Assembly: GCA_902571915.1 (NCBI GenBank)
Contig: CACGDY010000003.1
Coordinates: 1 to 41,878, forward strand
DNA: 41,878 nucleotides
Source of the DNA: an uncultured Pelagibacteraceae bacterium
Lineage (GTDB): Bacteria > Pseudomonadota > Alphaproteobacteria > Pelagibacterales > Pelagibacteraceae
Reading direction: 5' to 3'
Part shown: piece by piece, positions 1-41,878 of the stretch
Layout of the letters: each line of letters begins with the position of its first letter
Numbering within the stretch: position 1 is the stretch's first letter
Notes under the pieces: generated by a model
The model's database searches: none
What the model was told of the DNA's origin: nothing
Seen by the model: the letters and a program-made list of their open reading frames with translations, nothing else
Made by a program: the position numbers and the translations under genes

Positions 1-1
1 G

Positions 2-412
2 TATGACGTAAAGTTTGAGGATAACAGTCAATATTCTATATCATCTGATTTAAGTGAAATTACTTATTCTGCTAATGATGAAATTGTTAACATGCAAGGA
101 GTTATAGCAAAAATAATAGATGAAAATAATCTTTCGTTTACAATTGTCTCAAATTATGCTGTATTTAACAATAATACTTATGAAACTTTATTTACTAAAA
201 ACGTTAAAATAACATATCTTGATAATGAAATTTCGTCGCAAAAATTACTCTTAAATTTTGATGAAAATATTGTTACAATTTCAGAAAATGTGTTGTACGA
301 AGGGTTGCAAGGTTTAATTCAAACTGACAACATTAGGATTAACTTAAAATCAAAAAATGTAGAAATTTTTATGAATAATTCTAAAAATAAGATAAAAATT
401 ACATCAAAGTGA
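2..412 (+). CDS. lptC: LptC-like LPS-export periplasmic protein, 5' partial
   Basis: The frame is open from the left window edge, so the true start lies outside and the first in-frame Met at 92 is internal. About 136 residues are visible, made of alternating short beta strands such as NVKITYLDNEISSQKLLLNF. This is the pattern of LptC/LptA/OstA folds that bridge the periplasm in LPS export. The stop is 7 nt before lptB, its usual partner. In most Alphaproteobacteria lptA sits between lptC and lptB; no such gene is present here. An LptA-like or fused assignment is possible because the amino terminus, where LptC has its membrane anchor, is not visible. Confidence 0.6.
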   Translation, partial: YDVKFEDNSQYSISSDLSEITYSANDEIVNMQGVIAKIIDENNLSFTIVSNYAVFNNNTYETLFTKNVKITYLDNEISSQKLLLNFDENIVTISENVLYEGLQGLIQTDNIRINLKSKNVEIFMNNSKNKIKITSK

Positions 413-419
413 GCTTAAC

Positions 420-1196
420 ATGTCCAATGTAAAAAAGTTTAGAATAAAATCATTTAAAGAAATTACTCCAATACTCGAACTTGAAAAAATTTCTTTGAAA
501 TTTGGGAGAAAACAAATACTGGATAATTTAAATTTAAAATTGAATAATGGTCAAATTTTAGGGCTATTGGGCCCAAACGGAGTTGGGAAATCTACAATAT
601 TTAATTTAATAACTGGATTGATATCACCTGATTTTGGATCAATTATTATTGATTCAAAAGTAGTAAATCAATATCCAATTTATCAAAGAACATTAAAGTT
701 TAAAATTGGATTTGTGCCTCAATACGGAGGTTTTTTTCATGATCTGACTGTTTATGAAAACTTAAAAGCTATTGCAGAAATTACTATTGATAATTTAAGT
801 TACAGAAACGAAAAAATTGACTCTTTAATCTCAAAATTTGAATTAGATCCGATCAGAGATATTAAAGCTGATTTTTTATCAGGAGGTCAAAAAAAAAAAT
901 TAGTAATAGCTATTTCGTTAATTTCAGATCCAAGAATTTTACTATTGGACGAACCATTTGCAGCTTTAGATGTTATGACAATTAAAACATTACAGGAGAT
1001 AATTGTAAATCTTCAAAGTTTTAATAATATTTCTGTAATTTTATGTGATCATCAAGCTCGAGATTTATTAGCTTGTGTTGATACAGCGGCAATTATTCAT
1101 AATGGAAAAGTAGTAGCTCAAGGAACACCTAATAATTTAATTCAAAACATTGATGCTAAAAATGTGTATTTTGGAGATTCATTCAAAATAGTTTAA
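420..1196 (+). CDS. lptB: LPS export ABC transporter ATP-binding protein LptB
   Basis: This is a cytoplasmic ATPase, 258 aa, slightly longer than the usual 240 because of about 15 extra amino-terminal residues. Visible motifs are Walker A GPNGVGKST (51-59), a Q-loop VPQYGGFFHDLTVYENL, signature LSGGQKKKL, Walker B ILLLDEPFAALD, and an H-loop CDHQARDLL. LptB normally reads LSGGERRR and DEPFAGVDP, so this copy is divergent, but the DLTVYENL segment and the position directly after an LptC-like gene support LptB over other ABC ATPases. It would power LPS extraction with LptF/LptG. It is co-directional with aroA, 7 nt downstream. Confidence 0.85.
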   Translation: MSNVKKFRIKSFKEITPILELEKISLKFGRKQILDNLNLKLNNGQILGLLGPNGVGKSTIFNLITGLISPDFGSIIIDSKVVNQYPIYQRTLKFKIGFVPQYGGFFHDLTVYENLKAIAEITIDNLSYRNEKIDSLISKFELDPIRDIKADFLSGGQKKKLVIAISLISDPRILLLDEPFAALDVMTIKTLQEIIVNLQSFNNISVILCDHQARDLLACVDTAAIIHNGKVVAQGTPNNLIQNIDAKNVYFGDSFKIV

Positions 1197-1203
1197 TTTT
1201 TTA

Positions 1204-2529
1204 ATGAAAGATAAAATTAAAATTTCTAAAACCATAAAACCATTCAAAAAAAACATATATATAGAAGGTGATAAAAGTTTATCAATCAGGTGGGCTTTAT
1301 TAGCATCACAGGCAATAGGTAAATCAAGGGCTATTAACTTACTTAAATCTGAGGATGTAATTAACACACTTAAATGTCTGAGAAAATTAGGAATAAAAAT
1401 CAGACTTTACAAAAATTCCTGCGAAATTCATGGAAGAGGTTTGAACGGTTTTAAATATAAAAAAAATATTATATTAAATTCAGGAAATTCTGGAACACTT
1501 GGAAGATTAATTCTTGGACTCTTAACACACTCTAAAGAAGTAATAACTCTTAAGGGGGACAAAAGTTTATCTAAAAGAGATTTTTTAAGAGTAGTAAAAC
1601 CTTTAAAAAAGTTTGGTGCAAATTTTAAAACAAATAACGGTAAGCTTCCAATTAAGATTTACGGCACAAAAAAACCTAAACCTATTAAGTATTTTGAAAA
1701 TATTGGATCAGCTCAATGTAAAAGTAGTATTATGTTGGCAGCATTAAACACAAAAGGAAATTGTTCTATTAAAGCCAGAAAATCTCGTAATCATACAGAA
1801 CTGATTTTTAAATATTTGAAATTACCAATTAAAGTTGAGAGTAAAAAAAATTTTGATTATATAAATATTAAAGGTAAAAAAAATATTCAACCAATAAATT
1901 ACAAAATCCCTTCAGATATAAGTTCTGGTGCTTTTTTTATAGTTTTAACAATCTTATCAAAAAATTCTAAACTTAAAATTAAAAATGTTAACATTAATTT
2001 AACAAGAATTGGAATTATCAAAATTTTAAAAAAAATGGGTGTTAAAATTAAACTTCTTAATAAAAAAAACTACAAAGGTGAAATAGTAGCTGATATCTTT
2101 ATAGATAGTCAAAAAAATTTAAGATCTATCAACTGTCCACCAAGTCTTAACAGTTCATCTATAGATGAATTTTTATTAATTTTTTTATTAGCTGCAAAAG
2201 CTAAAGGAATTTCAACGTTTAAGAGATTGTCAGAACTAAATCAAAAAGAAAGCCCAAGATTGTATTGGGGATCAAAAATTTTGAGGAAAATAGGAATTAA
2301 GACAGTAACCACAAATGATAGTATCAAAATTTATGGTAACCCAAATATTAGAGTGAACAAAAAAATAGTTATAAAAAATTTTCTTAAAGATCATCGTGTG
2401 TTTATGTCAAGTGTTGTGGCTGCTCTCACTTTTGGTGGAGAATGGGAAATTCATGATGTAAGTTCAATAAAAACTTCTTTTCCCTCCTTTTTAACTAAAA
2501 TAAAATATTTAGGAGGGAAACTTAGTTAA
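1204..2529 (+). CDS. aroA: 3-phosphoshikimate 1-carboxyvinyltransferase (EPSP synthase)
   Basis: The 441-aa enzyme joins shikimate-3-phosphate and PEP in the shikimate pathway. Substrate-binding motifs are recognisable: GDKSLSIR (Lys24, Ser25, Arg29), NSGTLGR (95-101), GSAQCKSS, PSDISSGAFF, QKESPRL, DHRVFMS and KTSFPSF. The PEP-loop glycine (Gly97, E. coli Gly96) is kept, but the residue after the loop arginine is Leu where class I enzymes have Pro. In the SRDHTE motif Asp is replaced by Asn (SRNHTE). In many Proteobacteria cmk follows aroA before rpsA; here 80 nt of non-coding DNA and then rpsA follow. aroK and aroB are encoded elsewhere in the window, at 34.2-35.8 kb. Confidence 0.95.
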   Translation: MKDKIKISKTIKPFKKNIYIEGDKSLSIRWALLASQAIGKSRAINLLKSEDVINTLKCLRKLGIKIRLYKNSCEIHGRGLNGFKYKKNIILNSGNSGTLGRLILGLLTHSKEVITLKGDKSLSKRDFLRVVKPLKKFGANFKTNNGKLPIKIYGTKKPKPIKYFENIGSAQCKSSIMLAALNTKGNCSIKARKSRNHTELIFKYLKLPIKVESKKNFDYINIKGKKNIQPINYKIPSDISSGAFFIVLTILSKNSKLKIKNVNINLTRIGIIKILKKMGVKIKLLNKKNYKGEIVADIFIDSQKNLRSINCPPSLNSSSIDEFLLIFLLAAKAKGISTFKRLSELNQKESPRLYWGSKILRKIGIKTVTTNDSIKIYGNPNIRVNKKIVIKNFLKDHRVFMSSVVAALTFGGEWEIHDVSSIKTSFPSFLTKIKYLGGKLS

Positions 2530-2609
2530 ATTTACTCATTATTCTTACAAAATTGATTGTTGATTAACTTGTTAATTTTAACTAAAAGATCGGATTTAAA
2601 AATAAATAA

Positions 2610-4337
2610 ATGGAAATATTTAAAGATTTATCAAACCCTGCTTCTAAAGAGTTCGAAAAATTATTAAATACTCAACTATCAAAAATCAACATTGAAGAAG
2701 GCAAAATTATAGACGGTAAAATCAACAAGATTACCGAAAAATTTGTTTTTTTATTTGTTGAAGGTTTAAAAAGCGAACCCGTTTTAGACATTAACGAACT
2801 CAAATCTTTGGGATTAAAAGATAAGATAAAAGTTGGAGAAACTATACCGGTTCTTTTAGAAAAAATTGAGGATAGAAATGGTGAAATATTAGTTTCAGCT
2901 AGTAAAGCAAAAAAAATAAAGGGATGGGACAAATTAGTAGAGGCATATGAAAAAAATGAACCAATAATGGGTAAGATCACCTCTAAATGTAAGGGAGGAT
3001 GTATTGTTGAACATATAGATACAGGTTCATTGATGTTTCTACCTGGTTCACAAATAAGTGACAAACCTTTAAAGGATATAAGTCACCTTATGAATGAACC
3101 TCAAAAATTTGCTTTAATAAAATTAGACAAGATTAGAGGAAATGCTTGTGTGTCAAGAAAAGAAATAATTTCTTCATTCAAAAAAGAAGATAAAGCTAAA
3201 ATTATTAGCAAATATAAGATTGGTGACATAATTAAAGATGCAGAAGTAAAAGGATATAGTTCTTTTGGTTGTTTTTTTAATGTGAATAATGAACTAGATG
3301 TATTAGTTCATCTTCAAGAAATTTCATATTCTAGAGTAAATCATCCTGATGAGGTTTTTAATATTGGTGAAAAACACGATTTAAAAGTAATTTCTGTTGA
3401 TAAAGAAAAATTACAAGTTGGTTGCTCTGTTAAACAGCTATCGCCAGATCCATTTGAACATATAGAAAATTACAATCTTGATAAAACTTATAAGGCTAAA
3501 GTGGTAAAAATAATGGACTTTGGTGCTTTTTGTGAATTAGAGCCAGGCTTAACAACTCTACTTCACTCAAGTGAGTTAAGTTGGACAAAGAAAAATGTTT
3601 CTACAAAAAAAATGTTTAAAGTTGGTGATGAAATAGACTGTGTAATCACAGAAATTGATAAAGAAAAAAGGAGAGTAGCTATTTCACACAGATTAACTCA
3701 AAAAAATCCATACGAAGTTTTCGAAAAAAACCACCCAGTAGGTTCGATTGTTGAGGGAGATGTAGTCAATAAAAATGAGTATTCTTTATTTGTAAAAATA
3801 AAAAACTATGATCTTGATGCTTTTTTGCATTGTAACGATCTTACTTATTTAAATAATGGAGAAGAAGAATTAAATAAATATAACAAAGGTGACAAAATTA
3901 AAGTAAAAGTATTAGAAATTAAGACCTCTGAACAAAAAATAAGGGTTGGGTTGAGACAAACAAAAACTGATCCTTTTGATTGGTTCAAAAACAAAAAAGA
4001 AAATCAAACAATAACAGTCAAAATAATTTCAACAGATAATAAGGGTTTGATAGTTAGACCAGAGGGTTGTGAAATGGATTTTCCAATAAAAAAATCTCAA
4101 ATTGCAATTAATTCCGCAGATGCTAGGCCGTCAAGATTTACTGGAGGAGAAAGAATTGATTGTGCAATAGCAGAACTTGATTTAAACAAAAGAAAAGTAA
4201 TTCTAAGTATAAAACTTTTAGAGGAGATTGAAAAAAAAGAAGCTCTGGACAAATATGGAGCAGAGGGCTCAGGAAAAAATCTTCCTTTTTCATCCCTTTC
4301 AGAGGATCTTAAAAAAAAAGATGAAGATAAAAAATAG
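2610..4337 (+). CDS. rpsA: 30S ribosomal protein S1
   Basis: The 575-aa protein is built of consecutive S1 (OB-fold) RNA-binding repeats spread over the whole length, the later ones showing the typical GAFCELEPGLTTLLHSSELSW and VGDEIDCVITEIDKEKRRVAISHR patterns. The length fits the six-repeat S1 of Gram-negative bacteria (about 557 in E. coli). It docks mRNA on the 30S subunit. The carboxy terminus is lysine-rich and charged. ihfB follows 11 nt later, the standard rpsA-ihfB order. The 80-nt leader from aroA is A+T-rich; I cannot define a promoter or a regulatory structure in it. Confidence 0.96.
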   Translation: MEIFKDLSNPASKEFEKLLNTQLSKINIEEGKIIDGKINKITEKFVFLFVEGLKSEPVLDINELKSLGLKDKIKVGETIPVLLEKIEDRNGEILVSASKAKKIKGWDKLVEAYEKNEPIMGKITSKCKGGCIVEHIDTGSLMFLPGSQISDKPLKDISHLMNEPQKFALIKLDKIRGNACVSRKEIISSFKKEDKAKIISKYKIGDIIKDAEVKGYSSFGCFFNVNNELDVLVHLQEISYSRVNHPDEVFNIGEKHDLKVISVDKEKLQVGCSVKQLSPDPFEHIENYNLDKTYKAKVVKIMDFGAFCELEPGLTTLLHSSELSWTKKNVSTKKMFKVGDEIDCVITEIDKEKRRVAISHRLTQKNPYEVFEKNHPVGSIVEGDVVNKNEYSLFVKIKNYDLDAFLHCNDLTYLNNGEEELNKYNKGDKIKVKVLEIKTSEQKIRVGLRQTKTDPFDWFKNKKENQTITVKIISTDNKGLIVRPEGCEMDFPIKKSQIAINSADARPSRFTGGERIDCAIAELDLNKRKVILSIKLLEEIEKKEALDKYGAEGSGKNLPFSSLSEDLKKKDEDKK

Positions 4338-4348
4338 ATAAAATTAAT

Positions 4349-4639
4349 TTGCCAATAGTAAAATCAAAACTAATAAAACAATTATCCAAAAACTATCCAA
4401 ATTTTCTTAAAAAAGATCTTGAGAAATTTATAAATATTATTTTAAAAGAAATTAAATTTACACTTAAAAGAGGCGAGAGAGTAGAATTAAGAGGTTTTGG
4501 CGTTTTTTACACTAAGATACAAAAAGCAAGAATTTCAAGAAATCCCAAAACTGGAGAAAAAGTTAATACCCCAAAAAAAAGAACAATTAACTTCAAAATG
4601 GCAAAGGATTTGTTTAAAAAAATAAATAATGAAAAATAA
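4349..4639 (+). CDS. ihfB: Integration host factor beta subunit (HU/IHF family)
   Basis: The 96-aa nucleoid protein uses a TTG start, chosen because it gives the family amino terminus (PIVKSKLIKQLSKNYP) 11 nt after rpsA. The core RVELRGFGVF and the DNA-intercalating arm region ARISRNPKTGEKV match IHF-beta (RNPKTG with the turn Pro). It bends DNA as a heterodimer with IHF-alpha. Position directly after rpsA is diagnostic for ihfB over hupB. The last 11 nt overlap the start of pyrF, suggesting translational coupling. Confidence 0.92.
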   Translation: MPIVKSKLIKQLSKNYPNFLKKDLEKFINIILKEIKFTLKRGERVELRGFGVFYTKIQKARISRNPKTGEKVNTPKKRTINFKMAKDLFKKINNEK

Positions 4640-5303
4640 TAAAATATTTGTCGCTTGCGATAGCACCAATATTTCAAAAATTAAAAATATCATTAACAAA
4701 ACCAAAAACTCTAAATTAATTATTGGATATAAATTTGGTTTAGAATTTTTAAACTCTAAAAAGGGAAGAAATTTCATTTCAAATCTAAAAAATGAGATTA
4801 TTTTTGCTGATTTAAAACTTCACGATATTCCTAATACATGTGTTTCTACAATAAAGGCAATTAAAGATTTAAAAATAAATTATTTAACAATACATATAAG
4901 TTCTGGCTTGAAAGCTTTATCATCAGCAAAAAAAGCATCCGGTAGAATTAAATTAATTGGAGTAACAGTATTAACTTCCTTAGACAATAAAGCATTAAAA
5001 GAGATTGGCTTTAATAAAGATGTAAAAAAATTAGTTTTACATCAAGCAAAACTTGCAGCGAAAGCCAAATTAGATGCCATTGTTTGTAGCGCACAAGAAG
5101 TGAATTTAGTAAAAAAAGTATTTAAAAAAGAAATAATTACCCCAGGTATAAGATTTGATAACAGCAAAAACGATCAAAAAAGAATAATGACACCTAAGCA
5201 AGCATATAATAATGGAAGTGATTGGTTGGTTATTGGAAGACCAATAACCAAAGGCAACATAAAGAAAAATATTAATAATTTGTTAAATCATTTAAATCAA
5301 TGA
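4629..5303 (+). CDS. pyrF: Orotidine 5'-phosphate decarboxylase
   Basis: This 224-aa TIM barrel decarboxylates OMP to UMP, the last step of pyrimidine synthesis. The catalytic tetrad region is ADLKLHDIPNT (Asp61, Lys63, Asp66), and the phosphate-binding end is TPGIRF and WLVIGRPI. Length is normal for the bacterial group I enzyme. It overlaps ihfB by 11 nt and shares an ATGA junction with trpF downstream, so the gene sits inside one long polycistron from rpsA to folC. Confidence 0.95.
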   Translation: MKNNKIFVACDSTNISKIKNIINKTKNSKLIIGYKFGLEFLNSKKGRNFISNLKNEIIFADLKLHDIPNTCVSTIKAIKDLKINYLTIHISSGLKALSSAKKASGRIKLIGVTVLTSLDNKALKEIGFNKDVKKLVLHQAKLAAKAKLDAIVCSAQEVNLVKKVFKKEIITPGIRFDNSKNDQKRIMTPKQAYNNGSDWLVIGRPITKGNIKKNINNLLNHLNQ

Positions 5304-5923
5304 TCAAAGGATTGAAAATATGTGGAGTGTCAGATCCTGTTACTTTAAGATTCATACTAAGTCATCCTTTTCCTCCAAACTACATTGGATTTATAACAAA
5401 TTATGAAAAAAGCAAAAGGTACGTTGATTATGAAAGACTTAAAGAATTATTAAAAGTAAATAAGAAAAATATTAATTTTGTATCTGTAATGGTAAAACCA
5501 AGTGATTTTTTTTTAGAAAAAATAAAAGATTTAAATTTTGATTACTATCAGCTTTACGACGTAAGTCCCGAGCGAACCAAAAAAATTAAGGAAAGTAAAA
5601 AGATAAAAATCATTTCAGCTCTCACAATTAATAATGAAAAAGACGTTTCCCTATATAAAAATTATATTGGTATATCTGAAATTATTTTATTTGATGGTAA
5701 GGGTTACGAAAAATCTGAAAGTTTTGATCATAGTTTAATAGATGATGTACCCGATGAATTAGATAAAATGATTGCAGGCAATATCCAAATAAATGATATA
5801 CCTAGCTTTAAAAATAAAGACTTTATTATTGATCTCAGTGGAGCATTAGAAGACCAGAATGGAAAAAAAGATATTAATAAAATCGATAAATTGTTAAATT
5901 TATTTAAAGAAAATGAAACTTAA
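5300..5923 (+). CDS. trpF: Phosphoribosylanthranilate isomerase, divergent
   Basis: The 207-aa TIM barrel is assigned from the KICGV start motif with catalytic Cys8, a GF strand near residue 30, IILFDGKG carrying the expected acid Asp132, and a closing IDLSGALEDQNGKKD that resembles the family DVSSGVE...G.KD. The family's VQLHG strand is QLYDVS (84-89), SPR is not evident, and the late phosphate-binding motif is weak. The call rests partly on position: pyrF-trpF-trpB-trpA is a known alphaproteobacterial order. The start shares ATGA with the pyrF stop. Function is inferred; both catalytic residues appear present. Confidence 0.75.
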   Translation: MIKGLKICGVSDPVTLRFILSHPFPPNYIGFITNYEKSKRYVDYERLKELLKVNKKNINFVSVMVKPSDFFLEKIKDLNFDYYQLYDVSPERTKKIKESKKIKIISALTINNEKDVSLYKNYIGISEIILFDGKGYEKSESFDHSLIDDVPDELDKMIAGNIQINDIPSFKNKDFIIDLSGALEDQNGKKDINKIDKLLNLFKENET

Positions 5924-7157
5924 AAAAAGAGTTCCGGTTATTGATCAAGGAAATTCGCTTGGATTTTGGGGTGGTAAATTTGGAGGAAACTTCGTTCCTG
6001 AAACTTTAAAAAAGCCAATAGAGGATTTAGAAATTTTATTTAATAAATTAAAAAAGGATAGAAAATTTATAAATGAGAGAGATAAATACTTTAAAAATTG
6101 GGTCGGGTCTCCCACAAGATTTATAAAACTAGAAAATCTTACTAATCATATTAATGGTGCTCAAATTTGGTCCAAAGTTGTATCAGATGCTAATGGAGGG
6201 GCCCATAAAATTTACAACGCTACTGTTCACTGTTTGCTTGCAAAACGATCGGGTAAAAAGATTATATGTGGCGACACCGGTGCTGGCTATGCAGGTAAAA
6301 TGTTAAGTATGGCAGCTAAAAAGTTTGGTTTAAAATGTAAGATATTTATGGGTGCAAAGGATATTGCTAGGCAACAGCCAAATGTAAAAGCGATGAAAAA
6401 AAACGGTGCACAAGTAATACCCGTCTACTCAGGAAGTCAAACACTTGTAGATGCTGTCTCAGAATGTATGAGATTTTGGGTTGCAAATTGTGATACAACA
6501 GCAATGTGTGTTGGTAGTACTGTTGGTCCAGCAGTTTTTGTTCGTATATGTGGATGGAGCACAAGCCAAATTTCAAGAGAGTTAAAAGTACAGCTGATTG
6601 AGGAATTTGGATCAATTCCAAAAAAACTTAAGTTATACAATTGTGTTGGGGGTGGGAGTTCGAGCTTTGGATTTTGGAATGAATTTATGGATTATGATAA
6701 AAAACAAGTTGAGTTTATTGGGGTAGAGGCTGGTGGACCTGCGAAAAGTAAAAAACATGCAGCTCCTTTAACCTATGGTTCAAAGATTGGGATTCTACAT
6801 GGTGCAGCTCAATATGTGAATCAGAATTCAGATGGACAAATAGAAGAGACTGAGTCAATTTCTGCAGGACTTGATTATCCTGGAATTTCTCCACTCCATT
6901 GTTTTTTAAAAGATACAAAAAGAGCCAGATATACATCTGCAAGTGACGAAGAAGCTTTAAATGCTTTTAAACTTGTGACAAAATTTGAGGATTTAAGACC
7001 TTCCTTAGAACCAAGCCATGCTTTTTTTGTCGCTCTTAAAGAAGCAAAAAAACTTAGCAAAGATACTGTGGTAGTAATCAATAGTTGTGGCGATGCTTAC
7101 AAAGACCGTGGAATTTTAAAAAAAAGATTGGGTAAAAAATATGTTAAATCCAATTAG
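5913..7157 (+). CDS. trpB: Tryptophan synthase beta chain, highly divergent
   Basis: The 414-aa fold-type II PLP enzyme aligns with TrpB end to end: GGNFVPETL, the PLP lysine in GGAHK (Lys99), CVGGGSSSFGF, IGVEAGG, ILHG, SISAGLDYPGISPLH, SLEPSHA. Several otherwise invariant motifs are changed. KREDxNHTGAHK reads KVVSDANGGAHK. ETGAGQHG reads DTGAGYAG, so the catalytic Glu109 is Asp121, Gln114 is Tyr and His115 is Ala. GPHPYP reads GPAVFV. SGRGDKD reads SCGDAYKD, losing Arg379. The frame is uninterrupted and the base composition matches its neighbours, so this is real divergence and not a frameshift. It overlaps trpF by 11 nt and trpA by 17 nt. It may make Trp from indole and Ser, or a related amino acid. 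Confidence 0.8.
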   Translation: MKLKKRVPVIDQGNSLGFWGGKFGGNFVPETLKKPIEDLEILFNKLKKDRKFINERDKYFKNWVGSPTRFIKLENLTNHINGAQIWSKVVSDANGGAHKIYNATVHCLLAKRSGKKIICGDTGAGYAGKMLSMAAKKFGLKCKIFMGAKDIARQQPNVKAMKKNGAQVIPVYSGSQTLVDAVSECMRFWVANCDTTAMCVGSTVGPAVFVRICGWSTSQISRELKVQLIEEFGSIPKKLKLYNCVGGGSSSFGFWNEFMDYDKKQVEFIGVEAGGPAKSKKHAAPLTYGSKIGILHGAAQYVNQNSDGQIEETESISAGLDYPGISPLHCFLKDTKRARYTSASDEEALNAFKLVTKFEDLRPSLEPSHAFFVALKEAKKLSKDTVVVINSCGDAYKDRGILKKRLGKKYVKSN

Positions 7158-7941
7158 TGTTGCATTTAAAAAAGCAAAGGCAGAAAATAGACCTGCTTTA
7201 TTAACCTATACTGTTGCTGGTGATAGCTCAAAAAAACAATCTTTGGATATATTAAAATCTATATCTAAAAATGCAGATATTTTAGAAGTAGGTGTGCCTC
7301 ATAATACTCCTGTTGCAGATGGAAGCCAAATTCAAACTAGTGCGTATAGAGCAATTAAAAAAGGTATTAAAATAAATGATATATTTAGGATCGTTAAAGA
7401 TTTTAAAAAATTTGATAAAAACAAACCTATTATATTGATGGGTTACTATAATATGATTTTTCAATATGGAGATAACAACTTCTTAAACAAATGTAAAACC
7501 TCAGGAGTAAATGGATTAATAGTTGTAGATTTACCTTGGCCAGAAAATAAAAATTTCGCAAAAAAATGTAAAAAAAAATCAATTTATTTTATTCAACTTT
7601 TGTCACCTACTACAACAAGTAAAAGACTTAAAAAAATTATAGAAAACTCACATCCAATGAATTATTTTATATCAATGCTAAGCACTACAGGTGGCAAATT
7701 GAAAGTATCACCTCGAGAAATACTTAAAAATTACAATAGGATAAAAAAAATTAATCCTAAAAAAGAGATTGTGATTGGTTTTGGAATTACAGATAAGACA
7801 ATTAGAAAGCTTAAATCTGCTGATGGATTAGTAGTGGGAAGTGCTATTTGTAAAGAAATTACGAGAAGTTTAAATAGTAGACAAAATCCTGTCACAAATG
7901 TAGGTAAGTTAGTAAGAAAATTAAAAAATAGAATAAAATGA
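7141..7941 (+). CDS. trpA: Tryptophan synthase alpha chain
   Basis: This 266-aa TIM barrel cleaves indole-3-glycerol phosphate for TrpB. Numbering coincides with the enteric enzyme: catalytic Glu49 (LEVGV) and Asp60 (VADG) are present, followed by the IQTSAYRAIKKG helix, LMGYYN, VVDLPWPEN, VIGFGI and GLVVGSAI. Loop 2, normally PFSDPxADG, reads PHNTPVADG, so Asp56, which contacts the beta subunit in the enteric enzyme, is Thr56. The YxxSxxGVTG segment is YFISMLSTTGG. The start overlaps trpB by 17 nt and the stop shares ATGA with accD. Confidence 0.88.
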   Translation: MLNPISVAFKKAKAENRPALLTYTVAGDSSKKQSLDILKSISKNADILEVGVPHNTPVADGSQIQTSAYRAIKKGIKINDIFRIVKDFKKFDKNKPIILMGYYNMIFQYGDNNFLNKCKTSGVNGLIVVDLPWPENKNFAKKCKKKSIYFIQLLSPTTTSKRLKKIIENSHPMNYFISMLSTTGGKLKVSPREILKNYNRIKKINPKKEIVIGFGITDKTIRKLKSADGLVVGSAICKEITRSLNSRQNPVTNVGKLVRKLKNRIK

Positions 7942-8864
7942 ATTGGATCACTAAAATAATCAAAGCAGGTGAAAAAATTAAATCTGCCATTCATAAAAGA
8001 GCATCTAAGGAAGATATTGCAAATAGTGACTGGACTTCTTGTTGCAAAGGTCCAATATTAAAAAAAGACTTAGAGGAAAATCTTTGGGTTTGTCCTGATT
8101 GTAATAAACACCACAGAATTAAACCAAAACAAAGATTTGATATTTTATTTGGAAAAGATAATTACAAAATATTCCAAACACCCATCCCGAAAGATGATCC
8201 TTTAAATTGGACAGACTCAAAATCTTACAAAGATAGATTAAAATCTGTCAGAAAAAAAACAGGTATGGATTGTGGGATGATGGTCGTAAGTGGGGTAATC
8301 AATGATATTAAAATTACTGCAGTTGCATCTGATTTTGATTTTTTAGGCGCGTCAATGGCGGCTGCAGAAGGAGAAGCTTTCTTGTACGGTATTCAGCATG
8401 CAATTGAGAATAAAACTCCTTTTTTGTGTGTAAGCGCAGGGGGAGGAATGAGAATGATGGAAAGTTTAATTTCTTTATCTCAAATGACAAGAACCACACT
8501 AGCAATAAATGAATTAAAAAATAATTATCTTCCATATCTTGTTTGCATAACAGACCCAACTGCTGGTGGGATCACAGCTTCCTATGCAATGTTAGGTGAT
8601 ATTCATATAGCTGAGCCCGAAGCGCTAATCGCTTTTGCTGGAGCAAGAGTAATTCAAGGAACTGTTAAAGAAGAATTGCCAGAAGGTTTTCAAAAGAGTG
8701 AATACGTTGAAAAGACTGGTTTTATTGATTTAATTGTTGAAAGAAAAGATCTTGCTGAAAAAATTGGAACTCTATTGTCAATATTGTTAAAAAAAAATTC
8801 TGTTATAAGCACTGAACAAGATGAAACTACAGAAAATACTCAGTCGCTTTCTAAAATTGCATAA
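7938..8864 (+). CDS. accD: Acetyl-CoA carboxylase carboxyltransferase beta subunit
   Basis: The 308-aa subunit transfers CO2 from biotin to acetyl-CoA together with AccA. Recognisable parts are the amino-terminal zinc-ribbon region, then FLGASMAAAEGEA, ITDPTAGGITASYAMLGDIHIAEPEALIAFAGARVI and LPEGFQKSEYV. The zinc ribbon should be CxxC...CxxC; here the first pair reads SCCKGP (Cys35, Cys36, with Gly38 where the second ligand belongs), while the second pair CPDC (52-55) is intact. The SGGARMQE motif is SAGGGMRMMES. Position between trpA and folC is the standard alphaproteobacterial order. folC begins inside its last 44 nt. Confidence 0.93.
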   Translation: MNWITKIIKAGEKIKSAIHKRASKEDIANSDWTSCCKGPILKKDLEENLWVCPDCNKHHRIKPKQRFDILFGKDNYKIFQTPIPKDDPLNWTDSKSYKDRLKSVRKKTGMDCGMMVVSGVINDIKITAVASDFDFLGASMAAAEGEAFLYGIQHAIENKTPFLCVSAGGGMRMMESLISLSQMTRTTLAINELKNNYLPYLVCITDPTAGGITASYAMLGDIHIAEPEALIAFAGARVIQGTVKEELPEGFQKSEYVEKTGFIDLIVERKDLAEKIGTLLSILLKKNSVISTEQDETTENTQSLSKIA

Positions 8865-10086
8865 AAAAGAAATTGATCTAAGCTTAGATCGAATAAATCA
8901 TCTTTGTGAAAAACTGGGTAATCCTCAGGATAAAATTAAGGCAATCAGCATTGTTGGTACAAATGGTAAAAACTCAACCATTCAAGCTTGTTATTCGATT
9001 TTAAAAGAGGCAGGAATAAAGTGTAACGTTTACACCAGTCCTCATATTCAAAAAATAAATGAAAGATTTGTTTTTAACAATCAACAACTTGGAGATGATG
9101 AACTGGCTTCTTTATTTGAGGAAGTTGAAAAAGTTAATGGTGATAATCCAATAACATTCTTTGAAATTTTGACTGCATGTTATTTTTATAAAGCAACTCA
9201 ATATCCTGATAATATTAATCTCATTGAGGCAGGTTTGTTTCATAGGTTTGATGCAACAAATATCTTAAAAAATAATCTTGCAAGTATTGTAACTTCTATA
9301 TCAATGGACCATTTAGACTGGCTTCCAGAAAATGAGAGAACTATTGATAAGATTATTTTTGAAAAAACTTCAAACCTTTTAAATTCAAATATTATTGTTG
9401 CAAAACAATATCCTATTTCAACATTAAAAAAGATAAAAAAAACTATTCACCAAAATCAATCTAATAAGTATTTTTTTAATGAAGATTTTTCATTCTCAAA
9501 TGGAGAAAATGAATTCTTTTATTATGAAGATAAATTTGGTGGATTAAAACTACCAAAACCAAATGTATTAGGTCAATTTCAACAGGAAAATATTTCAACA
9601 GCTATTGCAACTCTAAGAATTTTAGATCTTAGTATCGAAGATCATCATATAAAAAAAGGTATTCAAAAGATCGATAACATTGCAAGGCTTCAAAAAATTG
9701 AGTCAGGTAAATTAAAAGATTTAGTTAAAGACAATCTTTTTTTAATATCTGGAGATCATAATGAAGATGGAGCAAGAGTATTAAATGAATATTTAAAAAG
9801 CCTAGATTGTAAGAAACACGTCATTATTGGTATGATGAAAAATAAAGAACATGAGAAATATATTAACCACTTTAAAGATATTGCCTCAATAACAACCGTA
9901 GATATTAAAAACCAGCCAAATGCAATTAGTGGACTTAAATTAAAAGAAAAATTTAAAAATATCCCAAATGTAAATTATAAAGAAAATATTGAAGAGGCGA
10001 TCAAGAGCATAAATCTAAATCAAGGAGATCTACTGATAGTTACTGGATCTTTATATCTTTGTTCGGAAGTTTTGAATTTAAATTAG
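8821..10086 (+). CDS. folC: Bifunctional folylpolyglutamate / dihydrofolate synthase
   Basis: This 421-aa Mur-ligase-like enzyme adds glutamate to folates. The start is kept because the segment from residue 1 (KILSRFLKLHKKEIDLSLDRI) matches the family amino terminus, despite a 44-nt overlap with accD. The P-loop GTNGKGS is GTNGKNS (46-52) and the GLGGRxDATN motif is GLFHRFDATN; MDHLDWL is intact. A carboxy-terminal ligase domain with SGDHNEDGARVL follows. The stop codon overlaps the stop of the convergent thioredoxin gene by 4 nt, leaving no room for a terminator. Confidence 0.9.
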   Translation: MKLQKILSRFLKLHKKEIDLSLDRINHLCEKLGNPQDKIKAISIVGTNGKNSTIQACYSILKEAGIKCNVYTSPHIQKINERFVFNNQQLGDDELASLFEEVEKVNGDNPITFFEILTACYFYKATQYPDNINLIEAGLFHRFDATNILKNNLASIVTSISMDHLDWLPENERTIDKIIFEKTSNLLNSNIIVAKQYPISTLKKIKKTIHQNQSNKYFFNEDFSFSNGENEFFYYEDKFGGLKLPKPNVLGQFQQENISTAIATLRILDLSIEDHHIKKGIQKIDNIARLQKIESGKLKDLVKDNLFLISGDHNEDGARVLNEYLKSLDCKKHVIIGMMKNKEHEKYINHFKDIASITTVDIKNQPNAISGLKLKEKFKNIPNVNYKENIEEAIKSINLNQGDLLIVTGSLYLCSEVLNLN

Positions 10087-10400
10087 ATATTTTTTTCTAA
10101 AAATTCTTTCATGTGACTTTCGGGTACACCACCAACTTTTCTATCTACTTCAACACCTTTTTTATAAATTATTACAGTTGGTACCCCTCGTATTCCAGCA
10201 GCACTACCAGTATTTATTCCACCTTCTTCAATGTCAGCGTAATAAAATCCTGCTTTATCTTTATACTCAACAGCTAGTTTATCCATGATTGGTTTTAAAG
10301 CTTTACATGGTCCACACCACGCAGCTGAAAATTGAATTACAGAAATATCTTCGTTTTTAATTTTGTTATCAAAATCTTCGTCTTTAAAATCTGTTAGCAT
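10083..10400 (-). CDS. trxA: Thioredoxin
   Basis: The 105-aa protein has the full thioredoxin fold with active site WCGPC and the cis-proline loop GVPTVIIY, and no signal peptide, so it is a cytoplasmic disulfide reductase. trxA next to folC is the usual alphaproteobacterial arrangement. It is the last gene of a minus-strand run rmuC / MGME1-like / exonuclease I-like / trxA, 34 nt after the preceding stop. Its stop codon overlaps that of folC. Confidence 0.95.
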   Translation of the reverse strand: MLTDFKDEDFDNKIKNEDISVIQFSAAWCGPCKALKPIMDKLAVEYKDKAGFYYADIEEGGINTGSAAGIRGVPTVIIYKKGVEVDRKVGGVPESHMKEFLEKNI

Positions 10401-10434
10401 ATAATCTTTCTATAAATTACAAATACAAAGTCAA

Positions 10435-11871
10435 CTAGGCAATTTCATATTTTTTTTCAATTGAAATTATAAATTCGTTTATTTCATCCAATTTTTTTAG
10501 TTCTTCCTCATCATCTCTATTAGAAGCTTGGTCTCTCAAATAGTCAATTTCGGTATAAGCCATATTTACAGTTTGCCACTTTTCTTTATTTTTACTCAAA
10601 ATTCTTCTGGCAATTTCACTTTTGATATTTTTGTAAAGATCAGGTGGTAAAATTTGTGGCGCCTCTTGATAAATAATTTTTTGACCAAACCAACTACATC
10701 TTTTATCTGTAAACTTATCTAATAATCTCAATTTGTCTTCCCAAGATGAACTATGCCAAGTTTTAAATAGTGCAGTATCTTTATTTGGAATAAATTTCTC
10801 ATAAAGAGTTTCCTCTGGTAATAAATCTTCTTGAGTTTTTGTTTGTTCTTTTTCCTCAGCGGCTTCTCTATTTATAACTTGAATATTTTTACAAAAATTT
10901 TCGCTTTCTCTAACAAGCTTAGCTCTTTTTTGAATTGTTGCTAAATCCAAATCTGAATAAGGTTTTTGCTTAAGAGCAAACTGTTTATCTAAAACTACTG
11001 GTGCTTTATTGGTCTTTAAAACTCTTAAAGCCTTAGGGCTATATTTTTTTAATACGTCCCGTAATTGATTTACTGGTAGGTTTAATAATGGTTCTGGATC
11101 CCTTCTTAAGTCCCAAACATATCCCCAAGATGTATAAGATGGATGAAAGCAATGATTTGGATGCAACGTACCAGTAAGATACATCATGTTTCTACCCTTC
11201 ACATTTTCAAATATTGAATAAATACCCTCGTTTTTTAAAAATGTCTCTACGCTTGTTTTTGTTGATGTTTTTAGAAATGTATCCCAATTTTCTTTATGCT
11301 TATCTTTTATAATTCTAAGAACCTTTAGTGAGTTTTGTGCATCTACGTAAGCTGTGTGGCTAGCTGAAGTGTCAAAACCTTGCATTCTAGACAAAGATTC
11401 TAAGGCAAGGCTCGGATTTCCTGCCTCTGTTAGTTCTGTTTTTAAGGTCTCTGAGTTTAATGTTTGGGCTGCTCTAGCTATATGCAAACCATCATGTTCA
11501 CTGTTGGGTGATGAGTGTGTGGCATAAGGATACCTATTACCCTTAAAGAAATTAAAATGAAACATTTTTCGATCAAAATTAAGGTTTGACCAACCCATAA
11601 ATACTGCGGGAGCACATTTTGTGAAAAAATTTTCAACAGCACCTAAAAATTCGTAATGTGAATAATTACCTTTGGTTAATAAATCAATACTAGTTGAATT
11701 AACAAGTAAAGCCTTTGCACTGGGAACCTCTCCTTCTGGCATTCGACCCCTAATATTTAATTTCCCGATCTCTTTTAAATTTTTATCAACTACAACGGCA
11801 CCAACTTCAATTATAGATCCCCAAATAGTACTATTGGTCGTTTCTGTATCGTAAATAACAATTTTATCCAT
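10435..11871 (-). CDS. sbcB: Exonuclease I-like DEDDh 3'-5' exonuclease
   Basis: The 478-aa protein starts with a complete DEDDh exonuclease domain: Asp8 and Glu10 (YDTETT), Asp100 (SNLNFDRKMF), and His172 with Asp177 (SHTAYVDAQNSL). The length, the order of domains and the carboxy-terminal half resemble exodeoxyribonuclease I (SbcB), which degrades single-stranded DNA; the carboxy-terminal part is much less conserved to my eye. The start is 2 nt after the stop of the upstream nuclease gene, implying translational coupling. Alternative: another ExoI-family DEDD exonuclease with an oligoribonuclease-like domain. Confidence 0.75.
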   Translation of the reverse strand: MDKIVIYDTETTNSTIWGSIIEVGAVVVDKNLKEIGKLNIRGRMPEGEVPSAKALLVNSTSIDLLTKGNYSHYEFLGAVENFFTKCAPAVFMGWSNLNFDRKMFHFNFFKGNRYPYATHSSPNSEHDGLHIARAAQTLNSETLKTELTEAGNPSLALESLSRMQGFDTSASHTAYVDAQNSLKVLRIIKDKHKENWDTFLKTSTKTSVETFLKNEGIYSIFENVKGRNMMYLTGTLHPNHCFHPSYTSWGYVWDLRRDPEPLLNLPVNQLRDVLKKYSPKALRVLKTNKAPVVLDKQFALKQKPYSDLDLATIQKRAKLVRESENFCKNIQVINREAAEEKEQTKTQEDLLPEETLYEKFIPNKDTALFKTWHSSSWEDKLRLLDKFTDKRCSWFGQKIIYQEAPQILPPDLYKNIKSEIARRILSKNKEKWQTVNMAYTEIDYLRDQASNRDDEEELKKLDEINEFIISIEKKYEIA

Positions 11872-11873
11872 AT

Positions 11874-12563
11874 TTACAAACCTGTATTATTCATTTCATA
11901 AAATTTTTTTAATCTACCCAGAAATAAATTTTGATAAGTAACTAGTTCAGGGCCCTGAATTTTAAATTCTTGAAATAAATTATCTACTGTGCAAACTAGA
12001 ATAACACAAGCATTGATATTTGAATTATAAACAACATTATGCGCTAATGAATAAGCAGCAGTTTGTAAAAACCAAGAGTCTATATACTCAGCTTTTTTTG
12101 GTTTGTTAGATTGCTTAAAATCAATTATTGTTTCTTTACCTTCATAAACACCTACACAGTCCGCTGTACCCGCATATCTCTCAGGGTAATGCATAGTGCA
12201 CTCCACACCGTATATTTCCTCTAATCTGTTTGTTAAGCCTTTATCAATAATTTCTTTTGCCATTTTTTTATATTGTTCATTATCTTCAAAGAAACTTGAA
12301 TTTTCTCTACCTAAAAGAAAAGACTCTAAATAGCTGTGCATCTGAGAACCACGACTGCTAGCTGCTTTTGTTATTGCCTCTGCTTCTTTATAACCTGTTC
12401 TTTCACGCCAATTCGCTAACGCTGCTTTATCTTCCTCAGATTTAGTTGCATCTAGTATTGAAGTTACACTCGGTAACTTTGCTTCTCCCAATACGTATCT
12501 TCTTATTCCATCTTCTGTCGCTCTTGAACTTGTAGGATAGTCATATTTTTTGTTCCAACGCAT
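11874..12563 (-). CDS. PD-(D/E)XK exonuclease, MGME1 / RecB-nuclease-like
   Basis: The 229-aa protein starts at MRWNKKYDYP. A longer start 26 codons upstream would run into rmuC and is not needed. The segment LPSVTSILDAT, then RGSQMHSYLESFL with His76, then GTADCVG (Asp135) and IIDFKQS (Asp148, Lys150) is the layout of mitochondrial MGME1 and related single-domain RecB-family nucleases: an N-terminal PSVT...ILxxT signature and a D...DxK metal site. It likely trims DNA ends and may act with the exonuclease I-like protein encoded directly downstream. Many Alphaproteobacteria have addA beside trxA; here this small nuclease is the only RecB-type nuclease at the locus. Confidence 0.75.
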   Translation of the reverse strand: MRWNKKYDYPTSSRATEDGIRRYVLGEAKLPSVTSILDATKSEEDKAALANWRERTGYKEAEAITKAASSRGSQMHSYLESFLLGRENSSFFEDNEQYKKMAKEIIDKGLTNRLEEIYGVECTMHYPERYAGTADCVGVYEGKETIIDFKQSNKPKKAEYIDSWFLQTAAYSLAHNVVYNSNINACVILVCTVDNLFQEFKIQGPELVTYQNLFLGRLKKFYEMNNTGL

Positions 12564-12600
12564 GTGATTTCTTATAGTCGGTATTATCTGAAAAAAGAAA

Positions 12601-13692
12601 TTATTTTTTGACTTGTTTATTTCTTTCAACAAAACTCTCAACGTTTTCTGTTAAAACAGCTTTTTCAACTTGCTCGGGATCTTTTATATTTTCTAAAGTT
12701 CTATTAATTGATCTTGCATCTTTTCCAAAACTATCAACAACTGTCATAGCCTCTTCAAGTTTTTTTCTTAATTTATAAATATTATCAAAATGACTAGAAA
12801 ATCTCGTACTTATAGTTTTCAAATGATCATAAATCTCTTTTGCGTGTTTTGAAATTTTAAGAGACTGGAAGCCCATGTGTAAAGACTGTAAATAAGCTGA
12901 AAGAGTATTTGGACCACAAATTACTATCTTATATTTTTTCATTAATTCTTGAGTTAATAGCTCTTTACTGCTTGGGTCTTGATACTCAGTTAATTCTTTA
13001 TAAAGACTTTCTGTAGGAGCGTACACTATTGCAAAATTTGAAGTTTTCGGTGGAACAATATATTTCTCCATAACACTTTTTGCTTTAGCCTTAAATGCAC
13101 TTGCTAATTTTGTTCTAGCATCAGCAACTGCCTTCTTATTATCTGCCTCATGCGCATCTGTAATTGCCTTAAATTTTTCCACTGGAAAATGGGAGTCTAC
13201 CGGAACCAAAACATCTCCTTGAAGCTTGATTGCAAATTCTACATTTTCACTTGTATCTTCTTTCATTTTGACATTTGTCATATATTGAGACGCAGGTAAT
13301 AAATCTTTAATTAGAGCATCCAAAGAATACTCAGCTAGAGTTCCATATTTTTTGACCCCTGCTAAAATTTTAGTAATTCCCTCTTGACTTTGATTTAAAA
13401 GCTTTACTTGTTCATTAAAATTACCAACCTTCTCATCAACTTTAGTAAGTGCCTCAGTCATATCCTTAGTAACCCCAGTTGATAAAGAATTAAATGAGGT
13501 AGACATCGAAGTTAGAGATGTATTGATTGTAGAGTTTAAGCTATCTTTTAATCTAATAATTTCCGCATTCAAATTTGCTATTTCATTGGTCTCATCAGCT
13601 CTGTTATCTCTTTTGGACTTTATATTTAAATACAAAATAGCCAAGATTGCTCCAAACATTAAAATCAAAATTATTAATAAAATTGTGTCCAT
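12601..13692 (-). CDS. rmuC: DNA recombination protein RmuC
   Basis: The 363-aa protein has one amino-terminal membrane helix (about 4-24, TILLIILILMFGAILAILYL), a coiled-coil-rich stretch to about residue 100, and the RmuC nuclease-like domain with DSHFPVEKFKAI, NFAIVYAPTESLY, LCGP-like ICGPNTLSAYL and SKHAKEIYD. RmuC limits inversions at short repeats. It is first in the minus-strand run of DNA-processing genes, 37 nt before the MGME1-like start. A TATAAT hexamer (minus strand) sits at 13707-13712, which would leave a very short 5' leader. Confidence 0.92.
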   Translation of the reverse strand: MDTILLIILILMFGAILAILYLNIKSKRDNRADETNEIANLNAEIIRLKDSLNSTINTSLTSMSTSFNSLSTGVTKDMTEALTKVDEKVGNFNEQVKLLNQSQEGITKILAGVKKYGTLAEYSLDALIKDLLPASQYMTNVKMKEDTSENVEFAIKLQGDVLVPVDSHFPVEKFKAITDAHEADNKKAVADARTKLASAFKAKAKSVMEKYIVPPKTSNFAIVYAPTESLYKELTEYQDPSSKELLTQELMKKYKIVICGPNTLSAYLQSLHMGFQSLKISKHAKEIYDHLKTISTRFSSHFDNIYKLRKKLEEAMTVVDSFGKDARSINRTLENIKDPEQVEKAVLTENVESFVERNKQVKK

Positions 13693-13722
13693 GATTCGTA
13701 ACTTGTATTATAAGGGATTTTT

Positions 13723-13854
13723 ATGGAATTATATCTTATTTTAAAAATTATTTTTGGAATAGGGGTTCTAATAGCTACTTATGCAATAATAAGAAATTTT
13801 GATATCATCAAAATTATTCTCGTATACTTTAAAGATAAATTACTTAGAAAGTAA
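13723..13854 (+). CDS. Putative 43-aa single-pass membrane protein
   Basis: This is a short ORF of 43 codons starting with ATG 6 nt after a purine-rich AAGGG at 13713-13717, a good ribosome-binding site for this A+T-rich sequence. The product is a single hydrophobic helix (LKIIFGIGVLIATYAII) followed by a basic tail ending KDKLLRK, the shape of a small type II membrane peptide. It is the only + strand gene candidate between rmuC and hisG and overlaps the 3' end of hisG by 15 nt. No family is recognised. Chance occurrence is possible, but the RBS and the positive-inside tail favour expression. Confidence 0.45.
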   Translation: MELYLILKIIFGIGVLIATYAIIRNFDIIKIILVYFKDKLLRK

Positions 13855-14526
13855 TTTAACAAAGTTTTTTAAACCTTTTTTTTTACTATTTTTTTTTGAA
13901 GTAAAAATACAAGCTTGAGATTTTAAGATTTCTCCATCTTTCAATATGCGTAAGTTATTCGCTTTAAGAGTTTCACCTGTAGATGTTATGTCTGTAATTA
14001 ATTCAGCTGAACCAGTAAATGGGTACGCCTCAGTTGCTCCTAAACTATCAACCAATTTAAATTGAGTAACACCTTTAGAAAATAAAAAATCCCTAGTTAA
14101 ATTTGGATACTTAGTTGCAACTCTTAATCTTTTTTTCTTTTTATCTCTAAACTCAAATGCAATTTCTTCTAGGTCAGCTATTGTTTGAACATCAATCCAA
14201 GGATCAGGTATAGCTACAACTAGATTAGCATTTCCAAAATCAAGTTTTTTAATAACATTTATTTTGTTTTGGGTATTTATCTGACTTTCTTTTAATAAAT
14301 CAAAACCAGAAAAGCCAATATCTAAAGAACCATCTCCTAATCTTTCAATAATTTCTCTAGCGTGCAAATATAAAATTTTTATGTTTAATTTATTTTTTAT
14401 TGAACCTATCAAATCTCTTTCTCCTCGCTCAGAAATAAGCTTTAATTTTTTTTTAGTAAAAATTTTTAAAACATCTTTTCTTAACCGACCCTTACTAGGT
14501 ATTCCTATATTAATAAAATTTTTCAT
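13840..14526 (-). CDS. hisG: ATP phosphoribosyltransferase, short form
   Basis: This 228-aa short-form HisG catalyses the first step of histidine synthesis and lacks the regulatory ACT-like domain, so it needs HisZ, which is encoded immediately upstream with a 4-nt overlap. Motifs are GIPSKGRL at the start, DIGFSGFDLL, RVATKYPNLTRDF, and the PRPP loop TGSAELITDITSTGETLKANNL. It is the last gene of the tRNA-His-hisS-hisZ-hisG unit. Its 3' end overlaps the short + strand ORF. Confidence 0.93.
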   Translation of the reverse strand: MKNFINIGIPSKGRLRKDVLKIFTKKKLKLISERGERDLIGSIKNKLNIKILYLHAREIIERLGDGSLDIGFSGFDLLKESQINTQNKINVIKKLDFGNANLVVAIPDPWIDVQTIADLEEIAFEFRDKKKKRLRVATKYPNLTRDFLFSKGVTQFKLVDSLGATEAYPFTGSAELITDITSTGETLKANNLRILKDGEILKSQACIFTSKKNSKKKGLKNFVKLLSK

Positions 14527-15581
14527 AATTGATAATTTAAGTTAAGAGCAGCACCAACAGCTGGCACCTGCTTTTTTGAGCCAAGATCAGAAATTAATTT
14601 GTCATAACGACCACCATTACAACAATTAATAATTTTCGACTTTGATTTAATGTCTATTTTAAAAACTATGCCAGTGTAATATTCTAATTGTCTACCAAAG
14701 GCAGTTGAGAAAACTACATTTAATTTAGATATTTTGTTTTTTGAGATAGGAAAATATTTCTGGTCAACAAAAAGGTTTATTTTATTTTTCTTAAAGAATT
14801 TATTTAATTCCTTTGCAGCTTTATTTATTGGACATTTAATTTTTAGAAACTCTTTAATGATTTTCGATGTATTACTTCCTTTACTTGCTCTTCTTGGATC
14901 CTTAATCTTTTTATCAAACCTTTCTAAAATTTCTTTTAATGTTCTACCTGCAACGATTGATGATTGATCAACCTTTAACATTTTTAAATATCGTCTTTTA
15001 TCAACTTCAACAATAGTTGGATCTACATCAGAATTTGTCTCTAATCTTTTTAGTAAATCACTGAAATAATCTTCCCGCCAAAAATGTCTTGTAAGTCTTA
15101 ATTTCCATCTTTTTGGTATATCTAATTTAGATATTAGAAGATTAAAAATCTCTACATTGCCAATAGTGAGTGTGCCTGTAGAGTATTTTAGATTTTTTAG
15201 TGATTTAAGTGATGTATTTATTATTTCTTTGTCATCATTTTTTTCATCTTTTGATCCTATAATCTCAAAACCAACTTGATTTCGAATTATAGAGTCCTTT
15301 TTGTTTTGAGATTTTCTATAAGCTTGTCCGCTATAAAATATTTTTTCTTTGCCCTTTAAATTGTTTTCCAAATATCTAAGACAAGAAGCAATGGTAAGGT
15401 CAGGTCTTAAACATAATTCGTTACCTGTCTGATCTGTAAATGAAAAAATAAATTTTCTAAAACTTTCACCAGATCTTTGAACTATATGATTAGTCTCAAT
15501 AATTGATGGTAATTCAATATATTTAAATCCTTTAGACTGAACTGATCTAAGGATTTTATTAGATAAATTTTTCGATCTCAT
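14523..15581 (-). CDS. hisZ: ATP phosphoribosyltransferase regulatory subunit HisZ
   Basis: The 352-aa class II synthetase-like paralog carries motif 2-like LRPDLTIASCLRYL, FYSGQAYRKSQNKKDSIIRNQVGFEIIG, and FGRQLEYYTGIVFKI plus CCNGGRYDKLI near the end. HisZ has no aminoacylation activity and activates short-form HisG. The neighbouring hisG (short) and hisS confirm the call. It is shorter than HisS (465 aa) because it lacks the anticodon-binding domain. The start overlaps the end of hisS by 23 nt. Confidence 0.93.
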   Translation of the reverse strand: MRSKNLSNKILRSVQSKGFKYIELPSIIETNHIVQRSGESFRKFIFSFTDQTGNELCLRPDLTIASCLRYLENNLKGKEKIFYSGQAYRKSQNKKDSIIRNQVGFEIIGSKDEKNDDKEIINTSLKSLKNLKYSTGTLTIGNVEIFNLLISKLDIPKRWKLRLTRHFWREDYFSDLLKRLETNSDVDPTIVEVDKRRYLKMLKVDQSSIVAGRTLKEILERFDKKIKDPRRASKGSNTSKIIKEFLKIKCPINKAAKELNKFFKKNKINLFVDQKYFPISKNKISKLNVVFSTAFGRQLEYYTGIVFKIDIKSKSKIINCCNGGRYDKLISDLGSKKQVPAVGAALNLNYQL

Positions 15582-16956
15582 TTATTAAATTTTCTTTTGG
15601 AAATGTAATTTGGTTATTCTGTCCTTTAGTCCCAAGTAGATTTTTTAATGTTATTTTATTATCTTTAAATTCATTTTCACCGCATATAACTGCGACTGGA
15701 CACTCTCTTTTGTTAGCATAAGTAAGTTGCTTACTTAGATTTTTTTTACTATCCAAAAATATTTCAGAATTGATATTATTTTTTCTTAAATTATCTAAAA
15801 TTTCGTAATAATTTTTTAAATATTTTTCATCCATTACACAAACAATAACTGGATTTTGTGTATCAACTTCTATTTGATTTAATTGCATCATTGCAAATAG
15901 CAATCTATCAACGCCAATACTTACACCTGTCCCTGGAATATCTACACCCTTAAATCTTGAAATTAATTTATTATACTGTCCGCCCGAACAAATACTTCCA
16001 ATATCAACTTCCTTACCCTTAATATTTTTTGCTTTAAAATTAAGATTAGTTTCAACACAAAACCCATCGTAATATTCTAGGCCTCTTACTATAGTAAAAT
16101 TAGTTTTTACTTGATTAGAGTAATCTCCAAAATTTAAAACTTCAAATAATTCTTCTAATTCTTCAATGCCCTCTTGTGTAATAGGATTTTTAAAATTTTT
16201 TTTAAGTTCCTTTAAATCTTTAATCTTTAAAAAATTTAAAATTTTTGAAGCTTGTTCATCATTTAAGTTTGCTCCTTTTGTTATAGCTCCACTTTTATCT
16301 TTTCTCTCTTTTTTTAATAATTCTTCAACACCCTTTAAACCAAAACCTGGTTTATCGAGCTTATCTATAGCTCTCATTACTTTAATTTGTTTATTTTTTT
16401 CAATCTTCAAATCTTCAATTAAACCTTGAACAATTTTTCTATTACTGACATAAATTGTAAACTGATCTTTTTTTAAACCACAATCTATCAATGTATTTGA
16501 GATCAAATTACACAACTCGGCATTAGCTTGTGCAGGATTAACGTTTCCAACTATATCGCAGTCTGCTTGAGTAAATTCCCTATACCTGGCATTTCCAGAT
16601 TTTTCATTTCTGAATACATTTTGGATTGCATATCTTTTATATATTGAGGGAAGATCTTGATTATTCTGTGCAACAAATCTAGCAAGTGGACTTGATAAAT
16701 CATATCTTAAAGTAATATTCTTTTCACCATCATCAAATATAAACACATCAGACATAGGATTACTCTCATCTTCTGCAAGAAAGGTGCCTATATTTTCACT
16801 AATTTCGAATGATGGAGTTTCTAATGGGTCAAATCCATACTTAACAAAATTTTTCTCAATAACCTTTAGTAGTCTTTTTTTGAGAAGTAATTTTTTATTC
16901 CACCTATCTTCAAAACCTGAGGGTAATCCAGGAATTAATTTGTTTTCTTTATTCAT
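15559..16956 (-). CDS. hisS: Histidyl-tRNA synthetase
   Basis: This is a 465-aa class II synthetase. The start used is MNKENKLIPGLPSGFEDRW at 16956. A longer frame runs 16 codons back into the tRNA-His gene and is rejected. Motif 2 reads VFRNEKSGNARYREFTQADCDIVG, the histidine-binding RGLEYYDGF replaces RGLxYYTG, and CSGGQYNKLISRF replaces GGRYD. A HisRS anticodon-binding domain (PVIVCVMDE, KRECPVAVICGENE) ends the protein. The overall type resembles the atypical alphaproteobacterial HisRS. The tRNA it should charge lies 4 nt upstream, and the only plausible Shine-Dalgarno is inside that tRNA. Confidence 0.93.
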   Translation of the reverse strand: MNKENKLIPGLPSGFEDRWNKKLLLKKRLLKVIEKNFVKYGFDPLETPSFEISENIGTFLAEDESNPMSDVFIFDDGEKNITLRYDLSSPLARFVAQNNQDLPSIYKRYAIQNVFRNEKSGNARYREFTQADCDIVGNVNPAQANAELCNLISNTLIDCGLKKDQFTIYVSNRKIVQGLIEDLKIEKNKQIKVMRAIDKLDKPGFGLKGVEELLKKERKDKSGAITKGANLNDEQASKILNFLKIKDLKELKKNFKNPITQEGIEELEELFEVLNFGDYSNQVKTNFTIVRGLEYYDGFCVETNLNFKAKNIKGKEVDIGSICSGGQYNKLISRFKGVDIPGTGVSIGVDRLLFAMMQLNQIEVDTQNPVIVCVMDEKYLKNYYEILDNLRKNNINSEIFLDSKKNLSKQLTYANKRECPVAVICGENEFKDNKITLKNLLGTKGQNNQITFPKENLINEIEKFI

Positions 16957-16960
16957 TTTT

Positions 16961-17034
16961 TGGTACCTTGAGTAGGTTACGCTCCTACGACTTCGGATCC
17001 ACAAACCGACGTGATACTATTTCACCATCAAGGC
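16961..17034 (-). tRNA. tRNA-His (GTG), with CCA, unusual D and T loops
   Basis: The 74-nt cloverleaf was folded by eye on the minus strand. The acceptor is GCCTTGA/TCAAGGT (7 bp, terminal G-U), then U8 G9, D stem GTGA/TCAC, an anticodon arm with loop TTGTGGA (anticodon GTG at 17000-17002; four pairs plus a T-T at 31-39), T stem GTAGG/CCTAC (perfect), discriminator A73 and encoded CCA. Position -1 is U and 73 is A, so the usual G-1:C73 pair is absent, as in many Alphaproteobacteria. The D loop AATAGTA has A18 G19 and the T loop is AGCGTAA where TTCRANN is expected. Intact stems and its place before hisS argue that it is functional. Confidence 0.85.
16966..16969 (-). promoter_or_regulatory. 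hisS ribosome-binding site inside the tRNA-His acceptor strand
   Basis: On the minus strand AAGG ends 9 nt before the hisS ATG (16954-16956), good Shine-Dalgarno spacing. These bases are positions 68-71 of tRNA-His, in the 3' acceptor strand. Only TTTT-complement bases (16957-16960) separate the CCA end from ATG. RNase processing of the tRNA would remove this site and leave a 4-nt leader. Confidence 0.55.
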
Positions 17035-17073
17035 ATATCCTTTTTGTTTTATCTTATTTTGTTGTTATTTAAA

Positions 17074-17079
17074 ATTATA
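17074..17079 (-). promoter_or_regulatory. Candidate -10 box for tRNA-His-hisS-hisZ-hisG
   Basis: A perfect TATAAT on the minus strand lies about 40 nt upstream of the tRNA-His 5' end, giving a short precursor leader typical of tRNA promoters. No good -35 hexamer is found 16-18 nt further upstream, where a GCTAGC hairpin arm lies, so the call is tentative. Confidence 0.35.
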
Positions 17080-17102
17080 ATATAAATGATTATTTGCTAG
17101 CT

Positions 17103-17204
17103 TTAGCCAGCATGGAAATGAGCGTGTAAACCTCTATTAGTTCCTCTAAGAACAATTCTTAGAGTACCTGAGTTTAATCTGATATAGATCTCATTTTTAT
17201 TCAT
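17103..17204 (-). CDS. Putative 33-aa peptide or structured leader RNA
   Basis: An ATG-to-TAA frame of 33 codons fills the space between the cold-shock gene terminator and tRNA-His. The peptide ends GLHAHFHAG, three His in the last seven residues. It contains a perfect 9-bp hairpin (arms 17044-17052 equivalent at 17144-17152 and 17156-17164, loop of 3). A second hairpin (7 bp with one G-U, loop TAAA) spans the stop codon at about 17096-17113. No strong Shine-Dalgarno precedes it. It could be a small protein, a leader peptide sensing His, or a small RNA. No family is recognised. Confidence 0.35.
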   Translation of the reverse strand: MNKNEIYIRLNSGTLRIVLRGTNRGLHAHFHAG

Positions 17205-17244
17205 AAACAGCTTTTTAGACAAAATTTGAAATTATTCAACCCTA

Positions 17245-17286
17245 AAAAGAAAAGGACGTTTTCTTATTTTTTAAGAAAACGCCCTT
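17245..17286 (-). terminator. Rho-independent terminator of the cold-shock gene
   Basis: On the minus strand a 15-bp stem (AAGGGCGTTTTCTTA pairing with TAAGAAAACGTCCTT, one C-A mismatch, arms 17272-17286 and 17252-17266) with a 5-nt loop is followed by TTTCTTTTT. It starts 14 nt after the csp stop codon. It is the only convincing intrinsic terminator I found in the window. Confidence 0.85.
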
Positions 17287-17300
17287 GTTAAATATTTAGA

Positions 17301-17513
17301 TTAGTCTAATTTTTTTAAATTTACTGCTGAAGGGCCTTTTGGACCATCCTCTAAAGTAAATTCTAATTTATCTCCCTCATTTAGAAATCTCATTCCAGCA
17401 GCTTTTACAGCACTAGCATGAACAAAGGCATCTTTTTCTTTATCGTCTCTTTCTATGAAACCATAACCTTTTTTACCATTAAACCATTTTACTTTTCCTT
17501 GAATTGTACTCAT
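17301..17513 (-). CDS. Cold-shock-domain RNA chaperone
   Basis: The 70-aa single cold-shock domain has RNP1 KGYGFI (15-20) and RNP2-like FVHAS (30-34), with the WFNGKKG nucleic-acid-binding segment. Such proteins melt RNA structure and couple to translation, in the cold or constitutively. It lies downstream of infA and tRNA-Phe, with a strong terminator after it. An AAAGGACGAG ribosome site precedes the start, and a TATAAT at 17543-17548 could give it its own transcript. Confidence 0.95.
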
Positions 17514-17542
17514 CTTTTTACTCGTCCTTTTGTTATTTATTA

Positions 17543-17548
17543 ATTATA
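17543..17548 (-). promoter_or_regulatory. Candidate -10 box of the cold-shock gene
   Basis: TATAAT on the minus strand lies 30 nt before the csp start, between the tRNA-Phe 3' end and the gene. The expected -35 position has only a weak TAATAT-like match, so independent transcription is plausible but not shown. Confidence 0.3.
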
Positions 17549-17588
17549 GAAGTTAATTTCTTTGTATATTAATTTCAAGATGTTTTGA

Positions 17589-17663
17589 TGGTGCCTCGGG
17601 AAGGATTCGCACCTCCGACACAAGCCTTTTCAGGGCTCTGCTCTACTCCTGAGCTACCGAGGC
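17589..17663 (-). tRNA. tRNA-Phe (GAA), with CCA, A18/G55 elbow
   Basis: The 75-nt cloverleaf folds cleanly: acceptor GCCTCGG/CCGAGGC, D stem GCTC/GAGC, anticodon arm GAGCC-CTGAAAA-GGCTT (anticodon GAA at 17629-17631), T stem GGAGG/CCTTC (one G-U), discriminator A73, encoded CCA. The D loop is AGGAGTA, placing A at 18 before G19, and the T loop is TGCGAAT with G at 55 in place of T. Its 5' end is 6 nt after the infA stop codon, so it is probably cut from the murA-hisD-infA transcript. Confidence 0.96.
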
Positions 17664-17669
17664 AAAAGA

Positions 17670-17885
17670 TTAACCCCTAAAGATTATTCTGCCTTTAGTA
17701 AGGTCATAAGGTGTCATTTCAACAGTCACATTATCACCTTGTAATACTCGAATTCTGTTTTTTCTTAGCTTGCCCGCAGTATGTGCTGTCACTACATGAC
17801 CGTTTTCTAATTGAACTCTGAACATAGCGTTAGGTAGTAAATCTGTTACTTTACCTTTAAATTCAAGTAAGTCTTGTTTTGACAA
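17670..17885 (-). CDS. infA: Translation initiation factor IF-1
   Basis: The 71-aa OB-fold protein has the characteristic [56 protein letters not shown]. It binds the ribosomal A site during initiation. It starts 2 nt after the hisD stop, and its stop is 6 nt before tRNA-Phe. The hisD-infA order is seen in other Alphaproteobacteria. Confidence 0.97.
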
Positions 17886-17887
17886 AA

Positions 17888-19171
17888 TTATTTTCTCCTA
17901 ATTCGTTTGTTTACAGATTGGGCATGTCCAACCAACCCTTCGTAATTTGCAAGAGTTATAACTGATGGTCCAAGCTTTTCAATACCCTTTTTTGATAAGT
18001 TTATATATGAAATTCTTTTGTAAAATTCATTCACACTTATGCCACTTGAAAATTTTGACGATCCATTGGTTGGCAGTATATGGTTAGATCCTATGTTATA
18101 GTCTGTCATTGCCATTACAGCATATTTTCCCAAACAAATAGAACCAGCATTTTTAATTCTTGCTATAAAAGATTTATAATTTTTTACATTTAATTCTAAG
18201 TGTTCAGGAGCAATTTTATTTACAATATCAGTTATTTGTTTATCTGATCTTACTTGAATTAAAATTCCATTATTTAATAAACTTTTTCTTGCAATAGCTG
18301 TTCTTGGAATTTTTTTTAGTTGTTTAAAGATTTCACCTCTAGTTTGAATTATCAAATCTCTGCTTTTTGATATTAATATGCATTGAGCAAGTTCGTCATG
18401 TTCTGCTTGCCCAATAAGATCACTTGCAATCCAACCTGGATTTGAAAATCTATCACCAACAATTGTTACCTCCGATGGTCCAGCTATCATTCCTTCAACG
18501 CCAACATCTCCAAAAACTTCCTTTTTAGCAGCTGCTACGTACATATTGCCAGGACCCACAATTTTATACACTCTATTAATTTTTTTTGTTCCATAGGCAA
18601 CTGCTGCAATTGCTGATGGACCACCAATAGAATATATTTCTCTAATTTTGCATTTTTTAGCTGCATATAATACAGCTGCATTTTGTTTACCTTTATATCC
18701 TGGATTGATCATAATTATTCTTTTTACTCCTGCTACTATCGCTGGGATAGCATTCATTAAAACACTTGAAGGATAAGACGCCGATGATCCTGGTACATAA
18801 ATTGCGACTGACTCGATAGGTAAATACTTATACTCTAATTTATTCTTAAATTTATCTGTGTAGGAAATATCCTTAAATTTTTGTAAAGAATGAAACTTGT
18901 AAATTCTTGAATACGCTAGATCAATAGCATTTTTTACTTTGGGGTCTAGAGATTTTATTGATCGTGTAATTTGACTTAAACTCGGTTTGATGACTCTATT
19001 TTGGTTAAACTTTTTTTCATATTTTAATAATGCTTTATCACCATTTTTTTTAACATCTTTAATTATTTTTATAACAGATACAGAGCTCGTTTGAACTTTG
19101 GCTTTTCTTTTTAATAATAAATCATCTAACTTTTTATTAAAGTTTCTTAATTTACTGTTTAATATTTTCAT
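17888..19171 (-). CDS. hisD: Histidinol dehydrogenase
   Basis: The 427-aa NAD-dependent enzyme carries out the last two oxidations of histidine synthesis. Zinc ligands are visible in [10 protein letters not shown] (Gln255, His258) and the later [12 protein letters not shown] segment; the catalytic EHLELN motif and VYVPGSS-type (IYVPGSS, 124-130) region are intact. It follows the DUF2948 gene by 5 nt and is followed by infA 2 nt on, so it is part of the dcd-murA-DUF2948-hisD-infA run and is separate from the hisS-hisZ-hisG unit. Confidence 0.96.
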
Positions 19172-19176
19172 ATTTA

Positions 19177-19569
19177 TTAAATCTCGTTTTGATCTTCTAG
19201 TCTTACTTCAATTGTTTCTGTAGTCAAAGAAATGTGAGCATTATTTTCAAAAATAAGGTTAATTTGATAATCGTCTTTGTTTTTCATATAATCAATAGCT
19301 ATCAATTTTAAAACTAAATCATTATTTCTTTGATCTATATTTTTTGATTTTACTTTTTCAACAAAATCGAATCTGCATATGCTGTTAATTTGTTGATCTT
19401 CTTTATCTGCTTCTATCTTATTGCGCTTTAAAGATAACAAGAAAACTTTGTTTGATTTAAGATATTTAATTTCTGAAACTTTAACTTCTGAGCCACTACT
19501 GCATGTTGATATCATATTTAATCCATCATTGTCAGTTGCTATAATTCTTGCTAAATATCTTTTATCCAT
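19177..19569 (-). CDS. DUF2948-like conserved protein
   Basis: This 130-aa cytoplasmic protein has no membrane segment and no known catalytic motif. Its assignment to the alphaproteobacterial DUF2948 family is from position (murA-DUF2948-hisD is a conserved order) and from general features: LARIIATDNDGLNMIS at the start, SICRFDFVEKVKS in the middle and a beta-strand end IEVRLED. The start ATG overlaps the murA stop by 1 nt. Function is unknown. Confidence 0.7.
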   Translation of the reverse strand: MDKRYLARIIATDNDGLNMISTCSSGSEVKVSEIKYLKSNKVFLLSLKRNKIEADKEDQQINSICRFDFVEKVKSKNIDQRNNDLVLKLIAIDYMKNKDDYQINLIFENNAHISLTTETIEVRLEDQNEI

Positions 19570-20822
19570 TATTTAAAACGCTTAATTTTAGCTCCAACTT
19601 TTTTTAACTTTTTTTCTATATCTTCATAACCGCGATCGAGATGGTAAATTCTATTTATTATCGATTTACCTTTTGCAGTAAGAGCTGCAAGAATTAAGGA
19701 CACCGAAGCTCTTAGGTCTGTGGCCATCAATTCTGCTGATGCAAAATTTATATTTCCATCTATGATTGCTTTATTCCCTTTTATTGAAATTTGAGCACCC
19801 ATTCGGTTTAATTCAGCAACATGCATAAATCTATTTTCAAAAATATTTTCTTGAATAAAAGATTTTTTATTTGCTTTACATAGTAAAACCATCATCTGAG
19901 CCTGTAAATCTGTTGGAAAACCTGGATAAGGTGCAGTTTTTATATTTACACTTTTTACTTTTTTGTTTCCAGTTATGTTAATTTCATTTTTTTTCACAAT
20001 TAATTTAGCACCAATTTTTTTAAGAATATTAATTTCTGTATTTATTATATTTGGGTCAATATTTTTAATCTTTAGATTGCCGCCTGTAATGGCAGCAGCA
20101 ATTAAATAAGTTCCAGCCTCTATTCTATCGAACATTACTGAATAAATTGTGTCTTTAATTGACTCAACGCCACGAATTTTAATTGATCTTTTTGAAATCC
20201 ATTTTAAGTTACATCCAGTCTTATTTAAAAACTTAACTAAGTCTTTTATTTCTGGTTCAACAGCACAATTCTTTAAAATTGTAACCCCCTTGGCCAAGCT
20301 CGCAGCAATTATCAAATTTTCGGTAGCACCAACAGAAATTTTTGAAAATCTTATTTTAGATCCAACCAATCCTTTAGGAGCAGAAGCATGAACATAGCCT
20401 TGTGAAATTCTATATTTTACTCCTAATTTAGATAGCGCTTTCAGATGTATATCAATTGGTCTTGTGCCGATTGCACACCCTCCAGGAAGAGATACTTTTG
20501 CATTTCCGAACTTTGCAAGTAATCCTCCTAAGACTAAAATACCAGCTCGCATTGTTTTGACTAAATTATATGAGGCAAATATTTTTTTTTGTTTTGAATT
20601 ATCAATCAATAATTTATCTTTTTCAAATTTTATTTTAGAACCTAAAGATTTAAGTAAATTTATCATGGTTTCTATATCCTTTACTTTTGGCAAGTTGTTC
20701 AAGTAAAGTTTGTTTGAAGATAACAAAGTTGCTGCCAAAATAGGCAGTGATGCATTTTTTGAGCCTGATATTTTAATTTGTCCTTTGAGACGCTTTGGAC
20801 CAAAGACCTTTAGTTTTTGCAT
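19569..20822 (-). CDS. murA: UDP-N-acetylglucosamine 1-carboxyvinyltransferase
   Basis: The 417-aa enzyme transfers enolpyruvate from PEP to UDP-GlcNAc, the first committed step of peptidoglycan synthesis. It has the GSKNASLPILAA start (Lys22, Asn23), the active-site Cys116 in PGGCAIGTRPIDIH (fosfomycin target residue present), and FPTDLQAQMM. It is homologous to AroA, also in this window. It lies 2 nt after dcd and overlaps the DUF2948 start by 1 nt. Confidence 0.97.
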   Translation of the reverse strand: MQKLKVFGPKRLKGQIKISGSKNASLPILAATLLSSNKLYLNNLPKVKDIETMINLLKSLGSKIKFEKDKLLIDNSKQKKIFASYNLVKTMRAGILVLGGLLAKFGNAKVSLPGGCAIGTRPIDIHLKALSKLGVKYRISQGYVHASAPKGLVGSKIRFSKISVGATENLIIAASLAKGVTILKNCAVEPEIKDLVKFLNKTGCNLKWISKRSIKIRGVESIKDTIYSVMFDRIEAGTYLIAAAITGGNLKIKNIDPNIINTEINILKKIGAKLIVKKNEINITGNKKVKSVNIKTAPYPGFPTDLQAQMMVLLCKANKKSFIQENIFENRFMHVAELNRMGAQISIKGNKAIIDGNINFASAELMATDLRASVSLILAALTAKGKSIINRIYHLDRGYEDIEKKLKKVGAKIKRFK

Positions 20823-20824
20823 GT

Positions 20825-21382
20825 TTATACTTTTGGCAGTGTTGGCTCAGGTCCTTGTCCCATATATTTTCCTTTTCTATCTGCATATGTTACATCTGGA
20901 TTTTCATTTCCTTTAAGGAATATAAATTGTGCAACTCCTTCTTGAGCATAAATTTTTGCTGGAAGTGGTGTTGTATTCGAAAACTCTAATGTCACATATC
21001 CCTCCCATCCTGGTTCTAATGGGGTAACGTTTACTATTATTCCACACCGTGCATAAGTAGACTTTCCTAAACAAATGACTAAAACATCATTAGGAATTTT
21101 GAATTTTTCAATTGTTGTGGCTAAAACAAACGAATTTGGTGGGATAATACACTCATTACTATTTTTTGAAATAAAATTAGTGGGTTTGAAATTTTTTGGA
21201 TCTACTATTTCGGAATTAACATTTGTAAAAATTTTAAATTCATTAGAGACTCTTGCATCATATCCAAATGAGGATAAGCCGTAAGAAATACTATTTCCCC
21301 TTACTTGTTTTTCCTCAAAAGGTGAAATCATGCCTTTCTCCTTTGACATTTTTCTTATCCATTTATCGGAAAGAACAGACAT
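20825..21382 (-). CDS. dcd: dCTP deaminase
   Basis: The 185-aa trimeric enzyme converts dCTP to dUTP for dTTP supply. It has the [31 protein letters not shown] block split by the catalytic Arg112 and Glu133, plus [13 protein letters not shown] near the start and YMGQG near the end. The start shares a TAATG junction with a 33-aa basic ORF upstream, and murA follows 2 nt later. Confidence 0.96.
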
Positions 21383-21483
21383 TATTTCTTTTTTTTCTTT
21401 ATTTTTTTTTGGAAAAATTTTCTTTTTTTTAAGTTTTTTCTTAAAGCTATACCTAATCTGCCATTGTTATTATTTATTTTCAT
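21382..21483 (-). CDS. 33-aa basic protein coupled to dcd
   Basis: This short ORF begins with an ATGA overlap on the stop of the 66-aa gene and ends with TAATG on the dcd start, so it fits exactly between its neighbours. The core [15 protein letters not shown] resembles small alphaproteobacterial proteins with an ALRxNLxRRK motif. The tail is almost all lysine. Function is unknown; nucleic-acid binding is a guess from charge. The perfect junctions make chance unlikely. Confidence 0.65.
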
Positions 21484-21680
21484 TCTTTATTTGGATTTGT
21501 AAGAAAATCTAAAGTAATAGGCTTAGAAGCATCTATGACTTTTTTTTTATCCTCAATTTTTTTAGTCCCCTCTTTTGCTAAACGTTTGGCTTTTTTTTCA
21601 GCGAGCTTTTTTTCTCTTTTAGCTTGCTTTTCCATCAACTTAGCACTTTTTGTTGTTTTATATGTGTAATGAATGCCCAT
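21480..21680 (-). CDS. 66-aa lysine-rich conserved hypothetical protein
   Basis: This protein is strongly basic and likely helical: KLMEKQAKREKKLAEKKAKR has a coiled-coil-like charge pattern, followed by a short hydrophobic end [13 protein letters not shown]. There is no signal peptide. It is the first gene of the minus-strand run leading through dcd, murA, hisD and infA, and it ends in an ATGA overlap with the 33-aa ORF. The upstream 97 nt, shared with tRNA-Thr, should hold the promoters of both. No function is recognised. Confidence 0.6.
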   Translation of the reverse strand: MGIHYTYKTTKSAKLMEKQAKREKKLAEKKAKRLAKEGTKKIEDKKKVIDASKPITLDFLTNPNKE

Positions 21681-21777
21681 AAAATTTAATAGATATAAAT
21701 CATATTGATCAAAAAATTAAGGCAATATTTTGTAAAAAATGCATTATTATTATAAATAAATTACAAAAACTTTTAAA

Positions 21778-21851
21778 GCCCTCATAGTTAAATGGCATAA
21801 CGTATCCATGGTAAGGATAAATTTTAAGTTCGATTCTTGATGGGGGCACCA
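21778..21851 (+). tRNA. tRNA-Thr (GGT), with CCA
   Basis: The 74-nt cloverleaf has acceptor GCCCTCA/TGGGGGC, D stem GTTA/TAAC with loop AATGGCA (canonical G18 G19), anticodon arm TATCC-ATGGTAA-GGATA (anticodon GGT at 21810-21812), T stem TTAAG/CTTGA, canonical T loop TTCGATT and encoded CCA. Its last base abuts the stop codon of the convergent TVP38-like gene. It serves as an internal control for the odd loops of tRNA-His and tRNA-Phe. Confidence 0.96.
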
Positions 21852-22574
21852 CTATCTTTTATAGAATAAATTTCTAACTATAATTGTAATCACAACCAAG
21901 ATAATAAATCCTGTTATAGGTATGTAAATATCTGGAGATGAAATAAGTGTTATGAAACTTGGTGCCTCCTTGTTTTGGTCAATAATTTTTTCTAATCCAC
22001 TTCCAAGAGTAACCCAAATAAATATTTGAGGCACAATGCCAATTAAAGTTGCTATAAAAAAATTTATAGATTTTACATTAAAAATACATGGCAAAATATT
22101 TGATATAGCAAACGGAATTCCGCCTACAAACCTATAAATCAATAGGTAACTTAATTCAGATTTTTTAAATTTTTCTTCGAGATTTTTAAACCTATTAAGA
22201 AATTTATCTTTAATAATTTCTTTTAAAAAATAATTTGCAAAAACATATAAACCTGTAGCACCAACTGAAATTGAAACTACAACTACGATTGTTCCTAAAT
22301 ATTTTCCAAAAATAAATCCTGAAAACAAAGCCAGAGGTGTTGCAAATCCAGCTGCAAAGGTCCATACAATACAAAATAAAAAGAAAAAGAAGCCCAGGTA
22401 AAATAAATTAGTTTCTCTCAAATTAAAAAAATAATCTCTGTTGTTTTTTATAAAGTCATAGCTTGTAAGTTCTTGAATGGTAAACTTTGTAAAAAAAAAA
22501 TATAAAAATAACAAAATTACTGAAACATAGAACAAAGCGATAAAAATTTTGATTTTTTTAATTTTTTCCATCAA
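21852..22574 (-). CDS. TVP38/TMEM64 (DedA-like, VTT domain) membrane protein
   Basis: The 240-aa inner-membrane protein has about five or six hydrophobic segments, beginning IKIFIALFYVSVILLFLYFFF. The family core is visible: a GFATPLALFSGFIFGKYLG re-entrant segment, VGATGLYVFANY, and RFVGGIPFAISNILPCIFNV. Members of the VTT/DedA superfamily act in lipid scrambling or transport and membrane homeostasis; the specific substrate is unknown. It is transcribed divergently from rpmH and ends head-on against tRNA-Thr with no gap. Confidence 0.85.
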   Translation of the reverse strand: MMEKIKKIKIFIALFYVSVILLFLYFFFTKFTIQELTSYDFIKNNRDYFFNLRETNLFYLGFFFFLFCIVWTFAAGFATPLALFSGFIFGKYLGTIVVVVSISVGATGLYVFANYFLKEIIKDKFLNRFKNLEEKFKKSELSYLLIYRFVGGIPFAISNILPCIFNVKSINFFIATLIGIVPQIFIWVTLGSGLEKIIDQNKEAPSFITLISSPDIYIPITGFIILVVITIIVRNLFYKR

Positions 22575-22667
22575 TATTAATAATAAATTTTAAATCTTCT
22601 AATTGCTATTTATAAATTAAATCAATATAAAGGGCCAAATTTAAATAAATATTAATCAATTATTCAT

Positions 22668-22829
22668 ATGAAAAGAACATTTCAACCAAAGTCAAGACGA
22701 AGATTAAAAAAACACGGATGGCGCTCTAAAATGAAAACAAAGGGTGGAAGAAAACTTCTAAAAAGAAGAAGAGCTAGAGGTAGAAAAAAATTAACTGTTT
22801 CTTCAACAGTTAAAAAAAGAAAAAGATAA
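22668..22829 (+). CDS. rpmH: 50S ribosomal protein L34
   Basis: The 53-aa highly basic protein matches L34 from the first residues [20 protein letters not shown] through [21 protein letters not shown]. Compared with the usual 44-46 aa it has a short extra tail, [10 protein letters not shown]. It starts the rpmH-rnpA-yidD-yidC cluster, with rnpA 9 nt downstream. About 93 nt of A+T-rich DNA separates it from the divergent TVP38-like gene and should hold its promoter. Confidence 0.97.
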
Positions 22830-22838
22830 AAATACTAA

Positions 22839-23180
22839 ATGAAAAGCAAAATAGTTGCTCTTTCGAAAAGTGCAGAATTCAAAAAAATTTTAAGCATGAA
22901 AAAAGTTTCAAATAAATATGTAACAATTTTTTTTGGTAATTTACCAAAAAAAAATAACCAAAAATTAAATATTAGTTTTATAACAAGAAAAAAGATTGCG
23001 AATGCAGTCAAAAGAAATAAAATCAAAAGAAGACTGCGATCTATCTTTGATGCTGCTGTAGAAAAATTGATAGTAAATTTAAACCATTCATATCTTGTTA
23101 TAGCTAAGCCAAGCATGCTAAACAGTAACTTTATTGATATAAAAGAAAAAATAATGCAAGATTTTGAAAAAATTAAATAA
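22839..23180 (+). CDS. rnpA: Ribonuclease P protein component
   Basis: The 113-aa basic subunit helps RNase P RNA mature tRNA 5' ends. The family signature region AVKRNKIKRRLR (56-67) is present, preceded by ISFITRKKIAN. Its stop overlaps the yidD start by 1 nt (TAATG). It is functionally linked to the odd tRNAs of this window, which it must help process. Confidence 0.95.
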   Translation: MKSKIVALSKSAEFKKILSMKKVSNKYVTIFFGNLPKKNNQKLNISFITRKKIANAVKRNKIKRRLRSIFDAAVEKLIVNLNHSYLVIAKPSMLNSNFIDIKEKIMQDFEKIK

Positions 23181-23419
23181 TGAATATTTTAACTTACATT
23201 TTTATTCAGTTAATCAAGTTTTATAGGTTTTTTATAAGTCCTATTTTTGGTAGTTCTTGTAGATATATACCAACCTGTTCAGAATATAGCATTGATGCAT
23301 TAAAAGAATTTGGTTTATTCAAAGGAACTTATTTAAGCATTAAAAGAATTTTATCATGTAATCCATGGTCAAGAGGTGGAGCAGATCCTATAAAAAAAAA
23401 AATTAAAGTTAGAAGATAA
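23180..23419 (+). CDS. yidD: Membrane protein insertion efficiency factor YidD
   Basis: The 79-aa protein has the family pattern KFYRFFISPIFGSSCRYIPTCSEYSIDALKEFG...CNPWSRGGADP, including the conserved cysteines, with an amphipathic amino-terminal segment that sits on the inner membrane. It assists YidC-dependent insertion. It is coupled by TAATG junctions to both rnpA and yidC. Confidence 0.95.
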   Translation: MNILTYIFIQLIKFYRFFISPIFGSSCRYIPTCSEYSIDALKEFGLFKGTYLSIKRILSCNPWSRGGADPIKKKIKVRR

Positions 23420-25098
23420 TGGAATCAAAAAATGTCATTGCTGCTATAGCTTTATCTTCTGCAGTAATCGTGTTATATTCTCTTTTCTTTATTCCAGAAC
23501 AACAAACTACAAATAAAAATCTGGCTAAAAAAGAGAAAATTGAACAAAATAGTGATGCACCAAGCTTGGAACAAAAAGGAAATGAAATCAAAATTTCTCG
23601 GGTAGAGGCATTAAAACAAAATAAAAGAGTCAAATTTGAAAATGATAATATTAAAGGTTCTATTTCTTTAAAAGGTGCGGCAATAGATGATCTAACTTTT
23701 AAAAAATATAAAGTTGAATTAAATAATGATAAATTAGTAACTCTTCTAAGTCCAAAAAATGTAAAAAATGGATATTTAGTCGAAAGTGGTTTTGTTACAA
23801 CAGATAAAAATATTGATGTTCCAAATTCTAATACAATATGGTCAATAGTTGATAATAACAAATTAACTCCAAATGCGCCAATAAAATTATCATGGAAAAA
23901 CAATCAAGGTATAACTTTTGAAAAAAAAATATCTTTAGATGACAAATATCTGTTTAGTATTAGCCAAAAAGTAATTAACACAACATCCAATAAGTATGAT
24001 TTTTATTCTTATGGTCAAATAATTAGAAATACAAAACCAGATATAACAGATTTTTATATTCTTCATGAAGGTCTTATTGCAACACTTGATGATGAATTAA
24101 TTGAGGAAGACTATGATGATATCCAAGAAAAAAAATTTTCAAAAACTGCCCAAAAAGGTTGGCTTGGAGTAGGAGATAAATATTGGATAACCTCTTTAAT
24201 TCCACCAAAAGGTAAGGAATTCAAAACTACATTTGATTATAAAGAAAAATTTAGAGCTAATTTCATTTCTACAAAACCTTTAGAACTCAATGCAAATAGC
24301 TCAGTTCAAGATACTTTACAAATAATTATTGCTGCAAAAAGAGTTGAAATAATTGATGGATATGCTGAAACCCTTGAAATAGATAAATTTGATTTAGTAA
24401 TTGATTGGGGTTTTCTATATTTTTTAACTAAACCTTTATGGTTTGTATTGGACTATTTCTTTAAAATGTTTGGAAACTATGGGCTAGCTATTATTGCTGT
24501 TACTGTTTGTATTAGGTTGGCAGTATTTCCCTTGGCAAATTACTCTTTTAGAAGTATGGCAAAAATGAAAGCACTTACACCAGAAATGACTCGCCTAAAA
24601 GAACTTCACAAAGATGATAAAATGAAATTACAACAAGCGATGATGGCGCTTTATAAAAAAGAGGGTGTTAATCCAATGTCTGGATGTTTGCCAATTATTC
24701 CTCAAATTTTTATATTTTTTGCATTATATAAAGTTTTATTTGTGACTATAGAAATGCGTCAAATGCCTTTTTATGGTTGGATACAAGACTTATCTGAAAA
24801 AGATCCTACAAGTATATTTAATTTATTTGGATTGTTACCTTATGATGTACCGTCTTTTTTGATTATTGGAGTACTACCAGTTGCTATGGGCTTGTCTATG
24901 TACATACAACAAAAACTAAATCCAGCTCCAACAGATCCTATGCAAGCTAAAATATTTGCATTTTTTCCACTTTTTTTGACTGTGATACTTGCTCCATTTC
25001 CAAGTGGTCTTGTGCTTTATTGGACTGCTAATAATATATTAACTATGGCTCAGCAAGTAGTTATTATGAAAAAAACCACAGTTAAAACTGTAACCTAA
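23419..25098 (+). CDS. yidC: Membrane protein insertase YidC
   Basis: This 559-aa Gram-negative-type YidC has an amino-terminal membrane helix (about 4-23), a large periplasmic domain to about residue 330, then the conserved five-helix region with YGLAIIAVTVCIRLAVFPL, MSGCLPIIPQIFIFFALYKVL and FPSGLVLYWTANNILTMAQQ. The positively charged groove residue is present in CIRLAVFP. It inserts membrane proteins with or without Sec. The stop overlaps argB (TAATG). The GTPase gene engB, common after yidC in Alphaproteobacteria, is not present. Confidence 0.97.
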   Translation: MESKNVIAAIALSSAVIVLYSLFFIPEQQTTNKNLAKKEKIEQNSDAPSLEQKGNEIKISRVEALKQNKRVKFENDNIKGSISLKGAAIDDLTFKKYKVELNNDKLVTLLSPKNVKNGYLVESGFVTTDKNIDVPNSNTIWSIVDNNKLTPNAPIKLSWKNNQGITFEKKISLDDKYLFSISQKVINTTSNKYDFYSYGQIIRNTKPDITDFYILHEGLIATLDDELIEEDYDDIQEKKFSKTAQKGWLGVGDKYWITSLIPPKGKEFKTTFDYKEKFRANFISTKPLELNANSSVQDTLQIIIAAKRVEIIDGYAETLEIDKFDLVIDWGFLYFLTKPLWFVLDYFFKMFGNYGLAIIAVTVCIRLAVFPLANYSFRSMAKMKALTPEMTRLKELHKDDKMKLQQAMMALYKKEGVNPMSGCLPIIPQIFIFFALYKVLFVTIEMRQMPFYGWIQDLSEKDPTSIFNLFGLLPYDVPSFLIIGVLPVAMGLSMYIQQKLNPAPTDPMQAKIFAFFPLFLTVILAPFPSGLVLYWTANNILTMAQQVVIMKKTTVKTVT

Positions 25099-25964
25099 TG
25101 CATAAAATTCCAGAAGAAGAACTAAAAAAAATAATCCCAAAAAATGGTCCTCCAATTAATGAAGTTTCTAAATATATTGAAAAATATAGAAACGATTTAA
25201 TTGTGATAAAATATGGTGGAAATGTTTTTATTGATAGAGAAATATTTAATAATTTTATATCAGACATAAGTGTTTTGAACAAACTAGGACTTTCAATAAT
25301 TATTGTTCACGGTGGTGGGCCAAGAATAAATAAAGAACTAGAAAAGTTTAATATCAAACCAAAATTCATAAAAGGGTTGAGAGTTACTGATCATGAAATT
25401 ATAGGTATAGTTGAGAGTGTACTTATAAGTTTCAATGAGGATATAATTAGATCTCTGAAAAAAAATGAAACAGATGCAGTTTCAATACATACTAAAAAAA
25501 ATAATATTATTGAAGTAATCCCTGAGTCCAAAGAACTAGGTTACGTTGGAATACCTTATAAGATTAATAATGATATTTTACTAAATGTGGTAAAAGAAAA
25601 TAAAGTTCCAATAATTTCTCCACTAGGTTTAGGAAAAAATAATCAAACATTTAATATAAATGGTGATACTGCAGCAATGGCTATTGCGAAATCTTTAAAG
25701 TCAAGAAGATTACTTTTAATGACCAATGTAGATGGCGTCTTGAATAAAGAAAAAAAATTAATAGCCGAAATTTCCTCAACTGAAATTTTAAAGAAAATTG
25801 AAAATAAGACTATATCTGGAGGAATGATACCAAAAATAAATGCTTGTCTTGATGCTATCAATAATGGAGTTACTGCTGTCGGTATTATAAATGGCACAAA
25901 ACAACATTCTTGCTTGTGGGAAATATTTTCAGACAAAGGCTCAGGCACTCTAATAAGAAAATGA
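25098..25964 (+). CDS. argB: Acetylglutamate kinase
   Basis: The 288-aa amino-acid kinase makes N-acetylglutamyl phosphate for arginine synthesis. Motifs are IKYGGNVF (Lys38), VHGGGPRIN, GLRVTD, NINGDTAAMAIA and TNVDGVL. An amino-terminal helix (NEVSKYIEKYRN) of the type found in arginine-inhibited hexameric enzymes is present, so feedback inhibition is possible. The start overlaps yidC by 1 nt and the stop shares ATGA with the HAD gene. Confidence 0.95.
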   Translation: MHKIPEEELKKIIPKNGPPINEVSKYIEKYRNDLIVIKYGGNVFIDREIFNNFISDISVLNKLGLSIIIVHGGGPRINKELEKFNIKPKFIKGLRVTDHEIIGIVESVLISFNEDIIRSLKKNETDAVSIHTKKNNIIEVIPESKELGYVGIPYKINNDILLNVVKENKVPIISPLGLGKNNQTFNINGDTAAMAIAKSLKSRRLLLMTNVDGVLNKEKKLIAEISSTEILKKIENKTISGGMIPKINACLDAINNGVTAVGIINGTKQHSCLWEIFSDKGSGTLIRK

Positions 25965-26650
25965 ATTTAAAAGAGAAAAAATATCTTTTACTAGATCTTG
26001 ATGGTGTTTGTTATGGAAAACATAATAATTATTCATTGGAACAAGTATTTGGACAAGTTTCAAAGAAAATGACAGAGTTTATCTCATACAAACTCAAAAT
26101 TGACAAAGTTAAAGCGAAAGAACTGCAAACTAATTACTTCTATAAGTACAATACCTCACTCAGGGGACTAATGATTCATAATGAAATTTCACCAGACGAA
26201 TTTTTGACCTATGTACATGATATAGATCTATCATTTATGAAAGAAGATAAAATTATGAGAAATGAACTTGAACTACTTGATATGGATAAATTCATATTTA
26301 CTAATGGCTCAGCTGACCATGCAGCTAATATTTTAACTCATCTTGGAATCTACGATTTATTTGGGAGAGAAAAAGTTTTCGATATTAAAGATGCTGGATA
26401 TGTGCCAAAACCTGAAGCAGAAACTTTTGATTTAATGGTCAAAAAATTTAGTATCAACCCAAAAGAGACTATTTATGTCGAGGATATAGCTAAAAATTTA
26501 AGCATAGGTTATGAAAGAGGATGTACAACCGTTTGGTTAATTAATGATGAGCATTTTGGAAAAATGGATGCTGATAAAGATTTTATTTCACATAAAATTG
26601 AAAATCTATCTTTATTTCTAAAAGAATTAAGGCTATTAAAAAGTAATTAA
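25961..26650 (+). CDS. HAD-family hydrolase, pyrimidine 5'-nucleotidase-like
   Basis: The 229-aa protein starts at [15 protein letters not shown], sharing ATGA with argB; an ORF starting 17 codons upstream lies in argB and is rejected. HAD motifs are DLDGV (nucleophile Asp plus acid Asp), FTNGS, a lysine in VPKPEAETF, and VEDIAKN, where the more usual VDDS has Glu first. [13 protein letters not shown] resembles the YGTTLxGL cap segment of SDT1/PHM8-like pyrimidine nucleotidases often found beside argB. The precise substrate is uncertain. Confidence 0.75.
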
Positions 26651-26652
26651 TC

Positions 26653-27456
26653 ATGACTTTAGAAAAAATTATCAATGATGCTTGGGAAATTAAAGAACAA
26701 GTAAATCCTAGTTCAGATCAATCTTTAAAGGATGCTGTAAATCAAGTTATTGCCGATCTAGATAGTGGTAAGTCAAGAGTTGCTGAAAAAATAAAAGGAG
26801 AATGGGTAACGCATCAGCATTTAAAAAAAGCGATTATGCTAAGTTTTAGAATTTACCCAATGGAAAATTTAAATGGCCCTTACTCCAGTTGGTATGACAA
26901 AGCCCATTTGTTAAAAGGAAAAACAGCTGGCTGGACGAAGGAAGATCATGAAAAAGCAGGATTCAGAATGGTACCAAATTCACCTGTAAGAAAAGGATCT
27001 TTTGTTGGAAAAAATGCTGTTTTGATGCCATGCTACGTAAATATAGGTGCTTATATTGATGAAGGTACAATGTTAGATACTTTCTCACGGGCGGGATCAT
27101 GTGCTCAAATAGGAAAAAATTGTCATATATCTGCTGGCTCAGGAATAGGAGGTGTATTAGAACCCGCTCAGGCGTTACCTACTATCATTGAAGATAACGT
27201 TTTTGTTGGAGCAATGTCCGAAGTTGTTGAAGGTGTTATTGTTGAAGAAGGAAGTGTTCTATCAATGGGTTGCTATATAGGGCAAAGCACTAAAATCATA
27301 AACAGATCAAATGGAGAAATTACAAAAGGTCGTATACCACCTTACTCGGTTGTTGTGCCAGGCTCACATAAAGATCTATACGCCGTTCATATAATTAAAA
27401 CTGTAGATTCTAAAACAAGATCAAAAACGTCAATTAACGATCTTCTAAGAGATTAA
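26653..27456 (+). CDS. dapD: Tetrahydrodipicolinate N-succinyltransferase
   Basis: This 267-aa trimeric left-handed beta-helix enzyme acts in DAP/lysine synthesis. Hexapeptide-repeat segments run from about residue 105, including [22 protein letters not shown] and [21 protein letters not shown], preceded by an alpha-helical amino-terminal domain and ending VVVPGS. It begins 2 nt after the HAD gene and is followed 2 nt later by dapE, the enzyme two steps on. Confidence 0.96.
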
Positions 27457-27458
27457 TT

Positions 27459-28616
27459 ATGCAAAAATTAAATGAGTTACAATTAGCTAAAGAGCTAATT
27501 AGATTTCCTTCTATCACACCAGTTGATGCGGGTGTATTGAGATTTTTAGAAAAAAAATTAAAGCGACTAGGTTTTAAAACAAAAATACTAGAATTTAAAG
27601 AAAAAGGATTTCAGCCAGTAAAAAACTTATATGCAAAATTAGGTTCTAAAAGTCCAAATTTTATGTTTGCCGGACATGTTGATATTGTCCCCCCAGGTAA
27701 TATTAAAGATTGGACAGTAAGTCCATTTAAGCCATCGATTAAAAAAGGCTATTTAATTGGAAGAGGTGCAAATGATATGAAAAGTTCTATTGCAGCTTTT
27801 GTATCAGCCGTGAGCGCATTTTTATCGAGAAATAAAAAATTCATTGGATCGGTAAGTTTACTGATTACAGGCGATGAAGAGGGTGATGCAGTAAATGGCA
27901 CCAAAAAAGTTGTAGAATATTTAAAAAAAAGAAAAGAAAAAATTAATTTTTGCCTGGTTGGTGAACCAACAAATCCTAACAAATTGGGTGAGATGATAAA
28001 GATCGGACGTAGGGGTAGTTTAACTGGAAAATTAACTATATTTGGCTTACAAGGGCATGTTGCATATCCCCATAGAGCTAACAATCCCGCAACTATAATT
28101 GTAAAAATCCTAAAAAAATTAAAAGATATTAAATTTGATAAAGGGTCAAAAGACTTCCAACCTACAAACTTAGAGATTACAAAGATAAATATTGATAATA
28201 GTGCTGATAATGTTATTCCAGCAAAAGCTGAAGCAACATTTAATATAAGGTTTAATAATAAGCATTCCTCAAAATCTCTAAAAAAAAAACTAAATAAGTT
28301 TCTAATTAAAATAAATAAACAAAATAAATCAAATTTTAAAATTGATTATATAGTTTCTGGTGAGGCCTTTTTAACAAAGCCAAATGAAACAACATATATG
28401 ATACAAAATATTATTAAAAAAGTTACTAAAATAAAGCCTAAGTTATCTACTACAGGTGGAACTTCAGATTTAAGATTTATAAGAAAAATATCGCCTGGTC
28501 TTGAATTTGGTCTAGTTGGAAAAACTATGCATAAAGTTGATGAAGCAGTGTCATTAAAAGATTTAAAAAATCTAAAAAAAATATATGAAAACATACTTGT
28601 AGACTATTTTAAATGA
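27459..28616 (+). CDS. dapE: Succinyl-diaminopimelate desuccinylase
   Basis: The 385-aa M20-family metallohydrolase has metal-site motifs GHVDIVPPG, GRGANDMKSS, GDEEGDA (catalytic Glu pair), GEPTN and the late histidine in GKTMHKVDE. It removes succinate to give LL-DAP for lysine and peptidoglycan. The length is normal. It is coupled to dapD (2 nt gap) and shares an ATGA junction with the downstream deacylase. Confidence 0.95.
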   Translation: MQKLNELQLAKELIRFPSITPVDAGVLRFLEKKLKRLGFKTKILEFKEKGFQPVKNLYAKLGSKSPNFMFAGHVDIVPPGNIKDWTVSPFKPSIKKGYLIGRGANDMKSSIAAFVSAVSAFLSRNKKFIGSVSLLITGDEEGDAVNGTKKVVEYLKKRKEKINFCLVGEPTNPNKLGEMIKIGRRGSLTGKLTIFGLQGHVAYPHRANNPATIIVKILKKLKDIKFDKGSKDFQPTNLEITKINIDNSADNVIPAKAEATFNIRFNNKHSSKSLKKKLNKFLIKINKQNKSNFKIDYIVSGEAFLTKPNETTYMIQNIIKKVTKIKPKLSTTGGTSDLRFIRKISPGLEFGLVGKTMHKVDEAVSLKDLKNLKKIYENILVDYFK

Positions 28617-29536
28617 AAACAGCAATCATAAATTCTGAATCTTATGAGAAACATATCACTGGGGACGGTCATCCTGAACAACCTAAAAGAATAGTAGCTA
28701 TAAAAGATAAATTAAAAAAAAGAAAAGACTTGATATGGGATAAACCAGACAATGTTCCTGAAAGTATATTGTCAATGACACATTCAAAGGAATACATAGA
28801 TAATTTAAAAAATTCTTTTCCTCAAAAAGGTTTAAAATTTTTAGACGGGGATACTGTTATTTCGCCAGAAAGTAAAAAAGCTGTATTTGATGCAGCAGGA
28901 TCAACAATTAGAGCAATAGATGGAATAGAAAACAAAAAATTTAAAAATGCTTTTTGTCTCTCTCGACCACCTGGTCATCATGCAGAAAAAAACAAAGCGA
29001 TGGGTTTTTGCTGTATATCAAACGCTGGAGTGGCAACTAACTACTTAGTTACTAAATATAAATACAAAAAAATTGCATGCGTAGATTTCGATGTTCACTG
29101 GGGTAACGGAAATTATGATGTAATGCGAAATAACAAAAATTCATTATATATTTCTACTCATCAATATCCTTTTTATCCTGGTGGTGGAACAGATAAAGAT
29201 AAGGGTAACTTTAATAATTCATTGAATATCCCTTTACCCGCTGGTACAAACTCTGAAGAATATTTTAATGCGTTTGATAGAGTGTTAGACAGATTAGTTA
29301 AATATAAACCAGATTTTCTTTTGTTCTCTGCAGGTTTTGATGCACATAAAGATGATCCATTAGCTCAATTTCAACTGACTTCAAAAGACTTTTACGAGAT
29401 TACTAAAAGAACTTTAGCAGCTACCAATAAGTATACCGCAGGCAAAGTTCTTTCTATACTTGAGGGTGGTTATGATTTAAATGCTTTAGCCGAGAGTGCT
29501 AACGAACATGTTAACGCACTTACAGAATTTAGTTGA
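28613..29536 (+). CDS. Histone-deacetylase-superfamily amidohydrolase
   Basis: The 307-aa arginase-deacetylase fold enzyme has the active site intact: RPPGHHAE (His122, His123), zinc ligands Asp160 and His162 in DFDVHWGNG, third ligand in SAGFDAHKDDPL, and EGGYDLNAL near the end. Bacterial members remove acetyl groups from polyamines, acetoin-related or other small amines, or from protein lysines; the sequence does not settle which. There is no signal peptide. A SET-domain gene lies 30 nt downstream on the same strand. Confidence 0.88.
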   Translation: MKTAIINSESYEKHITGDGHPEQPKRIVAIKDKLKKRKDLIWDKPDNVPESILSMTHSKEYIDNLKNSFPQKGLKFLDGDTVISPESKKAVFDAAGSTIRAIDGIENKKFKNAFCLSRPPGHHAEKNKAMGFCCISNAGVATNYLVTKYKYKKIACVDFDVHWGNGNYDVMRNNKNSLYISTHQYPFYPGGGTDKDKGNFNNSLNIPLPAGTNSEEYFNAFDRVLDRLVKYKPDFLLFSAGFDAHKDDPLAQFQLTSKDFYEITKRTLAATNKYTAGKVLSILEGGYDLNALAESANEHVNALTEFS

Positions 29537-29566
29537 TTAATACTTGCTGCATTGTAAGTCAACTTT

Positions 29567-30058
29567 ATGAAGTTATATGTCATCAAAAAATCTAAAATCG
29601 ATAATAAAGGTCGAGGATTGTACGCTGCAAGAGATATTAAAGAAGGTACTAAAATTATAAATTACATTGGTAAAATAATCTCCAATAATGAGGTGGAGAA
29701 GTCAGATAAATTCGACAATAAAAAACGTATTTATTTATTTACCTTAAATAAAAAATATACTCTTGATGGTGATTTTTCTTGGAATACAGCCGGATTGGTA
29801 AATCATTCATGTGACAATAATTGTGACTACAATGGTAAAGGTCTTAAAGTTTGGATTACCGCAATAAGAGATATTAAAAAAAATGAAGAGCTAACTTGTG
29901 ATTATGGTTTCGGCTACGACGAAGATTATAAACAATTTCCATGTAAATGTGGTTCTAAAAATTGCTGTGGTTATATTATTAGAGCTGAGTCTAGATGGAG
30001 GATAAACAAGAAATTTGCTATAAGTAATAAGAAAAGATTAATAAACAACTCTAACTAA
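29567..30058 (+). CDS. SET-domain protein lysine methyltransferase with post-SET motif
   Basis: The 163-aa protein is nearly only a SET domain: GRGLYAARDIKEGTKIINYIG at the start, the SAM-binding NHSCDNNC at about 79-86, EELTCDYGFGYDE, then a post-SET zinc cluster CKCGSKNCCGYI. All core motifs are present, so it should be an active SAM-dependent methyltransferase. The target is unknown; possibilities include ribosomal proteins or HU/IHF-like nucleoid proteins. The 3' end overlaps truA on the other strand by 21 nt. Confidence 0.88.
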   Translation: MKLYVIKKSKIDNKGRGLYAARDIKEGTKIINYIGKIISNNEVEKSDKFDNKKRIYLFTLNKKYTLDGDFSWNTAGLVNHSCDNNCDYNGKGLKVWITAIRDIKKNEELTCDYGFGYDEDYKQFPCKCGSKNCCGYIIRAESRWRINKKFAISNKKRLINNSN

Positions 30059-30778
30059 GTAAAGTCCTTCAGGAGGAGCTGGTGGTGCACATAATATTCT
30101 TTTTTTTGAATTCAAAATATTAATGAATTTTTTCAAAGTCCATTTTTTTTCACCCACATATTTTAAACAACCTACCATTGAGCGGACTTGTTGTTGCAAG
30201 TATGACTGAGAATTAAACTCTATTTCTATTAAATTTTTTTTTGATCTTATTTTAACTGAATTTATTTTCTTTATGGGACTTTTGGCCCTGCAACTAGAAG
30301 CCCTAAAAGTTGAAAAATCTCTTACACCCACTAAGTAATTTGCGGCCTCTTTCATTCTATTTATATCAAGTTTATTCATTACATGCCATCCTCTTTTTTT
30401 ATTTAAAACTGGTGCACATAACTGATTAAAAATTATATATTTATAAATTCTTTTTTTTGCAGAGAATCTTGCATGAAAATTTTCATCTCTTTTTTTTATT
30501 TTTAATATCGAAATTGACTCATTTTTTAAAAAAAAATTTACTGATTTCAAAAACCTATCAAAATTAACAATATTTTTCTTACACTCAAAGTGCGCTGATT
30601 GCTCAATGGCATGAACACCTGAATCAGTTCTGCCTGATCCTATTAAAATTATTTTTTCTTTTAATAATTTAGAAATATTCTTTTGAATAGTTCCTTGAAT
30701 CGTTTTTCCAAATTTTTGAATTTGCCATCCCCTAAAACTACTTCCAACATACTCAATCAAAATATGATATTTATTCAT
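30038..30778 (-). CDS. truA: tRNA pseudouridine(38-40) synthase TruA
   Basis: The 246-aa enzyme isomerises uridines 38-40 in tRNA anticodon stems. The catalytic Asp52 is in GSGRTDSGVHA; other motifs are FHARFSAKKRIYKYII, RDFSTFRASSC and QSYLQQQVRSMVG. Start ATG lies inside the end of fmt (8-nt overlap). def-fmt-truA form a minus-strand run. The 3' end overlaps the convergent SET gene. Confidence 0.95.
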   Translation of the reverse strand: MNKYHILIEYVGSSFRGWQIQKFGKTIQGTIQKNISKLLKEKIILIGSGRTDSGVHAIEQSAHFECKKNIVNFDRFLKSVNFFLKNESISILKIKKRDENFHARFSAKKRIYKYIIFNQLCAPVLNKKRGWHVMNKLDINRMKEAANYLVGVRDFSTFRASSCRAKSPIKKINSVKIRSKKNLIEIEFNSQSYLQQQVRSMVGCLKYVGEKKWTLKKFINILNSKKRILCAPPAPPEGLYLVRVVY

Positions 30779-31703
30779 AAGATATGACTGAACCTTTTTC
30801 TATTTTAGATCCAAGGATAAATTCATTTATTGGTTGAGGTTTTTTTCCCTCTTTTTGAATTTCAAGAATTTTTATCGACTGATTATTTCCACATGCAATT
30901 TCTAATTTTTCAGAAATGACCTCCCCGAATTTACCTGAAAGGTTTCCAATCTCGGCTTTATGAACTTTGTATCTTTGACCCTCATAAACAAAAAAAGCTC
31001 CAGGAAATGGAGACAATCCATTAATTTTTCCAATAATTTTTTCAGCTTTTTCACTCCAATCTATTTGACCTTCTTTTTTTTCGACCTTCTTTGCATATGT
31101 AGCCTTTAAGTGATCTTGATCAATAAATCTTGATTTCCCTGCAATTACTTCATCTACGTTCTCCAAAATTTTTCCAGCTGCTAATAACGAGAGCTTATCT
31201 GATAGTTCTTTAGCATTAGTTTTTTTATCAATGTTCATTTTATATACATTACATACTGGACCACTATCCAAAATCTCGTTAATCTTCATAATACTTAATC
31301 CAGTCTCGTTGTCTAAATTCATAATTGATCTCTGAATTGGAGCAGCGCCTCTCCATTTAGGAAGTATAGAAGCATGAATATTCAAAAAACCTTTTTTTGT
31401 TAATTTTAAATATTCTTTTGGAATAATTTGACCGTATGCGACTACTACCGCAAGATCTGCATTTATTTTTTTTAAAAATTCATATTCCAGTTTGTTATTT
31501 TTAAGTTTTTGTGGAGTCCTCAATTTAATATTCATACTATCACAAAAGTTTTGAATTGCAGACTTTACAATTTTTTGACCACGATGCGATTTTTTTGCAG
31601 GTTTTGTGTATACCACAGGGATCGTATATTCACTCTCATACAAAGATCTTAATATAGGCACTGCAAAAATTGGTGTGCCCATAAAAACGATTTTTTTTGA
31701 CAT
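30771..31703 (-). CDS. fmt: Methionyl-tRNA formyltransferase
   Basis: The 310-aa enzyme formylates initiator Met-tRNA. It has an amino-terminal formyl-THF domain with catalytic Asn108, His110 and Asp146 (NIHASILPKWRGAAPIQR and ILDSGPV), then a carboxy-terminal OB-like tRNA-binding domain (GLSPFPGAFF). It starts 2 nt after the def stop and pairs functionally with deformylase. Confidence 0.96.
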   Translation of the reverse strand: MSKKIVFMGTPIFAVPILRSLYESEYTIPVVYTKPAKKSHRGQKIVKSAIQNFCDSMNIKLRTPQKLKNNKLEYEFLKKINADLAVVVAYGQIIPKEYLKLTKKGFLNIHASILPKWRGAAPIQRSIMNLDNETGLSIMKINEILDSGPVCNVYKMNIDKKTNAKELSDKLSLLAAGKILENVDEVIAGKSRFIDQDHLKATYAKKVEKKEGQIDWSEKAEKIIGKINGLSPFPGAFFVYEGQRYKVHKAEIGNLSGKFGEVISEKLEIACGNNQSIKILEIQKEGKKPQPINEFILGSKIEKGSVISYE

Positions 31704-31705
31704 TA

Positions 31706-32230
31706 TTAAACAACTACTCTGTCTAATTTTGTCTTAGATTTAGAAATTTTTTTTACGATTAAATCTCTTTTTAATTTTGATAAATGATCAATTATCAATT
31801 TACCATCCAAATGATTTATTTCGTGCTGTATACAGGTTGAAAGAAGACCATCGCATTTTAAAATTTTAACTTTTCCGAGGATATCTATATATTCAACTTC
31901 ACAAATTTTAGGTCTTTCTATTTCTAAAAAAGTATCAGGAATTGATAAACATCCCTCTTCGTAGACAGTTGTTTGAGTACTTAATTTTGTAATTACTGGG
32001 TTGATTAAGCTAATAGGATTTTTTTTTTCTTTGTTTGATGAAACATCAACAACAATTACTCTTTTCAATATTCCAATTTGTACCGCAGCTAAACCAATTC
32101 CTTTAAAGGAGTACATGGTCTCAAATAAATCCTTAATAAGTTTTTTTTCGTTTAATCCAACTTTTTCAATAGGATCAGATGTTTTTTTTAAAATTTCATC
32201 AGGGACAGTAATGATATTTTTGATACTCAT
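31706..32230 (-). CDS. def: Peptide deformylase
   Basis: The 174-aa metalloenzyme removes the formyl group from nascent proteins. The three signature motifs are GIGLAAVQIG, EEGCLSIP (metal ligand Cys94) and QHEINHLDG (His136, Glu137, His140). It follows the 590-aa exported-protein gene by 22 nt and precedes fmt by 2 nt. Confidence 0.96.
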   Translation of the reverse strand: MSIKNIITVPDEILKKTSDPIEKVGLNEKKLIKDLFETMYSFKGIGLAAVQIGILKRVIVVDVSSNKEKKNPISLINPVITKLSTQTTVYEEGCLSIPDTFLEIERPKICEVEYIDILGKVKILKCDGLLSTCIQHEINHLDGKLIIDHLSKLKRDLIVKKISKSKTKLDRVVV

Positions 32231-32252
32231 CTGTAAATAAATAAACTAATTT

Positions 32253-34025
32253 TTAAACTTTTAAAGGAAGAACTTTCATCAAAATTTTATTTCTTATAAT
32301 ATCTATATTTAGCTGATTTAAAGTACTTATTATAAAATAAATTGTATCTTCATCAATTCTCTCAATTTCATCTTGGCCTATAACTTCTACAATTCTCAAA
32401 AGTGCTGCTCCCATCTCTTTGTTATTAATCATCACTTGAATATCTGTAGGTATCTCAGTTTCATTTATTTCATATAAATTACTAAATTTAGGTGATATTT
32501 CTATTCCATCAGATTTTAGAGACTCTAAAAAAATTATATCTTTTTTAGAAAGAAAATATTTTTTGTCTTTTTTAATCTTTTTTAAGAAATTATTGATATC
32601 CTTTTGAATTTTTGATTTAGAATAGTCTCCATTAAAATAATTTACTAATTTTGATTGATGCATAACACTATTATTATATTTAATCTTTTTCTGTTCATTC
32701 TTATTTAATTCTATATTTGTATAATAAAAACTTGTTAAATTATCTGGAATTTCAAGTGGATCAATTTTTTTTAGAAATTTTTTAAGCTCAACATCAAACG
32801 CAAAATCTATTTTATCCTTTTTAAATTGATCTTTAAGTATTTGAAGAAATTTAAGTTGTTCAATTTTATCAGACTCTAAAAGAATTTTTTGATACAATAA
32901 AGCTCTCGACTCTATATTTGATAAATTTTTATAAGACTCTTTTGCATTTAATAACTGATTAATATTAAATTGAAATCTTTTATAAATTCTAAATAAATCT
33001 TCCTCTAAATAATTTTTATCGTGTGTAGCTTTTTCAATTGTAGAAATTTTATCAAGTTCTGTGACTTCGATTTCTTCAATATTGTAAAGTAAGTTAAATG
33101 ATGACAAATATTTCCATATAATTTTTTTCGTACTCTCATTTGGCTCAAAATTGAAATTTGGATTCGTTTTATACGCCAAATGAAAATCTAAAACTGTTTT
33201 TTGGGAAATGCTATCGTCTATTTTTTTTTCAAAACCTAATAAAAAATTAATTTTTTTTTCAAAATATTTGTCTTTAAAACCTAATTCTTTCTTCAAATCT
33301 AATAATAATTGAGCTTCTTCCTCTTTTCCTAGATAAATAAGACAGTAAATATTAAATTTAGATAAATATTCATCATCTATTGACTCAATATTTTTCATAA
33401 AAATCTTACACGCTTTATCTAAATTTGATTGAGACAAATGCTGATCTACAAAATATTTAGTTAAATTTGGATGAACACCTAAAACTTGATTCTTTATTAA
33501 ATATTCCTCAATTAAATCTAAGTTAGAATTTTTGATAAGCCAGTTTGATTTATATTTTAAAAACTCCTCTTCAGATATATTTATATTTGGATGATATGCA
33601 TTTGTTAACATTGAAATATTCATTATTTCTTGAGCGTCTTTTGATAATTGAATTTTTTCAATTTTAGAAAAAATATTTTTCAGTTGATCTCCATTAGAAT
33701 TAATCCACATATTTATATCAAGTCCATAATCTTCTGGATCATAAAGACCAATTATTTTTAAATTCTTGAAGTTTAAAGCATTTTCAAGTTCAATTGTGTT
33801 TAATTCTTTTTCTGATTGCATACTAAAAATGTTTATTTTATTTTGACTATTTTCGTTTTCTTCAATTTCAATGTTTGAAGGCAGCTGTGAGTTATTATCT
33901 TCAACTTGGGTTTTATCGATATTCCAAATGTCTATAGGTTTATCTTCAGCTTTTAAATTTATCATAAAAAAAAAAGAAAAAACAAAAATGAAATGTAACT
34001 TACTTAACAATTTTAAAATTTTCAT
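32253..34025 (-). CDS. 590-aa exported helical protein of unknown function
   Basis: The amino terminus is a signal peptide (KLLSKLHFIFVFSFFFMIN, then a likely cut after LKA), so the protein is periplasmic or surface-exposed. After an acidic, Asn/Gln-rich linker (to about residue 75) the rest looks mostly alpha-helical, with Leu-rich amphipathic segments of the TPR-like kind (for example DEYLSKFNIYCLIYLGKEEEA); no catalytic motif is visible. The start overlaps a 59-aa membrane ORF by 26 nt. Large exported proteins occur near aroK/aroB in other Alphaproteobacteria, but I do not recognise this family. Confidence 0.8.
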   Translation of the reverse strand: MKILKLLSKLHFIFVFSFFFMINLKAEDKPIDIWNIDKTQVEDNNSQLPSNIEIEENENSQNKINIFSMQSEKELNTIELENALNFKNLKIIGLYDPEDYGLDINMWINSNGDQLKNIFSKIEKIQLSKDAQEIMNISMLTNAYHPNINISEEEFLKYKSNWLIKNSNLDLIEEYLIKNQVLGVHPNLTKYFVDQHLSQSNLDKACKIFMKNIESIDDEYLSKFNIYCLIYLGKEEEAQLLLDLKKELGFKDKYFEKKINFLLGFEKKIDDSISQKTVLDFHLAYKTNPNFNFEPNESTKKIIWKYLSSFNLLYNIEEIEVTELDKISTIEKATHDKNYLEEDLFRIYKRFQFNINQLLNAKESYKNLSNIESRALLYQKILLESDKIEQLKFLQILKDQFKKDKIDFAFDVELKKFLKKIDPLEIPDNLTSFYYTNIELNKNEQKKIKYNNSVMHQSKLVNYFNGDYSKSKIQKDINNFLKKIKKDKKYFLSKKDIIFLESLKSDGIEISPKFSNLYEINETEIPTDIQVMINNKEMGAALLRIVEVIGQDEIERIDEDTIYFIISTLNQLNIDIIRNKILMKVLPLKV

Positions 34026-34179
34026 TAGGAATAATTTTTTCTATCGTCTTTTTAGGAGCAGGGAAATCTATTTTATTTAGAATAAATATTGACACAAAAA
34101 AAACTAAGAGTACAAAAAATAATTTAATAATAATACTCAAAAATTTTGCTCTCGAACTTGTTTTTTTGACAAATTGCAT
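34000..34179 (-). CDS. 59-aa single-pass membrane protein
   Basis: This short ORF lies on the minus strand between aroK and the 590-aa gene. It has a basic start (MQFVKKTSSRAKF), one long hydrophobic helix (LSIIIKLFFVLLVFFVSIFI), and a charged tail IDFPAPKKTIEKIIPNENFK with a proline turn. Inside-positive charge suggests the tail is periplasmic. Its last 26 nt overlap the start of the 590-aa gene, so the two are probably translated together and may act as a pair. Function is unknown. Confidence 0.65.
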   Translation of the reverse strand: MQFVKKTSSRAKFLSIIIKLFFVLLVFFVSIFILNKIDFPAPKKTIEKIIPNENFKIVK

Positions 34180-34236
34180 ATAACTTTAGATAATTTCAAA
34201 TTAAGACATATTTGTGTTTTTTCAATAAATAAGATT

Positions 34237-34749
34237 ATGAAATCAAAAAAAAATATAGTTTTTTTAGGAATGATGGGTTCTGGCAAGAGCTTGATAGGTA
34301 GATTGGTTTCAAAAAAACTAAAATTACAATTTTTTGATATTGATAATATTATAGAAATTGAAACAGGCATGAAAATTTTTGAAATTTTCGAAAAAAAAGG
34401 TGAGGAGTTTTTTAGAGAAATAGAAAAAAATATCTCTCTCAAAATTCTAAAAAAAAATAAATCGGTAATATCTTTAGGCGGTGGTGCTTTTCAAAATCAT
34501 GAAATTAGAAAAGAAGTTTTAAATGGAAATATATCAATATGGCTAAAGTGGAATTATCAAACACTTTTGAAACGAATTATAGATAAACCTCATAGACCAC
34601 TGGCCTATAATATTGAAAAAAAAGAATTAATTGAATTAATGAAAAAAAGATCAAAATTTTATAAAAAAGCACTATATAAAATAAATTGTGAGAATCTTAA
34701 TAAAAATAAAATAATTAATAAAATTTTGAACATTAATGAATTGCACTAA
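34237..34749 (+). CDS. aroK: Shikimate kinase
   Basis: The 170-aa P-loop kinase phosphorylates shikimate. The start is MKSKKNIVFLGMMG; a frame beginning 21 codons earlier is rejected as it has no homology and lies in the divergent promoter space. Motifs are GMMGSGKS (11-18), FFDIDNIIEIETG, FREIE, LGGGAFQ and the lid RPL in HRPLAYN. The end overlaps aroB by 14 nt, the common aroK-aroB pair. It lies 57 nt from the divergent 59-aa gene. Confidence 0.96.
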   Translation: MKSKKNIVFLGMMGSGKSLIGRLVSKKLKLQFFDIDNIIEIETGMKIFEIFEKKGEEFFREIEKNISLKILKKNKSVISLGGGAFQNHEIRKEVLNGNISIWLKWNYQTLLKRIIDKPHRPLAYNIEKKELIELMKKRSKFYKKALYKINCENLNKNKIINKILNINELH

Positions 34750-35842
34750 AATAGTAATTGGTACTAAGACACAAAAATATCCAATATTTATTGGCAAAAG
34801 TTTAATACCAAAAATGAGATTTCTTTTAAATAAAAATCTCAAAAATTTTGAAAAATGTTTAGTTATAGTTGATAAAAATGTGCCAAAAAAAATTTTAAAA
34901 AAAATAATTAAAATTTTAAATAAAAAACAATTATCAATTTTTCAATTTAAAGCTAATGAATTAAATAAAAGTCAAAAAAGTTTAGAGTCAATTCTAAAAA
35001 TTTTACTAAAAGAAAATTTTTCAAGACAGGATTGCCTAATTACTATAGGTGGAGGTATTACCGGAGATCTGGGTGGTTTTGCTGCAAGTGTGTTTAAGAG
35101 AGGAATTCAATTAGTGAATATGCCAACAACACTACTAGCACAAGTAGACTCATGTATTGGAGGAAAAACAGGAATTAATACTAAGTATGGAAAAAATCTT
35201 GTAGGATCTTTTTATCAACCAAAATTAGTAATAAGTGACACTGAGCTATTAGAAAGCCTTCCAAGAAGAGAAATAATTTGTGGATATGCTGAAATACTTA
35301 AACATTCTTTAATTGCAGACAAAAATTTTTTTAATTTTCTTCAAAAAAATATCTCTCAAATTTTAAATTTGAAAGCACCTTTTTTAGAAAAAGCGATTAT
35401 TAAAAGTTGTAAAATAAAAAAACTAATTGTTGAAAAAGACGAAAAAGAATCTGGAATAAGAAAAATTTTAAATCTAGGTCATACCTTTGCTCATGCTTAT
35501 GAAGCTTCATTAGGTTACTCAAAAATTTTAAATCATGGAGAAGCAGTTATTTTAGGTATCAAATCTGCATCAAAATTTAGTTTAAAAAACAAAATATTAA
35601 AAATTACAGATTATCAATCAATAATAAGTCATCTCAACAATGCCAATTTATCTCACGACATAAAAATATTTTTTTCCCTAAAAGATATTGATAAGATTAT
35701 TTCATTTATGTTGACAGATAAAAAAAATGTATCAAAAAGTATAAATCTGATTCTACTAAGAAAAATTGGTTTAACACAATATAATAAAAATTTTTCAAAA
35801 AATAAAATTAAATTATTTTTAAAGAATGAATTAACTAATTGA
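34736..35842 (+). CDS. aroB: 3-dehydroquinate synthase
   Basis: The 368-aa NAD- and zinc-dependent enzyme makes dehydroquinate from DAHP. It shows the NAD-binding GGGITGDLGGFAASVFKRG, MPTTLLAQVDSCIGGKTGIN, and metal-site segments EILKHSLI, NLGHTFAHAYEA and LNHGEAV. It is translationally coupled to aroK. Its stop lies inside the end of the convergent bolA gene (12-nt overlap). Confidence 0.96.
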   Translation: MNCTKIVIGTKTQKYPIFIGKSLIPKMRFLLNKNLKNFEKCLVIVDKNVPKKILKKIIKILNKKQLSIFQFKANELNKSQKSLESILKILLKENFSRQDCLITIGGGITGDLGGFAASVFKRGIQLVNMPTTLLAQVDSCIGGKTGINTKYGKNLVGSFYQPKLVISDTELLESLPRREIICGYAEILKHSLIADKNFFNFLQKNISQILNLKAPFLEKAIIKSCKIKKLIVEKDEKESGIRKILNLGHTFAHAYEASLGYSKILNHGEAVILGIKSASKFSLKNKILKITDYQSIISHLNNANLSHDIKIFFSLKDIDKIISFMLTDKKNVSKSINLILLRKIGLTQYNKNFSKNKIKLFLKNELTN

Positions 35843-36091
35843 TATTTGTATTGAATGAATATAATCTTTCAACTCTTTGCCAAGAATTTTATATATTTTT
35901 TTTGAACTTTCTAATCTACTTATTTTTTTTAAAGCTTTAGATTTTACTTCAATCTTTAAATGATATCTATTCTTTTGATAATTTTTATGTTTTTTGTGAA
36001 GATAAGACTTATCTATTACAACAATATCTTGGACATCAATCTCAGATCTAATTTTTTTTTCAATAATTTTAATTAATTCGATTATATTCAT
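35831..36091 (-). CDS. bolA: BolA-family protein
   Basis: The 86-aa class II KH-like fold protein has the family layout: an amino-terminal helix, DIVVIDKSYLHKKHKN with histidines typical of the iron-sulfur-binding loop, YHLKIEVKSKAL, and a final IHSIQI strand (BolA proteins end with a similar IHALxI). BolA proteins work with monothiol glutaredoxins in Fe-S handling. bolA divergent from a DnaJ-like gene is a standard alphaproteobacterial pair. Only 21 nt separate the two starts. Confidence 0.88.
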   Translation of the reverse strand: MNIIELIKIIEKKIRSEIDVQDIVVIDKSYLHKKHKNYQKNRYHLKIEVKSKALKKISRLESSKKIYKILGKELKDYIHSIQISIS

Positions 36092-36112
36092 AATTCGTAT
36101 ATAATATATATC
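36092..36112. promoter_or_regulatory. 21-nt bolA / DnaJ-like divergent promoter space
   Basis: The whole gap is A+T-rich and nearly palindromic around TATATAATATATA. A plus-strand TATAAT at 36100-36105 ends 7 nt before the DnaJ-like ATG, so that transcript would start at or very near the start codon. A TATATT-like box could serve bolA on the other strand. The -35 elements must lie inside the opposite gene. Confidence 0.4.
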
Positions 36113-36640
36113 ATGAAAAATATTTGTGATTGGAATAATTGTAATGAAATTGGAGAGTATAAAGCTCCAGTAGAAAAGGATAATAGTAAAAAATTTAGGA
36201 TGTTGTGCTTAGAACATGTAAAAGAATTTAATAAAAATTGGAACTATTTTTCAGATATGAACGACGATCAAGTAATTAACTTTTTAAAATCTGATATGAT
36301 TTGGCACAAACCTACACAAAGTTTTAGTTCTTCTGATAACTTTTTTAAAGTTTTGTGGAATAATACCCTAAAGGATGAACTTGACAAAAATAAATTCAAA
36401 AGCAATTTTAACTACATGCGGCAATTTAAATTTAATCACAAAGATATTAAAGCATTTGAAATATTAGGAATTTCTGTGGGTTTAAAATGGAAACAAATTC
36501 AGGAAAAATTCAAAGTTCTTGTGAAAAAATTTCACCCTGATATGAATTCAGGTAATAAAAAGTACGAGGAAAAGCTTAAACTAATAACATTGGCTTACAC
36601 TCAACTAAAAAACACTTATAGGGAAAAAATTGACACTTAA
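36113..36640 (+). CDS. DnaJ-like co-chaperone, C-terminal J domain
   Basis: In this 175-aa protein the J domain is at the carboxy end (about 115-172): AFEILGISVGLKWKQIQEKFKVLVKKFHPDMNSG with the HPD motif, then LKLITLAYTQLKNTYR. The amino-terminal half has CDWNNC and CLEHVKEFN, probably a small Cys/His metal site, and a Trp-rich linker. This architecture is typical of the alphaproteobacterial protein next to bolA and cobS. It would stimulate a DnaK ATPase for a specific client. It overlaps cobS by 11 nt. Confidence 0.88.
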   Translation: MKNICDWNNCNEIGEYKAPVEKDNSKKFRMLCLEHVKEFNKNWNYFSDMNDDQVINFLKSDMIWHKPTQSFSSSDNFFKVLWNNTLKDELDKNKFKSNFNYMRQFKFNHKDIKAFEILGISVGLKWKQIQEKFKVLVKKFHPDMNSGNKKYEEKLKLITLAYTQLKNTYREKIDT

Positions 36641-37604
36641 TTTAGACATACAACCAGATATTAGAGTTTCTATAAAACAAACCTTTGGAATCGAGTCTGA
36701 AATGGAGGTTGATGCGTTTTCAAAAAAAAATGAATACGTCCCTGAGATAGATAAAAATTATAAATTTGATAGAGATACAACTTTAGCAATCGTCTCAGGT
36801 TTTGCATTTAATAAAAGAGTTTTAGTTCAAGGATACCATGGCACTGGAAAATCAACACATATTGAGCAAATTGCAGCAAGATTAAATTGGCCTTGCATTA
36901 GAGTTAACCTAGATAGCCATATAAGTAGAATTGACCTTATAGGTAAAGATGCGATTGTTTTAGAGGATGGTAAACAAATTACACAATTTAATGAGGGAAT
37001 CCTTCCATGGTCAATTCAAAATTCTGTTGCTTTAGTATTTGATGAATATGATGCTGGAAGACCAGATGTAATGTTTGTTATTCAAAGAGTTTTAGAAGCA
37101 GAGGGAAACTTTACACTTTTAGACAAAAATAAAGTTATTAAACAAAACAAGTATTTTAGATTATTTGCAACATCTAATACAATTGGTCTTGGGGATACAT
37201 CAGGACTTTACCATGGGACACAACAAATTAACCAAGGTCAAATGGATAGATGGAACATTGTTACAACACTTAATTATTTAAGTTTGGAGAAAGAAATGGA
37301 AATTATTTTAGCTAAAAACAAAAATTTTAATAATCAAAAGGGTAAAGAGAAAATTTCAAATATGATAAAAGTTGCGTCATTAACTAGAAAAGGATTTATG
37401 GCTGGAGATATTTCTACTGTTATGAGTCCGAGAACTGTTCTTCATTGGGCAGAAAATACAGAGATATTTAAAGATGTTGGATATGCATTTAGAGTTACTT
37501 TTTTAAATAAATGTGATGATGTAGAAAAAAACATAATCGCAGAATATTATCAAAGATGTTTTGGAGAGGATTTGCCTGAATCTCTTATTAATATTCAAAT
37601 TTAA
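36630..37604 (+). CDS. cobS: CobS-like AAA+ ATPase (cobaltochelatase subunit family)
   Basis: The 324-aa MoxR/Mg-chelatase-type AAA+ ATPase starts at TTG inside the end of the J-protein gene. Motifs are Walker A GYHGTGKSTHIEQ (about 68-80), Walker B ALVFDEYDAGRP (about 133-144), sensor 1 FRLFATSNTIG, and arginine-rich STVMSPRTVLHW. CobS with CobT and CobN inserts cobalt in aerobic B12 synthesis, but no cob gene other than cobS/cobT is visible here, and many Alphaproteobacteria without B12 synthesis keep this pair. The actual role is therefore uncertain. Confidence 0.9.
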   Translation: MTLNLDIQPDIRVSIKQTFGIESEMEVDAFSKKNEYVPEIDKNYKFDRDTTLAIVSGFAFNKRVLVQGYHGTGKSTHIEQIAARLNWPCIRVNLDSHISRIDLIGKDAIVLEDGKQITQFNEGILPWSIQNSVALVFDEYDAGRPDVMFVIQRVLEAEGNFTLLDKNKVIKQNKYFRLFATSNTIGLGDTSGLYHGTQQINQGQMDRWNIVTTLNYLSLEKEMEIILAKNKNFNNQKGKEKISNMIKVASLTRKGFMAGDISTVMSPRTVLHWAENTEIFKDVGYAFRVTFLNKCDDVEKNIIAEYYQRCFGEDLPESLINIQI

Positions 37605-39407
37605 ATGAGTAATAGTTCTAAAGAAAATAATTTAAGAGAAAAACTTAAAGAAGCTCTGATATCTACTGAAAAAGTTATTTCAGATAGCTACAAATGCGAT
37701 CTAATCAATAAAAATGTTAAACAAAAAGATTTAAATTACTTCGAATTAGACAAAATAGATTCTGTAAAAGATTATATAAATGCTAGAGCTTTATCAGATT
37801 CTTCTGCCCTAAAAAAAAAATTTTCAAATGAAGAAATTTTCAATAAATATTTACCAAAAAATATTTCTTGTAAAAAATTATATTCTTTAGCTGAACAAAT
37901 ACGTTACGAAACTCTTGGAAGTAGAATGCTTAAAGGAATTAAAAAAAATTTGAGAGAAAATTATAATCAAATACTCAAAAGTAAAAGAAAAGAAGCAATA
38001 GACACAAAAAATGATGTTAGCATAAGTGAAGCCTTTGAACTTTACATGTTAAAGAAATTTCATAATATTGAACTAAGTCCACTATCAAGCAAAATATTAG
38101 ATTTTTGGCAAAAAGATTTTGATCAATCTATTAGTAAACATTTAAAATTTCTAAAAGACAATTTAGAGGATCAAAATGTATACGCTTCAAGATTTTCCGA
38201 AATATTACAAAATATGGATATTTTTCAAAATGAGGATCAAGAAAATAAAATCGAGAATAAAGAGGAAGAACAAAATAATCCCTCAAATACTGATCAACAT
38301 AACGAAAATGAAGACCAAAAAGATACTACAGATGACTCTCAAAAAGAATCATCATTAGAAACTGATTATGATTTAGATGATTATAAATTAGACGAACAAT
38401 TAGTTGAGTCAGAGCCAAATAAAAAAAATAATGAAAATATAGTCCAAAAAAAAATACTTAATGAGCAGAATATAGATTATAAAATATTTACCAATCAATA
38501 CGATGAGATAATTAAGGCGGAAAATTTAGAAAATTTTGAGGAAGCATCGAAACTAAGAAAAACTCTTGATCAACAATTATTAGGCTTTCAGGATATTGTC
38601 ACAAAACTTGCAAATAAACTGCAAAGGCAATTGCTTGCAAAACAAAATCGTTCATGGGACTTTGATTTAGAAGAGGGATTATTAGATAGCTCGAAATTAC
38701 CAAGAATAATAATTGATCCACTAAATTCTTTGTCTTTCAAAAAAGAGAAGGACTTAGAGTTTAAAGATACAGTTGTAAGTCTATTAATTGACAATTCTGG
38801 ATCAATGAGGGGTAGACCAATAACGATAGCTGCTATTTGTGCAGATATATTATCAAGAACTTTAGAACGTTGTTCCGTTAAGGTAGAAATTTTAGGTTTT
38901 ACGACTAAGAACTGGAAAGGTGGTCAAAGTAGAGATTACTGGAATAAAAAAGGAAAACCAATAGCTCCAGGTAGATTAAACGATCTAAGACACATAATCT
39001 ATAAAGCTGCTGATACTCATTGGAGACTCTCAAAAAACAATTTGGGATTAATGTTGAAAGAAGGACTATTAAAAGAAAATATAGATGGAGAAGCAATATC
39101 TTGGGCTTATAACAGAATCAAAAGAAGAAAAGAGGAAAGAAAAATTTTAATGGTAATTTCTGATGGAGCTCCTGTTGATGATTCTACACTTTCAGTTAAT
39201 TCAGGAGATTTTCTAGAGAAACATCTTAAAAAAATCGTCAAATTTATAGAGGAAAAATCAGATATTGAAATCTTAGCAATTGGAATTGGTCATGACGTTT
39301 CAAGATATTATAGTCGAGCAATTAAAATTACTGATGTGAATGAACTAGGTGATGTAATGACTTCTGAATTAAGTGATTTATTTAAAAGTAAAAAAATCTT
39401 TCATTAA
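37605..39407 (+). CDS. cobT: CobT-like von Willebrand factor A protein
   Basis: The 600-aa partner of CobS has a helical amino-terminal domain, a long Asp/Glu/Asn/Gln-rich low-complexity linker (about 205-285), and a carboxy-terminal vWA domain with [16 protein letters not shown] (about 394-404), then [15 protein letters not shown]. It starts at the base after the cobS stop. The complex resembles Mg-chelatase I/D and probably remodels a metal-linked client. The stop codon overlaps that of the convergent sensor kinase by 4 nt. Confidence 0.92.
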
Positions 39408-40684
39408 AGATTAAATAAATCTTTATTACTCCATTTAATAATTATTTCAGCACCTGTGCGAGTTTGTGAGTTCCAACAATTTACTGTGGCAAAGTTTTTT
39501 TCAAGTAAAGTTTTTCCAATAAATATACCTAAACCTAAACCAGTATTATTTTTCTGAGAAGATCTTGATGACTTTAAATAAGGTTCACCGATTTTTGGTA
39601 ATATATCGCTTGGAAATGCTCCACCATCATCTTCTATAATTATCTCTGTTATATCGTTATCGCTCTTTAAAAAAATATATACAGTACTTTTAGAAAATTT
39701 ATTTGCATTTCCAATAAAATTTCTAAGACCATAAACAATCTCAATTGATTTTGTTATTTTTTTTGGATTAGAGTCTTGATCTATATTAAGTATAAATTTT
39801 TTTTTACTTGTTTCTTTGAATGACAGAATTATTTCTTTTAAGTAATCTCTCATTGATAAATCTTCATCAATAAATTCATCCTCTTCAGTTGGATTCAAAG
39901 ATAATTTTCTTAATATCTGATTACATCTTTCTACCTGACTTGACAATAATTCTATATCTTGAGTTAACTCTTTTTGTCCTTTTAATTGTTTAGTCAATTC
40001 CTGTGTTATTATTTTAATTGTCGACAAAGGTGTTCCTAATGAATGAGCTGCTGCTGCAGCCTGGCCACCCAAAGATAACAATTCATGCTCTTTGGCCATT
40101 ATTTCCTCCATCTTATTGAGAGCTTCTTTTCTTAATCGAGACTCAGCACCAAATATAATAGCAAAATAATTTAAAAATAATAAAGCTATTATTAGCGATA
40201 TAGGAATTGAATAGTAATAATAAGGACTATAATGGAAATGATCATTTAATGGGCTAGGTAAATCATTAGAGTAAAATGAGAGAAATAAAATAGATAAAGA
40301 AGTAAAAAAAACTAATAATAAATTAGTTTTAATTCCTAGATTTGATGAAGCAAACACACTAGGAATTATTAAGAAAATAATAAATGGATTTAAAATTCCT
40401 CCAGTTAAATATAAAAGACCACTGAGTTGAATTATATCAACACATAAATGAATAAAAGCTGATTTATCTGTTAATTGTGTCTTTTTATAAACAAATATAA
40501 GATAAAAATTACTAATTATACCTAATAAAATAAATAAATTTGAAAATACGAAATTAAATTCAAAATTAAAATAAAAATATACTAAACAGATAGATATTAA
40601 TTGACCAAATATACCTATCCATCTTAAATTAATATAAGTTGATTTTTTTAATGAGTATTGTTTAGAAGTTTCAAAAAACTTCAT
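39404..40684 (-). CDS. regB: RegB/PrrB-type membrane sensor histidine kinase with altered catalytic boxes
   Basis: The 426-aa protein has about six membrane helices in residues 20-180, including the quinone-site motif GGILNPF (95-101), then a cytoplasmic kinase region. The redox cysteine region VERCNQIL (Cys254) is present. The H box is [10 protein letters not shown] with His214, but the residue after His is Ser where RegB has Glu. The N box NFIGNA (322-327) has Gly where Glu is usual. The G1 box is DDGGAFP and G2 GLGLGIFI. RegB normally phosphorylates RegA in redox control; no regA lies downstream, since cobT converges here. It is 2 nt after gyrB. Confidence 0.85.
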
Positions 40685-40686
40685 TT

Positions 40687-41877
<1,191 letters not shown>

Positions 41878-41878
41878 T

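Follow-up and report, generated by a model that had tools for sequence, protein, structure and literature searches.

The trpB gene at positions 5913 to 7157 of the window (the whole stretch of 41,878 nucleotides analysed here, from an uncultured member of the Pelagibacteraceae) very probably encodes a working beta subunit of the SAR11 tryptophan synthase, a reading held with a probability of roughly 0.85. Judged from sequence comparison, this SAR11-type TrpB (type I) is most likely a working subunit whose indole pocket has been remodelled and whose charge pair with the alpha subunit has been lost. Its role is ordinary and its construction unusual, and the lineage was noticed as early as 2008. 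Tryptophan synthase is a textbook case of channelling and allostery whose core is taken to include Glu109, Gln114, His115 and the pair of alpha Asp56 and beta Lys167, and very abundant marine bacteria apparently make tryptophan with these core parts changed together and held fixed. The variant is thus a natural, multi-site and probably functional one in which it may be tested which parts of the enzyme are essential.

The frame is intact from an ATG start to a TAG stop over 414 amino acids, as the earlier note had stated, and together TrpA and TrpB evidently form a co-inherited pair within a compact gene cluster. The cluster comprises the following genes, which were named from an NCBIfam profile search with the exception of the 96-aa ORF:

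4349 to 4639: 96-aa ORF, its name based on Kagan's P. ubique gene order
4629 to 5303, + strand: pyrF, profile match
5300 to 5923, + strand: trpF, profile match, overlapping pyrF by 4 bases and trpB by 11 bases
5913 to 7157, + strand: trpB, SAR11-type tryptophan synthase beta subunit (ORF, profile, solved-relative and fold matches)
7141 to 7941, + strand: trpA, the partner subunit, overlapping trpB by 17 bases (TIGR00262 213.8 bits, over the cut-off)
7938 to 8864, + strand: accD, profile match
8821 to 10086, + strand: folC, profile match

The trpF frame is divergent in its own right, its top NCBIfam score being 92.6 bits against a cut-off of 216, and is recognised by Pfam as PRAI. The window TrpB scores 378.0 bits against TIGR00263 (cut-off 392.45), and in the same clade a HTCC1062-like member scores 403.7 bits and a deep member (L249) 379.8 bits; that clade members fall slightly below or above the TrpB cut-off calls for caution in annotation. 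Among solved structures TrpB chains are the closest to the window protein (LBCA TrpB, E 1.5e-99). The earlier note had proposed a structure prediction, and the model built from 13 sequences including two distant TrpBs (mean pLDDT 73) has a predicted TrpB fold that aligns with P. furiosus TrpB over 352 residues (Z about 41, rmsd 2.6); the 50 structure matches listed for this model are without exception beta chains of tryptophan synthase or engineered versions of these (Z 39.2-41.5). A previous model from 21 close relatives reached a mean pLDDT of 40 and was set aside. Model residues 277-327, which include the Asp305 equivalent, have a pLDDT below 50, and side-chain geometry was therefore left uninterpreted.

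With E. coli MG1655 TrpB as the reference for comparison and numbering, the following positions of the pair, found by alignment, are central to the argument:

6174 to 6197, + strand: beta residues 88-95, KVVSDANG in place of KREDLLHG (E. coli 76-83) or KREDLNHT
6207 to 6209, + strand: beta Lys99, the PLP lysine K87
6273 to 6275, + strand: beta Asp121 in place of the catalytic Glu109
6288 to 6293, + strand: beta Tyr126-Ala127 in place of Gln114-His115
6447 to 6449, + strand: beta Val179 in place of Lys167, the partner of alpha Asp56
6525 to 6542, + strand: beta GPAVFV (205-210) in place of GPHPYP
7092 to 7094, + strand: beta Asp394 in place of Arg379
7306 to 7308, + strand: alpha Thr56 in place of Asp56, co-varying with beta Val167

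Every substitution that the earlier note had listed (E109D, Q114Y, H115A, KVVSDANG, GPAVFV and the loss of R379) is present relative to E. coli TrpB, and these are not peculiarities of one genome. The indole-activating Glu109 is replaced by Asp in all 121 type I rows chosen by locus. Counts for the other positions refer to 184 locus rows with D109, which represent 140 distinct proteins. Position 114 is Tyr in 172 and Met in 12 of these, position 115 is Ala in 169, Asn in 8, Phe in 6 and Gln in one, and position 379 is Asp in 172 and another residue in 12. Beyond the substitutions already listed, K167V, N236S and S297T are found in 184/184 rows, and position 148 has also changed (Ala 166, Ser 6, Phe 6, Arg 5, Lys 1). 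The indole-pocket and closing residues (D109, Y/M114, A/F/N/Q115, mostly A148, V167, S236 and T297) have changed as a set that is fixed for the most part. When the Salmonella enzyme is closed, Gln114 hydrogen-bonds Asn145 and Arg148, and the sub-site for indole extends between His115 and Phe306 (PMC9512447, in excerpt). It is because of these contacts of Gln114 that its pairing with position 148 matters: among 243 rows (242 loci and E. coli) the 114-148 pairs are Tyr-Ala in 166, Tyr-Ser in 6, Gln-Arg in 22 and Gln-Lys in 21, and the remaining 28 have Met or Ala at 114 (24), Gln-Val (3) or Gln-Leu (1).

Much of the enzyme is nevertheless that of canonical TrpB1 (E. coli and Salmonella, TIGR00263), with which the SAR11 type shares the fold, the PLP lysine, the GGGS and TGAG loops, the Arg141-Asp305 pair and the clustering with trpF and trpA. 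The PLP lysine K87, whose retention as Lys99 the earlier note had recognised, the GGGS loop that binds the PLP phosphate, TGAG, and both residues of the closing salt bridge, Arg141 and Asp305, are each kept in 184/184 rows. The yardstick is a set of 109 positions whose constancy reaches 95% or more over 35 canonical TrpB1 rows; across the 140 distinct type I rows 69 of them are kept, 33 lost and 7 mixed, so that the assertion that most invariant residues had been lost was right about losses but worded too strongly. The kept constants include K87, H86, the T110-G-A-G113 loop, R141, N145, GGGS 232-235, S301, D305, E350, K382 and D383. Cys377, which is Ser in E. coli, is nothing special to the SAR11 type, since canonical alphaproteobacterial TrpBs carry it too. 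Chance or sequencing error was rejected as the source of the substitutions, the same residues occurring in 184 rows and 140 distinct proteins, as was a pseudogene or assembly error, frame and residues recurring across many separately assembled genomes. One type I trpB (G060:C11:12457-13563, locus L023) is interrupted by five in-frame stops, with a 5' portion standing apart, and looks broken in its assembly. Another genome (G580, locus L247) has an open trpB frame whose early part is without ATG, GTG or TTG, and its trpA and trpC look shortened or split.

In the canonical enzyme beta Lys167 and alpha Asp56 form an inter-subunit bridge. This charge pair is absent from type I and has been changed on both sides: all 182 type I loci holding both genes combine beta Val167 with alpha Thr, Ala or Cys56. 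Over 236 loci, Val pairs with Thr in 158, Ala in 13 and Cys in 11, Leu with Thr in 7, Lys with Asp in 26 and with Glu in 20, and Arg with Glu in one. The two positions hence agree in 236/236 loci (182 V-T/A/C, 7 L-T and 47 K/R-D/E), and each changes twice on the tree, together, which as two events is too few for a correlation test. Simulations link beta Tyr279 to both beta Lys167 and alpha Asp56 (PMC8187860, in excerpt). The catalytic residues of TrpA are retained, with Glu49 and Asp60 kept in the window and, in type I loci, Glu49 and Thr183 each in 182/182 and Asp60 in 181/182 (Glu in L119).

It is proposed that TrpA converts indole-3-glycerol phosphate to indole, which would pass to TrpB, where serine on PLP would yield the aminoacrylate. 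Asp109, one methylene shorter than Glu109, would supply the hydrogen bond to N1 of indole, and the pocket around it would be widened by His115 to Ala and refilled by Tyr114. In the closed state Tyr114-Ala148 would stand where Gln114 otherwise contacts Arg148, and a neutral Thr56-Val167 contact would substitute for the charge pair of alpha Asp56 and beta Lys167, so that the coupling of the subunits is probably unlike that of the enteric enzyme. The product would be L-tryptophan. In work said to be that of Brzovic in 1992, Glu109 to Asp in the Salmonella enzyme reportedly lowers activity, and no E109D mutant study was found in the open-access literature searched. It also counts against the proposal that the Glu109 interaction has been called essential to indole activation (PMC9512447, in excerpt). 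So do the score of the window protein below the NCBIfam cut-off for TrpB and the SAR11 genomes in which no TrpB match was found. An altered substrate or altered kinetics, as the earlier note had suggested, is possible for the SAR11 type.

The SAR11-type TrpB is the usual TrpB of SAR11, with its odd residues fixed. A survey took in 398 SAR11 genomes, the window's own among them and the others drawn from the order with a requested completeness of at least 75%. A TrpB match at E 1e-9 was found in 367/398, and the best match was type I (at most 8.1e-105) in 346/398, as classed by E-value rather than by individual inspection; 19 others had another TrpB1 and 2 (G715 and G797) only a TrpB2-like match. 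In 31/398 genomes (such as G516, G527, G584, G585, G588, G609 and G654) no TrpB match was found at E 1e-9. Among such genomes trpF was matched in 0/14 tested, by a search run without a positive control, and trpC was present in 7/7 tested; either an assembly gap at a variable region or a real loss may account for them.

In a tree of 69 TrpB1 rows the 29 type I rows, from two families of the order, form a clade with support 100/100 on a stem of 0.79 changes per column, and the other side of this branch holds canonical alphaproteobacterial and other TrpB1s as well as a second SAR11 type (type II, below). Type I stays with TrpB1 when TrpB2 is added as the outgroup, although its exact placement is unsure because long branches meet there. 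TrpB2 is a distant homologue that occurs in some SAR11 genomes (26-28% identity), but the window protein is far removed from it: a branch of length 1.98 sets the four TrpB2 rows apart from every TrpB1 row, type I included, and the window protein scores 90.5 bits against TIGR01415 (TrpB2, cut-off 518.85). At four SAR11 loci (L125, L271, L272 and L274) there is a TrpB2-like gene, some 453 aa long, and no trpA match was found in the stretch fetched. The position of type I agrees with the third, distinct group of P. ubique and Sargasso or environmental sequences that was counted as trpB_1 by Kagan et al. (2008; PMC2395257, in excerpt). That cluster, with its P. ubique and Sargasso Sea sequences and single trpB, is very probably the same lineage, although the excerpt gives genetic distance only, and neither the residues nor the exchange of cassettes. 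The idea of a new TrpB subclass has therefore held as regards a separate lineage under selection but not as regards newness. The earlier note had set against it a placement well inside canonical TrpB1 with the substitutions common in tryptophan-making relatives; the substitutions are indeed fixed in close relatives that very probably make tryptophan with this enzyme, but the clade does not fall inside canonical TrpB1.

The type was not seen outside the order in the genome, plasmid, phage and viral samples. Among the matches listed from a sample of the class (n=385), only the window's genome and four others of its family (74-91% identity) exceed 47%, which is the top identity outside that family, and a sample of the phylum (n=398) gave two matches at E 1e-105, from the window's genome and from a member of its family. 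No recent transfer from outside SAR11 was thus seen in these class and phylum (Pseudomonadota) samples. All of the relatives kept from assembled contigs (80 of 295 loci) are Pelagibacteraceae, which places the window in SAR11. Spread by mobile elements was considered and rejected: matches occur in 119/72,556 plasmid and 19/50,697 phage records, all below 60% identity, and viral contigs scanned with the window protein gave no match. Two loci, with 47-48% identity to E. coli TrpB, came from a wider TrpB scan.

The same gene slot holds different trpBA pairs in some SAR11 genomes. Further non-canonical types occupy the slot equivalent to 5913-7941 of the window among loci L111-L118 and L251-L264. 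Type II (for example L111/L208, L112, L114, L254, L256 and L263) has an ESGAGQHY/F-like motif, keeps E109 and Lys167 (Arg in L113) with Glu at alpha56, and has D305 changed to Gln or Thr and S297G; a relative of it, type IIb, is found in L118, L251 and L252. Type III (L115, L116 and L258-L262) has ETGASMN/H with K167L, R141K and R379S, and L117 holds a near-canonical trpBA. In L256 the flanking genes are 85% (rpsA), 79% (pyrF), 74% (trpF), 81% (accD) and 74% (folC) identical to those of the window, as against 33% for TrpB and 29% for TrpA. Over 71 loci the Spearman coefficient between the pairwise identities of trpB and trpA is 0.87, whereas that of trpB with pyrF is 0.11, with trpF 0.23 and with accD 0.30, and at the chosen thresholds each TrpA cluster lies within a single TrpB cluster in 71/71 loci. 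Within this slot the two genes evidently change places as a single cassette, and since they are exchanged together the subunits probably function together. This exchange lets alpha-beta co-adaptation be read from sequence.

Whether the enzyme makes tryptophan can be approached through copy number. The search for a second trpB that the earlier note had advised found none in the window's genome (721,616 bases in 27 contigs, 56.7% complete), and each of 11 one-contig SAR11 genomes has one TrpB match at E 1e-9, ten of type I and one (G012) of type II. At E 1e-5, three of the eleven (G486, G397 and G490) add a partial match of 28-30% in a frame of 377-389 aa (28% and 380 aa in G486), which is taken for another PLP enzyme. 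G486 (one contig, 1,308,759 bases), which we take to be HTCC1062 and whose gene order agrees with this, has trpEGDC and trpFBA and a single TrpB of type I. For P. ubique HTCC1062 one trpB and two trp operons have been described (Kagan et al. 2008; PMC2395257, in excerpt). Artificial seawater supplemented with pyruvate, glycine, methionine and vitamins supports growth of both HTCC1062 and HTCC7211, tryptophan being unlisted in the excerpt (PMC8437039); the same holds for excerpts on growth of HTCC1062 in artificial seawater (PMC13198564) and in a medium with glycine betaine and DMSP (PMC5069961). From a single trpB and growth without added tryptophan it follows that the SAR11-type TrpB is very probably what makes the cell's tryptophan, unless an enzyme of another, unknown kind does so. 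Of 26 SAR11 genomes tested 25 have trpC, the exception being the incomplete genome of the window. A search of open-access papers turned up no enzyme assay of TrpB from any SAR11 bacterium.

An unlikely alternative is that the protein is a PLP beta-replacement enzyme whose main co-substrates are other than serine and indole, for instance an activated serine donor or another nucleophile. The changed residues do line the indole and closing region, and Glu105 mutants of bacterial TrpB take phenolic substrates (PMC12727527, in excerpt), but the TGAG loop is unchanged, the pairing with a TrpA that retains its catalytic residues is fixed, and the trp cluster context, the single copy and growth without tryptophan all speak for tryptophan synthesis.

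Selection on the gene bears on a further and much less probable reading, that a dispensable or little-used gene has drifted under relaxed constraint in an AT-rich, streamlined genome. When the window's genes are compared with relatives, of which 80 were fetched and 72 to 78 used for each gene, the median dN/dS is 0.038 for trpB, 0.091 for trpA, 0.104 for pyrF, 0.131 for accD and 0.143 for trpF; dS is near saturation, so that only the rank order is reliable, and the accD set includes divergent alleles. That trpB, at about 0.04, ranks lowest of five neighbouring genes bears out the view of the earlier note that it is under selection and argues against drift, as do the substitutions being fixed across two families of the order rather than scattered. 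The loss of canonical constants in the other SAR11 types as well (27/109 in type II and 41/109 in type III) and the one copy broken in its assembly (G060) would suit drift, but in most of the listed frames the match is free of internal stops, and in six of the stop-bearing rows compared (L003, L008, L009, L018, L029 and L030) the ORF ends within about 4 codons of the aligned end.

It is equally improbable that the protein is a pseudoenzyme that makes no tryptophan and switches TrpA on to release free indole, in the manner of the plant TSB-like protein, since although that TrpB relative is likewise changed at the Glu109 equivalent (PMC12727527, in excerpt) and trpA adjoins trpB in the loci examined, TSB-like is a duplicated copy with Ala, Ser or Pro for Glu and with Glu for Asp305, whereas the SAR11 type keeps the carboxylate as Asp109 together with Arg141-Asp305 in 184/184 rows, and no other TrpB was found in the genomes presumed to be those of strains that grow without added tryptophan.

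The favoured reading of a working beta subunit may be extended, tentatively and with doubt outweighing confidence, to SAR11 having a second chemical and allosteric solution to tryptophan synthase, in which Asp activates indole in a Tyr114/Ala115 pocket, closure proceeds without Gln114-Arg148 and alpha Asp56-beta Lys167, and both the coupling of subunits and the range of donors and nucleophiles differ from those of every TrpB studied. If true, such an enzyme could for example be tuned to scarce serine in a glycine-dependent cell, and the trpBA slot would be a natural series of at least three solutions (types I, II and III) exchanged as cassettes. No description of the pocket remodelling, the loss of the alpha-beta charge pair or the trpBA exchange was found in the open-access literature searched, subscription papers being mostly outside this scope, and the parts of GapMind and the small-genome literature consulted hold nothing on SAR11 TrpB.

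The genes around the cassette vary in their own way. Across the 71 SAR11 loci pyrF, trpF, accD and folC (window 4629-10086) have divergent allele types that are independent of the trpBA type, with identities to the window of 36-95% for accD and 27-74% for folC, and as these flanking alleles do not follow the trpBA type the gene cluster appears to be a mosaic. The window also contains two genes of the EPSP-synthase family, at 1204-2529 and 19569-20822; from position and score the former, close to the trp cluster, looks like aroA and the latter like murA.
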